From contig NZ_JAXMIH010000023.1 of assembly GCF_034366625.1 (NCBI RefSeq), positions 62,001 through 126,000 of the forward strand: 64,000 nt of DNA. Direction: 5' to 3'. This document shows, in pieces, positions 1-64,000 of this stretch (position 1 is the stretch's first letter; each line of letters begins with the position of its first letter). The notes under the pieces are model-generated. The model was not told where the DNA came from and made no database searches. It saw only the letters and a list, made by a program, of their open reading frames with translations. The stretch comes from Prosthecobacter sp. GTDB lineage: Bacteria; Verrucomicrobiota; Verrucomicrobiia; Verrucomicrobiales; Verrucomicrobiaceae. The translations under genes and the position numbers were made by a program.

Positions 1-809
1 GATGCCTCCTTCTTGCCAAACTGCGTGGCGCCCCAGTAACGCCGCTCATCGTAATGCGGCGGCGGGATCGGCGTGTCGGTTTTGCCTTCCTCGACGATGA
101 GCGTCCAGGTGATCGGGTTCATCTCGTTAGGCGGATTCACGGAGACATCTTCTTGTGCGCTCGGCTCGCCGTAGCGTGACTTTGGATCAGGGCCGACCTC
201 AAACTCAGTGCCGCTGAACTGCACGACATCGCCCCAGTCCGACGCGTCGATGGTGAGCGCTGCTTTCACCTCCAGCGTCTCGCCTTTGTCCGAGCGAAAC
301 GTCATGCCGGTGACTTTGCTGTCCGTCTTCAGCGCCGCGACGGGGATGTGATTCAGCTTCAGCACCACCTGCCCGCTGGCGATGTAAGGGTGGAGCATCT
401 CGCGGAAAATCGCCTCCGCTTCGGCGGGTCGAAATGTCGTCGGGCCATGCATCGGCTTCCCCGGCATGGGCGAGCCGTATTTCTTTGTGTTGAAGGCCTC
501 GATGCGATCCATCAGCTCCTTGAAGAGGCCGAAGCGATGAAACGAGCGCTTCATCGGATGCCAGTCTGGTCCCCAGCCGACTTTGCCAGCGCCTTTGTTT
601 TCATCCACACACACGAGCCCCTGCTCCGTGTACTGCCCGCCGAGCCACGGCCCGTCATGCACGACGGTGATCGACTTGCATCCCATCCGCGCCGCCTGGA
701 TCGCTGCCGCCCAGCCTGACTCCGTGCCGCCAACGATGAGCAGATCGGTTTGAAGGGTTTCAGCGGCCGCTAGACTGGAGAGGAGGAGTGTCAGCAGGAA
801 TGGTTTCAT
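1..809 (-). CDS. FAD-dependent oxidoreductase, exported, 3' end cut by window
   Basis: The first 269 codons of a gene that runs off the left edge. It opens with a signal peptide (MKPFLLTLLLSSLAAAE) and then a dinucleotide-binding beta-alpha-beta segment with G-G-T-E-S-G at about residues 27-32, followed by AAAIQAARMG. This is the layout of the FAD-dependent oxidoreductase family (PF12831-like) that is abundant in Verrucomicrobia and Planctomycetes and often annotated near polysaccharide-degradation genes. The start at 809 is the ATG in front of the signal peptide. It is divergent from the DEAD-box helicase, and 85 bp separate the two starts. The substrate cannot be told, and the C-terminal half is not visible. 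Confidence 0.85.
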   Translation of the reverse strand, partial: MKPFLLTLLLSSLAAAETLQTDLLIVGGTESGWAAAIQAARMGCKSITVVHDGPWLGGQYTEQGLVCVDENKGAGKVGWGPDWHPMKRSFHRFGLFKELMDRIEAFNTKKYGSPMPGKPMHGPTTFRPAEAEAIFREMLHPYIASGQVVLKLNHIPVAALKTDSKVTGMTFRSDKGETLEVKAALTIDASDWGDVVQFSGTEFEVGPDPKSRYGEPSAQEDVSVNPPNEMNPITWTLIVEEGKTDTPIPPPHYDERRYWGATQFGKKEA

Positions 810-894
810 GGGGAACGGTGCAAGAACGATGCTGGAAGCCGTCTCCATCGTCTTTCTTGCTGGCATTTCAGCGCATTGTGAGGGAGAGCACAGC

Positions 895-2013
895 ATGTCG
901 CACCCATTTGCAGAACTCGGAATCCCAGAGGACATGATCCGTGGCCTGGAGGAACTGGGCATCACCACGCCGACGGAGGTGCAGAAAAAGGTGATCCCGT
1001 TTCTCCTTACCGACGGCAGTGATCTCATCGCGCAAGCGCAGACTGGCACCGGCAAGACGGCGGCTTTTGGCCTGCCGCTGCTGTCGAAGATGAACCCCAA
1101 GCACCGGGACATCCAGGGGCTTGTGCTCGCCCCAACGCGTGAGCTGGCGAAGCAGATCGGCAAGCAGCTCTTTCGCTTCACCAAGTACACGGAGAAGATT
1201 TTCATCGAGGTTCTCAGCGGCGGCGACAACATCGACCGGCAGACGGAGGCGCTGAAGCGTCCCACTCACATTGTCGTCGCCACGCCGGGGCGGCTGCTCG
1301 ATTTGATTGAGCGTGATGCGCTCACCCTCGAATTCGTTCGCTATGTGGTGCTGGATGAGGCGGATGAGATGTTGAGCATGGGCTTCAAGAAGCAACTGAC
1401 GGAAATCCTCAAGCTGGCGGCGATGAGGCGCAGCACCTGGCTGTTTTCCGCGACTTTCCCGGAGGCGATCCAGGTTCTCATCAAAGGCAGCATGTCGCCC
1501 GACGCGCATTCGATTCAGATTGATCAGGCGAACGTCGTCAATCGTGACATCGACCACCGCTTTGCGATCTGCAAACGTGAGGACAAGACCGAGTTCATTG
1601 CCAATTTTCTCAAGCGCCAGAAGGAGGGCCGGGGGCTGATCTTTTGCCGCACCAAGGCTGGCGCGAACGAACTGCACCAGGAACTTGTCGCGCTCGGACT
1701 GCCGGTCGGTGTCTTGCAGGGCGATCTCATGCAAAAGGAGCGCGACAAGGTGATGCGCGCCTTCAAAAAGCAACGCGTGCAGTTTGTCGTGGCCACCGAT
1801 GTCGCTGCACGCGGACTTGATGTCGAAGGGCTGACGTTTGTGATCCATCACCAGCTTCCCGACCAGCGCGAATACTACACCCATCGCAGCGGCCGAACGG
1901 CCCGTGCCGGGAAGAAGGGCATGTCACTCGCCTTGATCAACTCGAAGGAAAAATGGCAGCTCACCGAGCTTGAAACGAAACTGCGGGTCAAGTTCAGCGA
2001 GTATCGGAAGTAG
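895..2013 (+). CDS. DEAD-box ATP-dependent RNA helicase
   Basis: A compact 372-residue RNA helicase that unwinds RNA duplexes using ATP. Motifs from the N-terminus: Q-motif region within residues 5-35, Walker A AQTGTGKT (48-55), PTRELA (80-85), TPGR (130-133), DEAD (154-157), SAT, then in domain 2 IFCRTK, ATDVAARGLD and HRSGRTARAG. It stops right after the second RecA domain, so it lacks the basic C-terminal tails of RhlE or DeaD/CsdA. I chose ATG 895 rather than the in-frame ATG at 808, because the Q motif follows directly, AGGGAG lies just upstream, and the 808 start would overlap the divergent gene. The specific RNA substrate is unknown. Confidence 0.95.
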   Translation: MSHPFAELGIPEDMIRGLEELGITTPTEVQKKVIPFLLTDGSDLIAQAQTGTGKTAAFGLPLLSKMNPKHRDIQGLVLAPTRELAKQIGKQLFRFTKYTEKIFIEVLSGGDNIDRQTEALKRPTHIVVATPGRLLDLIERDALTLEFVRYVVLDEADEMLSMGFKKQLTEILKLAAMRRSTWLFSATFPEAIQVLIKGSMSPDAHSIQIDQANVVNRDIDHRFAICKREDKTEFIANFLKRQKEGRGLIFCRTKAGANELHQELVALGLPVGVLQGDLMQKERDKVMRAFKKQRVQFVVATDVAARGLDVEGLTFVIHHQLPDQREYYTHRSGRTARAGKKGMSLALINSKEKWQLTELETKLRVKFSEYRK

Positions 2014-2016
2014 TGG

Positions 2017-2727
2017 TCACGCAGGCTTCACCGAGAAGTCGCTGTCATCGAGCGAGCGGAGCACCAATTCACGCGGCACGCAGAAGTCATCCATTTCGAG
2101 GCAGCTCACGATGCCGTTGGCGATGTGCTCGGGCTTGAGGAAAAGCTGCGTGGGTGCCTGGCGGGTGCTGGCGTCGGTCCAGAAGGCGGTGTCGACGCCG
2201 CCGGGGAGGAGGGCGGTAACGCGGATGCGGTGGGCGGCGGCTTCTTCGGCCAGACCTTGAGTAAATCCGCGCACGCCCCACTTCGCGGCGCAATAGACCG
2301 TCTCGCTCGGGATACCGCGCAGGCTGGCGGTGGAGATGACGTTGATGATGTGGCCGCGCTTTTGCGGGATCATCGAACGCAACGCGGCCTGGGAGCCGAG
2401 GATGGTGCCTTTGAGGTTCACATCGAGCATGAGGTCGATCTCGGCCTCGGTGTAATCGGGAATCCAGCGATGGCGTGCGAGGCCGGCGTTGTTCACCCAC
2501 ACGGCGATGGGGCCGAACTTGGCGGTGATTTGAGCGACCGCGGCCTGCACATCGGCGGCGCGGGTGACATCACAGCGGACCGACAGGGCATGAGGATGAT
2601 CGAGTGCGACGTTCTCAAGATCGAGCAGGGCCACACGTGCACCACGGGCGAGAAGAGCATGGGCGGTGGCGAGACCGATGCCTTTGGCACCGCCGGTGAC
2701 GACGCAGACTTGGTTCATCAAGTTCAT
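2017..2727 (-). CDS. Short-chain dehydrogenase/reductase (SDR)
   Basis: A 236-residue classical SDR with the NAD(P)-binding TGGAKGIG (11-18), NNAG (79-82), and catalytic Ser135, Tyr145 and Lys149 in YCAAK. It is an NAD(P)H-dependent oxidoreductase, probably cytoplasmic, and the substrate cannot be inferred. Its start overlaps the stop of the upstream membrane protein by four bases (ATGA, 2724-2727), so the two are probably translationally coupled. An in-frame ATG three codons in is an alternative start. It converges with the helicase, with only three bases between the two stops. Confidence 0.93.
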   Translation of the reverse strand: MNLMNQVCVVTGGAKGIGLATAHALLARGARVALLDLENVALDHPHALSVRCDVTRAADVQAAVAQITAKFGPIAVWVNNAGLARHRWIPDYTEAEIDLMLDVNLKGTILGSQAALRSMIPQKRGHIINVISTASLRGIPSETVYCAAKWGVRGFTQGLAEEAAAHRIRVTALLPGGVDTAFWTDASTRQAPTQLFLKPEHIANGIVSCLEMDDFCVPRELVLRSLDDSDFSVKPA

Positions 2728-3431
2728 GGTTCTTTGTTCTTGGTTCCTGGTTGTTCCATCGGCTGGGTCATGGCCTGGAGAGCGGTTTCTTTGCCGTAGG
2801 CGGTGACGACGTCTCCTGCTTTGACTGAATCATCGCGGCTGGGGATGCCGGGATGGGTTTCACCGTCGCGTTTGATGGCGAGGATGACGACGCCACGGTC
2901 CCACGGGCGCGATTCACGCAGCGTGCGGCCTGCCAGGAACGTGTCGGACATCACCTCGATTTCGGAGACGACGTAACCGTGCTGGATGCGCAGCAGCAGC
3001 TCGTAATCGAGCGCGCGCACCATGCCCGCCCGCTCCAGGGTGTACTGAATGACGCGGTCGAGCACTTTTTGAAACCAGGCGAGGCGCGAGATGAACAACA
3101 GAGCGACCAGGCCGCCGATCAGCCAGCCAAACATGAGCAGCGCATTGCCGCCGGAGGTGGTTTGCAGCAGCGTGACTACCAACGTGGCGAGCGCAGAGGT
3201 GAGACCGACATTGCCGACGAGAATGAGATCGCGAATGATGCGGCGGCGCACGGGATGATTCACCACCATCTCCGCCTCCTTCGTGGTGAAACCGACGCCG
3301 AAGAACGCGGAGTAGGCTTGAAAACTGGCCGTGTCCCAGCTCAGGCCGGTCATCATCAGCGCTGTGGAGCCCACGCGCACCGCCAGCAGCGAGACAAGGG
3401 CGATGATGAGCAGGGCGAAGACGGGAGCCAT
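2724..3431 (-). CDS. Membrane protein with TrkA-C domain
   Basis: A 235-residue protein with a hydrophobic N-terminal helix (about 3-28), two or more further membrane helices (about 72-92 and 97-118), and a cytoplasmic C-terminal module (about 145-225). The module has the RCK_C/TrkA-C pattern, including REsRPWDRGVVILAI and AGDVVTAYG. TrkA-C modules gate ion channels and transporters by binding ligands. There is no K+ selectivity filter, so this is not a standard channel. The last ten residues (EQPGTKNKEP) are encoded by a heptamer-periodic repeat, and are therefore probably a recent addition to the domain. It is coupled to the SDR downstream. Confidence 0.8.
   Translation of the reverse strand: MAPVFALLIIALVSLLAVRVGSTALMMTGLSWDTASFQAYSAFFGVGFTTKEAEMVVNHPVRRRIIRDLILVGNVGLTSALATLVVTLLQTTSGGNALLMFGWLIGGLVALLFISRLAWFQKVLDRVIQYTLERAGMVRALDYELLLRIQHGYVVSEIEVMSDTFLAGRTLRESRPWDRGVVILAIKRDGETHPGIPSRDDSVKAGDVVTAYGKETALQAMTQPMEQPGTKNKEP
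2728..2757. repeat. Heptamer-periodic intergenic-type repeat (GGTTCTT class)
   Basis: Thirty bases read as degenerate 7-base units (GGTTCTT, TGTTCTT, GGTTCCT, GGTTGTT). Here the unit lies inside the 3' end of the TrkA-C gene. The same unit type recurs at 28387-28471 and 45262-45289. Confidence 0.6.
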
Positions 3432-3440
3432 GGAGGGAAA

Positions 3441-3472
3441 GGTCGAATGACGAATGCGGAATTATGAATGAA
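3441..3472. repeat. Heptamer repeat arm (GCATTCGTCATT core)
   Basis: Read on the minus strand this contains TTCCGCATTCGTCATT, a 16-base string also present at 8291-8306. It sits just upstream of the start codon of the TrkA-C gene, as the 8282-8315 copy does for the kinase-like gene. The family is described at 36805-36875. Confidence 0.65.
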
Positions 3473-3476
3473 CCGA

Positions 3477-3854
3477 TCAGAGGTGCTTCTCGCTGATGGA
3501 TTTGTCGTGGTCGTAGATTTGTTCCTTGGTCTGCTTGCCCTTCATGTCCCAGTAACGGTTGAGGCCGTGGCGCTGGCCGTGGTCGAAGTTGGTCTCGGCG
3601 GACTGCTGGCCGTTCTCCCACCATTCCTTCATCACGCCGTGCATCTTGCCGTCCTGGTAAGGGTATTCGCCCGCTGTCTTGCCGTTCGAGTGTTTGTTGC
3701 GGACGAGGCCGGTGTAAGGCTTGCTCTTGTAGTTCGCCTCTTTGCCCTCATTGAGCAGTTCGACTTCCTTGTCGGCGAAATCGACGACTGCGGGCTGTTT
3801 TTCGCAGGCGGTGAGGCAGAGCGCGCAGAGCAGGAGGGTGAGGAACCGGTTCAT
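3477..3854 (-). CDS. MORN-type repeat lipoprotein
   Basis: A 125-residue lipoprotein. The signal peptide ends in a lipobox, LTAC, with Cys17 as the lipidated residue. The mature part holds MORN-variant repeats (YTGLVRNKHSNGKTAGEY, GKMHGVMKEWWENGQQSAE, GQRHGLNRYWDMKGKQTKEQ), as in the YwqK-like family. These beta-hairpin repeats are structural. No enzyme activity is implied, and the role is probably at the outer membrane or in the periplasm. No partner gene is obvious nearby. Confidence 0.8.
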   Translation of the reverse strand: MNRFLTLLLCALCLTACEKQPAVVDFADKEVELLNEGKEANYKSKPYTGLVRNKHSNGKTAGEYPYQDGKMHGVMKEWWENGQQSAETNFDHGQRHGLNRYWDMKGKQTKEQIYDHDKSISEKHL

Positions 3855-3878
3855 GGGCGCAGCTTGGAGATGGAGAGT

Positions 3879-3891
3879 GGGTTTTCAACCC
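3879..3891. repeat. Small palindrome GGGTTTTCAACCC
   Basis: A 5-base stem with a 3-base loop in the gap between the MORN lipoprotein start and the cytochrome gene stop. It is flanked by the partly complementary GT and GCAC. It looks like one of several short palindromic words that recur in the gaps of this window. Confidence 0.35.
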
Positions 3892-3901
3892 GCACTGCTC
3901 A

Positions 3902-5218
3902 TCACTTGCTTGCAATCGTTTTCTTCCACTCCGCTGGTGCTCCGGGCAATGTTTCGGCGAGGATGCGGCGGATATGGGCGCGTTCGGTTTCGCCGAGGTA
4001 GGTGTAGCTCCCGGTGGTGTCCTTGCCTTCGAGGACAGTCCAGAGTCGGCTAAGGACGGTTTGCTTCAGCGGGGCGGTGAGGTGCTGGAAGGTGAGGGAG
4101 TAAACCATGTAGCTGCAGCGGTGCTTGAAGAGGCGGTTGAGGAGCTGGAAGTCCTTCAGGCTGCGGCCGTCGCTGCTTTGCGGGGCGCGTTGGGTGAAGG
4201 CGGTCTGGAAGGCGGGATCGCCCTCGATGCCGCCTTCGGGCAGGGCGGCTTCATCTTTGAAGAGGAGGGCGTCGATGACGTCTTCGGCGCAGTGATCGAT
4301 GATGCGACGGGCGGTGCCGGTGGGTTCGGACTCGATTTTTTCGCCAAGCTCGCGCTGGAGGCTGGTCTGCATGTGCATGGCACGCAGGGACGTGTGATTG
4401 GCTTTGGTGAGGATGTTTTGCACGCTGGTCTGATGCTCCAGGACCATGAGGGCGATGATGTCGCTGGTTTTGCGCTGGTAAGGCGTGGTGTCGAAAAATT
4501 TGGCGAGGCTGGTGATGTTGGCACCGGCTTTAAAGTCGATGTCGATGGACTGGTCGTTTTTCTCGGTGGCGGTGACATTGCCGCGATGCAGGACGCTGCC
4601 GTGCCTGCCGGTGACGTACCAGCCGCCCCAGCGGTCGCTGAACGGCGTGGTGGTATCGACGACGGTGCTGCCCTGGCTCATGATGGGATGGCCTTCGGGG
4701 CCAGGATAGACGGAGCGCACGATGACGCCGGGCACTTCGGGGGTGAAGGGGCCGCCGTGGCAGCTCAAGCAGCTATTGTCGCGCTGGAAGTGCAGCGGCT
4801 TCTGCGGTTCCTCGTAGGGATCGAGCAGGTAGAAGATGGGGCCGAGCTTGGGGTCGATGGTGGAGACCTCAATGCTGCCGCCGAGGCAGTAGCCGACATA
4901 GGCGTTGTCGCCAAAATAGACGACACGGGGAGTTTGCGGGTTGATGCGGTCGTTTTGCTTGCTGGTCTTTGAAAAGACCATGGTTTGCGATTCTGGCGGG
5001 ATGTCGAAGTGCTTCATCACATCGCGCAGCACGGTCCAAGCGTCGGTGCGGTCGATTTTCACCTTCCCGGCGGCCATGAGGCGTTCGAGGCGCTGGGCGG
5101 CGTCGTTCGGCTCGGTGTCAGAGTAGCGGATGGGAGCGTTTTCATACTCGTCTTCGGCGAGCAAGGCGGTGCCGGAGAGCGAGAGGATGAGCAGGCTCGT
5201 TTGAAGGAGACGGTTCAT
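3902..5218 (-). CDS. Exported mono-heme cytochrome-like protein
   Basis: A 438-residue protein with a signal peptide (MNRLLQTSLLILSLSGTALLAE) and one c-type heme motif, Cys150-L-S-Cys153-His154, near the middle. I do not recognise the rest as a named enzyme. It has no second heme and no obvious peroxidase signature. The ATG at 5218 overlaps the stop of the Rrf2 regulator by four bases (5215-5218), which fixes the start and indicates coupling. In-frame sequence upstream of 5218 is the regulator read in another frame. Because the regulator looks NsrR-like, a role in nitrosative or redox stress is a reasonable guess, but only a guess. Confidence 0.8.
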   Translation of the reverse strand: MNRLLQTSLLILSLSGTALLAEDEYENAPIRYSDTEPNDAAQRLERLMAAGKVKIDRTDAWTVLRDVMKHFDIPPESQTMVFSKTSKQNDRINPQTPRVVYFGDNAYVGYCLGGSIEVSTIDPKLGPIFYLLDPYEEPQKPLHFQRDNSCLSCHGGPFTPEVPGVIVRSVYPGPEGHPIMSQGSTVVDTTTPFSDRWGGWYVTGRHGSVLHRGNVTATEKNDQSIDIDFKAGANITSLAKFFDTTPYQRKTSDIIALMVLEHQTSVQNILTKANHTSLRAMHMQTSLQRELGEKIESEPTGTARRIIDHCAEDVIDALLFKDEAALPEGGIEGDPAFQTAFTQRAPQSSDGRSLKDFQLLNRLFKHRCSYMVYSLTFQHLTAPLKQTVLSRLWTVLEGKDTTGSYTYLGETERAHIRRILAETLPGAPAEWKKTIASK

Positions 5219-5655
5219 GGCTTGGGGAGCAAAATGCGGTGCAGGCGCGGGCCTTCCGTTCCGCCGACCAGATCGCGCAGTGTGTGGCGGTCGAGCGTTT
5301 CGTAAAAGGCATTCACGGCCTGGGCGAGAGCGCCTTTGAGGCGGCAGGAGCCGTTGATGGGGCAGGTATTGTGCTGTTTGTCGAAGCACTCGACGATGAA
5401 AGGTGTGTCCTCGGTGCGCCGCACGACCATGCCGATGCGGATTTCCTCAGGCTTCATGCCCAGCGCGATGCCGCCGCCACGGCCACGGCGGGTTTCGAGG
5501 TAGCCGAGCTTGGCGAGGTAGTTCACCACCTTCACGAGATGGTGGCGTGAGATGTCGTAGGACTCAGCAACTTCGCTGAGGGAAAAGGACTCGCCCTTCA
5601 GCGCGGCAAACATGAGCACCCGCAGAGAGTAGTCGGTGAAAAGGCTGAGTTTCAT
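5215..5655 (-). CDS. Rrf2-family regulator, NsrR-like
   Basis: A 146-residue Rrf2 repressor. The N-terminal winged helix includes LSEVAESYDISRHHLVKVVNYL and the wing RGRGGGIALG. Three cysteines, Cys90, Cys98 and Cys104 (C-x7-C-x5-C, ending CRLK), match the Fe-S ligands of NsrR, the nitric oxide sensor, more closely than those of IscR. It is coupled to the downstream cytochrome gene. A 12-5-12 inverted repeat lies 24 bp upstream of its start (5679-5707), which suggests autoregulation of the pair. The NO-sensing role is inferred from the cysteine pattern. Confidence 0.88.
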   Translation of the reverse strand: MKLSLFTDYSLRVLMFAALKGESFSLSEVAESYDISRHHLVKVVNYLAKLGYLETRRGRGGGIALGMKPEEIRIGMVVRRTEDTPFIVECFDKQHNTCPINGSCRLKGALAQAVNAFYETLDRHTLRDLVGGTEGPRLHRILLPKP

Positions 5656-5678
5656 GCCGGTGTTACGAAGGCATGGGG

Positions 5679-5707
5679 TTAAACTTGCACTCAGCGTGCA
5701 TGTTTAA
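5679..5707. promoter_or_regulatory. Candidate operator of the Rrf2 regulator (12-5-12 inverted repeat)
   Basis: TTAAACTTGCAC, then TCAGC, then GTGCATGTTTAA: arms complementary at 11 of 12 positions. It sits just upstream of the Rrf2 start codon and has no poly-T tail, so a dimeric repressor site is more likely than a terminator. It may overlap the promoter. Confidence 0.6.
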
Positions 5708-5763
5708 GCGTGACATGCCAAAAGCGGCACACCCGCGGGCAGGATCGGCGCAACGCGGGCATG

Positions 5764-5791
5764 AAAAAGCCCGGAGGCGCGTCTCCGGGCT
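5764..5791 (-). terminator. Intrinsic terminator of the Cys-rich lipoprotein gene
   Basis: Nine-base-pair stem AGCCCGGAG/CTCCGGGCT with a six-base loop. On the minus strand it is followed by a run of T (AAAA on the plus strand). It lies 25 bp past the stop of the small gene that ends at 5816. Confidence 0.85.
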
Positions 5792-5815
5792 CCGAGAGAC
5801 AGGACTGGCCCGCGC

Positions 5816-5974
5816 TTAGTGCGAGCAGGTCTTGCAGTCAGCGGCTTTCTTGGCGCAGCAGGGCTTGGCGCAGCCGACGGGGCAGGATTTCTTCTGGGGG
5901 GCGAGCGGGCAGTTGCCGCAACTGCTGAGGGCGAGCGCCGAGGCCACGAGGGCGAGTGTGAGGAGTGCTTTCAT
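5816..5974 (-). CDS. Small Cys-rich lipoprotein
   Basis: A 52-residue protein. Signal peptide MKALLTLALVASALA, then LSSC as a lipobox, then a short mature part with eight cysteines beyond the lipidated one, arranged as C, C-x3-C, CC and C-x2-C, rich in Lys. The composition suggests metal or heavy-metal binding or disulfide packing, but no family is recognised. ATG 5974 puts the signal peptide at the very start. In-frame codons further upstream cross the palindrome at 6002-6022 and are unlikely to be translated. It has its own terminator and is probably monocistronic. Confidence 0.7.
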   Translation of the reverse strand: MKALLTLALVASALALSSCGNCPLAPQKKSCPVGCAKPCCAKKAADCKTCSH

Positions 5975-6001
5975 GAGTGTGTGGTGTGGATGCTGGAACT
6001 G

Positions 6002-6022
6002 ACGCGGGCAGGAAGCCCGCGT
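6002..6022. repeat. Palindrome ACGCGGGC/GCCCGCGT
   Basis: A perfect 8-bp stem with loop AGGAA, 28 bp upstream of the Cys-rich lipoprotein start and so inside its leader. It is not followed by a T run on either strand. Confidence 0.55.
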
Positions 6023-6083
6023 ACACAGTGGTGAGAGCATGTTCCAATCCGGGTATTCCACGCAATCTTAAAATGGGGGCATG

Positions 6084-6112
6084 AAAAAGCCCGGAGGGGT
6101 CGCCTCCGGGCT
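6084..6112 (-). terminator. Intrinsic terminator of the small exported protein gene
   Basis: Ten-base-pair stem AGCCCGGAGG/CCTCCGGGCT, loop GGTCG, followed on the minus strand by TTTTT. It is nearly identical to the terminator at 5764-5791, so the two small genes share a terminator design. Confidence 0.87.
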
Positions 6113-6144
6113 TCGCGGGTGAAATTCAATCACCGCAGGATAAA

Positions 6145-6411
6145 CTAGCTCTTCTCAACGGTCTCAGCATAGCCATGCTTGGAGATGACGGCGGTCACGT
6201 TCTTGCCGACCAACTTTTCGATATCGCCAGCATTCTTGGTTTTCGCGGTCACTTTGGTGGTGATTTCCTTGCCATCGGCTTCGATCACGATGGATTTGGT
6301 GTCTTTGTCGAAGGACTTGAGCTTGCCCTTGGAGGTGGTGGTGACGCCACAGCCTGCGAAGGCGGAGACGGAAAGGCCGAGGACGGCGAGGGTGGTGAGG
6401 ATGGATTTCAT
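6145..6411 (-). CDS. Small exported protein of unknown function
   Basis: An 88-residue protein with signal peptide MKSILTTLAVLGLSVSAFAG, then Cys21. The site could be a signal peptidase I cut after AFA or a weak lipobox (FAGC). The mature part is short, charged and predicted beta-rich (GKLKSFDKDTKSIVIEADG, KEITTKVTAKTK, GKNVTAVISKHG), recalling small OB-like exported domains. ATG 6411 was chosen because it starts the signal peptide. The in-frame ATG at 6471 would add a Pro-rich tail ahead of it. Confidence 0.7.
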   Translation of the reverse strand: MKSILTTLAVLGLSVSAFAGCGVTTTSKGKLKSFDKDTKSIVIEADGKEITTKVTAKTKNAGDIEKLVGKNVTAVISKHGYAETVEKS

Positions 6412-6564
6412 GTGTGGTTTGGGTGTGGTTAGCTTTCCGTCAGGGAACTGACCGGGCGGATTTGCACCCATTCAAAACGATTCTGGGTCTGCCTGACAAT
6501 CAAAAAATATGGGGTATTTGAAAAAAGCTCGTCACAACGGCACCGGCTGTGCCACGCTGGGCGG

Positions 6565-7284
6565 ATGAAGAACGCTGCCTTCTGCCTCCCTTTGTTCCTG
6601 CTTCTGGCGCTTGTGACTCCCTGCCTGGCGCATCCTCTGCCGGACGTGCCTGTGCGGGCGGATTTCGCCCAAGACGGGGCCTGGACGCTTCAGTTGGAGG
6701 TGGATCCGCGCTGTTTTGAGCCGGACCCGAACGTTGCCCTTTCGGTCACCAATGCCGATCTGGCTCTCTTTACGACCGAGCGGAAGGAGCAGCTCAAGGC
6801 CACGGCCCGTGACTATGTGAAGCGCGTCGTTGAGATCGTGCTGGACCCGGCGGCACCGGTGAATCCCGAGTTCGCCTTTGAATTCACCACGCATGAAAAC
6901 GCACCGCTGAAAGCGTCGGAGGATGTGGTGGTGCTGACGGGAACTTGGAAGACGAAGGTGCCGACTGGAACGACGGGTTACTCGATCAAGGCGCTGCCAG
7001 CGGGGGAGTTGAGCGTTCTGTATCACAACACGGCCCTCGGCAAAAAGCTGGATCGCTTCCAGATACTGTTTCCGGGTGAGTCGAGCTACGTGCTGGATTT
7101 GAAGACCTTCACGCCACGCACGAAGGCTCCGCCACTCATCACGGCAGATGCTTCACCGATGTCCGCGATGGACTGCCCCATGTGCGAAATGGCCACCGGG
7201 GGCGGTTACACGCTGCCAGCCATCGCTTCGGTCGTGGTCATTGTGCTGCTGGTCACCTGGCTGCGGAAGAAGCGGGGGGCTTGA
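6565..7284 (+). CDS. Secreted protein with C-terminal membrane anchor and CPMC motif
   Basis: A 239-residue protein. Signal peptide MKNAAFCLPLFLLLALVTPCLA is cut before HPLPD. A globular, probably beta-rich domain covers about 25-195. Then comes MDCPMCEM (about 202-209), a CxxC pair that could bind a metal. One C-terminal helix (about 216-233) followed by RKKRGA would anchor it with the tail inside. No family is recognised; the HPLPDV start recalls other small metal-related exported proteins, but this is not evidence of function. It stands alone on the plus strand after a 153-bp gap. Confidence 0.75.
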   Translation: MKNAAFCLPLFLLLALVTPCLAHPLPDVPVRADFAQDGAWTLQLEVDPRCFEPDPNVALSVTNADLALFTTERKEQLKATARDYVKRVVEIVLDPAAPVNPEFAFEFTTHENAPLKASEDVVVLTGTWKTKVPTGTTGYSIKALPAGELSVLYHNTALGKKLDRFQILFPGESSYVLDLKTFTPRTKAPPLITADASPMSAMDCPMCEMATGGGYTLPAIASVVVIVLLVTWLRKKRGA

Positions 7285-7329
7285 ACTGCTGCGGCAACTT
7301 CCATTTGCGCCGTCATCACGTCCGCGTAA

Positions 7330-8259
7330 GTGCGGCGCGTGAATCAGGCATTTGTATTGGGCGCAGGCATTGGTGAACGGCTCCGGCCGCTGACGGAACA
7401 GCTTCCGAAGCCGCTCGTGCCCGTGTTTCACCGGCCGTTGATCACCTACGCCTTCGATCATCTGCGTGCGGCGGGTGTGTCACGTTTCGTGGTGAACACA
7501 CATCACCTCCCGGAGGCCTATGCGCGGGCCTTCCCAGAGCAAAACTACCACGGCACGCCGATTCAATTCCGCAACGAAAGCCCCGTGCGCCTCGAAACCG
7601 CCGGCGGCATCGCCAACGTGCGCGATCTGCTCGGGAACGAGCCCTTTCTCGTCTATAACGGTGACATCCTGACCGACCTGCCGCTCAAGCCGCTGCTCAC
7701 GGAGCACCGTGAAAATGGCAATCTCGTCACCCTGGCCCTGCGCAGCCATGGGCCGGCCCTGCACATCGCCTTTGATGCCCGGCGCGGCCGCGTCACTGAC
7801 ATCCGCAACAAACTCGGCACCGGAGACGAGGGGAAATACCTCTTCACTGGTATCTACGCCTGCGATCCAGCCATCCACGACTGGATCACGCCCGGAAAGG
7901 TCGAATCCGTCATCCCGATCTTCCTCAACATGATCCGCGAAGGGGCCAAAATCGGTGCCGTCGTGATCGACGACGGCTGCTGGTGGGATCTGGGCAGCCG
8001 CACGACCTATTTGTCCGCGCACTCGGCTTTGAACGGCATGTATGGCCCGGCGATCGACCCGGCGGCGCAGATTGAACACGGGGCCGTTTTGCGCGGCATC
8101 AACGTCATCGGACCTGGAGCGGTGATCGAATCCGGCGCGCAGCTTGAAGACACCATCGTCTGGCCGGGCGGACATGTGGTCGCCGGTTCCGTGCTGAAGC
8201 GCTGCATCGTCCGCAGCGGCATCACGGCGGCGGGGAGCGTCGAAGACGTGGATTTTTAG
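7330..8259 (+). CDS. NDP-sugar nucleotidyltransferase, MurU-like
   Basis: A 309-residue sugar-1-phosphate nucleotidyltransferase. The N-terminal loop GAGIGERLRPLT and PKPLVPV bind nucleotide, and YNGDIL supplies the metal Asp. The fold region ends near 235. Residues about 245-305 add hexapeptide-like turns (GAVLRGINVIGPGAVIESGA), which MurU proteins of about 220 residues lack. Paired with the kinase at 8320, it fits MurNAc-1-P uridylyltransferase in the AmgK/MurU recycling route. Mannose-1-P guanylyltransferase is the alternative. The start is GTG 7330, with GTG 7339 also possible. Confidence 0.85.
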   Translation: MRRVNQAFVLGAGIGERLRPLTEQLPKPLVPVFHRPLITYAFDHLRAAGVSRFVVNTHHLPEAYARAFPEQNYHGTPIQFRNESPVRLETAGGIANVRDLLGNEPFLVYNGDILTDLPLKPLLTEHRENGNLVTLALRSHGPALHIAFDARRGRVTDIRNKLGTGDEGKYLFTGIYACDPAIHDWITPGKVESVIPIFLNMIREGAKIGAVVIDDGCWWDLGSRTTYLSAHSALNGMYGPAIDPAAQIEHGAVLRGINVIGPGAVIESGAQLEDTIVWPGGHVVAGSVLKRCIVRSGITAAGSVEDVDF

Positions 8260-8281
8260 GCATTCGCGGCTTTGCGTTGGA

Positions 8282-8315
8282 CATTCGACCTTCCGCATTC
8301 GTCATTCCGCATTCC
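8282..8315. repeat. Heptamer repeat arm (GCATTCGTCATT core)
   Basis: Degenerate 7-base units (CATTCGA, CCTTCCG, CATTCGT, CATTCCG, CATTC) in the 60-bp gap between the MurU-like and AmgK-like genes, ending 4 bp before the latter's ATG. It shares the 16-base string TTCCGCATTCGTCATT with the minus strand of 3441-3472. Confidence 0.65.
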
Positions 8316-8319
8316 CACC

Positions 8320-9309
8320 ATGCTCCCCGAACACGAGGCCTTGCTCATTCTCACCCGCGAACAGTTTCCTGAACTGAACAGCACACCATGCGAGGTCGAA
8401 GTGATTCTCAAAGGCGCCTCTGACCGCCATTTTTACCGCCTGAAATGGCAGGACGGTCGCGAACCGATGGTTCTGATGGTTTACACCCTGGCCCGGCGTG
8501 ACAATCCGAAGTTTGTGCCCGCCACCCATCGTCTGGAAAAGATGGGTGCCCATGTGCCGCATGTGCTGGCCTTTGATGAGAGGCGGCTCTGCGTGTGGCT
8601 GGAGGACTTGGGCCGTGTGGATTTGCAATCCTTGAACCACCAGCCCTGGAGCAAACGTGCCCCGCTTTACGAAGCCACGCTACGTGAGGCGGCCAAATTC
8701 CACGGCGTGGAGGAGAAATCACTCACCCCTGCCGATCTCGACGAACTGGAGCCTGCCTTCGACGAAGCGCTCTATGAATGGGAACAGAACTACTTCCTCG
8801 ATCACTTTGTCGGCGGGCATCTGGGCCGCGAATTCACACACGCGGAATACCAGGCCGCTCATGAAACGCTCAAACAACTCCGCCGCCGCCTTGCCAAACT
8901 GCCGCGTTGCCTTGTTCATCGCGATTTCCAGAGCCAGAACGTGCTCATCCGGGGCGAAGAAGCCTGGCTGGTCGATTACCAGGGACTGCGCCTTGGCCGT
9001 GCCGAATACGATCTTGGTTCGCTGCTCTACGATCCGTATGTGAACCTTTCACGCACCGAGCGTTCCGAGTTGCTGCGTTACTACGCCGCGCATCGCGGCC
9101 TCGATTTGAACGAGCTGCGCGAAGTCTTCTACCTCTGCGCCGCCCAGCGCCTCATGCAGGCCCTCGGTGCCTACGCCAACCTCAGCCGCAACCTCGGCAA
9201 ACCGCATTACATCCAGCACATCCCCGCCGCTGTGGCGAATCTGGCCGAAGTCTGCCGGGAAGGGCAGGGGCTGCACGACCTGCGGGCGTTCTTTGAAGGC
9301 GGGTTTTGA
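8320..9309 (+). CDS. Aminoglycoside-phosphotransferase-fold sugar kinase, AmgK-like
   Basis: A 329-residue APH-fold kinase. The catalytic loop is His200-R-Asp202-F with Asn207, and the metal-binding Asp219 sits in VDYQG. The N-terminal glycine-poor loop (ILKGASDRHFYRLKW) is as in AmgK and other sugar kinases of this fold. With the nucleotidyltransferase directly upstream it matches the AmgK/MurU pair, which phosphorylates the anomeric carbon of MurNAc (and GlcNAc) and makes UDP-MurNAc, bypassing fosfomycin-sensitive MurA. ATG 8320 was chosen because the in-frame codons from 8272 read through the heptamer repeat. Confidence 0.87.
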   Translation: MLPEHEALLILTREQFPELNSTPCEVEVILKGASDRHFYRLKWQDGREPMVLMVYTLARRDNPKFVPATHRLEKMGAHVPHVLAFDERRLCVWLEDLGRVDLQSLNHQPWSKRAPLYEATLREAAKFHGVEEKSLTPADLDELEPAFDEALYEWEQNYFLDHFVGGHLGREFTHAEYQAAHETLKQLRRRLAKLPRCLVHRDFQSQNVLIRGEEAWLVDYQGLRLGRAEYDLGSLLYDPYVNLSRTERSELLRYYAAHRGLDLNELREVFYLCAAQRLMQALGAYANLSRNLGKPHYIQHIPAAVANLAEVCREGQGLHDLRAFFEGGF

Positions 9310-9945
9310 TCACACCGGCCAGCGGAAACACTGCCCCGGCACCAGCTTGCCGCGCGAGTAGGCGGAAATGCGTACGCGGTTGGCGCTGTTGCCGCTGAGC
9401 AGCCAGACGTTGCTTTGATCCATCGCATGCAGAAAACCGACGTGACCGCTGGCACCGGCGCTGAGCGGTTGCAGCACGACCACGCAGCCGTAGGCCGGTG
9501 CCACGGCGCGGCCGTAGCTGATCCACGGGCCGGCGAGGCCGGTGTTATGGCCGCGAAAGCCGGCCTTGCGGATGCTCCAGTTCACAAAGGCGGCGCACCA
9601 GCTCGTCTCATCGCCGCCACGTACGCCCACGCTGGCGAGGTATTCGATGATGCGCGGGTTGTCGCCAGGGTTCCATTCGGCCACGTTTTGTTCGCGGAGC
9701 GCCACTTCCATCCACGGCGGAGCCTGGGGCGCAAAGCCCGCAGCGGGCTGGGTCGGATTCGCCGGAGCGGCAGGTGCACCGCCTGGAGCCTCGACCTGCA
9801 GCACTTGGCCGGGAAACTGCACGCGGCAGTGGTTGTTCGCGTCGCACAGGCCCGGATTGATGGCTTTGAAGGCGTCAAAGCTCATGCCGAATTTGCGCGC
9901 GATGCCCATCGGTGTGTCGCCGGGCTGGATGACGTAGGCTGCCAT
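9310..9945 (-). CDS. LysM protein with C-terminal NlpC/P60-like (TIGR02594) domain
   Basis: A 211-residue protein. The N-terminal LysM (about 3-50, YVIQPGDTPMGIARKFGMS) binds glycan. A Pro/Ala linker spans 53-76. The C-terminal papain-like domain has the TIGR02594 pattern, with Cys in TSWCAAFVNW and His in GHVGF, and is a likely peptidoglycan amidase or peptidase. No signal peptide is visible, so export would need another route or it acts in the cytoplasm. The stop directly abuts the stop of the AmgK-like gene, and the gene is divergent from cdsA. Confidence 0.85.
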   Translation of the reverse strand: MAAYVIQPGDTPMGIARKFGMSFDAFKAINPGLCDANNHCRVQFPGQVLQVEAPGGAPAAPANPTQPAAGFAPQAPPWMEVALREQNVAEWNPGDNPRIIEYLASVGVRGGDETSWCAAFVNWSIRKAGFRGHNTGLAGPWISYGRAVAPAYGCVVVLQPLSAGASGHVGFLHAMDQSNVWLLSGNSANRVRISAYSRGKLVPGQCFRWPV

Positions 9946-9980
9946 GCGCGCGATGTTACCGGAGCGTGAACGAATGCCAA

Positions 9981-9994
9981 ATGCGAAATCGCAT
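9981..9994. repeat. Palindrome in the divergent gap upstream of cdsA
   Basis: ATGCGA, AA, TCGCAT: a perfect 6-2-6 inverted repeat between the LysM gene and cdsA, within a stretch of 7-base periodicity (AATGCCA, AATGCGA). It could be a regulator site or part of the dispersed repeat class. Confidence 0.35.
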
Positions 9995-10046
9995 TGCTCA
10001 AGCCGGTGGGATACGCTCTAAATGGCAGCCCTCTCCAACCCGCCGC

Positions 10047-10949
10047 ATGTCCGAATCCGCCGCAGCCCTGCCGACCCCGCCCAGCAAGCGCCGCGTCTTT
10101 GCGTCCCGCCTGTTCAGTACGCTGATCCTGTGGGCGCTGCTGGCGGTGGCGTTTCAATGGAGGAGCAACTGGCTGGTCATCGCCATCACCGGCTTCTTCG
10201 GCGTGGCAGGAGCGGTGGAATATTATCGCCTGCTGCGCGCCGACCCCCATGCGCGCTCGTTCAACGCGCTCGGCTTCGTCATCTGCTTCGCCTACTGGGC
10301 CACGGTGATCTGGTGGACGATGACGCACCACTCCGAGCCGCCGATGTGGTTGGACCTCGCCGCGCTCACCGCGAGCGTGCATGGCTCCTTCCTGCTGTGC
10401 TACCGCCAGCAGCTTGAGGGCGCGCTCACGCTCCAGCGCATCTTCAACACAGTCTTCGGCGTCGTTTACACGGTCATCTTCTTCGGCTTCATCGCCCGCC
10501 TCATGTACTTCCGCCCGGACGGCAACGGCATCACCGGCCTCTTCCTCGTGCTCTTCCTCGTCATGGTCACCAAGTTCAGCGACATGGGCGCTTATGTGGT
10601 CGGCGTGCTGTTTGGGAAGCACAAAATGATCCCGCACATCAGCCCGGCGAAATCGTGGGAGGGCTTTGTCGGTGCTTTCATCGGATCCTTTGCAGCTGCG
10701 GCCGTCTTGCTGGCTCTCATGCCCGAAAAAATCGCCCCCATCACCTGGATGCATGGCATGATCCTCGCCCCGGTTCTCTGCGCCACCGCCGTCACCGGCG
10801 ATCTCGCCGAGTCCGTGCTCAAACGCTGCGTTGCCATCAAGGACACCGGCCACGCCCTGCCCGGCATCGGCGGCGTGCTCGATCTCACGGACAGCCTGCT
10901 CTTCACCGCACCGGTGTTTTATTTTTATCTCTCCGCCATCGCCCGCTAA
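10047..10949 (+). CDS. cdsA: Phosphatidate cytidylyltransferase
   Basis: A 300-residue integral membrane enzyme that makes CDP-diacylglycerol from phosphatidic acid and CTP. It has several membrane helices, the conserved KFSDMGAYVVG and ISPAKSWEG stretch, and the signature SVLKRCVAIKDTGHALPGIGGVLD. In the signature the usual His and Arg of PGHGG...DR are Ile and Leu (PGIGG...DL), which may be typical of this phylum. ATG 10047 gives the normal short cytoplasmic start; in-frame codons from 9966 lie in the repeat. dxr follows, matching the common cdsA-dxr order. Confidence 0.93.
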   Translation: MSESAAALPTPPSKRRVFASRLFSTLILWALLAVAFQWRSNWLVIAITGFFGVAGAVEYYRLLRADPHARSFNALGFVICFAYWATVIWWTMTHHSEPPMWLDLAALTASVHGSFLLCYRQQLEGALTLQRIFNTVFGVVYTVIFFGFIARLMYFRPDGNGITGLFLVLFLVMVTKFSDMGAYVVGVLFGKHKMIPHISPAKSWEGFVGAFIGSFAAAAVLLALMPEKIAPITWMHGMILAPVLCATAVTGDLAESVLKRCVAIKDTGHALPGIGGVLDLTDSLLFTAPVFYFYLSAIAR

Positions 10950-10960
10950 GCGAATCCTAC

Positions 10961-11110
10961 TCGTCCTCCTACTCCTACTCGTCCTCGATTCTGCCACGCC
11001 GCCATCTCCCCCACCTTTCGAGCCGTTCAGCGCCCCCTTCACGGCATCTCGATCCTTCATCGTTTCATCGAATCCGCTTTTATCGAGGACGAGTTCGAGT
11101 AGGAGGACGA
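10961..11110. repeat. Inverted repeat, two 29-base arms around 92 bp
   Basis: The left arm 10961-10989 and the right arm 11082-11110 are complementary at 27 of 29 positions. Both are made of TACTCGTCCTCC-type units. The pair fills the cdsA-dxr gap, and the right arm ends 20 bp before the dxr ATG. Confidence 0.75.
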
Positions 11111-11130
11111 TTCCACCCCCACGTTCTGTG

Positions 11131-12273
11131 ATGCGCAAAGTCCTCCTCCTCGGCTCCACCGGCTCCATCGGCACCAGCGCCCTCAAAGTCGCGCGCGACA
11201 TCCCGGAGCGTATGCAGATCGTCGGCCTGGCCGCGAACAGCAGCCTCGAGGCACTCGTCGAGCAAGTCCGTGAGACCGGCGTGAAGCAGGTCGCGCTCAC
11301 CGATCCCACCGCGGCGGCCAAAGCGCGAGCGCTGCTGCCTGCGGATGTCGTTTTGCACACCGGAACGCAGGGTCTTATCGATCTCGTCAACGAATCCGAC
11401 GCCGACATGGTGCTCGTTGCCATCGTCGGCACCGCCGGACTCGCACCCGCCCTCGCCGCCATCGAACGCGGCAAGCATCTCGCCGTCGCCAGCAAAGAAA
11501 TCCTCGTCATGGCCGGCGAAGCCGTCACCGAAGCCGCGAAGCGCAAGGGCGTGAACATTCTGCCCGTGGACAGCGAGCACAACGCCATCTTCCAATGTCT
11601 CGAAGGCCACCGCCATAGCGACGTGCAGCGCATCCTGCTCACCGCCAGCGGCGGCCCCTTCCGCACGCTGCCCGCCGATCAACTGCCGGGCGTGACCGTC
11701 GCGCAGGCCCTGAAGCATCCCACCTGGACCATGGGCCGCAAGATCACCATCGACAGCGCCACGCTCTTCAACAAAGGCCTCGAAATGATCGAGGCGAAGT
11801 GGCTTTTCGACGTGCCGATGGACAAGATCGAGGTCGTCGTGCATCCGCAAAGCATCGTCCACAGCATGGTCGAGTTCGCCGACAACAGCGTCATCGCCCA
11901 GCTCAGCCACAGCGACATGTGCTTCCCGATTCAATACGCCGTCACCTGGCCTGATCGCGTGCCGAACAATTTGAAGCCGCTCAACTTCGCCCAAGTCGGC
12001 GCCCTGCATTTCGAAGCCCCCCGCGTTGACGATTTCCCCGCCCTCAATCTCGCCCGCCACGCCGGCACCATCGGCGGCACGCTCCCTGCCGTGCTCAATG
12101 CTGCCAACGAAGTCGCCGTCGATGCCTTCCTCAACGGCAAGATCAACTTCCCCGGCATCTGGCAGACTGTGGAGCTTGTCATGAACGCGCATCAAGTCAT
12201 CGCGCATCCCAATCTGGAGGCGCTCATCGACGCGGATGCCTGGGCGAGGAGAACTGCGGCCGAATCGCTCTGA
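11131..12273 (+). CDS. dxr: 1-deoxy-D-xylulose 5-phosphate reductoisomerase
   Basis: The second enzyme of the MEP isoprenoid pathway, NADPH-dependent and cytoplasmic, 380 residues, normal length. The NADPH-binding GSTGSIGTSAL opens the protein. The metal and substrate site shows VDSEHNAIFQCL, the SGGPF loop, TMGRKITIDSATLFNKGLE and VHPQSIVHSMVEF. The ATG at 11131 fits the family start. Codons upstream in frame cross the inverted repeat and are rejected. The pathway's first enzyme, dxs, lies at 51512 on the other strand. Confidence 0.97.
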   Translation: MRKVLLLGSTGSIGTSALKVARDIPERMQIVGLAANSSLEALVEQVRETGVKQVALTDPTAAAKARALLPADVVLHTGTQGLIDLVNESDADMVLVAIVGTAGLAPALAAIERGKHLAVASKEILVMAGEAVTEAAKRKGVNILPVDSEHNAIFQCLEGHRHSDVQRILLTASGGPFRTLPADQLPGVTVAQALKHPTWTMGRKITIDSATLFNKGLEMIEAKWLFDVPMDKIEVVVHPQSIVHSMVEFADNSVIAQLSHSDMCFPIQYAVTWPDRVPNNLKPLNFAQVGALHFEAPRVDDFPALNLARHAGTIGGTLPAVLNAANEVAVDAFLNGKINFPGIWQTVELVMNAHQVIAHPNLEALIDADAWARRTAAESL

Positions 12274-12279
12274 AAGGCT

Positions 12280-12299
12280 GCCTTCGACAAGGTGAAGGC
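12280..12299 (+). terminator. Possible weak terminator after dxr
   Basis: Six-base-pair stem GCCTTC/GAAGGC with an eight-base loop, six bases past the dxr stop, followed after six bases by TTTT. The stem is short, so this is tentative. Confidence 0.35.
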
Positions 12300-12402
12300 G
12301 TGGGTTTTGAAATGAGGCGAAACGCGGCTTCCAAAATCTCCCCAAAAATCCCCTCGCTCCCTGCGGCGGCATGCTACTTTCACGGCGAACCCTTCGTTCG
12401 CC

Positions 12403-15400
12403 ATGAAAACCACTTTCAGCCTCGTGCTGCTGCCAGTCATAACACTGGCGTTTGTCTCCGCCACTGCGGCTCCTGCCAAGAAGAGCCGTTCCGATACCCA
12501 AACACCGGCTCCTCCGGCGCTCCAGGCCGAGATCAGCATCAATCCCGTCGAACTTGCCCCTGAATCGACCATTGAGGTCGTGTTTCCGACGCCGATGATC
12601 GCGAAGGAGCGCATCGGCAAGAATGAGGAAACCTCGCCGCTTGTCGTCACGCCGGAACTCACCGGCACGTTTGAGTGGACGAGCACGCGCAGCGGGCATT
12701 TTCATCTCACTCAGGCGCCAAAGTTCGCCAGCAGCTACGATTTCAAACTGCGCGGTGGTTTGACCGACCTGGCAGGCAAGCCACTCTCGACGGAGACGCT
12801 TGATTCCGTTCAAAGCGCTCAATTCCGCATCATTGATCAGCATCCGCGCTGGTTCGATGACGATGCGCAGAACCGCAGTCCGCGCTTCCTGTTTGAATTC
12901 AACGACGGCGTCACGCCTGCGGAAGCCGCGAAGCACATCCGTTTCGTGTCCGAGTCGTCTCCACAGCCCATCGCGGCGAAGGTGCGCCATGCCACGGGCA
13001 AGGACTTCACACGCTGGAGTGCCGAGGCGCAGCCGACCTGGGCGGAAGAGATTTCCAAGGCCAAACCGGCCGTGACCGACGATGCGCCGCGTCTCAGCGC
13101 CATCGTGGTGGAGCCGGTGTCGCCGCTCTCCATCGGCAAATGGAAGCTCACCGTCGCGGAAACACTCGGCAACGCCTCGGGTCAAAATCAGCTCGCCACC
13201 GGCGACGAGATCACGCTGGGCGAGATCAAGCCCTTCGCCGTCACCCATGTCAGCGCACACACGCCGTTCGACAGTGACTACTACCTCGAAATCGACTTCA
13301 ACAAGCGCCTCTTGCCGCCTTCGGACGAAGAAATGAAGCCCGAGGAACAGACCGCGTTCGCAAAGAAACTCGCCGCGCTCATTCACATCGACCCGATTCC
13401 GACTGGTGAGACGAAAGCGGAGGTGACTCACCGCACGCTGCGCATCAGCGGCAAATTCCCGCTCAATCAGCCGCAGACCGTCACCGTCGATCCCACGATG
13501 ACCTCCGGTGATGGCATGACGCTCGGTGCTCCGGTGAAAAACAGCGTCACTTTCATCCCGAACCCGCCTTACGTCGCCGCACCAGCCTTCATCAACGCCC
13601 AGCTTGCCAAAGGTGGTGCCAATTATGAATTCAGCGCCGCGAACGTGAGCCAGGTGCGTGTGCGTGCGAAGCGTCTCAACGGTCCTGAGCTGCTCAAAGC
13701 GCTCGATCTTTACCGCGCCTATCAAACCGCCTACTACGGCAATGAGAAACAAAAGGCCGCTTACAAGACGCAGTCCATCGACGCCTATCCAGGCACGCAG
13801 GTGTTTGACCGCAGTTTCCCGATCACGAAGCCGCTGGATCAAAGCGAGATCGTGAAGCTGAACTGGCGCGAAGTGCTGGGCGATCAACCTGCCGCCCCGC
13901 TGTTCATCGAAATCGAAGGTGCCGCCGCCGCCGGACTCACGCAGAAGGGCGTCGTCACGCAGTCGCTCGTGCAGTTCACCGATCTCGGCATCATGCAAAA
14001 GAGCAACGGCAAGGAGACGATGGTCTTTGTCACCTCGCTCGAAACCGGCAAGCCGGTGCCCGGCGTGCGGCTCACGCTCGTCGATGCTGATCTGAAACTC
14101 GTCGGCTACGGCGACACGGATGCCAGTGGCATCGCCACCGCGCCTGGAGCCACGCCCGCGTTTGTGATGGCGGAGAAAAACGGCGACTGTGCCGTGATCG
14201 AGTGCGGCAACAGCGGCATCGGCGTGCCTTACGACATTTTACAGGCTTATGAAAGTGTGTGGCAGGCGCAACGGCGCACCTTTGTGTTCTCCGACCGTCC
14301 GCTCTACAAGCCCGGCGAGACCGCGCACTTCAAGGCGCACACGCGTCTGCTCATCGGCGACGACTTGAGCCTCGATCAAGCGCCTGCTGAAGGCCGCCTC
14401 GTGATTCGCGATCCGCGTTACCGCGTCGTCATCGACAAGCCGGTCACCTTCACTGCCAGCGGTGCCTGGGCGGATGATGTCGTGCTCCCCACCGGTCCTG
14501 CAGGCTGGTATGATCTCTCGATCAATCTCAAAGCACCCAATCCCAACAGCCAGAGCGATGACGGTGGCGGCATGACCTTCCGCATCGACGATTACAAGCC
14601 AAACACCTTCGAGGTGAAACTCGACACGAAAGAGATCAAGTTTGAGCCTGATCGCATCCAGCTTTCGCTCAGCGCCAATTACTTCATGGGCAAGGCCCTC
14701 TCCGTCGCGAAGGTGCAGTGGAGCGCGAATTCGGAACGTGATTACGAAGCGCCCGAGGCGTATCGCCAGTATCACTTCGGCGAAGCTCCCGCGTGGTCGC
14801 ACTATGCGCAGGATCGCGATGCTGATGGCGATTACGCCGGGCACGACAACGACGAAGAAGAAAACGAGTGGTTCGTGAATGGGGATCTGTACCTTGGCGA
14901 TGACGGCACCGCGACGCTCGAAATGCCGCAGCCGCCCGCAGATCGTGCCGCATTGCCGCAGCGCGTGCGCGTGAACGCCGAAGTCACCGACATCAACGAG
15001 CAGACGATCAGCTCCGCCGCCGAGTTTGAAGTCCCCGGCGCAAATTTCCTGCTCGGTCTCAAAGGCCCCGACTATTTCGGCACAGCAGGCAAGGCGCTGC
15101 AGCTTGAGGTCGTCGCGATTGACTCCAAAGGCGCTCCCGCCTCCGGCAATGTGCGTGTGGATGTCAAAGTCGAGCGCCAGGAGTATCACACGCTCAAAAT
15201 CGCCACCGCAGGCGGCGGCAGCACCACGAAGGATCAGGTCATCCTGCGCGAGGAACTGAAACAAAGCCTCGATTTGAAGCCAGCGACCGCCGGTTCCGCA
15301 CCTGCGATGAGCATTCCGTTCACACCGGCACGCGGCGGCGTTTATTTCGTCACGGCGGAAGCGGTGGATGCCAAAGGCACCAAAGTGATCTCGCGCATGC

Positions 15401-18339
15401 CGTTTTACGCCGTCGGCGGGAATGAATTCCCCTGGGCGATGGAAGATGGCAACCGCATGAACCTCCAACCGGAAAAGACGACGCTCAAACCCGGCGAGGA
15501 CGCCGTGATCGTGGTCAAAACACCCATCGCAGGCACCGCGCTCGTCACCGTGGAGCGCAACAAGCTGCATCGTCAGTTTGTGACCGAACTCACGCTCGAA
15601 AACCCGATCATCCGCATTCCGCTCGGCGAAAACGAGTTCCCGAATGTCTTCGTCTCCGTCATCGTCATCCGCGGTTCCGCCGCCAGCACCAAGCAGCACA
15701 AGATGCCCGAGTATCGCGTTGGTTATTGCGCCCTGAAGGTCGAATCGGACGCCAAGGAACTGAAACTCGCCGTGAAGCCGGATCGCGATGAAGTTCGCCC
15801 TGCCGAGGCAGTGAACATCACCACCACGATCACCGATGCCAAAGGCGCGCCTGTCTCCGGCAGCGATGTCACGCTCTACGCCGTCGATGAAGGCGTGCTG
15901 AGCCTCATGAGCCACGAGACGCCTGACCCTTCGGCCTATTTCCACGCCGAACTGCCGCTCGCCATCGATAGCTTCACTTCGTTCGACAATCTGCTGCCCG
16001 AAGAACTCGCCGCACGCGACCGTGGCAACAAAGGCTTCGTCGTCGGTGACAAAGGCGGCGACGGCAACGGCGCGAACGCCACCATCCGCAAAAACTTCAT
16101 CGTCACGCCGCTCTGGCTCGCCTCTGGCATCACCGATGCTCAGGGCAAGCTGACCGCCAGCGTCACCGCACCGGACAATCTCACGCGCTACCGCATCATG
16201 GCCGTCGCAGCGCATGGCGTGGATCGTTTCGGTAAAGGCGAGTCCGCCTTCAAGATCAACAAGCCGCTCATGATCGAACCCGCCGTGCCGCGCTTCGCCC
16301 GCCTCGGCGATGAATTCCTCGTCAAAGCCGTCGTTCACAACACCACACCAAACGCGGGTGCTGTTGAGGTCACGCTCGAACTCGATGGCAGCGCGAACTT
16401 CATTCAGGAGAAGCGCGATTTCATTCCCGCCTCGCTCACCGCCGACACCGGTGGCAGCGCGAAGCAGCAGAAAGTCATCCTCCAGATCAAAGCCGGTGAA
16501 ACCGCCGCCACCGCCTTCCCCGTGCAGTTTGTGCAGCTCGGTACGGCGAAATGGAAATGGATCGCACGCGGCGTGAACTGGGCCGCCGAGGCCAGCGATG
16601 GCACCGAATCGACCTTCGAGGTGAATCATCCTGTGCCCGAGCTGCGCTATGTGAGCTACACACGCCTCAAAGCCGATGAACCCGTCGATAACCTCATCAA
16701 GAATGTGAACCCCGCGCTGCTCGAAGGCGAAGGCTCGCTCTCGCTCGGCATCAGCAACAGCCGCCTCTACGAGGCCCGCGACGCGCTCGATTACCTCTTG
16801 AAGTATCCTTACGGCTGCGTCGAGCAGACCACCTCCGCCACGATGCCTTGGCTTACGCTTGGCAAATACGAGCCGCTGTTCCCCGATCAACTCGGCGGCG
16901 GAAAAGCGAAGCTCGTCATTCAATCCGGCGTGAACAAGCTGCTGCAAATGACCACCGACGAAGGCGGTCTCGCCTACTGGCCCGGCGGCACCGAGCCGAC
17001 CTTCTGGGGCAGCGCTTACGGCGGCCTGCTGCTGCTGCGCGCGCGTGATCAAGGCGCGGATGTTCCTGCCGATGCCATCAACAAGCTCGTCGAATACCTC
17101 TCCAAAAAGCTGCGTGGCCTTGAGGAAGAAAAAGACCTCTACAACATCGCCGACTCCGCCCTCGCGCTCTACACACTCGCCAAAGCTGGCAAACCCGAGC
17201 CAGCTTATCAAAACCTGCTCTTTGGCAAGCGCGACAAACTGCCGGAAACCGCCCGTCTCTACCTCGCGCTCTCGATGTGCATCAGCAACACGCCTGCCCA
17301 GCAGATCAAAGACACCCTCGGTTGGAAACCACCCGCGCCTCCGACACCGCCGAAAACCGACAGCAAGACCAAGGTCGCTGCTTCCAAGGCCAAATCGAAG
17401 TCCAAGACCGACACGAAGGCCAAAACAACGATTCCAGCGCCTGCACCGGTGATTTGGAGCCACTGGGCCGGCAACGGCGCGAACAAAGCGCTGCGTTTGA
17501 TCTGCTACACGCACCTCGGCCTCACCACCGATGCTGAAGCGCTCGCCTTGTCGATCCTGCAATCACGCAATGGCCGTGGCGAGTGGGGCAACACCTTCAC
17601 CAATGCCTGGATGCTCACCGCCTTGTCCGCCTACGAGCGCAGCTTGAAGAAAGTCGGCGAGCCGTTGGCCGCCACTGGCCGCTGGGACACGCAATCAGTG
17701 CCGCTGAACCTCACCGCAGGCTTTTCCAGCGCCCGTGTGAACTTCGCGCTCAATGAGGCGCTCAGCGCGAAGCCACTCAGCGTCGAGCTTCCTGCCGGAC
17801 GCGAGATTTTCAGCCGCATCGAGGCCCGCAGCTTCCCGCCGCAGCGTGATTTCGCCGGTGAGAACAAAGGCTACGCCATTGAACGCACCTACGAGGAGCT
17901 GAACATGGACGGCTCCACCACCGGCACCGACGACCTCCGCGTCGGCGACATGGTCGTCGTCACGCTTAAGATCGAAATCGGCGGTGGTGATCGCTACCTC
18001 GCCATCGACGACTCCCTGCCCGCCGTCTTCGAGGCCATCAATCCCGAGTTCGGCACCCAGAGCGAACGCGAAGGCGACCAGCTCCCCGACGGCACCCAGC
18101 CCTGGTTCTGCGACCACCGCGAGATCCGCACTGACCGCGCCCTGTTCTTCACCGACTACGCCCCTGCCAAAGGCAAGTTCAGCCTCCAATACCTCGCGAG
18201 AGTCATCGCCGAAGGAGACACCACCGCTCCGCCCGCCCGCATCGAAGCCATGTATCAACCCGACAAATACGGCCTCAGCCCGACGCAACGCATTCGCACC
18301 TTGCCGTCGGGGAATACGAAGGTGGCAGAATCGAAGTGA
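12403..18339 (+). CDS. Bacterial alpha-2-macroglobulin with thioester motif
   Basis: A 1978-residue secreted protein with signal peptide MKTTFSLVLLPVITLAFVSATAA. It has MG-type domains in the N-terminal half, including the MG2-like FSDRPLYKPGETAHFKAH, then the A2M family domain (TPLWLASGITDAQGKLTASVTAP). The thioester motif is Cys1472-V-E-Gln1475, in YGCVEQTTS, so the trap can covalently bind proteases. A Lys/Ala/Pro-rich insert (about 1645-1685) lies within the C-terminal helical part. In many bacteria the partner is pbpC, but none is in the window. Length is at the upper end for the family. Confidence 0.95.
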   Translation: MKTTFSLVLLPVITLAFVSATAAPAKKSRSDTQTPAPPALQAEISINPVELAPESTIEVVFPTPMIAKERIGKNEETSPLVVTPELTGTFEWTSTRSGHFHLTQAPKFASSYDFKLRGGLTDLAGKPLSTETLDSVQSAQFRIIDQHPRWFDDDAQNRSPRFLFEFNDGVTPAEAAKHIRFVSESSPQPIAAKVRHATGKDFTRWSAEAQPTWAEEISKAKPAVTDDAPRLSAIVVEPVSPLSIGKWKLTVAETLGNASGQNQLATGDEITLGEIKPFAVTHVSAHTPFDSDYYLEIDFNKRLLPPSDEEMKPEEQTAFAKKLAALIHIDPIPTGETKAEVTHRTLRISGKFPLNQPQTVTVDPTMTSGDGMTLGAPVKNSVTFIPNPPYVAAPAFINAQLAKGGANYEFSAANVSQVRVRAKRLNGPELLKALDLYRAYQTAYYGNEKQKAAYKTQSIDAYPGTQVFDRSFPITKPLDQSEIVKLNWREVLGDQPAAPLFIEIEGAAAAGLTQKGVVTQSLVQFTDLGIMQKSNGKETMVFVTSLETGKPVPGVRLTLVDADLKLVGYGDTDASGIATAPGATPAFVMAEKNGDCAVIECGNSGIGVPYDILQAYESVWQAQRRTFVFSDRPLYKPGETAHFKAHTRLLIGDDLSLDQAPAEGRLVIRDPRYRVVIDKPVTFTASGAWADDVVLPTGPAGWYDLSINLKAPNPNSQSDDGGGMTFRIDDYKPNTFEVKLDTKEIKFEPDRIQLSLSANYFMGKALSVAKVQWSANSERDYEAPEAYRQYHFGEAPAWSHYAQDRDADGDYAGHDNDEEENEWFVNGDLYLGDDGTATLEMPQPPADRAALPQRVRVNAEVTDINEQTISSAAEFEVPGANFLLGLKGPDYFGTAGKALQLEVVAIDSKGAPASGNVRVDVKVERQEYHTLKIATAGGGSTTKDQVILREELKQSLDLKPATAGSAPAMSIPFTPARGGVYFVTAEAVDAKGTKVISRMPFYAVGGNEFPWAMEDGNRMNLQPEKTTLKPGEDAVIVVKTPIAGTALVTVERNKLHRQFVTELTLENPIIRIPLGENEFPNVFVSVIVIRGSAASTKQHKMPEYRVGYCALKVESDAKELKLAVKPDRDEVRPAEAVNITTTITDAKGAPVSGSDVTLYAVDEGVLSLMSHETPDPSAYFHAELPLAIDSFTSFDNLLPEELAARDRGNKGFVVGDKGGDGNGANATIRKNFIVTPLWLASGITDAQGKLTASVTAPDNLTRYRIMAVAAHGVDRFGKGESAFKINKPLMIEPAVPRFARLGDEFLVKAVVHNTTPNAGAVEVTLELDGSANFIQEKRDFIPASLTADTGGSAKQQKVILQIKAGETAATAFPVQFVQLGTAKWKWIARGVNWAAEASDGTESTFEVNHPVPELRYVSYTRLKADEPVDNLIKNVNPALLEGEGSLSLGISNSRLYEARDALDYLLKYPYGCVEQTTSATMPWLTLGKYEPLFPDQLGGGKAKLVIQSGVNKLLQMTTDEGGLAYWPGGTEPTFWGSAYGGLLLLRARDQGADVPADAINKLVEYLSKKLRGLEEEKDLYNIADSALALYTLAKAGKPEPAYQNLLFGKRDKLPETARLYLALSMCISNTPAQQIKDTLGWKPPAPPTPPKTDSKTKVAASKAKSKSKTDTKAKTTIPAPAPVIWSHWAGNGANKALRLICYTHLGLTTDAEALALSILQSRNGRGEWGNTFTNAWMLTALSAYERSLKKVGEPLAATGRWDTQSVPLNLTAGFSSARVNFALNEALSAKPLSVELPAGREIFSRIEARSFPPQRDFAGENKGYAIERTYEELNMDGSTTGTDDLRVGDMVVVTLKIEIGGGDRYLAIDDSLPAVFEAINPEFGTQSEREGDQLPDGTQPWFCDHREIRTDRALFFTDYAPAKGKFSLQYLARVIAEGDTTAPPARIEAMYQPDKYGLSPTQRIRTLPSGNTKVAESK

Positions 18340-18372
18340 GACGGATGCTTTCGTCTGTCGTAATCGTTCGCA

Positions 18373-19662
18373 ATGTCCGCATCTGCTGCTGAATCCATCT
18401 CTCGCATCCGTGCCTCATTTCCTGAGCAAGGTTTCTTCCAGGACAAGGAGTGGGTGCTGTCGCCGGAGGCGTTTGCGCTGGATGCGGCGACGGTGGAGCT
18501 GATTCGAGCACTCGGACCGGCGTTGCGGGCGTTTCAGCGGGCGTGCAACCGGTTGTACTTCGATGAGGCATATCCTTGGGTGGCGAAGCTGCTGGATCAG
18601 GGCAAGCCGCAACGGGTGATCGAGTTGGGAAGTAATCCGCGCTGGCATGAGGATCTGCCGCGCGTGCTGCGGCCGGATTTGGTGCTGACGGAAACCGGCG
18701 TGAGCATTTCAGAACTTGATTCGCTGCCCGGCGGCATCGGTTTGACGGCATGGCTGAATGAAACGTATGCCGCGCTGGATCAAAACGTGATTGGCGGCGC
18801 TGCGGGCATGCAGGATGGCTTTGCGGCGGCGTTTCCGAACGAGGACATTCTGATCTCACATGAATCAGGCGATTACTTCCCGGAGATGAGCTGGCTGGCG
18901 GAGCGATTGGGCCGCCGTGTGCTGCGACCGTGGGAGGTGGAGCCGTTTGAACTGAATGGCGCGGCGATTTACCGCTTCTTCGAGCTGTTTGACCTCACCA
19001 ACGTCGAAAACGCCGACTCGATGCTGCGCATGGCCGCGCGCGGCGAATCGAGCTTCACGCCGCCGATCAAAGCCTTCCTCGAAGAGAAGCTGTGGCTCGC
19101 GCTGTTCTGGTCGCCCGCCTTGGAAGACTTCTGGAACTCAGCCCTGAGCACTGAGCACCGCGAACTATTGAAGAAATGTATTCCGATGGGCTGGGTGGTC
19201 GATCCGGTGCCACTGCCGCCGTTCGCGGTGTGGCCGAAGCTCGATATTCAGAGCTGGCATGAGATGAAATCGTTCGGCGGCAAGCAGCGGCAGTTGGTGT
19301 TGAAGATCAGCGGCTTCTCAGAGCGCGGCTGGGGCTCGCGAGGGGTGTTTATCGGCCACGATTTGTCACAGGAGCAGTGGGGCGCGGCGATTGACGAGGC
19401 GCTGGCGAGTTTCCCGACGAATCCGTTTGTGTTGCAGGAGTTTCATCGCGCGAAGGTCGTTGTGCATCCGGCCTGGGATGAGGAGAAACAGGCCACGCGG
19501 GCGATGCAGAGCCGAGTGCGGCTGTGCCCGTATTATTTTGCCACGTCGCATGAGGACAACGATCCCGCGCTCGGCGGCGTGCTGGCCACGGTGTGCCCGG
19601 CGGACAAAAAAATCCTCCACGGCATGCGGGACGCGATGATGCTGCCTTGCGTTGCGCGGTGA
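18373..19662 (+). CDS. Uncharacterised protein, possible ATP-grasp fold
   Basis: A 429-residue cytoplasmic protein with no signal or membrane segment. It belongs to no family I can name. The C-terminal half has features reminiscent of ATP-grasp enzymes: a Lys before a Gly-rich loop (LVLKISGFSERGWGSRGV, about 315-332), and later FVLQEFH, where such enzymes often read V-Q-E-Y. The end, with DNDPALGGVLATVCP, resembles a ligand-binding tail. The N-terminal half (HESGDYFPEM, a Trp-rich region) would be the substrate domain. The assignment is tentative. It starts 33 bp after the macroglobulin and precedes the esterase by 22 bp. Confidence 0.6.
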   Translation: MSASAAESISRIRASFPEQGFFQDKEWVLSPEAFALDAATVELIRALGPALRAFQRACNRLYFDEAYPWVAKLLDQGKPQRVIELGSNPRWHEDLPRVLRPDLVLTETGVSISELDSLPGGIGLTAWLNETYAALDQNVIGGAAGMQDGFAAAFPNEDILISHESGDYFPEMSWLAERLGRRVLRPWEVEPFELNGAAIYRFFELFDLTNVENADSMLRMAARGESSFTPPIKAFLEEKLWLALFWSPALEDFWNSALSTEHRELLKKCIPMGWVVDPVPLPPFAVWPKLDIQSWHEMKSFGGKQRQLVLKISGFSERGWGSRGVFIGHDLSQEQWGAAIDEALASFPTNPFVLQEFHRAKVVVHPAWDEEKQATRAMQSRVRLCPYYFATSHEDNDPALGGVLATVCPADKKILHGMRDAMMLPCVAR

Positions 19663-19684
19663 TTTCCGCTCCAATGGCGGCACC

Positions 19685-20557
19685 ATGAAGCTCATTTCCG
19701 CCCTTCTCCTCGTCTCGACCTCCGTTTTCGCTGCTGAACCGATTGTGGTGAAACTCTGGCCCGGCGGCGCACCGGAAAAACCAGGCGTGAAGATTGAAGC
19801 AGAAAAGGAAGTGCCCAAGAAGAACGCCGATGACGTGCAGCGCATCACGAACGTCACCGATCCGATGATCACGGTGTTCAAACCGGAAAAGCCGAATGGC
19901 ACGGCGGTGCTCGTGTGCCCTGGCGGTGGTTACGGCATCCTGGCCTATGAGCACGAAGGCTCGCAGGTGTGTGATTTTCTCAATCAGCACGGTGTGACGG
20001 GCATCCTGCTCAAATACCGCGTGCCACGGCGTGATCCCGCCGATCCTTCCCGCGAACCGTTGCAGGACGCGCAGCGCGCGATGGGCCTCATCCGCCATCA
20101 CGCTGCTGAGTGGGGCCTCAAGCCAGACCGCATCGGCATCCTGGGCTTTTCAGCCGGTGGTCATCTCGCCGTCATGGCCACGTTGCACGCCAACGAGCGG
20201 ACCTACACGACCGATCCGGCGCTCGATGTCGAGGATGCGACGCCGAATTTCTCGATACCCATCTATCCGGCCTATCTCGTCACCAAGGAGGACACGTTTC
20301 AGCTCCTGCCGAGCGTCCAGGTCACGGCCAAGTCACCGCCGATGTGCCTGGTCCATGCGCATGACGACAAAGGTGTCACCAGCGCGAGCGGCAGCGCCCT
20401 GCTGTATCTCGAATACAAAAAGCTCAACCTCCCCTGCGAACTGCACATCTACACCCAAGGCGGTCACGGCTTCGGCATGCGCAAGAGCGGCAAGCCCGTC
20501 AACGACTGGGCCGTGCGCGTGGCGGAATGGATGAAGTCGATGGGGTATATCCCGTGA
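19685..20557 (+). CDS. Secreted alpha/beta-hydrolase (esterase, BD-FAE-like)
   Basis: A 290-residue exported hydrolase. Signal peptide MKLISALLLVSTSVFA is cut before AEP. Core motifs are VLVCPGGGYG (oxyanion region, about 76-84) and GFSAGGH with nucleophile Ser156, then an Asp in HAHDDKGV and a His in GGHGFG. The pattern fits small carboxyl esterases and xylan-type esterases of Verrucomicrobia. ATG 19685 was picked because it starts the signal peptide. The histidine kinase begins four bases after its stop, so they probably share a transcript. Confidence 0.88.
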   Translation: MKLISALLLVSTSVFAAEPIVVKLWPGGAPEKPGVKIEAEKEVPKKNADDVQRITNVTDPMITVFKPEKPNGTAVLVCPGGGYGILAYEHEGSQVCDFLNQHGVTGILLKYRVPRRDPADPSREPLQDAQRAMGLIRHHAAEWGLKPDRIGILGFSAGGHLAVMATLHANERTYTTDPALDVEDATPNFSIPIYPAYLVTKEDTFQLLPSVQVTAKSPPMCLVHAHDDKGVTSASGSALLYLEYKKLNLPCELHIYTQGGHGFGMRKSGKPVNDWAVRVAEWMKSMGYIP

Positions 20558-20561
20558 GACC

Positions 20562-23500
20562 ATGAAGACCCACAAGTCCCGTCCCGCGGCCTTGGCGCCG
20601 ACGGATCCTGATTCCCACCGGCTGGTGGTGGAGGATTTGACGGAGACGATCTGCCGCTTCCTGCCAGACGGTACCTTCACCTATGTGAACGAGGTGTACT
20701 GCCGATTGTTTGGCAAGACGACGGATGAACTGATCGGAAGCCGCTGGCAGCCCGTGGCGGTGGCGGACGATCTGCCAATGATCGAGGAGAAGCTGCGCGT
20801 GCTTTCGCCGGAGAACCCGGTGGTGGTGATCGAGAACCGCATCCACGATGGCCAGGGACAGGTGCGTTGGATGCAGTTCGTAAACCGCGGTCTGTTTGAT
20901 GCTTCAGGTCATCTGGTGGAGATGCAATCGGTGGGACGTGACATCTCGGAGCGTGTACTGGCCGAACGGAAACTGGAGGAAAGCCAGCAGCGCTGGCGCT
21001 TTGCCTTGGAAAGCTCGGGCTTTGGTGTGTGGGACTGGGACATCGAACACGACCGGCTGTTTTTTTCCAGCCAGTGGAAGGCCATGATCGGTTATGAACC
21101 GCAGGATGCCATGCCTGGCAATTCCTCGGAGTGGCAGGCGATGATGCATCCTGGTGACTGGCCGGGTGTGCTTTCAACAGCTCAAGAGCATCTCGAAGGC
21201 AGAAGTCCGAGCCTGGTCGATGAGTTTCGACTGCGCTGCAAGGACGGCTCGTGGAAATGGGTGTTAAGTCGCGGACGTGTGATCGAGCGTGATGCCTTGG
21301 GCCGGCCATCTCGCATGATCGGCACCACGGAGGACATTTCCAAGCGCAAGGCGGCGGAGGAGCGTGAGGCGCACAGCCTGCGGATGATCGCTGAAGGAGC
21401 GCCCTCCACGGCGGTGCTGGAGGCCATCACGCGCAATGTGGAGGCGGGTTTCCCGGGCATGCGGTGCAGTGTGATGCTGGTGGATGCCTCAGGCACTCGT
21501 TTGCAGATGAAGACCGCGCCCGGCCTGCCGGATTATGCCAGGGAGGCCATCGACGGCATGCTCATCGCTCCAAACGTGGCTTGCTGTGGTGCGGCGGCCT
21601 ATTCGGGCATGCGTGTGATCTGCCCGAATGTGCTGGCAGACGCACGCATGGAACCGTTCCACAAGCTGGCCTTGAAGGCCAATCTGCGCGCCTGCTGGTC
21701 CGAGCCGATCCTGAGCAGTGCCGGGAAGGTGCTGGGCACCCTGGCCTGCTATCACCCGGCGCCCCACGACCCCTCCCAGACGGAGATTCAAACGGTCGCC
21801 AACGCGGCGCGTCTCGCCGGCCTGGCGATCGAGCGTGAATGGAAGGAGCAGGCGCTGCGGATCAGCGAGGAGCGCTATGCACGCGCCCTGCGCGGCACCA
21901 CCGACGGACTGTGGGACTGGAACATCGTGACGGGGGATGTTTATCTCTCCCCGCGCTGGAAGCAGATGTTGGGATTTGAGGAGAATGAGCTGAAGAACAA
22001 TCGCGAGTCGTCCTTTCTGTCCCGGCTGCATCCCGATGACGTGCCGAAGGTGCATGCCGCACGCAAAGAGCATTTCGAACGGCGTGCGCCTTATCAGGTG
22101 GAGTGCCGTCTTCTGACCAAGGCCGGAGATTACCGGTGGTTCCTTGTCCGCGGGCAGGCCGACTGGAATGAGAACGGCGAGGCCGTGCGCATGACCGGGA
22201 CGATCTCAGACATCACCGAACGCAAGCTGGCCGAGCAGGCGCTGGAGGTGAGCGAGCAACGTTTCCGGGCTGTGTTTGAGCAGGCGGCGGTGGGGATCGC
22301 GGTGATCGAGACCTCCACGGGACGCTACCTCGACTTGAACCAGCGCATGTGCGAGATCAATCACCGCACCCGTGAGGAGATGCTAAAGCTCACCTTCATG
22401 GAGGTGACCCACCCGGATGATCTTCAGGATGATCTGAACCAGATGCAGGAGCTGAAGGAGGGAACAATCTACAGCTTCAACATGGAAAAACGCAACGTGG
22501 CTCCGGACGGTGCCCTGACCTGGATCAACCTGACCGTCGCGCCCATGTGGCGTCCCGGTGAGCCGCCGCTGCGCCACATCGCCGTGGTGGAGGACATCCA
22601 TGAGCGCAAGCAGGCGGAGTTTAACTACCGCCGTGAACTGGCCTACAACCAGGCGCTGGTGAACCACACCTCGGCCTTCATCTTTGTGATGGATGTCGAG
22701 GGACGGTTCTTGCACTGCAATGCGGCTTTCTTCACCACCATGGGTTACAAGGCAAAGGAGGTGATCGGCAAAACACCGTGGGAGATCGGTTTGATGGATG
22801 CGCAGGAGGTTGTGCGCTCGAAAGAACGCTTCGCCCGTCTGCTGCGTGGCGAGGACAACCCGCCCACCGATGTGCGTCTGCGCACCAAGAGCGGTGAATG
22901 GCGTGCCGTGGAGGTGCGCAGCACTTCCACCCGCAAGCCGGACGGCAGTCCTGACCGCATCGTCATCACCGGCACGGACATGACCGAGCGCAACCGCCTG
23001 CAGCGCGAGGTGCTCCGTGTCATCGAGCAGGAGCAGGCGCGCGTGGGGCATGATCTGCATGATGGCGTGGGCCAGACCATGACCGGCATGGTCATCATGA
23101 TGGAGGCGTTGGAGGCGGAGTTGAATGGTGAGGCCAAGGCGCATGCCCTTCGCATCCACGAGCTGATGAATGAGTCGGTTTCCGAGGTCCGCCGCATGTC
23201 TCACGGGCTGTCGCCCACGAGCGTCAAATACCGGGGGCTGGAAGGCGCCTTGAATCTGCTGGCGGAAACTGTGCGCACCAACTTCCGCACACCATGCAGT
23301 TGCGATGTGGAAGCCACAATCGCCATCAACAATGAGGACAAGGAGGCCCACCTCTTCCGCATCGCCCAGGAGGCGGTTAACAACGCCCTGCGTCATGGCA
23401 GGCCGGGCGAGGTGAAAATCTCGCTGCGCGGAGTCGGACCTTGCGAATGTGAACTGCGTGTCGAGGACGATGGGACGGGCATGAGGAAGTCCAAGGCCCG

Positions 23501-23678
23501 CAAGGAAAACGGCAACGATGGCATCGGCATGCGTGTGATGGAGTACCGCGCCAATTTGATCGGCGGCAGGCTCAAGATTCACAACAAACCCAAAAAGGGC
23601 GTCATCGTCACCTGTCGCTTCGAGTGTGATGCGGGCGGATGCGCGCCAGCTCCGGTTCAGAAGAGGTCCGCCAAATAG
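20562..23678 (+). CDS. Multi-PAS/GAF sensor histidine kinase (HisKA_3)
   Basis: A 1038-residue hybrid-free sensor kinase of the NarX/DesK type. In order: two PAS domains (about 20-130 and 140-270), a GAF domain (about 275-430), three PAS domains (about 430-560, 560-690, 695-815), then the HisKA_3 dimer helix with the phosphoacceptor His833 in HDLHDG, and the HATPase_c with N-box EAVNNALRH and GIGMRVM. No membrane helix is seen, so it is probably cytoplasmic. No response regulator lies in the window, so its partner is elsewhere. It converges with the DUF1549/1553 gene, 10 bp apart. Confidence 0.93.
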   Translation: MKTHKSRPAALAPTDPDSHRLVVEDLTETICRFLPDGTFTYVNEVYCRLFGKTTDELIGSRWQPVAVADDLPMIEEKLRVLSPENPVVVIENRIHDGQGQVRWMQFVNRGLFDASGHLVEMQSVGRDISERVLAERKLEESQQRWRFALESSGFGVWDWDIEHDRLFFSSQWKAMIGYEPQDAMPGNSSEWQAMMHPGDWPGVLSTAQEHLEGRSPSLVDEFRLRCKDGSWKWVLSRGRVIERDALGRPSRMIGTTEDISKRKAAEEREAHSLRMIAEGAPSTAVLEAITRNVEAGFPGMRCSVMLVDASGTRLQMKTAPGLPDYAREAIDGMLIAPNVACCGAAAYSGMRVICPNVLADARMEPFHKLALKANLRACWSEPILSSAGKVLGTLACYHPAPHDPSQTEIQTVANAARLAGLAIEREWKEQALRISEERYARALRGTTDGLWDWNIVTGDVYLSPRWKQMLGFEENELKNNRESSFLSRLHPDDVPKVHAARKEHFERRAPYQVECRLLTKAGDYRWFLVRGQADWNENGEAVRMTGTISDITERKLAEQALEVSEQRFRAVFEQAAVGIAVIETSTGRYLDLNQRMCEINHRTREEMLKLTFMEVTHPDDLQDDLNQMQELKEGTIYSFNMEKRNVAPDGALTWINLTVAPMWRPGEPPLRHIAVVEDIHERKQAEFNYRRELAYNQALVNHTSAFIFVMDVEGRFLHCNAAFFTTMGYKAKEVIGKTPWEIGLMDAQEVVRSKERFARLLRGEDNPPTDVRLRTKSGEWRAVEVRSTSTRKPDGSPDRIVITGTDMTERNRLQREVLRVIEQEQARVGHDLHDGVGQTMTGMVIMMEALEAELNGEAKAHALRIHELMNESVSEVRRMSHGLSPTSVKYRGLEGALNLLAETVRTNFRTPCSCDVEATIAINNEDKEAHLFRIAQEAVNNALRHGRPGEVKISLRGVGPCECELRVEDDGTGMRKSKARKENGNDGIGMRVMEYRANLIGGRLKIHNKPKKGVIVTCRFECDAGGCAPAPVQKRSAK

Positions 23679-23688
23679 CGCGGGTGGT

Positions 23689-26688
23689 TCACTCCCTCGT
23701 GATCAGTTCGTCCAAGTTCAGCACAATGCGCGCAGTCGCCACCCAGGAGGCGTTTTCGGGCGCTGGGACATTGGGAGCGGCATGATTGCCGATGGCTGCT
23801 TTTGCTTCTTCAGCAGGCCCGTTTTGATAGGTGTAGCGTGATTCGGTGAGGAGTTTTTGAAGTGAGGTGAGTTCCTCGGCAGACGGTGAACGTGAAACGC
23901 AGAAGCGGAAGGCGCGGGCGAGACGTGCGGCGTCGTCCTTGAGCGATACATCGGTCAAAATGTGTTTCGCCAGCGATTGAGCGGCCTCGGCGAAGGCTTC
24001 GGCGTTGAGCGTGGTGAGGGCTTGCAGCGGGGTATTGGAGACGGTGCGCTTCACGTTGGTCGTGTTGGCATCGGGGCAGTCGAAAGCGGTGAGATCGGGA
24101 TGTGGGGCTGTGCGTTTGAAGAAGGTGTACATGCCACGGCGATAGCGGTCCTCGCCCTTGCTGGTGGTCCATTTGAAATTGCCCGCGTAGCTCAGCGCGT
24201 CGATGCCCTCGGGAATCGGCGGGAAGACGCTGGGACCGCCGATCTTGGCGGAGAGCAGGCCGCTGGCGGCGAGGTAGAGGTCGCGCACGATCTCGCCATC
24301 GACGCGCAGGCGGTTTTGACGCCAGAGCAGCGCGTTCTTCGGATCGATCTCCATCACCTTCGGCGGCAGATTGGCCGGGATCACCGAGCTTTGGCGATAG
24401 GTGGCGGAAAGCATGATGGTCTTGAGGATCTTCTTCCGGCTCCAGCCCTGCTTGATGAATTCATCCGCCAGCCAGTCGAGCAGTTCGGGATGCGTGGGCG
24501 GTTCGCCGCGAACGCCGAAGTCGGCGGAGGTGCGCACGAGGCCCTCGCCGAAGAGGCGGCCCCAGAAGTGGTTCACCGTGACGCGAGGGGTGAGCGGATT
24601 GCTTTTGCTGACGAGCCAGCGGGCGAGATCCAGGCGCGTGGAGCCTTTGAGAGGCGGCAGAGTGGCCAATGAAGCAGGCGTGACTTCATCGGCGGGTTGA
24701 AGGAAGTCGCCGCGATGCAGCAGGTTTGTTTTGCGCGGGTTGTTGTTCCGCTGGGCGATCACGCGCACATCCATCACGGGTGGTTTGGGCAGTTTCGATT
24801 CCGCTTCCTTTAACGCGCGGTCGGCGGCGATGACTTCAGGATCAACTTTCTCCATCCATGCCCACAGCGGCAGGATGACGACGGGATTCCGACGTTTCGG
24901 TTCCTCGCTGAGGATCTTGCGGATTGGCTCGGGCACGATGCTGTCCTCAGTTTCCTCGCTCGCGGCGAGGATGCGGAAGCGACCGATGGTGTGGCCGGAC
25001 TGCTTGTAGTTTTGGTCGAGCCGCAGTGTGAGCTTGTCGCCAGACTGCATGACCAACGGTTCGGCGAACTGCACGGTGAAAGCGCCTCTTTTGCCGATGG
25101 CACCGGCCCAGCCGGTTTGATCATCGCCATCGAGTGTCTTGTCGGCGGTGAAGGTCTTCTGCTCAAAATCGGCTTTGGGTGAGTGCAGGATGAGTTCCTG
25201 CGTGGTTTTGCCGTGCTGAAGCGTCGCGGCGATCTTGGTGAGCACAAAGTTGCCGCCCTTGTTGTAGCCAGGGCCTTTGCCGGGCAGGGAATCATCCGGC
25301 AGGACTTCGATTTGCAGCGCGGTGATGGGTTTGGCATGGCCGCTGACTTCGAGTGTGTAGCTGTCGGTCTTCGGCGTTTTGCTTTGCGCGAGGTAGGAGC
25401 CGTCCGGCTGCTTTTGCAGCTTCGCGGAAATCGCCTTGGCATTCGAGATCGGCAGCGGTTCGAATTTTTGCACCGCTTTGGTTCCGGCGGCCTTGGTGAG
25501 GCGTGCTTTGATGACTTTTTCCCATTCGGGCAGTTTGATCGGCAATTCGGCCTTGGCGGCGTCGAGGGCTTTGCGCAGCGGAATGAGCTTCTTCACGGCA
25601 TCACCGTTCTTCTTCTCGTATTCGGTCCATGCCTCGGGTGTGGTGGGCACCTGGCGGTTCACTTCGTCACCGTTGTTGAAGTAGGCGAAGAGCTGATAGT
25701 ACTCCTTCTGCGTGATCTGATCGTATTTGTGCGTGTGGCACCGTGCGCAGCCGACGGTGAGGCCGAGCCACACGGTGCCGAGCGTTTCCGTGCGGTCCAT
25801 GCAGGCCTCGATGCGGAACTGCTCCTGGTCGGTGCCACCCTCGGTGTTGGTGAGTGTTTGACGATTGAACGCAGTGGCGACGATTTGCTCGGGCGAGGCA
25901 TCGGGCAGCAAATCACCGGCGAGTTGTTCGATGGTGAATTGATCGAAAGGCAGGTCGTCGTTGACGGCGCGGATGACCCAGTCGCGGAAGCGCCACGCAT
26001 CGGGACGCGGACGGTCTTTTTCATAGCCGTCGCTGTCCGCGTAGCGTGCCATGTCGAGCCACTGGCGGCCCCAGCGCTCGCCGAAGCGTTCGGAGGCAAA
26101 CGCACGATCCAGCATCACCTCGTAAGATTTGGGCGACTGGTCCTGCACAAACGCATCGACTTCTTCCAGTGTGGGCGGAAGGCCGAGCAGATCGTAGTGA
26201 ACGCGGCGGATCAACGTGATGCGATCTGCTTCAGGCGAGGAGGTAATGCCCTTCTCGGCGAGCTTGGCGCGGATGAATTCGTCGATGCCGCTGTCTTTGG
26301 GTCGTGTGACCGGCGTGTAAGCCCAATGCGACACGAACTTGGCTCCTTCGGCGATCCACTGGCTCAGCACTTCGATGTCTCGCGCTTTGACCGGATGTTT
26401 GGCGCGATGCTTCGGCGGCGGCATCTGTTCCTCAGGATCATCGGAGGCGAGGCGGGCGATCATCTCGCTCTCATCCGGCTTGCCAGGCACGATGCCATGC
26501 GCGCCGCTTTTCAGCGCTTTGAGGGCAAGTTCCCGACTGGTGAGCACGAGTCCGCCCTTCGAGTCATCCGGGCCGTGGCATTCGAGACAGTGCTCGGCAA
26601 AGAGTGGCTGGACATCGCGGACGAAATCGACCGGCGCGGCTTGGACGGCGGCGGCAAGGAAGAGAGGGTAGAGACGAAAAGCAGACAC
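23689..26688 (-). CDS. DUF1549/DUF1553 protein with N-terminal cytochrome (PSCyt1)
   Basis: A 999-residue exported protein of the planctomycete/verrucomicrobial type. Signal peptide MSAFRLYPLFLAAAVQA, then a c-type heme site Cys34-L-E-Cys37-His38, then PSD1-type DUF1549 (about 130-330, with WLDMARYADSDGY), a middle beta region (about 395-590) and DUF1553 (about 680-960, LARWLVSKSNPLTPRVTVNHFW). These proteins are abundant in this superphylum, and their biochemical role is not established. Unlike the pair at 55099-58653, it has no adjacent DUF1501 partner. Confidence 0.92.
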   Translation of the reverse strand: MSAFRLYPLFLAAAVQAAPVDFVRDVQPLFAEHCLECHGPDDSKGGLVLTSRELALKALKSGAHGIVPGKPDESEMIARLASDDPEEQMPPPKHRAKHPVKARDIEVLSQWIAEGAKFVSHWAYTPVTRPKDSGIDEFIRAKLAEKGITSSPEADRITLIRRVHYDLLGLPPTLEEVDAFVQDQSPKSYEVMLDRAFASERFGERWGRQWLDMARYADSDGYEKDRPRPDAWRFRDWVIRAVNDDLPFDQFTIEQLAGDLLPDASPEQIVATAFNRQTLTNTEGGTDQEQFRIEACMDRTETLGTVWLGLTVGCARCHTHKYDQITQKEYYQLFAYFNNGDEVNRQVPTTPEAWTEYEKKNGDAVKKLIPLRKALDAAKAELPIKLPEWEKVIKARLTKAAGTKAVQKFEPLPISNAKAISAKLQKQPDGSYLAQSKTPKTDSYTLEVSGHAKPITALQIEVLPDDSLPGKGPGYNKGGNFVLTKIAATLQHGKTTQELILHSPKADFEQKTFTADKTLDGDDQTGWAGAIGKRGAFTVQFAEPLVMQSGDKLTLRLDQNYKQSGHTIGRFRILAASEETEDSIVPEPIRKILSEEPKRRNPVVILPLWAWMEKVDPEVIAADRALKEAESKLPKPPVMDVRVIAQRNNNPRKTNLLHRGDFLQPADEVTPASLATLPPLKGSTRLDLARWLVSKSNPLTPRVTVNHFWGRLFGEGLVRTSADFGVRGEPPTHPELLDWLADEFIKQGWSRKKILKTIMLSATYRQSSVIPANLPPKVMEIDPKNALLWRQNRLRVDGEIVRDLYLAASGLLSAKIGGPSVFPPIPEGIDALSYAGNFKWTTSKGEDRYRRGMYTFFKRTAPHPDLTAFDCPDANTTNVKRTVSNTPLQALTTLNAEAFAEAAQSLAKHILTDVSLKDDAARLARAFRFCVSRSPSAEELTSLQKLLTESRYTYQNGPAEEAKAAIGNHAAPNVPAPENASWVATARIVLNLDELITRE

Positions 26689-26741
26689 ACAGTCTAAACG
26701 CCGTATGCCCGCTTTGTGTTGCGCGTCGGAAGCCTGACGCC

Positions 26742-27551
26742 ATGCTGGTGCCAGCCATGAGATGGAAGCCTATTGTCCTCTGGAGCCTCGCAGCGGGTTT
26801 GTTGATCGATGCCGTGGTGGTTTTTGTCGCCCTTTCGTCAAAAACCTGGCGACAGATTCGATTGGAAAACAAGATGCTTGGATTTGGGCGTGGCTACGGC
26901 CAGGAAACAACAGCTCAAGGAGTGGCAAACGCTCGGAAATGGTGGGCTGAGTGGCATGATCTCATGGGTCCGGACGACCGCTGGACGTTGAACGCACGGT
27001 CAAGTTACGCCGCCGCATTGTTGGACGACCACCAACAACGGGAGTGGGAAACGGAAATGCGTGAGTTGATCAAGCTGGGCAGCCGCTTGTTCGGTCCCCG
27101 GGACATCCAAGTCGTGGAAAATCATTATCGCCTTGCATCAGGTCTAGATGAGATGGGACGATATGCGGAAGCAGAATTGGAATGGCGCATTTGTCTGACG
27201 AGCTACACCGACGAGAACGGAACGGTGCAGTCGTTCGGAATGAACTGCCTCAGAGCACTGCAGGTCAATCTCGACCGCCAAGGAAAGTATGAGGATGAGA
27301 TTCAGATTCTTCATCTGGATCTGGAGCGAGTCGCACCACTGGCTTCGGAGCAAAGGTCAAGACCGCGTGGGCTGATGGAGAATGACTATCAGGGCGAAGA
27401 ACAGCGCCTTCAACAGACCCTAAAACATGTGGAGGCAAAAGCCTTGGCCAAACGCGACTACGAAACAGTCCTCTACAAGCTCGGCGCAGAGCATGACGAC
27501 ACAAAGCAGCTCAAAACGCGCCTTGAGGAACTCAAGAAAACGAAACTGTAG
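26742..27551 (+). CDS. Membrane-anchored TPR-like protein
   Basis: A 269-residue protein with one N-terminal membrane helix (about 8-27, PIVLWSLAAGLLIDAVVVFVAL). The body is helical and resembles tetratricopeptide repeats: residues about 75-115, 120-160 (ENHYRLASGLDEMGRYAEAELEWR), 165-205, and a last charged coiled region (about 220-269). Such proteins usually serve as scaffolds. No partner is obvious. ATG 26742 is chosen; ATG 26757 five codons in is possible, and the longer frame from 26604 overlaps the DUF1549 gene. Confidence 0.7.
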   Translation: MLVPAMRWKPIVLWSLAAGLLIDAVVVFVALSSKTWRQIRLENKMLGFGRGYGQETTAQGVANARKWWAEWHDLMGPDDRWTLNARSSYAAALLDDHQQREWETEMRELIKLGSRLFGPRDIQVVENHYRLASGLDEMGRYAEAELEWRICLTSYTDENGTVQSFGMNCLRALQVNLDRQGKYEDEIQILHLDLERVAPLASEQRSRPRGLMENDYQGEEQRLQQTLKHVEAKALAKRDYETVLYKLGAEHDDTKQLKTRLEELKKTKL

Positions 27552-27573
27552 CGACGAGGCCGGTCAAAGGTGA

Positions 27574-28377
27574 TCAATGCTTCAACAGCCACTCAGTCGT
27601 GCGCGGATTGAAGTCGCCCATTTGTTCCCAGTGGAAGGCGTGGCCGGCGTTGTCATAGAGGTGCAGGTCCGCGCCGGGGATGGCGGCGGCGACTTCCTGG
27701 CTCATCCATTGCGGGGTGAAGGTGTCATCCTTGCCGCCGATGACGAGGGTGGGGCACTTGACGTTCTTGAGTTCGTTGAGCGTGTTGTGGGTCATGGCGG
27801 CGGCGCTTTGGGCCTCGGTGGCGTGCAGGGGCTGCGGCGCGGGGTTGGTGGCGGCGTCTTTGAGGCCTTGCTGCATGTTGTTCCAGCAGTCGTCGTTGTC
27901 GAACCAGGGCTTGGTGAAGATGAGCATCTGAATCCACTGCATGAAGTCCTCGGGGCGCATGTTCGCCTTCGCCTTCATGAGGTGCTGCCAGGTGTAGAGA
28001 CCGAAGCGGTCCTGCCGCGCCCAGGTACACATGAGGATCATGCTTTTCACCTTCTGCGGATGACGCAGCGCGAGCTGTTGGGCGATGACGGAGCCGAGGG
28101 AGCAGCCGACGACGCGGGCCTGCTTGATGCCGAGCTTGTCCATCAGGCCGGCGTAGTCATCGGCCATCATCGCGGTGGTGTAGGGGCCGACGGGCTTGTC
28201 GGTCTCGCCCACGCCGCGGTTGTCACCGAGGATGCAGCGGAAGTGCTTCTCCCAAGCCTGCGCATGCGCGTCCCACACGCCGCCGGGAGCGGTGACGCCC
28301 ATGATGCAGACGAGCGGTTCGCCGCTGCCGCGTTCCTGATAAAACATTTTGATTCCGTTGGTTTCGACGTGGGGCAT
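27574..28377 (-). CDS. Alpha/beta-hydrolase, cytoplasmic
   Basis: A 267-residue alpha/beta-hydrolase of the 3-oxoadipate enol-lactonase-like class. Nucleophile Ser93 is in GCSLGS. Asp is in GGKDDTF and His in NAGHAFHW, completing the triad. DNRGVGETD matches the conserved DxRGxGxS loop. There is no signal peptide with ATG 28377. A longer in-frame start (28488) is only the translation of the repeat at 28387-28471 and is rejected. The substrate is unknown. The gene converges with the TPR-like gene and is divergent from the HlyD-type gene. Confidence 0.88.
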   Translation of the reverse strand: MPHVETNGIKMFYQERGSGEPLVCIMGVTAPGGVWDAHAQAWEKHFRCILGDNRGVGETDKPVGPYTTAMMADDYAGLMDKLGIKQARVVGCSLGSVIAQQLALRHPQKVKSMILMCTWARQDRFGLYTWQHLMKAKANMRPEDFMQWIQMLIFTKPWFDNDDCWNNMQQGLKDAATNPAPQPLHATEAQSAAAMTHNTLNELKNVKCPTLVIGGKDDTFTPQWMSQEVAAAIPGADLHLYDNAGHAFHWEQMGDFNPRTTEWLLKH

Positions 28378-28386
28378 GGCGGTGAA

Positions 28387-28471
28387 GTTCTCGGTTGGCT
28401 GTTCTCGGTTCGCCGTTGGCGGGCAGAACCCGGCGGTTGCAACCGCGAACGGCGAACAGAGAACAGAGAAC
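28387..28471. repeat. Inverted heptamer repeat with central palindrome
   Basis: The left arm 28387-28417 and the right arm 28448-28471 read GTTCTCGGTTGGCTG... and its complement with one 7-base unit missing. Units are GTTCTCG and GTTCTCT. The space between holds the palindrome CGGTTGCAACCG (28434-28445). It fills the divergent gap between the hydrolase and the HlyD-type gene. Confidence 0.7.
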
Positions 28472-28534
28472 CGCATTTCGACAAGCAAAAATCACCTGTC
28501 GCGGCACGAAGTTCGCGCATAGTGGGCGCACGCC

Positions 28535-29809
28535 ATGCCCGAAGCTCCAGCCGAAACTTCCAAAGCCGCCCTTCCACCCTGGGAGGCGAAACAATCACCC
28601 ACACGACGTAGTTTGCCACGAAAGGTGGCTGCCTGGTCCATCGCGGGTGTTCTGGTGTTGGTGATGATCTATGCTTTGCAGCCGAGACCGGTGGAGGTCG
28701 AAGTGGGTGTGGTGCAAAAAGGGCCGTTGACGGTCTATGTGTCCGAGGAGGGCAAGACTCGCATCCGCAACCGCCATGTCGTGGCCGCGCCGGTGGCGGG
28801 CAGCATGCAGCGCGTGACGCTGAAGCCGGGCGATGCGGTGAAGGCTGGTGAGACGGTGCTGACGCGCATCGAGCCATCACTTTCACCGTTGCTGGACGCA
28901 CGTTCCCGCACGCAGGCACAGGCACGTGTGGATGCGGCGGCGGCGGCACGCAGCCGTGCCAACGAGAACATCGAGATGTCACGCACGGGTCTCAAATACG
29001 CGCAGGCAAACTGGGATCGCGTCAAAAACAACACGGACAAAGGCACCATCAGCGACACAGACCGCGACACGTTTGAGCGTGAGGCGGAAATGAAGGTTCG
29101 GGAGGTGCGCTCGGCGGAGTTTGCGTTGCAGGTGGCCGATTTCGAACTGGCGCAGGCCAGGGCGGCCCTGCAGCAGATCGACAAGCCGGGATCGGGTGGC
29201 GCGTCCATCGACGTGCGCGCACCAGTGAGCGGCGTGGTGCTGCGGGTGCAGCAGGAAAGCGCGACGATCGTGGCTCCAGGCGCGCCCATTTTGGAAATCG
29301 GTGACTCGACGGACCTGGAGATCGAGGCGGAGATTCTTTCGCGTGATGCGGTGACAATCCAACCAGGTGCATTGGTCACGGTGGAGCAGTGGGGAGGCGA
29401 CGAGCCTGCCAAAGCCCGCGTGCGGCGTGTCGAGCCAGCGGCCTTCACCAAGGTGTCAGCGCTCGGCGTGGAGGAGCAGCGCGTGCTGGTGCTGAGTGAT
29501 TTCGTGGAGCAGACGCCCGCGCTGAAGGCGCTGGGCGACCGTTACCGCGTGGAAGTGCGCGTGGCCGTATGGAATAGCGATGAGACGCTGCTCGTGCCCG
29601 CGGGGGCGCTGTTCCGCGAAGGAAGCGAATGGAAGACGTTTCTCTTTGATGACGGCAACGCCAAGTCAGTGACCGTGAAAGCGGGACGCACGGATGGCAA
29701 GCTCACGCAGGTGCTGGACGGTCTCAAAGCGGGCGATGAGGTGCTGATGCATCCGCCGGACACCGTGAAGGACGGCAGCGACGTGGTGAAGCGCGAAGAG
29801 GTGAAATAG
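28535..29809 (+). CDS. HlyD/RND-type periplasmic adaptor protein
   Basis: A 424-residue membrane-fusion protein. One N-terminal helix (about 32-50) follows a short cytoplasmic tail. Then come a lipoyl half (VAAPVAGSMQRVTLKPGDAVKAGE), a long coiled coil (about 120-225), the second lipoyl half (VRAPVSGVVLRVQQES), and a beta-barrel and membrane-proximal domain. Such adaptors bridge an inner-membrane pump and an outer-membrane channel. No transporter or TolC-like gene is adjacent, so its partner is elsewhere or the gene is an orphan. Confidence 0.88.
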   Translation: MPEAPAETSKAALPPWEAKQSPTRRSLPRKVAAWSIAGVLVLVMIYALQPRPVEVEVGVVQKGPLTVYVSEEGKTRIRNRHVVAAPVAGSMQRVTLKPGDAVKAGETVLTRIEPSLSPLLDARSRTQAQARVDAAAAARSRANENIEMSRTGLKYAQANWDRVKNNTDKGTISDTDRDTFEREAEMKVREVRSAEFALQVADFELAQARAALQQIDKPGSGGASIDVRAPVSGVVLRVQQESATIVAPGAPILEIGDSTDLEIEAEILSRDAVTIQPGALVTVEQWGGDEPAKARVRRVEPAAFTKVSALGVEEQRVLVLSDFVEQTPALKALGDRYRVEVRVAVWNSDETLLVPAGALFREGSEWKTFLFDDGNAKSVTVKAGRTDGKLTQVLDGLKAGDEVLMHPPDTVKDGSDVVKREEVK

Positions 29810-29863
29810 CGCGGCGATCTCTTGCAAAACCGCAGAGCCTCATGACAGACTCCCGGCTTGCCG

Positions 29864-30586
29864 ATGCCTCCCGTCACCCGCCCTCACGCCTCCTTCCTCA
29901 CCACCCGCTGGACGTGCGTCTGCGCGGCCAAGGCGGACTCCGAGGATGGACGCAGGGCGCTCGCGGATTTGTGTGATGCGTATTACGAGCCCGTCGTCGC
30001 CTTCCTCCGCTGTGAGCTGCGGGATGCGGATGCGGCGCGTGAGATGAGCCATGCCTTCTTCGCCGGGATGCTTGCGGGCGGTGCCATCGACACGGTGGAG
30101 CGTGAGCGCGGTAGGTTTCGCTCGTATCTACTCGGCGCGGTGAAGCATTTTCTCTCCCATCAGCGCGAAGCGGCGCAGCGGATGAAGCGGGGCAGTGGTG
30201 CGGAGACGGCTTCGCTGGATGATACCGAAGCGCAGGTGGTGGCGGATGCCCGGCTGCCCTCTCCTGACACGGCATTCGACCGCCAATGGGCGCTCACGCT
30301 GCTGAGCCGTGCGTTGAGTGAATTGCAGCGCGAGTGTGAGGTCGAGGGAAAGGGCGTCGTGTTTGAGAAATTGCAGCCCTGGCTCACCGGCGATGCCGCG
30401 CATGGGGATCAGTTGGAGCTGGCGGCCTCACTCGGCATGAACCTCAACTCGCTCAAGTCCCAAATCCACCGGCTCAAGTCGCGCTTCCGCGCCTTGGTGA
30501 AGGAGCAGATCGCCGCCACGTTGAGTGAAGACGGCTCCATTGAGGAGGAAATGACCGTCTTGTTTGCGGCGTTGCGGAGAAACTGA
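29864..30586 (+). CDS. ECF-like RNA polymerase sigma factor
   Basis: A 240-residue protein of the planctomycete/verrucomicrobial ECF-like sigma group. Residues about 8-95 correspond to sigma region 2 (TTRWTCVCAA, RRALADLCDAYYEPVVAFLR) and about 140-215 to region 4, with a helix-turn-helix ending in SLKSQIHRLKSRFRALVKEQI. The start is ATG 29864; a TTG six bases upstream is less likely. The Ser/Thr kinase follows 43 bp later. This pairing of sigma factor and kinase is common in these phyla, and the kinase is thought to act on signalling through the sigma factor. Confidence 0.85.
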   Translation: MPPVTRPHASFLTTRWTCVCAAKADSEDGRRALADLCDAYYEPVVAFLRCELRDADAAREMSHAFFAGMLAGGAIDTVERERGRFRSYLLGAVKHFLSHQREAAQRMKRGSGAETASLDDTEAQVVADARLPSPDTAFDRQWALTLLSRALSELQRECEVEGKGVVFEKLQPWLTGDAAHGDQLELAASLGMNLNSLKSQIHRLKSRFRALVKEQIAATLSEDGSIEEEMTVLFAALRRN

Positions 30587-30629
30587 TTTCCTTGGCAACT
30601 CTTTCCCTGCTACACGTCAGGACACCGAT

Positions 30630-34577
<3,948 letters not shown>

Positions 34578-34608
34578 CATCGCTGTGAAAACAGCCTGAT
34601 GAGATCGA

Positions 34609-34624
34609 GGCAGGCATGCCTGCC
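34609..34624. repeat. 16-bp perfect palindrome after the kinase gene
   Basis: GGCAGGCATGCCTGCC, 31 bp past the kinase stop, flanked by GAGATCGA and GTCGTCTC. It could be a terminator without a T run or a protein-binding site. The latter is not supported by other evidence. Confidence 0.45.
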
Positions 34625-34711
34625 GTCGTCTCCTGATTCGTCTCCCCCCAGCCGGGCCGTTCGCATGCCCTGAAGGTCGCGGCAGGTCCGCGAGTAGAGG
34701 GAGATCATGAA

Positions 34712-34737
34712 AAAGCGGCCTCTTGCGAGGCCGCTTT
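34712..34737 (-). terminator. Intrinsic terminator of the Gfo/Idh gene
   Basis: Eleven-base-pair stem AAAGCGGCCTC/GAGGCCGCTTT, loop TTGC. On the minus strand it continues as TTTT, giving a good poly-U. On the plus strand only TTT follows, so it may also help end the kinase transcript. Confidence 0.87.
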
Positions 34738-34765
34738 GAAGAACGAACTGAAGTTCGAGAGTGCG

Positions 34766-36112
34766 TTAGACCTTCCAGTCGCCGCGGTAGTCGCGGGTGA
34801 GCCATTTGGCGTCGCCGCCGCTGGTGTATTCGTGCTTCTCGGGATTCCACTTCATGGTGCCGCCGTGGTAGTACGCCTGGTTCATGAGGTGGCAGGAGAT
34901 GACGGTGCTGGCACCGATGGCGACGTCGCAGATCGGCTTCGCGCGGGTTCTGATCGAGTTGATCCAGTCTTCGTGATGGTTCTTCGAGTTGTAGAGCTTT
35001 ACCTTGGCATCGGTGAGGAATTCTTTTTCGGTGAGGGTGACTTCACGATCAAGGGAGGTGCCTTTGTCGATGTCCTTGTCCCAGAATTTGTGAATGGACT
35101 TGCCAGCGAGGATGAGTTCAAACTTGCCACGGTTGACGTGGACTTCACCATTTTCGCCGAAGAAGGAGACGCCCTTGCCTTTACCGTTGTGGAGGAGCGG
35201 GATGCCGCTGGCGTAGATGAGCTTCGCGCCATCGGTGGCTTCGTCGTGCTTTTCAGGCGCGATGATTTCGACCGGGCCTTTTTCATCCTCGCCAAGGCCC
35301 CACTGGGCGATGTCGATGTGGTGCGCGCCCCAGTCGGTGATCATGCCGCCGCCGTATTCGCGGGTATTGCGCCAGGCAGGGAAGTGATTGTGAACGCCAC
35401 GCGGGCTGAGCACGCTGCTGTAAGGCGCAAGCGGACCCGGACCGCACCACATGTCCCAATCGAGGCCCGGTTCCATGGGTTCCTCGGGATTGGCGTTGGG
35501 TTTGGCAGGCGAACCGAAGGAGGTTTCAACGTTCTTGATCTTGCCGATGACACCGTTGCGGACGAGTTCGCAGGCGACACGGAATTCTTTGCTGGAGCGC
35601 TGCTGCGAGCCGGTCTGGAGGATGGCGTCGTTTTTGCGCGTGGCGGCAATGAGCGTGAGAGCTTCGTGAATGTTGTGGGTGAGCGGCTTTTCGCAGTACA
35701 CATCTTTGCCAGCGTTCAACGCGGCGATGGCGATGATTGCATGCCAGTGGTCGGGCGTGGCGATGACGACGGCGTCGATGTCCTTGCGATCAAGGAGTTT
35801 GCGGAAGTCAGCATAGGCTTCGCAGCCTTTGAAGGCGGCATCCTGGTCCTTGCCATAGCGTTCTTCGACGGTCTTCTTCGCGTTTTCGCGGCGAGTGGTA
35901 TCGACATCGCAGACGGCGACGATCTGGACTTCCTTGCGGCCGAGAAAGCTGCCGAGATGGCCGCTATTCATTTTGCCCACGCCGATGAATCCCAGAACGA
36001 TGCGCTCGTTGGCCGATTTTCTGCGTTTGCCGCACGAAGGCAGGATGAATGGTGCTGCCACCGAGGCGGCGGCGACTTTGACGAACTGACGGCGTGAGGA
36101 TGCGTGTGGCAT
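34766..36112 (-). CDS. Gfo/Idh/MocA oxidoreductase with Tat signal
   Basis: A 448-residue NAD(P)-dependent oxidoreductase acting on sugars or sugar derivatives. A Tat signal (SRRQFVK, then AAASVAAPFILPSC) sends it folded across the membrane, and LPSC may also act as a lipobox. The Rossmann start is GFIGVGKMNSGH. CEKPLTHN is the conserved Gfo/Idh EKP motif. The C-terminal half is the alpha/beta dimer domain. Exported Gfo/Idh proteins are abundant in Verrucomicrobia and often linked to glycan use. No glycoside hydrolase is adjacent, so the substrate is unknown. Confidence 0.92.
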   Translation of the reverse strand: MPHASSRRQFVKVAAASVAAPFILPSCGKRRKSANERIVLGFIGVGKMNSGHLGSFLGRKEVQIVAVCDVDTTRRENAKKTVEERYGKDQDAAFKGCEAYADFRKLLDRKDIDAVVIATPDHWHAIIAIAALNAGKDVYCEKPLTHNIHEALTLIAATRKNDAILQTGSQQRSSKEFRVACELVRNGVIGKIKNVETSFGSPAKPNANPEEPMEPGLDWDMWCGPGPLAPYSSVLSPRGVHNHFPAWRNTREYGGGMITDWGAHHIDIAQWGLGEDEKGPVEIIAPEKHDEATDGAKLIYASGIPLLHNGKGKGVSFFGENGEVHVNRGKFELILAGKSIHKFWDKDIDKGTSLDREVTLTEKEFLTDAKVKLYNSKNHHEDWINSIRTRAKPICDVAIGASTVISCHLMNQAYYHGGTMKWNPEKHEYTSGGDAKWLTRDYRGDWKV

Positions 36113-36202
36113 GGGTTGAGTTGGGTGGGGTTTGAGGGTGGAGCATTACTGGCAGTTTGCCAAGTCTCTTGCACTCGGTGTTGGCGTGGGTATCCGACAG
36201 GG

Positions 36203-36823
36203 ATGGAGTTCTCAAAACAGCGTCTGGGGCAGTTGATCATCGTTTCGGGGCCGTCAGGCACCGGCAAGACGACACTGGCGCGCAAGGTGTGTGATCGCGG
36301 TGAGGCGGTGTTCTCGGTTTCCTGCACGACGCGTGCGCCGAGGCCGGGCGAAGTCGATGGGAAAGACTATTTTTTCCTGACGGAGGGGGATTTCCTGGCG
36401 CGGGTGGAGCGCGGGGAGCTGTTTGAACACGCTCGCGTGCATGGCCGGCTCTACGGCACGCTGAAACGCTACGTTTACGAAAATCTGGAGAGCGGCGTGG
36501 ATGTGATCATGGACATCGACGTGCAAGGTGCGGCGCAGGTGCGCGCGTGTGAGGATGAATTGGTCAAACGCTGCCTGCTGGAGATCTTCGTGATGCCGCC
36601 GAGCCTGGATGAATTGCGCAACCGCCTGTCAGGCCGTGCGACGGAGGACGCGGCGGCATTTGAACTGCGGATGCAGAACGCGGCGGCAGAGATGGAGCAC
36701 TGGCGCAAGTATGGCTATGTGCTGGTGAGCGGCGCACGTGAGGACGACGCGCGGCGCTTTGATGCGATCCTCGAAGCGGGGCGGATGCGGACGAGTCTGA
36801 GGCCAATGACGAATGACGAATGA
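36203..36823 (+). CDS. gmk: Guanylate kinase
   Basis: A 206-residue GMP kinase (GMP + ATP to GDP + ADP). P-loop GPSGTGKT at 16-23, the GMP-binding SCTTRAPRPGE and DYFFL, and the lid with DIDVQGA. ATG 36203 matches the usual short start; the longer frame from 36104 overlaps the divergent Gfo/Idh gene. The last residues (PMTNDE) come from the heptamer repeat at 36805-36875, so the tail is not part of the enzyme fold. Confidence 0.96.
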   Translation: MEFSKQRLGQLIIVSGPSGTGKTTLARKVCDRGEAVFSVSCTTRAPRPGEVDGKDYFFLTEGDFLARVERGELFEHARVHGRLYGTLKRYVYENLESGVDVIMDIDVQGAAQVRACEDELVKRCLLEIFVMPPSLDELRNRLSGRATEDAAAFELRMQNAAAEMEHWRKYGYVLVSGAREDDARRFDAILEAGRMRTSLRPMTNDE

Positions 36824-36875
36824 CGAATGGTGTGGAGATCATCCATTCGACATTCGACATTCTGCATTCGTCATT
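36805..36875. repeat. Inverted heptamer repeat ending two convergent genes
   Basis: The left arm 36805-36830 (AATGACGAATGACG...) and the right arm 36843-36875 (CCATTCGACATTCGAC...) are complementary apart from one extra 7-base unit. The spacer is 12 bp. The left arm contains the gmk stop and the right arm contains the omega-amidase stop. It has the GCATTCGTCATT core shared with 3441-3472 and 8282-8315. It could act as a bidirectional terminator. Confidence 0.75.
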
Positions 36876-37636
36876 AATCCCGCGTCTTTGAGAGCGGGGA
36901 AGTGCGCACGCCAGTCTCGGATGACCGCAGGCTCAATCTGTGCACTGACCACGCGTTCTTGCTCGGCAGCGTCGGCGATGATGATGCCGTGGGGATCGAC
37001 GACGAGGCTGCGGCCGGTGTAAGTGAACTGGGGATCGGTGCCACAACGGTTGACGCCGATGACGTAGGCGAGGTTTTCGATGGCACGGGCCTGGAGCAGC
37101 GTGATCCAGTGCTGGATGCGTTTGACCGGCCAGGCGGCGATGTAGATGAGCACTTCGGCTCCGGCACGCACGGCATCGCGGGCGAGTTCGGGGAAGCGCA
37201 GGTCGTAGCAGATGAGCGGGGCGATGCGGAGGCCTTGCCATTCAAAAAGACTGACACTGGTACCTGCGACGTGGGCTTTGTCCTCGCCACCCATGCTGAA
37301 GGGATAGTTTTTGGTGTAGCGGGCGAGGATGCTGCCATCGGGAGCGATGGCGAGGGATTGGTTCAAGCCTCGGTTATCGGATGTTTGGGTGACGACGCCA
37401 CCGATGACGCAGCTTTGGTATTGAGCGGCGATTTCGCGCAGGAACTGCTCGCTGAGGCCACCTTCGGGCTCAGCGGTGACGGGGAGGTTCATGCTGAAAC
37501 CGGTGGAGAAGGTTTCCGGCAGGATGATGAGTGATCCGGGCTGAGGATTCGCTTCAGCGATGAGTTTCCGCGCTTTAGCGTGATTGGCGGAGCGGTCTTC
37601 CCATGCGGAGTCGATTTGAACGAGGTGTGCTTTCAT
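36839..37636 (-). CDS. Carbon-nitrogen hydrolase, omega-amidase-like (YafV/Nit2)
   Basis: A 265-residue nitrilase-superfamily amidase. The catalytic triad is Glu41 (PETFSTGF), Lys109 (RYTKNYPF) and Cys143 (ICYDLRFPE). The PETFSTGF and CYDLRFP pattern is that of omega-amidases, which hydrolyse 2-oxoglutaramate and 2-oxosuccinamate, and this is inferred from the family. ATG 37636 overlaps the stop of the MFS gene by four bases (37633-37636), fixing the start. The C-terminal MTNAECRMSNG is translated from the repeat at 36843-36875. Confidence 0.92.
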   Translation of the reverse strand: MKAHLVQIDSAWEDRSANHAKARKLIAEANPQPGSLIILPETFSTGFSMNLPVTAEPEGGLSEQFLREIAAQYQSCVIGGVVTQTSDNRGLNQSLAIAPDGSILARYTKNYPFSMGGEDKAHVAGTSVSLFEWQGLRIAPLICYDLRFPELARDAVRAGAEVLIYIAAWPVKRIQHWITLLQARAIENLAYVIGVNRCGTDPQFTYTGRSLVVDPHGIIIADAAEQERVVSAQIEPAVIRDWRAHFPALKDAGLMTNAECRMSNG

Positions 37637-38895
37637 AGGCGTTCGGGTTTGGCACCGGGTCGGAGGCGGTCGGAGGTTGAGGGATCGCTGTTGCGGGCGC
37701 GGACGGTGATGAAGCCGCTGGCGGAGAGGATGGTGAGGCCGCAGAGGATGGCGAAGGTGTCGAACGACATCACTTTGACCATCGCAAAGGCCAGCGACGG
37801 AGCGACGAGGCCGCGCATGCCGGTGAGGAAGGTGTGAACGCTCATGTATTCGGCCACGGCATGCTTGGGCGCGAGTTTGGTGACCCACAGCGCCCAGGTG
37901 ACGTTGCCACCGGCGTTGGCCATGCCCCAGAGCGCCATGCCGAAGGTCCACCAGCCGATGCCGTGGCCGAGGTAGAAGCACAGGACGCCGGCGGCGAAGA
38001 AGACATTTAGCACCGCACGCACGGTGAACAGGTGGAAGCGGTCGTACACAAGCCCCCAAGGATAGGAGAAGATCAAACGGGCCACGACGGGGACGACGCC
38101 GGTGATCCAGGCGACCTCGAACTCGGGCAGGTTGATGCCATGACGTGGATTGGCGAGGTATTCGACGAACAGGCTGGCGGCGGCGAGATTGCCGATCCCC
38201 ATCATCATCCAGGAGATGAGCAGCGTGCGGAAGTCACGATCCTCACGCACCCAGCGCAGGGAGCCCCAAAGATTGGTGCTGGAGTTCGCGGGAGCTTCCC
38301 ATGGCGTGATGGGCAGGCCATAGGTCCAAAAGCCGGAGATGAAGCAACTGGCGGCAAAGCCCCAGAGCAGCCAGGTGTAATAGTGAAGATCCCAGCCGAG
38401 AAGCTTGCCGCCGACAAAGCCGAAACACATGGCGGCAGCAGCACGGGTGACGCCGGTGACGGCGAAGAGCTTGCCACGCGTTGCCGCAGGGTAGTTGATG
38501 CGGTAGATCTGCGTCATCAACGGGATCTGCATCGACAGGCAGAAAAGCCCGAGGCTGAGCCCGGTGATGTAGAGCAGCGGATCGTGCGGAAAGGCGGCTG
38601 AGACGGTCATGCAGGCACCGCCGAGCATCTGCACCTTGGCCGCAGTGCGTGAGATGGTGCTTTTCGCCCGGAGCAGCAACGGCACGACGAACAAACTCGT
38701 CACGAGACCACCGCTGGTGGCGCTGAGAAAGACAGACTTCGCCACATCCCCCATGTGAAACACACGGACGGCGATGAGCATGCCGAAGGTGGCGGTGAGT
38801 GTGTCGATGACTCCTGATGGCAGCGAGCGCCAGAGCTCGTTGCGGAAGGTCTGGGAGGTGGTGGCATCGCCTTCTTTCACAGGTGCTATTCGCAT
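37633..38895 (-). CDS. Major facilitator superfamily transporter
   Basis: A 420-residue membrane protein with 11-12 predicted helices and the inter-domain loop near the middle. It is not clearly assignable to a substrate class. Helical pieces include ALWGMANAGGNVTWALWV and GVVPVVARLIFSYPWGLVYDRF, the latter like the MFS loop with a conserved D-R-F. The last residues (TSDRLRPGAKPERL) are polar. It is translationally coupled to the omega-amidase downstream (ATGA overlap), so it may import or export a nitrogenous metabolite. That is only an inference. Confidence 0.85.
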   Translation of the reverse strand: MRIAPVKEGDATTSQTFRNELWRSLPSGVIDTLTATFGMLIAVRVFHMGDVAKSVFLSATSGGLVTSLFVVPLLLRAKSTISRTAAKVQMLGGACMTVSAAFPHDPLLYITGLSLGLFCLSMQIPLMTQIYRINYPAATRGKLFAVTGVTRAAAAMCFGFVGGKLLGWDLHYYTWLLWGFAASCFISGFWTYGLPITPWEAPANSSTNLWGSLRWVREDRDFRTLLISWMMMGIGNLAAASLFVEYLANPRHGINLPEFEVAWITGVVPVVARLIFSYPWGLVYDRFHLFTVRAVLNVFFAAGVLCFYLGHGIGWWTFGMALWGMANAGGNVTWALWVTKLAPKHAVAEYMSVHTFLTGMRGLVAPSLAFAMVKVMSFDTFAILCGLTILSASGFITVRARNSDPSTSDRLRPGAKPERL

Positions 38896-38902
38896 GAAGC
38901 AA

Positions 38903-38936
38903 GATGCGCGTCCAGCACAGAGGCTGGACGCGCATC
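38903..38936 (-). terminator. 14-bp hairpin after the GYF_2 gene
   Basis: A perfect stem GATGCGCGTCCAGC/GCTGGACGCGCATC with loop ACAGAG, 46 bp past the stop of the small gene ending at 38983. Followed on the minus strand only by TTGCTT, so its U tract is weak, but the stem is among the strongest in the window. Confidence 0.65.
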
Positions 38937-38982
38937 AGGCGACAGATCGAATTCACTGGCAGGCACAGAGGCCCGCGATGCA

Positions 38983-39246
38983 TCAAGCTGCTTTCTTCGA
39001 CTTCTTGGCCGCAGGCGCTTTCGCGGGAGCGGCGGCTTTCGGAGCTGCGGGCTTCTTCACCAGTTTCGGGGCAGGCATCGGGACGACGGTCAGCCACTCT
39101 TGATAGTGGAGCCAGGTGTCGCTGCCTTCATCGCGCAAGTAGTCGGCAGAGGAGAGGATGCCACGCTTCTGGAAGTCGAGGATTTCCTTCTTGGCGAAGG
39201 GTCCGAATTCAACGAAGGCGCGGCTGAGGTACACGAGGTCTTTCAT
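38983..39246 (-). CDS. GYF_2 (DUF4339)-like protein with Lys/Ala/Pro tail
   Basis: An 87-residue cytoplasmic protein. Residues 1-52 look like a GYF_2/DUF4339 domain (VYLSRAFVEFGPFAKKEILDF, DYLRDEGSDTWLHYQEWL), normally a Pro-peptide-binding fold. The tail (53-87) is a string of KPAAPKAAAPAK-type words, resembling the basic tails of histone-H1-like proteins. It could bind nucleic acid or anchor to a surface. The gene stands alone with a strong hairpin downstream. Confidence 0.75.
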   Translation of the reverse strand: MKDLVYLSRAFVEFGPFAKKEILDFQKRGILSSADYLRDEGSDTWLHYQEWLTVVPMPAPKLVKKPAAPKAAAPAKAPAAKKSKKAA

Positions 39247-39284
39247 GAGGTTGTATTATTGGGGTTTGGTTTTGGGGGGAGGGC

Positions 39285-39339
39285 GGTGTTAACACCATGT
39301 GGTTTGTGGAACAAGCAGCAATCTTGCCACAGTTCCACA
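39285..39339. promoter_or_regulatory. Paired palindromes upstream of the GYF_2 gene
   Basis: A perfect 12-bp palindrome GGTGTTAACACC (39285-39296), then an 8-bp inverted repeat TGTGGAAC/GTTCCACA (39305-39312 and 39332-39339). The first lies 39 bp upstream of the GYF_2 start on the minus strand. They are operator-like, with no evidence of a regulator. Confidence 0.4.
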
Positions 39340-39448
39340 TTATTGAGCCGATCCTGAAATCTGGGCCGAGATGCCCGCTTTTTTTGCATCAAAGAAGGCA
39401 TGCGGGCTTGCGGCATCTGCCACCGACCTCTAATTTATATGACAAGTA

Positions 39449-40468
39449 ATGATTATTTGCCTCGAATCGTCCATCCTCGGCGGGTACCTTTCCAACGAAG
39501 TACCCGGTTTGGTCACTGGTGTTCTCCATCTTGCAGGTCTGCGTCAGCCGGTGCGTGTCGAGTTGGTGGGGAATTTTCTGCGCGACATCGCCGGCTGCCG
39601 CGTGGACTTCCACAATCCACTGCCTGAAGTCAATGCAGGCCATGTGGAGGCCATCGCACCCATGCAGCACGGCTATAGCGGGCTGATGACAGCCTCCTAT
39701 CGCGTGGCGAAACTGCCACGCCGCCGGTCCCAGTCGGGCTTCGTATCCACTCTGCCGGTGCCGCCGGGGTTGAAAAATCTGCTGTTCTTTGAGTGGTTCA
39801 ATCAGGACCACCAGCGCATCCTCATTCAATCCTGGCATCTGCAATTGCGCGTCTCCTCACCGCGCTGGCAACTGACCAAGGATGAGGAGGCCGCCTTGCT
39901 GCGCCAGAACCGCGCCCGCCGGAAGCATTTCCTGCTGGGCACAAGCCGGAATGCCAAGTCCGCCGACGCTCTGCACAGTCCCGGTTTTGACGATCCTTTC
40001 CAGCCGACCAAACCGGGCAGTGATCCCTTTGGTGCCGTAAAAAGCGACCCCACCCTCGAACCGCCACGTAAATCGTCAGCCATATCCGGGAGCAGTGAAG
40101 ACAAAGACCCCGTGGCACGCTCGGCGGCGCTGGCGAAGGAACTCCGGCGCTTTCAGAGTCTTCTCGTCTTTAATGAGGAGGTGCTCACACGTCCCGCCGT
40201 GCTGCGTCTGCTCTCCACTGTGGCGGATCTGGCCGCGCATCTCATCCATGTGCTGCGTCAGTTTGCTGAGGCGGAAAAGGATCAGTGGCAGTTCCTTGTG
40301 ATCGATCTGGAGCAGAGCCTGCCGCTGTTTGCCGCCGCCTTGAACGCCACGGACAAACTGGTGCAGCAACACCCCGATGGCGCAGACATGGAGTGGCTGG
40401 CCGGTGTGCAGGCCAGTCTCCTGAACATCGAGCTGCGCATGCGTGAACTGCTGGGGCTGCTGCGCTGA
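39449..40468 (+). CDS. Uncharacterised protein, member of a family with a copy at 47055
   Basis: A 339-residue protein with no recognised domain, no signal peptide and no membrane helix. The N-terminal half (about 8-150) is shared with the 396-residue protein at 47055-48245: both have GNxxRDxAGCxxxFxNPxPE, then a xxEWF stretch (LFFEWFNQDHQRILIQS here) and an acidic or charged region near DEEA. The middle (about 165-225) is a Ser/Pro-rich linker. The C-terminal half is helical. It is probably followed in one operon by the genes at 40508 and 41108. Function unknown. Confidence 0.75.
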   Translation: MIICLESSILGGYLSNEVPGLVTGVLHLAGLRQPVRVELVGNFLRDIAGCRVDFHNPLPEVNAGHVEAIAPMQHGYSGLMTASYRVAKLPRRRSQSGFVSTLPVPPGLKNLLFFEWFNQDHQRILIQSWHLQLRVSSPRWQLTKDEEAALLRQNRARRKHFLLGTSRNAKSADALHSPGFDDPFQPTKPGSDPFGAVKSDPTLEPPRKSSAISGSSEDKDPVARSAALAKELRRFQSLLVFNEEVLTRPAVLRLLSTVADLAAHLIHVLRQFAEAEKDQWQFLVIDLEQSLPLFAAALNATDKLVQQHPDGADMEWLAGVQASLLNIELRMRELLGLLR

Positions 40469-40507
40469 TTGTGAGCGGGGTTGATCCCTGCGGAGCTTGC
40501 GTCTAGC

Positions 40508-41095
40508 ATGCGCACCATGCGTCTCTCCCACTTTGCCCTGGCTCTCACGATCATTCTTCTCGCCATCACCGGTTACCTGGCCTGGGAGGCACAGGAGGAA
40601 GCCAGAGGAGCACGTCGGGAACTCGAACTGGTGCGCAAGCAGCAGGCCGCCCGCGACGTGGCCACGCCGATCAAGCCCACCACCGTCACATCGTTGCCGC
40701 CACCACCCGAGGTGCCGGCTTCGGCTGCTCCTGCGGTCCCGCCGCTGGCTGGGAGTGGCTTGATGCCAGGAACTCCGGTCACTTCCCCCTCGCCCGCGCC
40801 CGCTGCAGCCCCTTTGACCGCGCTGCAAAAGCAGCTCCTCGGCATGCCTGCGATGGCGAAGGTGATCGAGATTCACAATGACCAGGGTTTTGCTGTCATC
40901 AGTGCAGGCAAGGACAAGCAGCTTTCCCAAGGGATGAAATTTGACGTGCGTCGTGGTGATGGATTGGTGGGCCGTGTGATCGTGGGGGACACTATTGAAG
41001 CGTCCGAAGCGGTCGTGGACATCGACAGCACCGTCGCTCTTCCAGGAGTCCGCATCGAAGTTGGTGATGAACTCATCCTGCCGATTCGAAAGTAA
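40508..41095 (+). CDS. Membrane-anchored protein of unknown function
   Basis: A 195-residue protein with one N-terminal helix (about 7-25, LSHFALALTIILLAITGYLAW), a short coiled stretch (EAQEEARGARRELELVRKQQ), a Pro/Ala/Ser linker (about 65-105) and a small beta-rich domain (about 118-195, ending GVRIEVGDELILPI). The end resembles SAF/beta-clip-like or MreC-like modules, but this is weak. ATG 40508; ATG 40517 is an alternative. TlyA starts 12 bp after its stop, so they probably share a transcript. Confidence 0.65.
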   Translation: MRTMRLSHFALALTIILLAITGYLAWEAQEEARGARRELELVRKQQAARDVATPIKPTTVTSLPPPPEVPASAAPAVPPLAGSGLMPGTPVTSPSPAPAAAPLTALQKQLLGMPAMAKVIEIHNDQGFAVISAGKDKQLSQGMKFDVRRGDGLVGRVIVGDTIEASEAVVDIDSTVALPGVRIEVGDELILPIRK

Positions 41096-41107
41096 GGATC
41101 GCACCAC

Positions 41108-41845
41108 ATGCCGCGCGAACGTCTCGACCTTGCCCTGGTGAAGCTCGGCCTCGTGCCTTCACGCGAGCAGGCCAAGCGGCTCATCATGGCGGGCGAGGTC
41201 AGTGTGATGGGGCGGCGCATCACCCAGCCTGGCTGGCTGCTGAGGGAAAACGAGCAGATCGTTCTGCGTCAGCCGCCGAAATACGTCAGCCGTGGCGGTT
41301 TGAAGCTCGAAGGAGCGCTTGAGCATTTTGGCATCGATGTGGCGGGCATGACCGCATTCGATGTGGGGGCTTCCACGGGAGGATTTACGGATTGTCTGTT
41401 GCAACGGGGCGCCACGAAGGTCTTCGCTTACGATGTGGGCACCAATCAGCTCGCCTGGAAGCTGCGCAGCGATCCGCGTGTGATCTCACGCGAGCAGTTC
41501 AATCTCCGTCACATGAAGCGTGAGGACGTGGGACAGGAGGTGGACATCCTGGTGGCCGACCTTTCGTTCATTTCGCTCACTTTGGTGCTGCCAGCCGCCT
41601 TGCAGGTGCTGCGGCCTGGCGGTCACGCGGTGGTTTTGATCAAGCCGCAGTTCGAGCTTTCACGCGGGGAAATTGGCAAGGGCGGCATTGTGCGGGAGCC
41701 GGAACTGCACGCCAAAGCCTGCGCACGCATCGAGGACTTTGTGCGTTCTCAACCGCAGCTTCAATGGCGGGGCCTGATAGAGTCTTCCATCCAAGGAACC
41801 GAGGGCAATCGCGAGTTCCTGGCGTGGTTCACTGTCCTGGCATGA
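41108..41845 (+). CDS. tlyA: TlyA-family rRNA methyltransferase
   Basis: A 245-residue protein that 2'-O-methylates cytidine in 16S/23S rRNA in characterised members. The N-terminal S4 domain (about 5-55, RLDLALVKLGLVPSREQAKRLI) binds RNA. The FtsJ-type Rossmann domain has SRGGLKLE, DVGASTGGFT (SAM-binding), ADLSFIS and IKPQFE, giving the K-D-K-E catalytic pattern. Normal length. It follows the membrane-anchored gene by 12 bp and ends the plus-strand run. Confidence 0.93.
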   Translation: MPRERLDLALVKLGLVPSREQAKRLIMAGEVSVMGRRITQPGWLLRENEQIVLRQPPKYVSRGGLKLEGALEHFGIDVAGMTAFDVGASTGGFTDCLLQRGATKVFAYDVGTNQLAWKLRSDPRVISREQFNLRHMKREDVGQEVDILVADLSFISLTLVLPAALQVLRPGGHAVVLIKPQFELSRGEIGKGGIVREPELHAKACARIEDFVRSQPQLQWRGLIESSIQGTEGNREFLAWFTVLA

Positions 41846-41994
41846 CTTGCCAGCGGGGATTGACGAAAAGAGTGGGGCAGTGACCCGGCAGAAATAAGTT
41901 TGTGACATCGACCCGCATGCGACTTATCGACGGCCGAGTTCTCAATTTTGCGCCTCACAGAGATGGGTTTTTGTAAAATTTTGATAAACACTGC

Positions 41995-42023
41995 TTGCGT
42001 TTATGCGATAATTATCATAATTT
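41995..42023 (+). promoter_or_regulatory. Possible promoter of the pilin-like gene
   Basis: TTGCGT, 17 bp, TAATTT. The AT-rich 200-bp gap it lies in is unlike the GC-rich surroundings. A 10-bp palindrome GATAATTATC (42007-42016) overlaps the spacer. Tentative. Confidence 0.3.
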
Positions 42024-42045
42024 ACTGCCATAAAGATAAACAGCC

Positions 42046-42471
42046 ATGAAAACACTTAGCCGCTCCCCCCTTCTTCAATCGCGCTGCTCCGGATTCAGCC
42101 TCTTCGAGGTGCTAATGTTCATCGCCGTGCTCGGAGTTATTTTGGGCATCACAGTGCCCATGCTAAGCCAGAGCGATTCAATTTATGCCGCGCGTGACCG
42201 CCGCAATGCCCAGGAACTGTCCTCGACCAGCGTGATGGCCCAGGCTGCCGGCTTGGATTTTGTTCAGAGCGATGATGTGTTCGATACGGTGCGTGCCATC
42301 GTCCGCGGTGGCATGCCGGTGCGTGGGGCCATGAAGGGAAGGATCTTTGTGGTTCCCGGTCTCAGTGAAGAAGATATCCAAGGAGCTTCCAAATATCTCC
42401 GCATTCAAAACGGCGAACTGCGCTATACCAACAGCAAAACGGCGCAACAGCCAGGAGACCAGCGTCTGTAG
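42046..42471 (+). CDS. Type IV pilin/pseudopilin-like protein
   Basis: A 141-residue protein with a prepilin-type leader: a short charged start, then G-FSLFEVLMFIAVLGVILGI, with Gly before the processing site and Glu at position +5 of the mature protein, as in class III signal peptides. The rest (about 45-141) is a small head domain of unknown fold. It would be cleaved and methylated by PilD-type peptidase, which is not in the window. No secretion gene is adjacent. Confidence 0.8.
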   Translation: MKTLSRSPLLQSRCSGFSLFEVLMFIAVLGVILGITVPMLSQSDSIYAARDRRNAQELSSTSVMAQAAGLDFVQSDDVFDTVRAIVRGGMPVRGAMKGRIFVVPGLSEEDIQGASKYLRIQNGELRYTNSKTAQQPGDQRL

Positions 42472-42589
42472 GCTGCGGGAGCGGTTTTTCTCCGGCATTC
42501 ATCGTGTTGCCAGCGTCATGCAGAGCTGTGTGGCCGCCTGATGTGTTTTGTCTTGCCTGCCGTCGGCGTTTCCACCAGCATGCGCCTTC

Positions 42590-42991
42590 ATGAACTCTGC
42601 ATTTATCAAGAAGAACTGGTATCTCCTCACTCCGGCGGCAATTCTGCTCATCCCAATGCTGATGGTCTTGTTTTGCACCGTCAACTATGGCTACAGCCTC
42701 TCTGAATCCATGAAGGCCGTGCGCTACTTCGGCTCCACCAGCACGCGTTACTCACAAGGGTTTTCCGAACGGAAATTCAAGATGGTGCGGCTCGGAATGG
42801 ACGGACGGTCGGTTTACAACACGATCAAAAACCCCATGGAGCGCAATTTGCCGGAGGACAACGAGTGGCTCTACAGCCTGCCTGGCGCCGGTACTGAGTA
42901 TTATCACGAACGCATCATCATCCTGGAGAAGGATAAAAACGGCATTCCACGTGTGAAGCAGAAGGTCAGCCGATTTCACACGCCGGATTGA
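42590..42991 (+). CDS. Single-helix membrane protein of unknown function
   Basis: A 133-residue protein with one N-terminal helix (about 10-30, YLLTPAAILLIPMLMVLFC) and a soluble remainder rich in Tyr, Arg and Lys (about 45-133). No family is recognised. It lies in the run from the pilin-like gene to the polyprenyl synthase. ATG 42590 was chosen because the helix follows. The longer frame from 42548 would place a Pro-rich tail first. Confidence 0.6.
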   Translation: MNSAFIKKNWYLLTPAAILLIPMLMVLFCTVNYGYSLSESMKAVRYFGSTSTRYSQGFSERKFKMVRLGMDGRSVYNTIKNPMERNLPEDNEWLYSLPGAGTEYYHERIIILEKDKNGIPRVKQKVSRFHTPD

Positions 42992-43030
42992 TTCATGGGC
43001 GATCCACGCGAAGATACCGCACCATCACGC

Positions 43031-43513
43031 ATGAATCATTTCACGAACCAACTGCTGAAATCCTGCCCGGTCCTTCCGCTCATACTGCTGCTCGCCTCCT
43101 GCGGGAGTTCAGGGCACATCAAAGGGCTGCCCAAAAATCTGCCCGTCATCAATCTGCACAGCTCGCCCAGGACCCCTCCGCACAGCATGTCGCACGCGGA
43201 CTACCCCTTTGCGGACAGCGGTGACTATAAAAGCGATTGGGCGGCCGAAGGAGGGCAGGGCGCTGGAATGGACTATTCCTCATGGCGCTCTTCGCATGGT
43301 GGATCGTCCTCGCGCAGTTCCCGTGGCAGTTCGTCCAAGAAAAAGACCTCCTCCAAATCCAGCGGCAGGAGCAGTTCTTACGCCATCAAAAGCGGTGACA
43401 CGCTCTCCACCATTGCACGCAAAAGCGGCACCACCGTCGCGAAGCTCAAGGCCGCCAACGGCCTCAAGTCCGACATGATTCGTGCCGGCAAAACGCTGAA
43501 AATTCCCAAGTGA
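43031..43513 (+). CDS. LysM-domain lipoprotein
   Basis: A 160-residue lipoprotein. Signal peptide, then LLASC as lipobox, a Ser/Arg/Lys-rich linker (about 75-113), and a C-terminal LysM (about 115-160, [17 protein letters not shown]). It would bind peptidoglycan from the outer membrane. The stop overlaps the GTG start of the amidase gene by four bases (GTGA, 43510-43513), so the two are coupled and probably act together at the wall. An in-frame ATG at 42995 is an alternative start. Confidence 0.82.
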
Positions 43514-44133
43514 TCCTGCTTCACCGTCTCTCACGCATCGCTGCGGCATGTCTGGCGCTGCTTGTGAGTGGTGCTGGGAGTGAGGCGGCCGCCCAGACGC
43601 TGCGTTTCTCCACCGTGGTCATTGATGCCGGGCATGGCGGCAAGGACGGCGGCTCCGTGTGGAACGGCCTGATCGAAAAAAAGCTCTGCCTTGATGTTGC
43701 CAAGCGCGTCGAGGCTGGTTTGAAATCACGCGGTCTCAAAACTGTCATGACCCGCCGCACCGACACGTTTGTGGAGCTGGAACAGCGGGCGCGCCTCGCG
43801 AACCGCGTGCCGACCTCAGTGTTCGTCAGCATCCATTTCAACGGCAGCCGTACCACCCTCATCTCCGGCGGGGAAGCCTACTATCGCAGCTCACGTGGGA
43901 AGATTCTCGCCTCTGCCATCAGCCGCTCCATCAAAAGCCGGGTCACAGGCGGCTCGCGCGGCATTTTTTACGCCGACTACAAGGTGCTGCGTGCAACCCA
44001 GATGCCCGCTGTGCTCGTCGAATGCGGCTACATCAGCAACAAGCGCGAGGCACGCCGTTGCGCCGATCCGGTTCATCGTCAGAAGCTTGCCGACGCCATC
44101 GTCAGCGGTCTTCTCGCCGCCAGAGGGCGCTGA
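43510..44133 (+). CDS. N-acetylmuramoyl-L-alanine amidase (Amidase_3)
   Basis: A 207-residue exported zinc amidase that cuts the amide bond between MurNAc and L-Ala. Signal peptide [24 protein letters not shown]. Zinc and catalytic motifs: [10 protein letters not shown] (His), [12 protein letters not shown] (Glu region), VSIHFN (His), and [10 protein letters not shown] (Glu). Start is GTG 43510, overlapping the LysM lipoprotein stop. It probably supports cell separation or wall turnover together with the LysM protein. Confidence 0.92.
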
Positions 44134-44221
44134 CGGAAAAGCAGCTTTCATTTCTTTTGAAAGTTCGCGTTTGCGAGGCAACGGCACGGCATTTGACGAA
44201 GCCCCTGCCGTGGTGGATGAA

Positions 44222-45241
44222 ATGGCAGACATGTCAGCCCCCACCGTCAGCGCCAGCAACCCGGTCTTCCCGTTCCATCTCGTGCGGGCGGATCTCGAGC
44301 GCGTGGAAGCCGCCATCCTCGAGCAGGCGCGCGCATTTGACCCCGGTGTCGAAGGCTACGTCAGCTACGTCTGCAAAACCTCCGGCAAACGCATTCGTCC
44401 CGCGCTTGCCGTACTTGCCGGTGGTGCCACTGGCGGCACGCATGAGGGCCACACGCGCCTCTCCGTCATCCTCGAACTCGTCCACATCGCCTCCCTCGTT
44501 CATGACGACATCATGGACGGCGCCGACATCCGCCGCGCCATGCCTACCGCCGTTGCCAAATGGGGCAGCAGCCTCAGTGTTCTGCTTGGCGACAGCCTCT
44601 TCGCCTACGCGCTCGAACTCGCCACCGAGTTTGAGGACACCCACGTCTGTCGCACCATCGCCAAAGCCTCGCGCGATGTCTGCACCGGCGAGATCCTGCA
44701 AACCCAGCGCCGTTTCGACTTCAATCTCTCAGTCGCCGATTATCTCAAGATGATCGAGATGAAGACCGCCGCGCTCTTTGCCGCCGCCAGTGAGCTCGGC
44801 GCGCGCCTCAATCAGCAGCCCGACTTCGTCCAGCACGCCCTTCGCGACTACGGCAGCAAGCTCGGCACCGCCTACCAGATCTACGACGACTGCCTCGACA
44901 TCGTCGGCGACGAAAAAACCGTCGGCAAAACACTCCGCACCGATCTCGCCCGAGGCAAGCTCACCCTGCCCATCCTTTACCTCCTGGAGAGCGCCACCGA
45001 GGCACAGAAGCAAAAGCTTAATCGCATGCTCCTCAAAGGCGAACCCATGGACACCACCATCCTCGCCAGCATCGCCGACTACGCAGGTGCCGTCGAACGT
45101 GCCGTCAAATTCGCGCAGAACCTCCTCGTCGAAGCCCGTGCGGATTTGATCTGTCTTTCCGCCACGTCCCACAAACAGGCCCTCGAAGACATCATCGGCT
45201 ACCTTCACAGCTTGCTCGATCAGTGCCGCGCCATTCATTAA
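44222..45241 (+). CDS. Polyprenyl diphosphate synthase
   Basis: A 339-residue trans-prenyltransferase that condenses IPP onto an allylic diphosphate, giving the long chain for menaquinone or undecaprenyl-like carriers. The two Asp-rich motifs are DDIMD (first, LVHDDIMDGADIRR) and DDCLD (second, IYDDCLDIVGDE), with GKRIRP near the start. ATG 44222; ATG 44231 is also plausible. The chain length cannot be told from the sequence. The substrate pool comes from the MEP pathway (dxr and dxs elsewhere in the window). Confidence 0.93.
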   Translation: MADMSAPTVSASNPVFPFHLVRADLERVEAAILEQARAFDPGVEGYVSYVCKTSGKRIRPALAVLAGGATGGTHEGHTRLSVILELVHIASLVHDDIMDGADIRRAMPTAVAKWGSSLSVLLGDSLFAYALELATEFEDTHVCRTIAKASRDVCTGEILQTQRRFDFNLSVADYLKMIEMKTAALFAAASELGARLNQQPDFVQHALRDYGSKLGTAYQIYDDCLDIVGDEKTVGKTLRTDLARGKLTLPILYLLESATEAQKQKLNRMLLKGEPMDTTILASIADYAGAVERAVKFAQNLLVEARADLICLSATSHKQALEDIIGYLHSLLDQCRAIH

Positions 45242-45261
45242 GCTGTCTTCGTCTGATCCAA

Positions 45262-45289
45262 AACCGCGAACTGAGAACAGCGAACCGCG
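45262..45289. repeat. Heptamer-periodic repeat arm (GAACTGA/GAACAGC)
   Basis: AACCGCGAACTGAGAACAGC and nearby bases, in 7-base steps, in the gap between the polyprenyl synthase and radC. It matches the unit type of 28387-28471, right arm. It is a single arm without an inverted partner. Confidence 0.55.
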
Positions 45290-45298
45290 CACGGCTCC

Positions 45299-45994
45299 AT
45301 GTCCCGCATCCACGACATCCCGGAAAACGACCGACCGCGTGAGCGCCTCCTCCGCCTTGGCCCCCAGGCCCTCTCCGATGCCGAACTCCTCGCTCTCTTC
45401 ATCAACACTGGCACCAAGGGCGAAAACGCCCTGCAAATCGGTCAGCGCATCCTGAGCGATCACAAATCCCTGCGCGATCTCTCCCGCCTCGAACCTGCCG
45501 TCCTGAGCAAGATCAAAGCTCTCGGCCCCGCCAAGACCGCCAAACTCATCGCCGCCTTCGAACTCGGCCGCCGCGCTGCACAGGAGCCTTCGCACGCCGA
45601 GGTCATTCTCGACCGCCCGCAGCGCATCTACGATTACATCGGCTCTGAAATGCAGGCCCTCGGCTACGAATCCGTTCGTGTCATCCTGCTGAACACCAAG
45701 CTCGCCGTCACCCGCTGTGAGGAAGTCTTCCGCGGCAGCCTCAACGAATGCACCGCCAGTCCGCGTGAACTGCTCCGAAAAGCGCTCGTTCACAACGCCT
45801 ACGCCTTCATCCTCATCCACAACCACCCCTCCGGCGATCCCACCCCCAGCGACGCCGATCGTCGCATCACCCGCCGCCTCCGCGAAGCCTCCGAAGCCAC
45901 CGGCCTCCTCCTTCAAGACCACCTCATCATCGGCACGCCCTCCGAATCACGCGCCCTCCCGTATTTCAGCTTCAAAGAGCATGGGATGTTGTGA
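45299..45994 (+). CDS. radC: RadC-like JAMM-domain protein
   Basis: A 231-residue protein. The N-terminal helix-hairpin-helix-like region (about 1-90) is followed by a JAB/MPN domain with the metal site HNHPSGDPTPSDAD. RadC was once thought to act in DNA repair, and its role is unsettled. The ATG at 45299 is standard. Located after the heptamer repeat at 45262-45289. Confidence 0.92.
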   Translation: MSRIHDIPENDRPRERLLRLGPQALSDAELLALFINTGTKGENALQIGQRILSDHKSLRDLSRLEPAVLSKIKALGPAKTAKLIAAFELGRRAAQEPSHAEVILDRPQRIYDYIGSEMQALGYESVRVILLNTKLAVTRCEEVFRGSLNECTASPRELLRKALVHNAYAFILIHNHPSGDPTPSDADRRITRRLREASEATGLLLQDHLIIGTPSESRALPYFSFKEHGML

Positions 45995-46019
45995 AGTCGC
46001 GAAGCGTCTTGGAGCGCGA

Positions 46020-46077
46020 CACCGCTTTACATCGGCCCTGATGCTTGAGAAAACCCAAGCCCGCTCGAAAAGCGGTG
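46020..46077. repeat. Inverted repeat CACCGCTTT/AAAGCGGTG
   Basis: Nine-base perfect arms (46020-46028 and 46069-46077) with a 40-base loop in the 164-bp gap between radC and the small gene at 46159. It is too wide for a normal terminator. The gap also holds the heptamer tract at 46103-46143. Confidence 0.45.
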
Positions 46078-46102
46078 GTGAGAAGGACGCGCATGAGCTG
46101 AA

Positions 46103-46143
46103 TTTCAGTTTTCAGTTTTCAGTTTTCAGTTTTCAGTTTTCAG
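46103..46143. repeat. Perfect heptamer tandem tract (TTTTCAG)
   Basis: TTTCAG followed by five exact copies of TTTTCAG, 41 bp. It ends 4 bp before the Shine-Dalgarno AAGGAGG (46148-46154) of the gene at 46159. As an exact tandem tract it could change copy number by slippage and alter the leader. Confidence 0.85.
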
Positions 46144-46158
46144 ATTTAAGGAGGGAGC

Positions 46159-46419
46159 ATGGGACAAGACGAAATCGAGCGTAACATGGGCGTGCAGCCT
46201 CTGGACGGGATCATGACCGAGCATGAGCTGACCAATCATGCCTTGGTGGCTGCCAGCACTGAGCCCATGACTCACAAGGCCGTCCAACGCGCCCGCAAAG
46301 GCCGCCGCCTGACCAAGCACATGAAACAGCGCATGGCGGATGCCCTGAACCTGCTGATGAAGCAGCAGGGCAAGGAGATCGAGCGTCCGTGGGTGGTGAA
46401 GGATTTGTTCACGTATTGA
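46159..46419 (+). CDS. Small protein of unknown function
   Basis: An 86-residue cytoplasmic protein, basic, with no recognised domain. It begins with a strong ribosome site, AAGGAGG at 46148-46154. The middle (RARKGRRLTKHMKQRMADALNLL) is helical and basic, with a run like an RNA- or DNA-binding helix. No partner is evident. The strong ribosome site and the tandem repeat right before it make it a real gene in my view. Confidence 0.7.
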   Translation: MGQDEIERNMGVQPLDGIMTEHELTNHALVAASTEPMTHKAVQRARKGRRLTKHMKQRMADALNLLMKQQGKEIERPWVVKDLFTY

Positions 46420-46434
46420 ATAATCCTTCTCCTG

Positions 46435-46497
46435 CTCTTACTCCTCCTCCCTGAAGATCGGCCCCAAGGCGTCCGGACAAGGGAGGAGGAGTAAGAG
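46435..46497. repeat. Perfect 18-bp inverted repeat, CTCTTACTCC arms
   Basis: Arms 46435-46452 and 46480-46497 are exact complements, 27-bp loop. The units resemble the TACTCCTACTC type of 10961-11110. It lies 16 bp past the stop of the small gene and before the cupin gene. Confidence 0.8.
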
Positions 46498-46590
46498 TAG
46501 GCGGCAGAGGAAGAGGGCGTGTTGTTCGGATAGCCACAGGTGCATCCCCCGGCTTGCCGTCGCGTTTCGATCACGCTAGCATCGCGCATC

Positions 46591-47004
46591 ATGTCCGACG
46601 CCATCTCCAACCGCCGTTTCGTCACCGCTGCTGAAAAAATCGATTACCAGTCCCCCTGGACACTCGAAGAGTGGCTGTGCCGCAACGACATCGTGAACAA
46701 CGAGCACCTCATGATGGTGCGCGCGAACATGGAGCCGGGTCGCAGCCATCCGTTTCACTCACATCCGACGCGGGAGGAGATGATCTACGTCATTGCGGGC
46801 AAAGCGGAGCAGTGGGTCGGTCAGCAGAAGAAACTCCTCGGCCCGGGCGACATGGCATTCATCCCGATGGGCGAAATCCACGGCACCTGGAACGTGGGCG
46901 ACGAGATGCTCGTCTTTCTCGCGATCCTTTCGCCTGCCAAGGCCGATGAGCCGGGCATCGTCGATCACAGCGAGGAAGAGCCGTGGAAATCGCTGAGAAA
47001 GTAG
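46591..47004 (+). CDS. Cupin-domain protein
   Basis: A 137-residue single-domain cupin. The metal site is HPFHSHPTREEMIYVI (His-x-His...Glu) with the last His in GEIHGTW. It could be a dioxygenase, isomerase or binding protein; the substrate is not inferable. ATG 46591 is standard. Its stop codon lies inside the hairpin at 47002-47057 that it shares with the convergent gene. Confidence 0.85.
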   Translation: MSDAISNRRFVTAAEKIDYQSPWTLEEWLCRNDIVNNEHLMMVRANMEPGRSHPFHSHPTREEMIYVIAGKAEQWVGQQKKLLGPGDMAFIPMGEIHGTWNVGDEMLVFLAILSPAKADEPGIVDHSEEEPWKSLRK

Positions 47005-47057
47005 CCCAGTTGCTGTGCAACTGGTGACTGGATGCCGGTTGCACAGCAACCGGGCTA
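47002..47057. terminator. Shared hairpin whose stems carry both stop codons
   Basis: The arms 47002-47024 and 47035-47057 match at 21 of 23 positions. The left arm starts with the cupin TAG (47002-47004), and the right arm ends with the complement of the TAG of the convergent gene (47055-47057). Each arm is itself a palindrome (CAGTTGC, TGT, GCAACTG; CCGGTTGC, ACA, GCAACCGG). A bidirectional terminator role is likely. Confidence 0.75.
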
Positions 47058-48245
47058 TTTCTCCCGCAGCTCCTTGCGCAGATCGGTGATGCCGTCGCGC
47101 AGGGCGAAGAGTTCGGTGCGGAAGTCGTTCAGCAGATCGAGACGTTCCTGCCAGGCGGGTGATTCCATCAGCTCCTTCAGGGCTGACAGCGCCTCGTTGG
47201 CCCAGTTCAGGCAGCGACGCAGGATGGCGAGGATGTAGCCGTTGTTTTCCGAGCCGGGAAAGCCGCCCATGCCGAGCGCTCCGGCGAGCTTGCCGCTGAT
47301 GTTCATCGTGTTGCGGATGAAACGGTCCAGCGGGGTGTTGTCATCGCTGGTGCCGGTGGATTCGTCGTTTTGCTCGTCGAGCTCGTTCATCAGGCGGATG
47401 ACGAGATCGTGCGCCCGCTTTTGCAATGGATGATCCTCCTTGGACTCCTCCTCTTCGAGCCACTGGTCGAAGTCCTCCTCGTCAAACTCATGGGGATCGG
47501 TCTCTGCGGCTGTTTTCCAGCTTTCTCCGTCATCCTCAGTCTCGCGCGGACTGTCCCCGCCGAGCATGTGGTCCCAGCCCATGACGAAAGCCACGCGGTC
47601 ATCGTGCAGTCCTTCCGTGCCGTATTTTTCCAGGGCCTCCATGTGCGCGTCGGAGAGGCGGTCGGACTGTTTGAGAGAGCTCTCCCATGCCTCCTCGCTG
47701 TCGTCGAACTCCTCAGAGTCCTCTTCCTCCTGCGGTTCAGGACGCTGGATGATGCCGGCCAGCCAGCCGCGCATAGTGTGCAGGTTGGTCATTTTTTGAG
47801 CTTCCTCCTCCGCCTGGTCCATCTCCCAGACCCAGGCGGAGATGCCGGTTTCAAAGTCCGCACTCTCGATGAAAACACGGCCGTTCTCCTCGGAGAACCA
47901 CTCCAGGTAAAGCGTGTTGCTCCACTCCGTGGCGGCTTGCTCCTCCATTTCGGACGTTTCCTCAATGTCACTGTCATCGCTGATGACGCGCACCTTCCGG
48001 GTGGCGGTGATGTCGCCGACATGGCCGGTTTGCTTTGGCCGTAGCAAGGCGGTGCTGTCCTGGGCCTCGGGCTGCGGGTTGGTGAAGGTGATCTTGCAAC
48101 CTGCGACATCGCGCCAGGCATTGCCGCGCAGATCGAGCGTGATGGGATCAGCGTGACCGACGAGCCAGAGCTTGCCGCGCACATTGCCACGCGAGGTGTT
48201 GTCGATTTCGCCACGGATGATCGCTTTGTCGAGACGCAGGGCCAT
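47055..48245 (-). CDS. Uncharacterised acidic protein, paralogue of the 39449 gene
   Basis: A 396-residue protein, acidic in the second half (about 200-310, EEEDSEEFDDSEEAWE). The N-terminal 150 residues share the pattern of the protein at 39449: GNAWRDVAGCKITFTNPQPE, then YLEWFSEENGRVFIES. No known domain. The C-terminus (about 330-396) is helical and similar in layout to the other member. Probably cytoplasmic. It is convergent with the cupin gene and divergent from scpB. Function unknown. Confidence 0.75.
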   Translation of the reverse strand: MALRLDKAIIRGEIDNTSRGNVRGKLWLVGHADPITLDLRGNAWRDVAGCKITFTNPQPEAQDSTALLRPKQTGHVGDITATRKVRVISDDSDIEETSEMEEQAATEWSNTLYLEWFSEENGRVFIESADFETGISAWVWEMDQAEEEAQKMTNLHTMRGWLAGIIQRPEPQEEEDSEEFDDSEEAWESSLKQSDRLSDAHMEALEKYGTEGLHDDRVAFVMGWDHMLGGDSPRETEDDGESWKTAAETDPHEFDEEDFDQWLEEEESKEDHPLQKRAHDLVIRLMNELDEQNDESTGTSDDNTPLDRFIRNTMNISGKLAGALGMGGFPGSENNGYILAILRRCLNWANEALSALKELMESPAWQERLDLLNDFRTELFALRDGITDLRKELREK

Positions 48246-48384
48246 GCGGGGATGAAAGCGTGGGCGGGGGAGGGGTGTCAAGAAGGGCCTCCACGAGGGC
48301 GAAAACAGGAGTTTTCCCCGTTTTGAACTTCGTTCCACGGCTTGACTCGCCTCTCTGCCTCGCTTGAGATTGCCCGCCCGCGTC

Positions 48385-49104
48385 ATGGAACTGATCTCGA
48401 TCGTTGAAGCCCTTCTTTTTGCCACCCAGGAACCCCTGGGTGTGCCGCAGATGTGTGCCGCCGTCAAAGACACGGCGAAGGACATCGTCGATGCGGCGAC
48501 TGAAAACGCTCAGCTTCCTGGCGAGGCTGTGCAGATCCCGGAATGGGTGACGCCGCTGGCGGCAACGACCGAGGAGCAGGTGCGTGCGATTCTGGATGAA
48601 CTCATCGCCCGCTACGCCGCCGAGAAGCATGCCTTCACCCTCGTCGAACGTGCCAATGGCTGGCGCATCGCCGCTCGTGGTGAGTATGCGGAATGGTGCC
48701 GCGCGCTGTATCCCGGCAAGAAGGTACATCGTCTCAGCCAGCCGGCGCTCGAAACGCTCGCCATCGTGGCTTACCGCCAGCCGATCACGAAGGCAGGCAT
48801 CGAAGCGGTGCGTGGTGTTTCGGTGGATGCGATGGTGCAGCAGCTCATCGACCGTGGCTTGATGAAAATCGAGGGCCGCGCCGATCTTCCGGGCCGCCCG
48901 TTGTTGTATGGCACGACAGAAGCCTTCCTCGATCATTTCGGCGTGCGCAGTCTCGATGACATGCCGAACGCCTCCGAACTGCGCCGCGTGAAACTGCCCA
49001 CCGCAGAAGAGGGTGCGCCCGCTGCCAGCGAGCAACCGCAGGAGCAGCAGCTTTCCCTGGCACCGGTGACTCAGCCGGAGGAACTGGCTGTCGCCGAGTC
49101 TTGA
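48385..49104 (+). CDS. scpB: Segregation and condensation protein B
   Basis: A 239-residue ScpB, a subunit of the SMC-ScpAB complex that organises chromosomes. It has the two winged helices and the conserved stretch SQPALETLAIVAYRQPITKAGIEAVRGV, and GRPLLYGTTEAFLDHFG. ATG 48385 was chosen because MELISIVEALLFA is the family start. The Gln/Pro-rich tail (about 213-239) is variable. scpA and smc are not in the window. The pheA coding region begins close downstream. Confidence 0.93.
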   Translation: MELISIVEALLFATQEPLGVPQMCAAVKDTAKDIVDAATENAQLPGEAVQIPEWVTPLAATTEEQVRAILDELIARYAAEKHAFTLVERANGWRIAARGEYAEWCRALYPGKKVHRLSQPALETLAIVAYRQPITKAGIEAVRGVSVDAMVQQLIDRGLMKIEGRADLPGRPLLYGTTEAFLDHFGVRSLDDMPNASELRRVKLPTAEEGAPAASEQPQEQQLSLAPVTQPEELAVAES

Positions 49105-49124
49105 ACCCCTTTTCCCCTGCGGTC

Positions 49125-50204
49125 ATGTCCCTTGAAGAAGTCCGCGACCAGATCGACCGCATCGATCAGCAGCTTCTCCAGTTGCTGAACGAGCGCGCCG
49201 AACTGGTGCATGCCGTCGGCGCGATCAAGCGCAAGGACGACCTCGACATCTATGTCCCCGGCCGTGAGGACAAACTCCTGCGCAAGCTGGCGGAGATCAA
49301 TCGCGCGCAAAACGGCCGCCTCACCGAGCGCGCCATCCGCGCCATCTATCGCGAGATCATGAGCGCCGCGCTCGCGCTCGAAGACAGCCTCAAGATCGCC
49401 TACCTCGGCCCCACCGGCTCATGGACGCATCAGGCGGCGGTGAACAAATTTGGTCACTGCGTTGAATACCTCGCCGAAGCCAGCACCGAGGGCGTGTTTG
49501 GCCGTGTGGCGGCGCAAACGGCCGATTACGGCGTGCTGCCCATCGAGCACTCCACCGAAGGGGCCGTGCATCACACACTCGATCATCTCGCCGACAGCGC
49601 CTTGCAGATCTACGCCGAGATTTTGTGGAAGGCCGATGCCGCTGTGATGGCGCAGGGTCCCAATGGCACCATCACCGAGATCCATGGCCGCGCGCAGATG
49701 CTCGCTCGCTGCCGTCCCTGGCTCGCGCAGAGTTTTCCCGCCGCGCAGCTCATCGAGTCCGCCAGTTCCAGCGCTGCGGCCACTCTTGCCGCGCAGAATC
49801 CCGCCATCGCCGCCCTCGGCACGCCTTTGAGCGCCGAGCTGCATGATCTGCGCGTCATCGCCACCTCGCCGCGTGAATACGCCACGCAGACCCGCTTCAT
49901 CATCCTCGGTCGCCGCTCCGGCCCGCCCTCCGGCAACGACAACACGATGCTCATGATCCATTCCAAGGATCGCGTCGGCGCGCTGATGGAAGTGTTGCAG
50001 GTCTTCGCCTCCCGCAACGTCAACGTCCGCCAGATCGAGAACCGCCCCACCCCCTGCGGCACCCAGGCCCGCTTCTTTCTCGAAATCAGCGGCCATCACT
50101 CCGACGCCGCGCTCCAGCAGGCCATCACCGCGCTTGAGGAGCATGCCGTGCAGGTCAAGACCCTCGGCAGCTATCCGGCTCCGGGATGGGTGGAGGAGCG
50201 GTGA
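49125..50204 (+). CDS. pheA: Chorismate mutase/prephenate dehydratase
   Basis: A 359-residue bifunctional enzyme for phenylalanine synthesis. The N-terminal AroQ chorismate mutase (about 1-85) has D-Q-I-D-R-I-D and RAELVHAVGAIK. The prephenate dehydratase domain (about 95-270) has GPTGSWTHQAA, PIEHSTEGAVHHTLD and TRFIIL, and the ACT domain (about 285-355) has DRVGALMEVLQVF, for feedback by Phe. I use ATG 49125; a TTG at 49101 overlaps scpB's stop and would add eight residues. Confidence 0.95.
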   Translation: MSLEEVRDQIDRIDQQLLQLLNERAELVHAVGAIKRKDDLDIYVPGREDKLLRKLAEINRAQNGRLTERAIRAIYREIMSAALALEDSLKIAYLGPTGSWTHQAAVNKFGHCVEYLAEASTEGVFGRVAAQTADYGVLPIEHSTEGAVHHTLDHLADSALQIYAEILWKADAAVMAQGPNGTITEIHGRAQMLARCRPWLAQSFPAAQLIESASSSAAATLAAQNPAIAALGTPLSAELHDLRVIATSPREYATQTRFIILGRRSGPPSGNDNTMLMIHSKDRVGALMEVLQVFASRNVNVRQIENRPTPCGTQARFFLEISGHHSDAALQQAITALEEHAVQVKTLGSYPAPGWVEER

Positions 50205-50261
50205 TCGCCCCTGTCGTCCGCCTCATTGCGCAGAGCATCAGCCTGACGTAGTCTCGTCATC

Positions 50262-51074
50262 GTGTTATTCCGCTTCCTTCCCGAACTCAGCGCCCTTGAT
50301 GCCGATCTGCGCGAGGCTTTTCTCGAAAAGCTGCGCGTGCGCTGGACGCACACCTCGACGGCGTTGGAAGGCAACACGCTGACGGAAGGCGAGACCTTTG
50401 GAGTGCTGCGCTACGGCCTCACCATCTCAGGAAAATCGCTGGCAGATCACAACGAAGTCCTTGGTCACAGCCGGGCGTTGGACTTGCTCTACGGCTGGTT
50501 GGCAGAAGCCCGCGTCTTGCAGGCGGCAGACCTGCACGCGCTGCATCATGCCGTGCAAACGAGCGTGGAGGTGGACTATTTGAAGCCCGTGGGTGCTTGG
50601 AAGCGCGAGCCGAACTCCACCCTCGCCAAACAAGGCGGCAAGACCGTCATTAATGACACCTATGCCATGCCGGAGCAGGTGGCGGCGCTCATGCAGGACT
50701 GGCTGGCAGGCTTCCAGCAGCGACGGCAGGATAAAACCACCACAGCACTGGAAGCCTATGTCTGGAGCCACGCCACCTTCGTGCGCATCCACCCTTATGC
50801 CGACGGCAATGGCCGCATGGCGCGGTTGCTCGCGAATCTGCCCGTCATCGAAAAAGGCAGGCTCCCCATTTTCATCCCGTCCGAGCGTCGCCTCGACTAT
50901 ATCGAAGCTCTGGCAACCTGGCAGCTCACCAGCGGCCCGCCGCTCTCGCATCAACCGCTGGAAGGCGACCTGTCGCGTTTGCAGGCGTTTCAGACACTGT
51001 GTGAATCGTGCCTGGAGGAGTCGAACGCGTTGCTGGATGACATTCGGAGCACTCAGGACGCCAGACACGGGTAG
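50262..51074 (+). CDS. Fic-family protein with N-terminal inhibitory helix
   Basis: A 270-residue Fic protein, which AMPylates targets with ATP. The Fic core motif is HPYADGNGRMAR (177-188), with Tyr in place of the usual Phe of HPFxxGNGR. An N-terminal inhibitory motif STALEG (32-37) matches [S/T]xxxE[G/N], so it would be class II, self-inhibited until the helix moves. Start is GTG 50262. There is no separate FicA-like antitoxin gene. The C-terminal winged-helix of longer Fic proteins is absent. Confidence 0.9.
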   Translation: MLFRFLPELSALDADLREAFLEKLRVRWTHTSTALEGNTLTEGETFGVLRYGLTISGKSLADHNEVLGHSRALDLLYGWLAEARVLQAADLHALHHAVQTSVEVDYLKPVGAWKREPNSTLAKQGGKTVINDTYAMPEQVAALMQDWLAGFQQRRQDKTTTALEAYVWSHATFVRIHPYADGNGRMARLLANLPVIEKGRLPIFIPSERRLDYIEALATWQLTSGPPLSHQPLEGDLSRLQAFQTLCESCLEESNALLDDIRSTQDARHG

Positions 51075-51083
51075 GACAGCGTC

Positions 51084-51446
51084 TCACACCTCAAACGTGT
51101 GCTTCAGCGGCAGCGGTGCGCCGCAGATCACACACAGAGAGCGCTTCGTGTTGGTCTTGGAGCCGCAGCTCGGGCAATCGACGATCTGCATGCGCATTTT
51201 TCCATCGGTGGTGCCATCGCGCAGATCGATTTCGAGGACGCGCGATTGCAATTCGTCCTCGGTGAGACCGTGTTTGTCGCGCAGCAGCTCCCACATGGCC
51301 TGACAGCAAAGAGAGAGGCGCTCGATGCGGCGTTGCAAACGAGAGAGTTCGGCGGCAGCGCTCTCGGCTTTGTTCGCGGCACGGTCGGCGGTTTGATTGG
51401 CAGACGAAATCTGCCCCTGCTGATGAAGATCCCAAAGTAAGTCCAC
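51084..51446 (-). CDS. Coiled-coil/zinc-ribbon protein of unknown function
   Basis: A 120-residue protein. A coiled coil spans about 16-48 (ADRAANKAESAAAELSRLQRRIERL), then a short helix, and a C-terminal four-Cys ribbon (CPSC and CVIC, about 91-108). The ribbon type recalls Zn finger or zinc-ribbon domains of small regulatory proteins. Start GTG 51446; no better upstream start is in frame because a stop precedes it. It converges with the Fic gene, with 9 bp between the stops. Confidence 0.7.
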   Translation of the reverse strand: MDLLWDLHQQGQISSANQTADRAANKAESAAAELSRLQRRIERLSLCCQAMWELLRDKHGLTEDELQSRVLEIDLRDGTTDGKMRMQIVDCPSCGSKTNTKRSLCVICGAPLPLKHTFEV

Positions 51447-51511
51447 GGGCGCATGTCATAGCCGAACCATCAACGGCTGGCGATTACCAAAAGCGGCAGG
51501 GTTTCGAATGC

Positions 51512-53401
51512 TCAGCGGCCCAAGGCAGCGAGCACCTTTGCGACGGTGTTTTCGACGCTGAGGCCGTGCTTTTTGCGGAGGACTGAGGGTGTGCCGTGCT
51601 CGACGAACTGGTCGGGCCAGCCGATGCGGACGACGGGGGTGTGGATGCCGGCATCGCTGAGCTGCTCGATGACGCCTGCGCCGAAACCGTTGCGGAGGAC
51701 GTGGTCTTCGAGGGTGCAGACGACCTTCACTTTTTTGGCGAAGGATTCGAAGCAGGCCATGTCGAGGGGCTTGATCCAGCGCGGATTGATGAGGGCGACG
51801 GAGAGGCCTTTGGCTTCAAGTTCTTTCTTCGCGGCTTCGGCGATGGGGAACATGTCGCCGAGGGCGATGAGGGCGACGTCGCTGCCGTCGGCGATGACTT
51901 CGGCCTTGCCGATTTCGAGGAGGACGGGCTTGTCCTTGGGCATGATGCCGGGGCCGTTGCCGCGCGGGTAGCGGATGGCGATGGGGCCGGCTTCGTAGTT
52001 GGCCATGGTCCAGAGCATGTCCACAAACTCGTCTTCGTTGCGTGGCTGCATGTGGACGATGCCGGGGACGCCGCGGAGGTAGGCGATGTCGAAGAGGCCG
52101 TGGTGCGTGGGGCCGTCGTCGCCGCTGAGGCCACCGCGGTCCATGCAGAGGCGGACCGGGAGGTGCTGAATGGCCATGTCATGCACGATCATGTCGAACG
52201 CGCGCTGCATGAAGGTGGAGTAGATGGTGAGGAAGGGCTTGAAGCCACGGGTGGCGAGGCCGCAGGCAAAGAGGGCGGCGTGTTCCTCGGCGATGCCGAC
52301 ATCGAAGTAGCGCTCGGGGATTTCTTTTTTGAAGACGCTCAAGCCGGTGCCGCCGGGCATGGCACCGGTGATGGCGACGATTTTTTTGTCGGCCTTGGCG
52401 AAGTCGGTGACGCTGCGGGCATAGACCTGGGAGTAGGTGGGCTTGTCGCTGGCGGCGGTTTCGCCGGTCTCGATGGTGTATTTGCCGAGGCCGTGGAATT
52501 TGCCGGGGTCGTTGAGCGCGGGAGTGTAGCCGCGGCCTTTTTCGGTGATGATGTGGAGGATCACCGGTTCATCCTGCGTCTTGAGGAACTCGAAGGTCTG
52601 GATGAGCAGCGGGAGATTGTGTCCGTCGATGGGGCCGTAGTAGCGGATGCCGAACTCATCGAAGAGGACGCTGCGATTGGTGGGCGTCTGGCTCTGCGGG
52701 AGAATGATGTTCTTGGCGTTGCCTTCGACTTTTTCGGCGAAGCGACGCACACCTTCGCCGAGCATGAACTCGACGAATTTAGCGGCCTTCTGATGCAGAC
52801 TCGCGAAGGCGGGATGCGTGGCGATGGAATTGAAGTATTTCGCGATGGCACCGACATTGCGGTCGATGGACCATTCGTTGTCGTTGAGGACCACGATGAG
52901 GCGCTTGGCGTGCGCAGCGACATTGTTGAGCGCTTCAAACACCGGACCACAGGTGAAGGCGGCGTCACCGGCGACGCAGACGACATGTTCGTCTCCACCC
53001 GCGAGATCACGACCGGTGGCCATGCCGAGCGCGGCGGAGAGGGCGGTGCCAGCGTGGCCGGCACCGTAGCAGTCGTGCTCGCTTTCGGTGCGCAGGAGGA
53101 AGCCATTCAGGCCGTCGTGCTGGCGAATGGTGTGAATGCGGTCCCAGCGACCGGTGAGCATTTTATGGACGTAGCCTTGGTGGGCGACGTCGAAGACGAA
53201 GCGGTCCTTGGGTGTGTCGAAGACGCGGTGCAGTGCGATGGAAAGCTCCACGACACCGAGATTGGGGCCGAGGTGGCCGCCGGTCTGGCTGAGGGTTTCG
53301 ATGAGCGTCTGGCGGATTTTTTCCGCGAGTTCGGGCAGTTTCTCCAGCGGCAGGGCTTTGAGGTCGGCGGGGGAGTTGATGGCAGGCAGTTGGGTGTCCA
53401 C
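51512..53401 (-). CDS. dxs: 1-deoxy-D-xylulose-5-phosphate synthase
   Basis: A 629-residue TPP-dependent enzyme that starts the MEP isoprenoid pathway (pyruvate + glyceraldehyde 3-phosphate). The family features are present: TGGHLGPNLGVVELSIALH, TPP-binding GDAAFTCGPVFEALNN (a variant of GDGALTGG), and DRGGLSGDDGPTHHG in the Pyr domain. Normal length with GTG 53401. Codons upstream in frame are in xseB. The GTG is four bases after the xseB stop, so the pair is coupled, as in the xseB-ispA-dxs order of other bacteria but without ispA here. Confidence 0.96.
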   Translation of the reverse strand: MDTQLPAINSPADLKALPLEKLPELAEKIRQTLIETLSQTGGHLGPNLGVVELSIALHRVFDTPKDRFVFDVAHQGYVHKMLTGRWDRIHTIRQHDGLNGFLLRTESEHDCYGAGHAGTALSAALGMATGRDLAGGDEHVVCVAGDAAFTCGPVFEALNNVAAHAKRLIVVLNDNEWSIDRNVGAIAKYFNSIATHPAFASLHQKAAKFVEFMLGEGVRRFAEKVEGNAKNIILPQSQTPTNRSVLFDEFGIRYYGPIDGHNLPLLIQTFEFLKTQDEPVILHIITEKGRGYTPALNDPGKFHGLGKYTIETGETAASDKPTYSQVYARSVTDFAKADKKIVAITGAMPGGTGLSVFKKEIPERYFDVGIAEEHAALFACGLATRGFKPFLTIYSTFMQRAFDMIVHDMAIQHLPVRLCMDRGGLSGDDGPTHHGLFDIAYLRGVPGIVHMQPRNEDEFVDMLWTMANYEAGPIAIRYPRGNGPGIMPKDKPVLLEIGKAEVIADGSDVALIALGDMFPIAEAAKKELEAKGLSVALINPRWIKPLDMACFESFAKKVKVVCTLEDHVLRNGFGAGVIEQLSDAGIHTPVVRIGWPDQFVEHGTPSVLRKKHGLSVENTVAKVLAALGR

Positions 53402-53405
53402 AGGT

Positions 53406-53750
53406 CTAAAAAAGTCGGATTTCGCCGCCTTCGGTTTCGGCGGTTTTGCGGCGACGGGGCTGAATGCGGGGCTTTTCGGCGGATTCGGAGGTTTCCTCAT
53501 CATCCGCAGTCTCTTCAAACGCTGTGAGGGAGGCTTTTCCACCCTCCAGATCGCCGCTGATGAGTTCCACACGGCGGCGGGCACCGTCGATGCGCTGGCG
53601 GCAGAGCTTGAGCAGGCGCACGCCTTCCTCGTAGCTGGAAATCATTTCTTCGAGGGACAACTGGCTGTCCTCCATGCCTGCCACGATCTCGTCCAGACGC
53701 TGCATGGCGTCCTCGAAGGAAGGATCGGTCTGGGGGCTGGGTTTGCTCAT
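53406..53750 (-). CDS. xseB: Exodeoxyribonuclease VII small subunit
   Basis: A 114-residue protein. Residues about 8-72 are the helical XseB core (SFEDAMQRLDEIVAGMEDSQLSLEEMISSYEEGVRLLKLCR). The tail (about 85-114) is basic and Glu-rich, longer than in E. coli. XseB binds the large subunit XseA, not in the window. It shares its 3' end with the dxs start and is probably the first gene of that operon. Confidence 0.93.
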   Translation of the reverse strand: MSKPSPQTDPSFEDAMQRLDEIVAGMEDSQLSLEEMISSYEEGVRLLKLCRQRIDGARRRVELISGDLEGGKASLTAFEETADDEETSESAEKPRIQPRRRKTAETEGGEIRLF

Positions 53751-53938
53751 GAAAAGGGGCGCTCTGACGCCGGGCCGAAGGGGCCGTCATTATCAGGGGA
53801 TCATAGGGAGCCGCAAGCAGGAAAAGCCGGGGCTGGCATTGCTTTCAGACCTGTTTGGGCAACTCGTCGTAACCTGAGTGAAGGAGGCAATGGGGAGCAA
53901 TCGAGAGTCCTAGGCGGGAAGCGTGGTGTTATTTATGC

Positions 53939-53995
53939 TTATAAATTTATAAATCATTGAATTTATATTCAATATGACTAAATTTATATTTAGTC
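53939..53995 (+). promoter_or_regulatory. Three tandem AT palindromes before the secreted orphan gene
   Basis: TTATAAATTTATAA (53939-53952), TTGAATTTATATTCAA (53957-53972) and GACTAAATTTATATTTAGTC (53976-53995), with centres 19 and 21 bp apart. The last two have the same TTAT loop. The third ends one base before the ATG at 53997, so no Shine-Dalgarno is possible there. Could be an operator array or leader hairpins. Confidence 0.65.
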
Positions 53996-53996
53996 G

Positions 53997-55040
53997 ATGA
54001 CACCGCTCAAACTCAAGCTCTGCCTCTGTGCCTGTGTGCTGCTGGGAGCCACTTTGTGGCCCCGGTCGGCCTGTGCCTATCTAGGCAGTTTCGAGGAGCA
54101 GGATGGCTATCGCATTCCTTTGGATGGGCAGATTCTATCAGCGTTTCTGGCCGGTGACGCCCAGTTTTACCTCAATAACATCGATGCCAATGGCTACACC
54201 GGAGTGGTGCCGTTGGGGGCGTATCCCAATACTCTCGGAGACAGCACGCACGGGGCGGATCTTAGCCGTTACAACGCGGGTGAGTATGGAACGAGTCATG
54301 GCGGCCCAGGGGGAACGGCGGCAGACATCGTGGACAACTCAGGACTTTGGCGTGCACTTGCCGGGGGGCGTCTCAATGAAGATATGGACACACCTTATTA
54401 TTACGGCGGCAGCTTCGCTCGTGATTATGTGCAGGCTTATCGCTATCCAGGTGCGCGGACGGGTTCTGCCGTGCTCAACTTGTTGGCATCGGACGCAAAC
54501 CTGAGCTACGCCTACACGCTGGATGCACGGGATTTTAATGGTTCTGCACCCTCCTCTTCCGGTGCCAGCTTGATTCAAATGGCCTTCTGGCTCTGCCCCT
54601 CCGACTGGGATGACACCGATCTGGACAACATCTTGAGTCTTTCCTTGGTGGATGCGATGGACCAAACGGTCTTCCAGGTGGGATACACCGGTGACAACAT
54701 GCTCCAATACAGGCTGCCTGATGGAACGTGGCAGACGACCACAGAACGGCTGGGATCGGCAGGGTGGTCTGAACTGGTGGTGATTCTGGATACAGTGAAT
54801 AACACGGCAGGCATCGCAGTGAGCGCCTACGATGACAACACCTCCTCCCTTGGTTCTCAAACTTACGTTTTGAGCAACCAGAGCCTCGGGCTGGACTCGG
54901 ACGCACTGACCAGCCTCCAGTGGGATCTGCGCGGTGGACCGCTCAACAATGGGGCGGCCAGTTTCAAAAACTACTTTGACGACTTCAGTTTCACAGTGAG
55001 TCCGCCACACGCAGACCCTGAAATCATCCCATCCGCATAA
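53997..55040 (+). CDS. Secreted protein of unknown function
   Basis: A 347-residue exported protein. Signal peptide LKLKLCLCACVLLGATLWPRSACA. The mature part is Asp/Ser/Tyr-rich, beta-type, and looks like a concanavalin-like or extracellular jelly-roll domain (TTERLGSAGWSELVVILD, FKNYFDDFSF at the end). No PEP-CTERM or sorting motif is present. No similar gene is in the window. The upstream 57 bp of palindromes is striking and suggests controlled expression. The DNA just upstream is AT-rich, unlike the rest of the window. Confidence 0.75.
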   Translation: MTPLKLKLCLCACVLLGATLWPRSACAYLGSFEEQDGYRIPLDGQILSAFLAGDAQFYLNNIDANGYTGVVPLGAYPNTLGDSTHGADLSRYNAGEYGTSHGGPGGTAADIVDNSGLWRALAGGRLNEDMDTPYYYGGSFARDYVQAYRYPGARTGSAVLNLLASDANLSYAYTLDARDFNGSAPSSSGASLIQMAFWLCPSDWDDTDLDNILSLSLVDAMDQTVFQVGYTGDNMLQYRLPDGTWQTTTERLGSAGWSELVVILDTVNNTAGIAVSAYDDNTSSLGSQTYVLSNQSLGLDSDALTSLQWDLRGGPLNNGAASFKNYFDDFSFTVSPPHADPEIIPSA

Positions 55041-55042
55041 AA

Positions 55043-55070
55043 AAGCACCCGGCCTTGCGACCGGGTGCTT
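55043..55070. terminator. Bidirectional intrinsic terminator
   Basis: Ten-base-pair stem AAGCACCCGG/CCGGGTGCTT with loop CCTTGCGA. On the minus strand it is followed by a T run (AAAAA at 55039-55044), ending the DUF1501 gene. It also follows the secreted orphan gene on the plus strand. Confidence 0.85.
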
Positions 55071-55098
55071 CTGATTGAGGATGCTGTCCTTCGGGTGA

Positions 55099-56409
55099 TT
55101 ACGCGAAGATATCGACGACCGGAACGCCCTTGTCGCCAACCGTGAACGGACGGTTCGAGGGGGACATGACAACTTCGTCCACCGGGAGGCCCATGCCGTG
55201 ACCGATGGTGGCGCAGAAGTCCTGCGGGGTGACTTGTTTATCAGCAACGCGACGGCCTTCCTTGTCGGTGGAGCCGTAAACGAAGCCGCCCTTGACGCCG
55301 CCGCCTGCGAAGACGGTGGAGTAGGCGAGCGGATAGTGGTCACGGCCATCATTTTCATTGATGTCCGGCGTGCGACCGAATTCGGAACCCATGACGATCA
55401 TCGTGGATTCAAGGAGGCCGTTGGACTGGAGGTCTTCAATGAGGGTGGCAAACACATTGTCCATCGTGGCGCCGGTATTGCCCAGTGCAGTGTCGATGGT
55501 GTTGTGCATATCCCAGCCGCCGAATTGAACTTCGACGAAGCGGACTCCAGCCTGAACCAGACGACGGGCAAGGAGCGCTCCTTGCCCGAAGTTGTTGCGG
55601 CCGAACTTATCACGAACTGCCGCAGGCTCCTGGCTGAGGTCGAAGGCCTTGAGGTCTTCGCTCTTCATGAGCTTCATGGTTTCGTCGTAGAACTCGGAGT
55701 AGGACTTCACTTCTTCCGACTGGAATTTTTTGCGGAAGGAAGTGTCGAATTCATCCATGAGGGAGATGCGCTTCTGGAACTGGCCATCCGAAACACCCGC
55801 GCTTGGGCGGATATTCTGAAGGCCGGTCTCAGGGTTGGAGATCGGAATCGGACTCGTTGTCGTTGGGAAGAAGCCAGCACCTGGGTAGGCGTTGCCGCTG
55901 TTCACCACGACGCTGTCGGGAAGGGTGACGCCTTTGATGCGGCCCAGGAAATGCGAACCCCAAGCACCCATGCCTGGGTGGACGATGGTGCCACGCGGCT
56001 CATAGCCAGTCTTCATCACATAAGTTCCCTGATCATGCACACCTGTCTTGGAAGACATGGAGCGGATGATGGAGAACTTATTGGCGACTTTGGCCATTTT
56101 CGTCATCGTACCACCCAGTCGGTCCATGTTGCCGGAGCCTGCATCCGCCTTGATCGGGTCAGTCGGGCCCTTGGTGGCACCGTCCTTGGGATCCCAGGTG
56201 TCGATGTGGGTCATGCCGCCATTCATCCAGAGGAAAATGACATGCTTGGCCTTGCCGAAGCCGGGGGTGCCTGGACCAGTGGTGGTGCCGGCGGCACGGA
56301 CCAAGGAGGAGCCTACTGGCAGCAGGCTGACGCCAAGAGCAGTCTTCGCGGTGCGAAGCATGAACTCACGACGGGAGACATCATTGAGACGGTTCAATTC
56401 GGTTTTCAT
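55099..56409 (-). CDS. DUF1501 protein with Tat signal
   Basis: A 436-residue exported protein. A Tat signal has SRREFMLRTAKTALGVSLL. The DUF1501 domain (about 50-430) has WMNGGMTHIDTWDPK, FVEVQFGGWDMHN and GSEFGRTPDINEN, the sulfatase/phosphatase-like metal layout. It is paired with the DUF1549/1553 protein upstream on the same strand. This pairing is found throughout Planctomycetes and Verrucomicrobia. Its substrate is unknown. Confidence 0.93.
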   Translation of the reverse strand: MKTELNRLNDVSRREFMLRTAKTALGVSLLPVGSSLVRAAGTTTGPGTPGFGKAKHVIFLWMNGGMTHIDTWDPKDGATKGPTDPIKADAGSGNMDRLGGTMTKMAKVANKFSIIRSMSSKTGVHDQGTYVMKTGYEPRGTIVHPGMGAWGSHFLGRIKGVTLPDSVVVNSGNAYPGAGFFPTTTSPIPISNPETGLQNIRPSAGVSDGQFQKRISLMDEFDTSFRKKFQSEEVKSYSEFYDETMKLMKSEDLKAFDLSQEPAAVRDKFGRNNFGQGALLARRLVQAGVRFVEVQFGGWDMHNTIDTALGNTGATMDNVFATLIEDLQSNGLLESTMIVMGSEFGRTPDINENDGRDHYPLAYSTVFAGGGVKGGFVYGSTDKEGRRVADKQVTPQDFCATIGHGMGLPVDEVVMSPSNRPFTVGDKGVPVVDIFA

Positions 56410-56448
56410 AGAATGTTATTTTTGCGCGTTGTTGGGTTGAGGGTGGTG

Positions 56449-58653
56449 TTATTGGATGAAAATAAACTCGCGGGTGTTGATAAGCGCCCAGATCATGTTG
56501 GCATAGCCGTCATCGCCGCTGGAGAGCGCGCGTTTGGCGATGTCCTTCTCCGCCATGGTGGGGCGGCGGTTGAGCACGGAGATGAAGAGTGCTTCGACTT
56601 TTTCCGGGGGTGACTTCACTTTTTCCATCGTGCGGAAGATGAGCGAATCCGAACTGGTGAGCATTTCTTGTGCTTTACCGTTCATCATCATCAACACCTG
56701 CGGAACAGAACCAGTCTTGACGCTGCCATCGATCAAGGCGCGAGGAGACTGGCCGAAGTCGATCAGGAAGTGACCGTTCGGAGCAGGTTGCTCGAGTTCG
56801 GCGGCGCGGCGGAGAACCATCCCTCCATAAGTGATGGAGGCGTTTTCCATCATCTCTCCAGAAGATTTGGAATCAGCCTTGCCTTTCGATTTCTTGCCGT
56901 CTTCCATCATCATATCGCTGCCTGCATCAGCCAGCCCTCCGCCCATGAGAGCGCGTTCCTTCTCGGCCATGCGACGGAAGGCGTCGTACTTAACGAGGAC
57001 GGTCTGGGCGTCGAGCTTTGGATTGGTGAGGTCAAGGTCGATGGACTTGCTGTAGAGGTCATCGAGGGGCTTGGTGTACTTGTCAGGCTCTCCCAACACG
57101 AGGGTCATGTAGGAATCCCAGGCCTGTTCAGCGGTCATGCGGCGAAGCAGTGGTCCTTGGAAGTAGTAGGGTTCGCCCATGGCGATCTTCTCCGTCGTGG
57201 ACTCGGACTGATAGGCGCGGGTGTTGTAGATGATGCGCATGAAGTCCTTGAGGTTGAACTTCACCCGTTTCATTTCCTCGGCCAGATGGATGAGCAACTC
57301 GGGATTGGCGGACTGCTTGGGATCATCAATGTTGGTCACCGGCTCGGTAATGCCCTGGCCGAAGGCACGCTTCCACATGCGGTTGGCGATCGCCATCGCG
57401 AAACGTGGGTTGGTGGAGTCGGTGGTCCATTTGGCGAAGGCCGCGCGGAGGCCTTCTTCGGTTTTGATCTTCTGCTTGTAGGCGGGAAGGTTCTTGTCGT
57501 TCTTGCTCCAGGTGATGAACTTGGGCTCGACCGGGTCGAGAGGCTTGGCGTCAGGGTACTTGTAGTCATGGGGCAGCTTCATGCTGTTGGTGTCCGTGTC
57601 GCCGATGATGTTACGGTTGGCTCCCATGTAGTTCTGGATGCCATTGCGGATGCGTTTGATGTCCTGGCCGCTCTTGGTGACCATCTCTTCGATCTTGGGC
57701 ATCAAATCGTTCATCGCATTCATCATGCCGGGAGATTCTTTGCCCTTCTTACGGGCTTGGGCTGTGCGCATGTTGGTGGTCGTGGCACCAAAGAAAGAAG
57801 CCATTTCGTAGAACTGGTGCTGGGTCCAGTCGGAGAACGGATGGTCGTGGCACTGGGCGCAGGCCACATCGGTTCCGAGGAAGACGGCGAGTGTGTTGGC
57901 CAAGTTGTCCAAGGGCATGCCAGCATCGCGAAGCAGATAACCAGCAGCACCATTGTGCCACATTTTGCCGGTGGCGGTCAGCATGTCATAAACCATCTCA
58001 TTCCACGGACGGTTTTTGGAGATCTGATCCTGCATCCAGTTGATGTAGGGAATCCCGCGCAGATTGTCCTGCTCAAGGCGGTCCTTCACGCGCAGCATTT
58101 CGGCGAAGTAGTTGAACGTGTGGCTGTTGTAGCCAGGGCTGTCGAGCAGCATGTCGATCAACTTGGCACGCTTGTTCGGATTGGAATCCTGGATGAACTG
58201 CGTGGTTTCCGTGTGGTTCGGAATGCGACCCACAACGTCGAGATAGACACGACGCACAAACTGCTCGTCGTTCGCCATGGGGTTGAAACCGGTGATCGGC
58301 TTCTTACCGCCTTTTGCACGCTCAGGATTGGCGCGCACAAGGCCTGCGGCGACCAGACGGTCAACAGCGGCGGATGACTGGGCGACAGTGGCATTCGCCA
58401 GCATCACCGGCTGATCCGAAGGCTTGATGGTCTTTGCCAGCGCTTGATCTTCCGCAGACAGATTGGTCAGCGGGAACTTGTGGGTGGCACCGTCGGCGGT
58501 TTGCAGGATGATGTTCTCACCATCGAGTCCGATGAATGAGGCGGTGACTTGGCGGCCCTTGGTGTCAGTCCAAGTGCGAATTTCCGCAAAAGCGGAGGTC
58601 GCAAAAAGAACGGTGACGAAGAGGCTGCTGAGCAGTTTCGTGGTTTGTTTCAT
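56449..58653 (-). CDS. DUF1549/DUF1553 protein with N-terminal SHD1 domain
   Basis: A 734-residue exported protein. Signal peptide MKQTTKLLSSLFVTVLFATSAFA, then an SHD1-type domain (about 25-75, RTWTDTKGRQVTASF). The DUF1549 half (about 125-330) has a heme-type motif CAQCHDHPFSDW. The DUF1553 half (about 400-725) follows. It differs from the gene at 23689 in having SHD1 instead of an N-terminal PSCyt1 domain. It is the DUF1501 gene's partner, 39 bp upstream. ATG 58653 places the signal peptide first. Confidence 0.92.
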   Translation of the reverse strand: MKQTTKLLSSLFVTVLFATSAFAEIRTWTDTKGRQVTASFIGLDGENIILQTADGATHKFPLTNLSAEDQALAKTIKPSDQPVMLANATVAQSSAAVDRLVAAGLVRANPERAKGGKKPITGFNPMANDEQFVRRVYLDVVGRIPNHTETTQFIQDSNPNKRAKLIDMLLDSPGYNSHTFNYFAEMLRVKDRLEQDNLRGIPYINWMQDQISKNRPWNEMVYDMLTATGKMWHNGAAGYLLRDAGMPLDNLANTLAVFLGTDVACAQCHDHPFSDWTQHQFYEMASFFGATTTNMRTAQARKKGKESPGMMNAMNDLMPKIEEMVTKSGQDIKRIRNGIQNYMGANRNIIGDTDTNSMKLPHDYKYPDAKPLDPVEPKFITWSKNDKNLPAYKQKIKTEEGLRAAFAKWTTDSTNPRFAMAIANRMWKRAFGQGITEPVTNIDDPKQSANPELLIHLAEEMKRVKFNLKDFMRIIYNTRAYQSESTTEKIAMGEPYYFQGPLLRRMTAEQAWDSYMTLVLGEPDKYTKPLDDLYSKSIDLDLTNPKLDAQTVLVKYDAFRRMAEKERALMGGGLADAGSDMMMEDGKKSKGKADSKSSGEMMENASITYGGMVLRRAAELEQPAPNGHFLIDFGQSPRALIDGSVKTGSVPQVLMMMNGKAQEMLTSSDSLIFRTMEKVKSPPEKVEALFISVLNRRPTMAEKDIAKRALSSGDDGYANMIWALINTREFIFIQ

Positions 58654-58969
58654 GGTGGTATGGAATGAAGTATGTGGGACTTCCAAAGAGCCCAACGGGC
58701 AGGGAAGTCCTCCAATTAGACAAAAGATGCAGGATTTTCGCCTTTTCGGCAAGCTTTGATAAAAGGGGTGTCAATACCTTGGCGCTGAGCGTGCCTTTTC
58801 TAGGTCTGCGGACATGGCTTGCCCCCCCCTCCGGGTGTTTTTGGGCCAGATTGTCGCGTTCACCGGGGGCTGTTCCTGCCTCGGAGGGATCCTGTGGGCT
58901 GGTGGGAGCCGAGGCGGCGATCAGGTGGAAAATGGAGAATGGTTTTATTGGAGGCGTGTTTTGGGCACC
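58654..58969. other. 316-bp gap with a leader hairpin
   Basis: No convincing gene on either strand. It holds an inverted repeat with arms GACTTCC (58678-58684) and GGAAGTC (58703-58709), and an inner GCCC/GGGC, which would fold in the leader of the minus-strand DUF1549 gene. The rest is unremarkable, with poly-C and GGGGG runs. Confidence 0.5.
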
Positions 58970-60526
58970 TTACTTCAATGCCTTCGTGATGAAGGCCGTG
59001 ATGTCCGCGTGCATTTTCTCCATGTCCGGACGGTTCGTGTACATCATGTGGCCGGATTCATACTCGGCGAATTCGATGTTCCCGCGCAACTCGTCCGGCA
59101 GGCGCATTTGGCGCACGCTCAGCATCATGTTGTCCGGCGGCGTCACCAGGTCCCGCCAGCCCACCAGCGCCAGCACCTTGAGGTGCGGATTCTGCCGGAT
59201 CGCGTCGGCCAGCATGCCGCTCACGCTCGTGTAGCTGTTCCCCTTGCCGTGATTCCAGCTCGGCTGCGAGGCCAGCACCTCATAGGGCAGATCCTTCTCA
59301 TACTTCAGCTCCTCGCGCAGATAGGCGTTCATCGAGGCGGCCGCGATGCTGCCGACCACGCGCATGAAGGGCTCGATCTGCGGGTGATTCTCCGACTCAT
59401 CGCCGTCGCGGCCCGTCACTCGCGCATCGTAGGCTCCTAGCACCAGTTTCTGGTCGCGCAGCAGCATCTCGCGAAATACCCCACTGTCGATCCGCAGTTC
59501 CTGCTCCTCGATCAGCTTCGGCTCCAGGGCGGTCAGCCGCGCCAGTTTCTTCACCACGACCTCACGCTCTGTCTTCGTCAAATCGTTGCCCTTGAGCAGC
59601 GCGGACGCATACTCACCGAACGCAAACTCACGCGACTCCGCCACCGCTTTCTTGAAATCCGCCTGCAAATCCGGCGGCAGCTTCTTGTGATAGTGCGCCG
59701 TCGCCGTCATCGCCGACAGCCCCACGAGATACGGCATCTCATTCAGTGGCCCTGAGATCAGCGTCGCGTAGTCCAGCAGACCGGAAACGATGATGATCCC
59801 GTTCAAATACATGCGATGCCTCTGCTGCAGGTGCTGCGCCAGCCCGCCGCCGCGGATGCCTCCATAGCTCTCCCCTGCGATGAATTTCGGCGACCGCCAG
59901 CGCTTTTCCCGCGTCACCCACAAGCGCATGAATTCGCCCACGCTCTGGATGTCCTCCTGCACGCCGAGGAACTCATTCACGTTCTTCGGATCCTCCGCGC
60001 GGCTGAACCCCGTGTTCACCGGATCAATGAAAACCAGGTCCGTCACATCCAGCAGTGAGAATTCATTGTTCACCAGTCCGCCAGGCGGCTTCGGTGGGGT
60101 CAATCCATCCGCTGGCAAATCCACGCGTTTGGGACCGAAAGCTCCCAGATGCAGCCACACCGAGCTGCTGCCTGGTCCACCGTTGAAGCAAAACGTCACC
60201 GGGCGCGCACTCACATCACCCGCATTCTTCATCGTGTAGGCCGTGTAAAACACCTGCGCCGAAGGTTTCCCATCCGGCTTCAAAATCGGCAGTGTTCCCG
60301 CCTTCGCCTCATAAGTGATCTCCTTGCCGCCAATCGTCACCTTGCCCTCGGTCACCACCGGTTTGTCGTCCTCGGGCTTCTTCGCGTCTTTTTTTTCGTC
60401 GGCCTTTTCGTCTTTCTTCTCAGCGGGCGGCGATTCAGGCTTGTTCGGCTTCGCCTCTTCGGCGGAAAGGCAGACTGGCATCACGAGAGCCAGCCACGAG
60501 GCATAAAGGGTCGGTTGAATACGCAT
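58970..60526 (-). CDS. Peptidase S10 (serine carboxypeptidase)
   Basis: A 518-residue exported carboxypeptidase. Signal peptide (MRIQPTLYASWLALVMPVCLSA), then a Lys/Glu/Pro-rich linker (about 22-60). The S10 motifs: CFNGGPGSSSVW (oxyanion), GESYGG with Ser220, an Asp in LVGWRDLV, and the His in ESGHMMY. It removes C-terminal residues from peptides at low pH in the family. ATG 60526 was chosen. The charged linker is typical of verrucomicrobial members. Confidence 0.93.
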   Translation of the reverse strand: MRIQPTLYASWLALVMPVCLSAEEAKPNKPESPPAEKKDEKADEKKDAKKPEDDKPVVTEGKVTIGGKEITYEAKAGTLPILKPDGKPSAQVFYTAYTMKNAGDVSARPVTFCFNGGPGSSSVWLHLGAFGPKRVDLPADGLTPPKPPGGLVNNEFSLLDVTDLVFIDPVNTGFSRAEDPKNVNEFLGVQEDIQSVGEFMRLWVTREKRWRSPKFIAGESYGGIRGGGLAQHLQQRHRMYLNGIIIVSGLLDYATLISGPLNEMPYLVGLSAMTATAHYHKKLPPDLQADFKKAVAESREFAFGEYASALLKGNDLTKTEREVVVKKLARLTALEPKLIEEQELRIDSGVFREMLLRDQKLVLGAYDARVTGRDGDESENHPQIEPFMRVVGSIAAASMNAYLREELKYEKDLPYEVLASQPSWNHGKGNSYTSVSGMLADAIRQNPHLKVLALVGWRDLVTPPDNMMLSVRQMRLPDELRGNIEFAEYESGHMMYTNRPDMEKMHADITAFITKALK

Positions 60527-60593
60527 GGCGGCGCGGAGCATGGCATGGGCTGCCGTCGAAGGGAATGATTTTTCTACAACTGCCCTGCGGGGA

Positions 60594-61514
60594 TCACTTC
60601 GCCACCGCCACGCCCTTCGCGAAGAGCCAGGCGTGCATTTCCTCCTCTTCAAACACCTTGCCCACGATACCGTGGCCACCGGAGGGATACTCGGTGTATT
60701 TGCAGTCCTTGTCCCGTTTCAGTGCCTCGGCGAGTGCTCGTGAGTAGTCCACTTTCACCGTCGCATCATCAGCGGCGTGAAACAGCCACAGCGGCACTTT
60801 TTTGAAGGTTCCCGCCGTGTCCGGCCCGGTGCAGCCCGCCACGGCGACTCCGGCGGCAAACAGTCGCGATTCGCTGTTGATGAGATGGCAGGTGCCAAAG
60901 CCGCCCATCGAGTAGCCGACGCAATAGACGCGGTTTTTGTCGATCGGAAGCGATTTGAGCAGCTCTTTGACGAGCGAAACGGCCTCCTCGCCCGGTTTGT
61001 CGCTCCAGCCGCCGCCCGTGCCGCCGTAGGGCTGGTAGCAAAGCGGCGCGGCGATGATGCACGGATTTTTCGTGTAGCGATCCTCCTTGAGAAAGCTCTT
61101 CATCCAGCCGCCGACCTGCAGGCCGTTCTCGTTGTTCTGGCTCTTGCCATGCAGCGCGAGGATGAGCGGATACGACTTCGCCGCGTCGAGTTCCTTCGCG
61201 CCATAAAGCGCAAACGGCAGGTCTTTGTGCTTCGACAAGGCCCAGTCGCCGGTGATGAGTTCAGCGAAGACTCCCTCGATCTTTTTGGGTGTGCTGGGCT
61301 TCGCGGCCTGCTCCTTCACAAAGGCTTGGTCGGCGGCTGAAAGGCGGTTCAGCGGCACGGGCGTGTCCTTGCCCGCGATCTTGAGCGTCACATGGGTGGC
61401 CGTGGCGGAGACAAAGTCCGCCTGGAGCTTGCGGCCGTCCGAAGAGATCCACTCGCGGGCGTGAAGCGAACAGGCGATGAGAAACAGGGTGGTGATGATT
61501 CGGGTGAGGTTCAT
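60594..61514 (-). CDS. Secreted esterase with N-terminal SHD1 domain
   Basis: A 306-residue exported protein. Signal peptide MNLTRIITTLFLIACSLHA, then an SHD1-type domain (20-70, REWISSDGRKLQADF...LNRLSAADQAFV). The rest is an alpha/beta-hydrolase with GYSMGG (Ser202), an Asp in HAADDATV and a His in SGGHGIVG, of the PHB-depolymerase/feruloyl-esterase-like class. The SHD1 domain is the third in this window and probably mediates binding. Confidence 0.88.
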   Translation of the reverse strand: MNLTRIITTLFLIACSLHAREWISSDGRKLQADFVSATATHVTLKIAGKDTPVPLNRLSAADQAFVKEQAAKPSTPKKIEGVFAELITGDWALSKHKDLPFALYGAKELDAAKSYPLILALHGKSQNNENGLQVGGWMKSFLKEDRYTKNPCIIAAPLCYQPYGGTGGGWSDKPGEEAVSLVKELLKSLPIDKNRVYCVGYSMGGFGTCHLINSESRLFAAGVAVAGCTGPDTAGTFKKVPLWLFHAADDATVKVDYSRALAEALKRDKDCKYTEYPSGGHGIVGKVFEEEEMHAWLFAKGVAVAK

Positions 61515-61580
61515 GGCAGCACGAGGTTGTGGGTTCGGGGTAAAACTGTCTGGAAGCGCGTTCTCTTGGGCGCGAGATGG

Positions 61581-61985
61581 TTATTCGTTGTTTTGATCTT
61601 CAAACGGCACATCCTTGCGCGGCTCGGTGCCCAGCCAGAGGACGTTGCCGTCGATGTCCTCGAACTTCATCTCATAGGCCCAGGAGAAGTTTTTGGGCTC
61701 CTGGCGGACCTTGACTCCACGGCTCCGCCACAGATGAAACAACGAGTCATCCTCCAGGCCGATCCACACCCAGGTGCCGAGCGTGCCTGCGGGCGATTCA
61801 TTGAGCATGATCGCGCAGCTGTCTTTCGACACCGAGCAGAGGGTGCTGCCCTCACCGCCGCCCCAGTCGAGCTTGAAGCCGAGCGTCCCGGTGTAGAACT
61901 CAAGGCTGCGCGCCAAATTTCCCACCGGCAGAATCGGGATCGTGCATTCAATCTGGCGTTTGGTGGTGTTCATCGTTGCTGGCAT
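61581..61985 (-). CDS. VOC (glyoxalase/bleomycin resistance) protein
   Basis: A 134-residue single-repeat VOC-fold protein (IPILPVGNLARSLEFYTGTLGFKLDW, then ending YEMKFEDIDGNVLWLG). The usual metal-binding His/Glu set is not clear, so it may be an immunity or binding protein. It starts 7 bp after the methyltransferase stop and is probably in its operon. ATG 61985 or 61973. Confidence 0.83.
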   Translation of the reverse strand: MPATMNTTKRQIECTIPILPVGNLARSLEFYTGTLGFKLDWGGGEGSTLCSVSKDSCAIMLNESPAGTLGTWVWIGLEDDSLFHLWRSRGVKVRQEPKNFSWAYEMKFEDIDGNVLWLGTEPRKDVPFEDQNNE

Positions 61986-61991
61986 TCAGGT

Positions 61992-62621
61992 TCAAGCCTC
62001 AAGTCGTCTGGCAAAGATGTACGCACGCCGGCTCGGGTGCTCGACTTCAGGATAAGGATCGCGCTCGACGATCTCCGCAATCTCGAATCCCGCCGAGGTC
62101 AGGTGCCCGGCGATGGCGGCCGACGGATGAAAGTAAAAATCCACGGACACGGGACATCCCCACCAGTCATCGAGATGGAGGGTGTCGTTACCCGCATGAA
62201 ATCCCGTCAGAAACGAGCCGCCGGGGCGAAGCACGCGGCGCAGTTCCTTCAAGACGGCGGCCAATTCACTCTGCGGGAAGTGGATGAGCGAGTAGAAGGC
62301 GGCCATTCCCGCAAAGCAGCCGTCTGGCAGATCCAAGGCCGTCATGTCACCCTGACGAAACTCGATGCCCGGATTCAACTGCCGGGCGCGCTCCACCATC
62401 GCGTCTGAGAGATCGATGCCGCATACCCGCGCTCCTTGCTCGTGGAGATAATGCGTCACATGGCCGGGACCGCAGCCCATGTCGCAGATCAGTCCGTCGC
62501 CTGCGTTTCTTGCGAGACGCCCGAGCAGTTCGCGATCGAGCGGCTTGTGCCGCAGTTCGTCGTAGATGTGGCGGACGTACTCGTCCGCGACTGCGTCGTA
62601 GCTGGTTCGGGTGGTATTCAT
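61992..62621 (-). CDS. SAM-dependent methyltransferase (class I)
   Basis: A 209-residue methyltransferase with the SAM loop ICDMGCGPGHV, then DLSDAMVERAR and the motif IHFPQSELAAVLKELRRVLRPGG. The substrate is unknown. ATG 62621 was chosen; in-frame codons from 62681 overlap the TPR-like gene. It is four bases after the stop of that gene (62626), so the three minus-strand genes form one run. Confidence 0.88.
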   Translation of the reverse strand: MNTTRTSYDAVADEYVRHIYDELRHKPLDRELLGRLARNAGDGLICDMGCGPGHVTHYLHEQGARVCGIDLSDAMVERARQLNPGIEFRQGDMTALDLPDGCFAGMAAFYSLIHFPQSELAAVLKELRRVLRPGGSFLTGFHAGNDTLHLDDWWGCPVSVDFYFHPSAAIAGHLTSAGFEIAEIVERDPYPEVEHPSRRAYIFARRLEA

Positions 62622-62625
62622 TGCG

Positions 62626-64000
62626 CTAAGGCCAGAGAAGTGTCGCCAGATCATCCTCCAGCATTTTCTTTTCGTCCGCATCGGTCACTTTCGCCGCCAG
62701 CGCCTTCGCTTCGGTGAGATGCTTGTCGAAAAGCTCGCGCCGCTCGTTCAGCAAGGCCGCGCGTGCCAGCGCCTCGTGCGCGTAGCCGAGGTAAAACGGC
62801 GGCTCCTTGCCGCTGACGCGCAAACACAGGCCGCCATAGCGCTCCGCGTTGTTTCCCTGGCCGAGCACGGCATACACGCGCGAAATCTGCCAGTAGCCGA
62901 TGCTCAGATTCCGGTCCGTGCAGTCCTCCCGCATGCGCCAGTGGGCCAGCGAGGCGTGCGCGAGCGAGATCATGCGTTCGTCGTCCTCCGTACTGCGATT
63001 CTTCTTCTCCAGCAGCTCCCACGCACGGTTGAAGCAGTCGGCGCTGAGCTTCTTGTCGTCCTGGCCGTCGGTCTCATACGCCTCGGCATATGATTTGCCG
63101 AAATTCGCGATCAAGCGGTCCAGCACGCAGAGGTTCGGCTGGTTGACCGGATCGCCTTCCGCAAGGCTTTCGTGCGCGTTGAGCAGCTCGCGTTTGTCGC
63201 CCTTCAAAAACGCCTCCGTGCCATTCACATAGTCATTCCAACGCAGGCCGATGGTCGTGCCGGAGGGATGCCGCGCGAGGTTGAGCTGACTCAGCGCGTG
63301 CTCCTTCTCCCCCGCCAGCGCCCAGCACTGCGCAGCGTGGAAGTGCAGGTCCGCCGCGTTGATCGGGTCCAGTTCCGGCTTCAGCGAGAGACAACGCTCG
63401 ATCAGCGCCGCCGCTTCGCGGTAGCGCCGCACATCGGCGAGCTCACGCCAGTATTTGCCCGGCGTCTGGTCAAACTCGTGCCAGGAGAGCTTTTTGAGGT
63501 CGTCGTCGTTCATGGTGCCTTGGATCGTGGTGGTTGCGGTGCCTGGGGTCGGGGGAAACATGGCCTGCATGGCTTTGGGCAGCCGGTTGCGTGTGTTGGA
63601 GTTCACTTTGTCGAAGTCCGTGAGCTCCTCGTCCACCTCACCGAGGCCTTCCACGGTCAGGATGCGCAGGTATCGGGCGATGCGCTCGTCTTTGCCGCTG
63701 CCGAGCTTCGTGGAGCAGGTGACCCAAAGGATCATCCCATCCGCGCTCCACGCGACCGCCCAGGAATGTCCCTCGGAGAGGCGGAACTCGTGGCTCTGGC
63801 CCGGCTTCGAGGTGTAGCTAGGGCCCCAGACGAGTTGCGCGTCAATGATGGGACCTTCATCCGCTTTGCCGCGCTTGGCTTCCGTGATGACCAGTTTCAG
63901 ATCCTGCGGCAGCTCGTAGCTGCCGGTCTGGGTGGCGACGTTTTTGGCGACGGGCAGTTTCCAGCGCACATGCTTTTGAAAATGGTCGCGCATGGCGAAG
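62626..64000 (-). CDS. TPR-like protein, 5' end cut by window
   Basis: At least 457 residues; the frame is open to the edge, and the first in-frame ATG is 63993. It has two parts. Residues about 1-160 (from ATG 63993) are a beta-rich region (DAQLVWGPSYTSK, SADGMILWVTCSTK). From Met161 (63513, MNDDDLKKLSWHEFDQTPG) the rest is helical and resembles a family of TPR-like proteins that commonly begin at that point (AAALIERCLSLKPELDP, NLCVLDRLIANFG). It could be a fusion or a start at 63513. Role unknown. Confidence 0.65.
   Translation of the reverse strand, partial: FAMRDHFQKHVRWKLPVAKNVATQTGSYELPQDLKLVITEAKRGKADEGPIIDAQLVWGPSYTSKPGQSHEFRLSEGHSWAVAWSADGMILWVTCSTKLGSGKDERIARYLRILTVEGLGEVDEELTDFDKVNSNTRNRLPKAMQAMFPPTPGTATTTIQGTMNDDDLKKLSWHEFDQTPGKYWRELADVRRYREAAALIERCLSLKPELDPINAADLHFHAAQCWALAGEKEHALSQLNLARHPSGTTIGLRWNDYVNGTEAFLKGDKRELLNAHESLAEGDPVNQPNLCVLDRLIANFGKSYAEAYETDGQDDKKLSADCFNRAWELLEKKNRSTEDDERMISLAHASLAHWRMREDCTDRNLSIGYWQISRVYAVLGQGNNAERYGGLCLRVSGKEPPFYLGYAHEALARAALLNERRELFDKHLTEAKALAAKVTDADEKKMLEDDLATLLWP

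Follow-up and report, generated by a model that had tools for sequence, protein, structure and literature searches.

A seven-base repeat hairpin between convergent gmk and amidase genes of a Verrucomicrobiaceae genome, probably one copy of a dispersed heptamer family

This study asked why the ends of two converging genes, gmk on the + strand and a carbon-nitrogen hydrolase gene on the - strand, are read from two inverted arrays of a seven-base unit that lie between and inside them. The locus belongs to the window, which is the whole 64,000-nucleotide stretch that was analysed (contig C23:62001-126000 of the 6.65-Mb genome G000). The closest named gmk relatives of G000 are metagenome-assembled Verrucomicrobiaceae, several of which carry the label Prosthecobacter. 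The junction is composed of the following features, in window positions:

36203..36823, + strand: gmk, guanylate kinase (Pfam PF00625 at residues 10-191 of 206)
36805..36829, + strand: left heptamer array, 3.6 units of AATGACG, AATGACGAATGACGAATGACGAATG; contains the gmk stop
36830..36843, no strand: loop of 14 nt; contains the amidase stop codon (36839-36841)
36844..36875, - strand: right heptamer array, AATGACG-AATGCAG-AATGTCG-AATGTCG-AATG on the - strand, AATGACGAATGCAGAATGTCGAATGTCGAATG
36839..37636, - strand: carbon-nitrogen hydrolase (amidase; named omega-amidase in the first-pass annotation), Pfam PF00795 at residues 5-243 of 265

Both arrays are built from the degenerate heptamer AATGNNG, and their arms are 85-88% complementary over 25-26 nt. 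The gmk product ends in RTSLRPMTNDE and the amidase in KDAGLMTNAECRMSNG; the last six gmk residues, PMTNDE (36803-36820), lie at and inside the left array, the last eleven amidase residues, MTNAECRMSNG (36842-36874), are read from the right array and the loop edge, and both tails fall outside the Pfam matches. The first-pass annotation had stated that these tails are translated from a 7-base-periodic inverted repeat, which the sequence bore out. Its further statement that the repeat supplies the tails and stops of both genes holds for both tails and for the gmk stop (36821-36823, within the left arm) but not for the amidase stop, which the loop supplies. The motif AATGNNGAATG has 11 copies in the window, seven of them at this junction; dinucleotide shuffles contained a mean of 0.63 and a maximum of 4, and 11 copies were reached in none of 100. 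A chance origin of the arrays was ruled out by these shuffles together with a genome-wide reversed-pattern control. Rfam returned no match at the gathering score across the window.

We compared the same junction in relatives. The amidase search gave a match in all 39 genomes of the genus that were searched, weak and paralogue-like in five of them (best E ~1e-15 to 1e-20), and the 16 of the 30 amidase loci listed (G000 included) that have gmk adjoining formed the comparison set. The results revealed a heptamer hairpin at two of the 16 junctions (G000 and G014, the latter being the sequence of MAG UBA11399), an A/T-rich hairpin at four (G032, G026, G004, and G031), and back-to-back stops without a spacer at ten (TGATCA in nine, TGATTA in one); therefore, more than one kind of hairpin is present at this one junction in related genomes. 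The ten include G057, the genome closest to G000 by sequence (90.6% identity over gmk and amidase). The right array is identical between G000 and G014 (32/32 nt), and the left array differs by exactly three units (21 nt). Among the gmk ends, 39 of 80 named loci were examined (down to L173) and 38 were readable; PMTNDE was found in one, and this single carrier is the same sequence as G014. L148 has AATGACGAATGACG directly at the gmk stop, with no amidase found adjoining, and L150 has a small palindrome at the gmk-amidase junction. The A/T-rich hairpins are of two sequence types (L137 3607, L149, L139 3608, and L145 3608), and their patterns matched only gmk-amidase junctions within the sequence searched.

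Because the arrays occur in only 2 of the 16 genomes of the genus with the gene pair, the tails appear to be specific to a lineage and to be by-products of a hairpin between the genes, which is close to the guess of the first-pass annotation. Its expectation that orthologues would lack the tails or carry unrelated ones agreed with their presence in two of 16 gene pairs and of PMTNDE in one of 38 gmk ends, and the same tails in distant genera were not found among the loci examined. Conserved tails are ruled out for these loci by the same counts.

The tree of both genes (16 rows) left G000, G014, and G057 unresolved, with G032 next to them, and it is therefore compatible with a single gain, with two gains, and with a loss in G057; the heptamer hairpin had one origin in 34% of the bootstrap trees, and the A/T hairpin required two changes. 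The G000 loop is similar to the junctions with back-to-back stops in six relatives (p 0.002-0.004 each, uncorrected and with relatives that are not independent), and the G014 loop compared with six relatives' junctions gave p 0.011-0.015 each under the same limits. The likeness had p values of 0.05-0.20 for G012 and 0.07 for G022, and the test failed for G057, which is the closest relative (p 0.26), as it did for G027 (p 0.25-0.26). The likeness of the G000 loop would fit arrays added on both sides of old stops.

The G000 junction hairpin folds far better than shuffles on both strands (z -3.98 on + and -4.54 on -), and so does that of G014 (z -6.71). Three A/T hairpins folded moderately (z -2.68, -2.20, and -3.73), the folding of the L150 palindrome was not significant (z -1.46), and two empty junctions gave no folding signal (z +0.32 and +1.38). 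The G000 hairpin is stable but has no T run after either arm and thus lacks the form of an intrinsic terminator (G+C-rich stem and T run). The terminator scan listed none at the junction, the scan being limited to loops of 3-8 nt and the loop here having 14 nt.

A search of G000 for the unit, which the first-pass annotation had suggested, revealed AATGNNG arrays dispersed through the genome: the pattern of three exact units, AATGNNGAATGNNGAATG, had 80 matches, overlapping units being counted apart, and the reversed pattern had none. Within the genus, the three-unit pattern was found in 42 of 48 genomes (0 to 302 matches per genome), and the reversed control matched in two of the 48, with 1 and 4 matches. 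Among genomes of the same taxonomic order but outside the genus, 7 of 21 had the pattern, and AATGACGAATGNNGAATG was found in 24 of 387 genomes of the phylum sample. Placement was analyzed in 560 kb around the matches listed in G000, with genes called by a simple codon-usage finder whose starts are approximate. This set holds 74 arrays, of which 64 are no more than 60 nt from a called gene edge, compared with 18.5% of random places in the same sequence. Among these listed matches, 42 of the 48 arrays nearest a start are antisense, and those nearest a stop are 14 sense and 12 antisense. By a weak-partner criterion, 24 of the 74 listed arrays have a partner arm no more than 150 nt away on their inner side, and none has one on the outer side; therefore, many arrays are not hairpins. 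An impression by eye that the 5' edge of the array abuts the gene was not significant (41 vs 32, p 0.35). Two further family arrays of the window are as follows:

3439..3470, + strand: family array in a short spacer between two - strand genes
8275..8313, - strand: family array, 6 nt upstream of a called gene start (+ strand)

On the basis of these findings, we consider that the junction feature is probably one copy of the dispersed heptamer family, a hairpin at converging 3' ends with the tails as by-products. An ancestor with back-to-back stops would have had arrays arise, or be copied in, around the junction. The TGA-containing reading of the array would have provided a new gmk stop, and translation of the amidase would continue through its own array as far as the stop in the loop, which may be the original one. 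Selection may favour or tolerate an RNA hairpin that forms where both converging transcripts end, with 3'-end protection, less read-through, or termination as candidate roles. The hairpin was most likely copied to or re-formed at gene edges, the protein ends changing as a by-product. Cyanobacterial STRR heptamers and the heptamers of the tRNA-Leu intron stem are degenerate, occupy both stem sides in the intron, and change in copy number by slippage. Array length here may likewise change in 7-nt steps by slippage.

Four other orthologous sites were compared in the genomes in which both flanks were found. At C23:520281, a hairpin stands at one place in six of six genomes, in at least five sequences (that of G032 is like that of G057, and the other four are different), and all fold better than shuffles (z -7.58, -3.05, -6.92, -3.07, -3.99, and, for G001, -5.29). 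At C23:505188, G000 and G057 have full hairpins with different loops, and G032 has one unit per arm, a mini-hairpin whose folding was not significant (z -0.94). The C14:131208 hairpin is full in G000 and G057, and G001 and G011 have no spacer there, their genes overlapping at ATGA. The single array at C14:137243 is identical over 39 nt in G000 and G057, between flanks that are 88-90% identical, and is absent in G001. Empty sites were thus found both at the gmk-amidase junction and at other orthologous sites. No target-site duplication was noticed by eye in the filled and empty pairs, in which the arms are inverted and of variable length, and an alignment of ~33 kb between G000 and G057 contained two heptamer gap blocks (of at least 6 columns), both known hairpins, and no clean single-array insertion. 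The suggestion that a mobile or copied terminator had landed at the gene ends is consistent with the dispersed unit and the empty sites. A terminator role sits less well with the missing T run, despite the strong hairpin on both strands, and movement as one unit sits less well with loops that vary between sites and between species.

These sites also bear on a reading without any function, in which 7-nt slippage and template switching would enlarge an array wherever a seed exists and arrays would survive only at harmless gene edges. We regard this neutral growth as possible but on balance rather unlikely. The whole-unit difference between the G000 and G014 arrays, the one-unit-per-arm mini-hairpin of G032 where G000 and G057 have full ones, and the range of 0 to 302 matches within one genus are consistent with it, as is an earlier survey in which heptamers were the commonest long repeats in most genomes and polymerase slippage was proposed (PMC4679880, as far as its consulted parts show). 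However, slippage alone leaves copies of the same unit at distant places unexplained, and the C14:137243 array is identical in G000 and G057 despite its diverged flanks. The strong antisense bias near starts (42/48) also argues against neutral growth, although selection against ATG and TGA could cause it.

Another reading takes the arrays for REP- or MITE-like elements that a Y1 (RAYT-type) transposase mobilises. According to the parts of PMC3733652 consulted, REPs (GTAG and CGTC super-families) often lie within 20 bp of both convergent 3' ends and sometimes give the stop codon, and the convergent or unidirectional 3'-end placement and the donated stop codons match the arrays here, which are also dispersed intergenic hairpins with some copies inside coding sequence. 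However, the REPs described there are palindromes of 20-40 bp with an unpaired tag and limited loops, whereas the elements here are heptamer arrays of variable length with different loops. By inspection, an unpaired GTAG or CGTC tag was not found; CGTC/GACG lies inside the units, and there is no fixed palindrome, stem-loop, or loop. Y1_Tnp was present in 39 of 39 genomes searched, and its copies correlate with heptamer matches (rho 0.50; density 0.40, p 0.012), but this correlation is confounded because each of the two counts is itself correlated with genome size (rho 0.48 and 0.71). RAYT genes of the GTAG type are flanked by their element; here, a heptamer pair was found within ~2 kb at none of the seven Y1_Tnp places listed of the 11 matches in G000 and near only 3 of the 20 places listed in G000, G010, G014, and G012 together. 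Moreover, genomes with zero heptamer matches still carry Y1_Tnp (16 in G018, 15 in G023, and 9 in G033). Tested by flanks and counts, RAYT mobilisation fared weakly, and we consider it highly unlikely.

The array also has a second use, in signal peptides. Its opposite strand is free of stops in all frames and encodes SSFVIRH or SSFVILH. Arrays stand in frame at the N-terminus of at least eight sulfatases, where they form the core of the signal peptide. In each case no more than 50 nt separate the array from the start of the domain, and a direct scan also covered seven of the eight. Sulfatase genes above the cut-off number ~87 in this genome (88 rows, two being halves of one gene; 150 of 168 candidates scored). 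An array is also found at the N-terminus of a 3-keto-disaccharide hydrolase, and a few more array-bearing N-termini read by eye as secreted proteins or lipoproteins. The signal peptide of the hydrolase orthologue lacks heptamers in G032 (92% identity over 199 residues) and is another heptamer form in G057 (95% identity). The sulfatase at C6:1147346 has a heptamer signal peptide in G057 and G029, a partial one in G014, and none in G022, the start codons being script-chosen. Among the 29 usable rows of 30 top-scoring sulfatases, L358 having been left out for its shorter locus, the 9-letter frame CATTC..CATT matched at 9/9 letters in three and at 8/9 or better in six, and in the opposite orientation 8/9 was reached in none. 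Some heptamer arrays (L001, L002, L075, and L318) adjoin another repeat (GAGCAAAGCGAGACAGCCAGC-like), which also looks dispersed and seems to be part of one sulfatase signal peptide in G014 (MLAVSLCSA). A precedent is the Yersinia signal peptide partly formed by a MITE, in which a small repeat is likewise read in frame; in the parts of PMC2229807 consulted, that case is one locus with a 168-bp element, whereas here a heptamer array serves at least eight sulfatases in one genome.

The arrays may also be read as sites for a global regulator that binds DNA or RNA and recognizes tandem heptamers, by analogy with proposals for Geobacter metallireducens and Beggiatoaceae. Among the matches listed, 22 genes have an antisense array that reaches into the 20 nt preceding the called start, and one of the 22 has an SD-like motif, compared with 97 of 448 others (Fisher p 0.06); this deficit is partly built in because the array itself replaces the SD region. 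In the parts of PMC2700814 consulted, the class 3 putative global regulator sites of G. metallireducens are five tandem heptamers (MTYCTGA; 16 sequences), and the site classes are mostly paired on opposite strands at variable distance and are shown as strand-switching loops, with binding of IHF/HU proposed. Opposite-strand pairing was seen here in 24 of the 74 arrays among the matches listed, by the weak-partner criterion, and not in the others. The other-strand consensus of class 3, GRAKTCA, fits GAANNNN when R = A, but the unit here is GAATGNN and only the GAANNNN frame is common to both; gene-end capture is not reported for class 3 in those parts of PMC2700814. The unit here varies within and between genomes, and the placement at convergent 3' ends does not fit leader control, which makes the regulator-site reading, in our judgment, quite unlikely.

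The variation of the unit follows a rule. Array units replacing each other (AATGACG, AAACCAG, AATTCAG, and AAATCCG) all keep GAA every 7 nt, and the wider grammar, judged from these patterns, is (GAANNNN)n, mostly GAATGNN at the junction. In spacers, a set chosen for arrays, four GAA in a row occurred 57 times at lag 7, compared with at most one occurrence at any other lag from 4 to 15, and in the same chosen set GAA/TTC ranked top of the 64 triplets at lag 7. Coding sequence contained 10 such fourfold runs at lag 7, and 324 kb of contig C23, a less strongly chosen set, contained 17 compared with at most 1. When AATGNNG arrays were masked, GAACNNN and GAAAACT families remained in the window. 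Five GAA at lag 7 were found in 171 of 288 genomes of the phylum sample, and the grammar thus appears widespread in the phylum. The counts far exceeded the control in G251 (619 vs 7), G343 (546 vs 3), and G285 (299 vs 0), compared with 84 vs 34 in G000, 211 vs 192 in G128, and 52 vs 63 in G148; given the high control counts in some genomes, part of the lag-7 count there is something else. With 135 to 619 matches and control counts of 0 to 7, G251, G343, G285, and G267 are good places for study of the heptamer beat.

A bolder reading is that (GAANNNN)n arrays form a single class of heptamer code that spreads itself, is common throughout Verrucomicrobiota, and may be identical with the Geobacter sites. 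Its stop-bringing reading would trim or tag C-termini, its open hydrophobic reading would become signal-peptide cores, and the 7-nt beat would be written by some enzyme or replication process. We consider this unlikely as a whole. A close described parallel is TAACTGA, direct heptamer repeats of Beggiatoaceae, some Cyanobacteria, and Bacteroidetes that lie before starts and over stops (PMC4679880, in the parts consulted). Both are tandem heptamers, mostly intergenic, in many dispersed sets and sporadic across taxa, with one stop-rich and one open reading and with overlap of coding-sequence ends; the arrays here are likewise dispersed tandem 7-nt units at and between genes, at lag 7 only. Unlike TAACTGA, the unit here is the degenerate AATGNNG, and the open reading CATTCNN is sense before starts in 42 of 48 arrays among the matches listed. 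According to the same parts of PMC4679880, the Beggiatoaceae repeats are mainly direct, with the stop-rich reading before starts and one indirect repeat, whereas many inverted pairs are found here.

Each element of the finding has published precedent in the portions of the sources consulted. This heptamer family was not found described for Verrucomicrobia in the open literature searched, and neither was the combination of filled and empty orthologous sites with repeated signal-peptide use in sulfatases. At orthologous sites of the genus, one can see how a repeat has shifted a stop codon, lengthened proteins by tails, created hairpins between genes, and taken the place of signal peptides, and the filled and empty pairs are material for asking what sustains a 7-nt beat in bacterial genomes. 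For annotators, the warning is that a repeat can be the source of C-terminal tails like MTNDE and MTNAECRMSNG and of N-termini like SSFVILHSSF.

The window contains further features. A second heptamer hairpin, of GAACNNN units, lies at 28392-28473 with arms of 31 nt that are 87% complementary and 20 nt apart, and more single GAACNNN-type arrays lie at 45262-45289 and 2722-2752. An ORF of 1337 residues at 30564-34577 seems to encode a protein kinase and, after it, three similar domains that begin with NS/TLGMKFVPVP and look like formylglycine-generating-enzyme domains. At 46103-46147, an array of 6.4 TTTCAGT units (GAAAACT on the other strand) lies shortly before AAGGAGGGAGCATG, and its unit is one letter away from the TAACTGA described in the consulted parts of PMC4679880.
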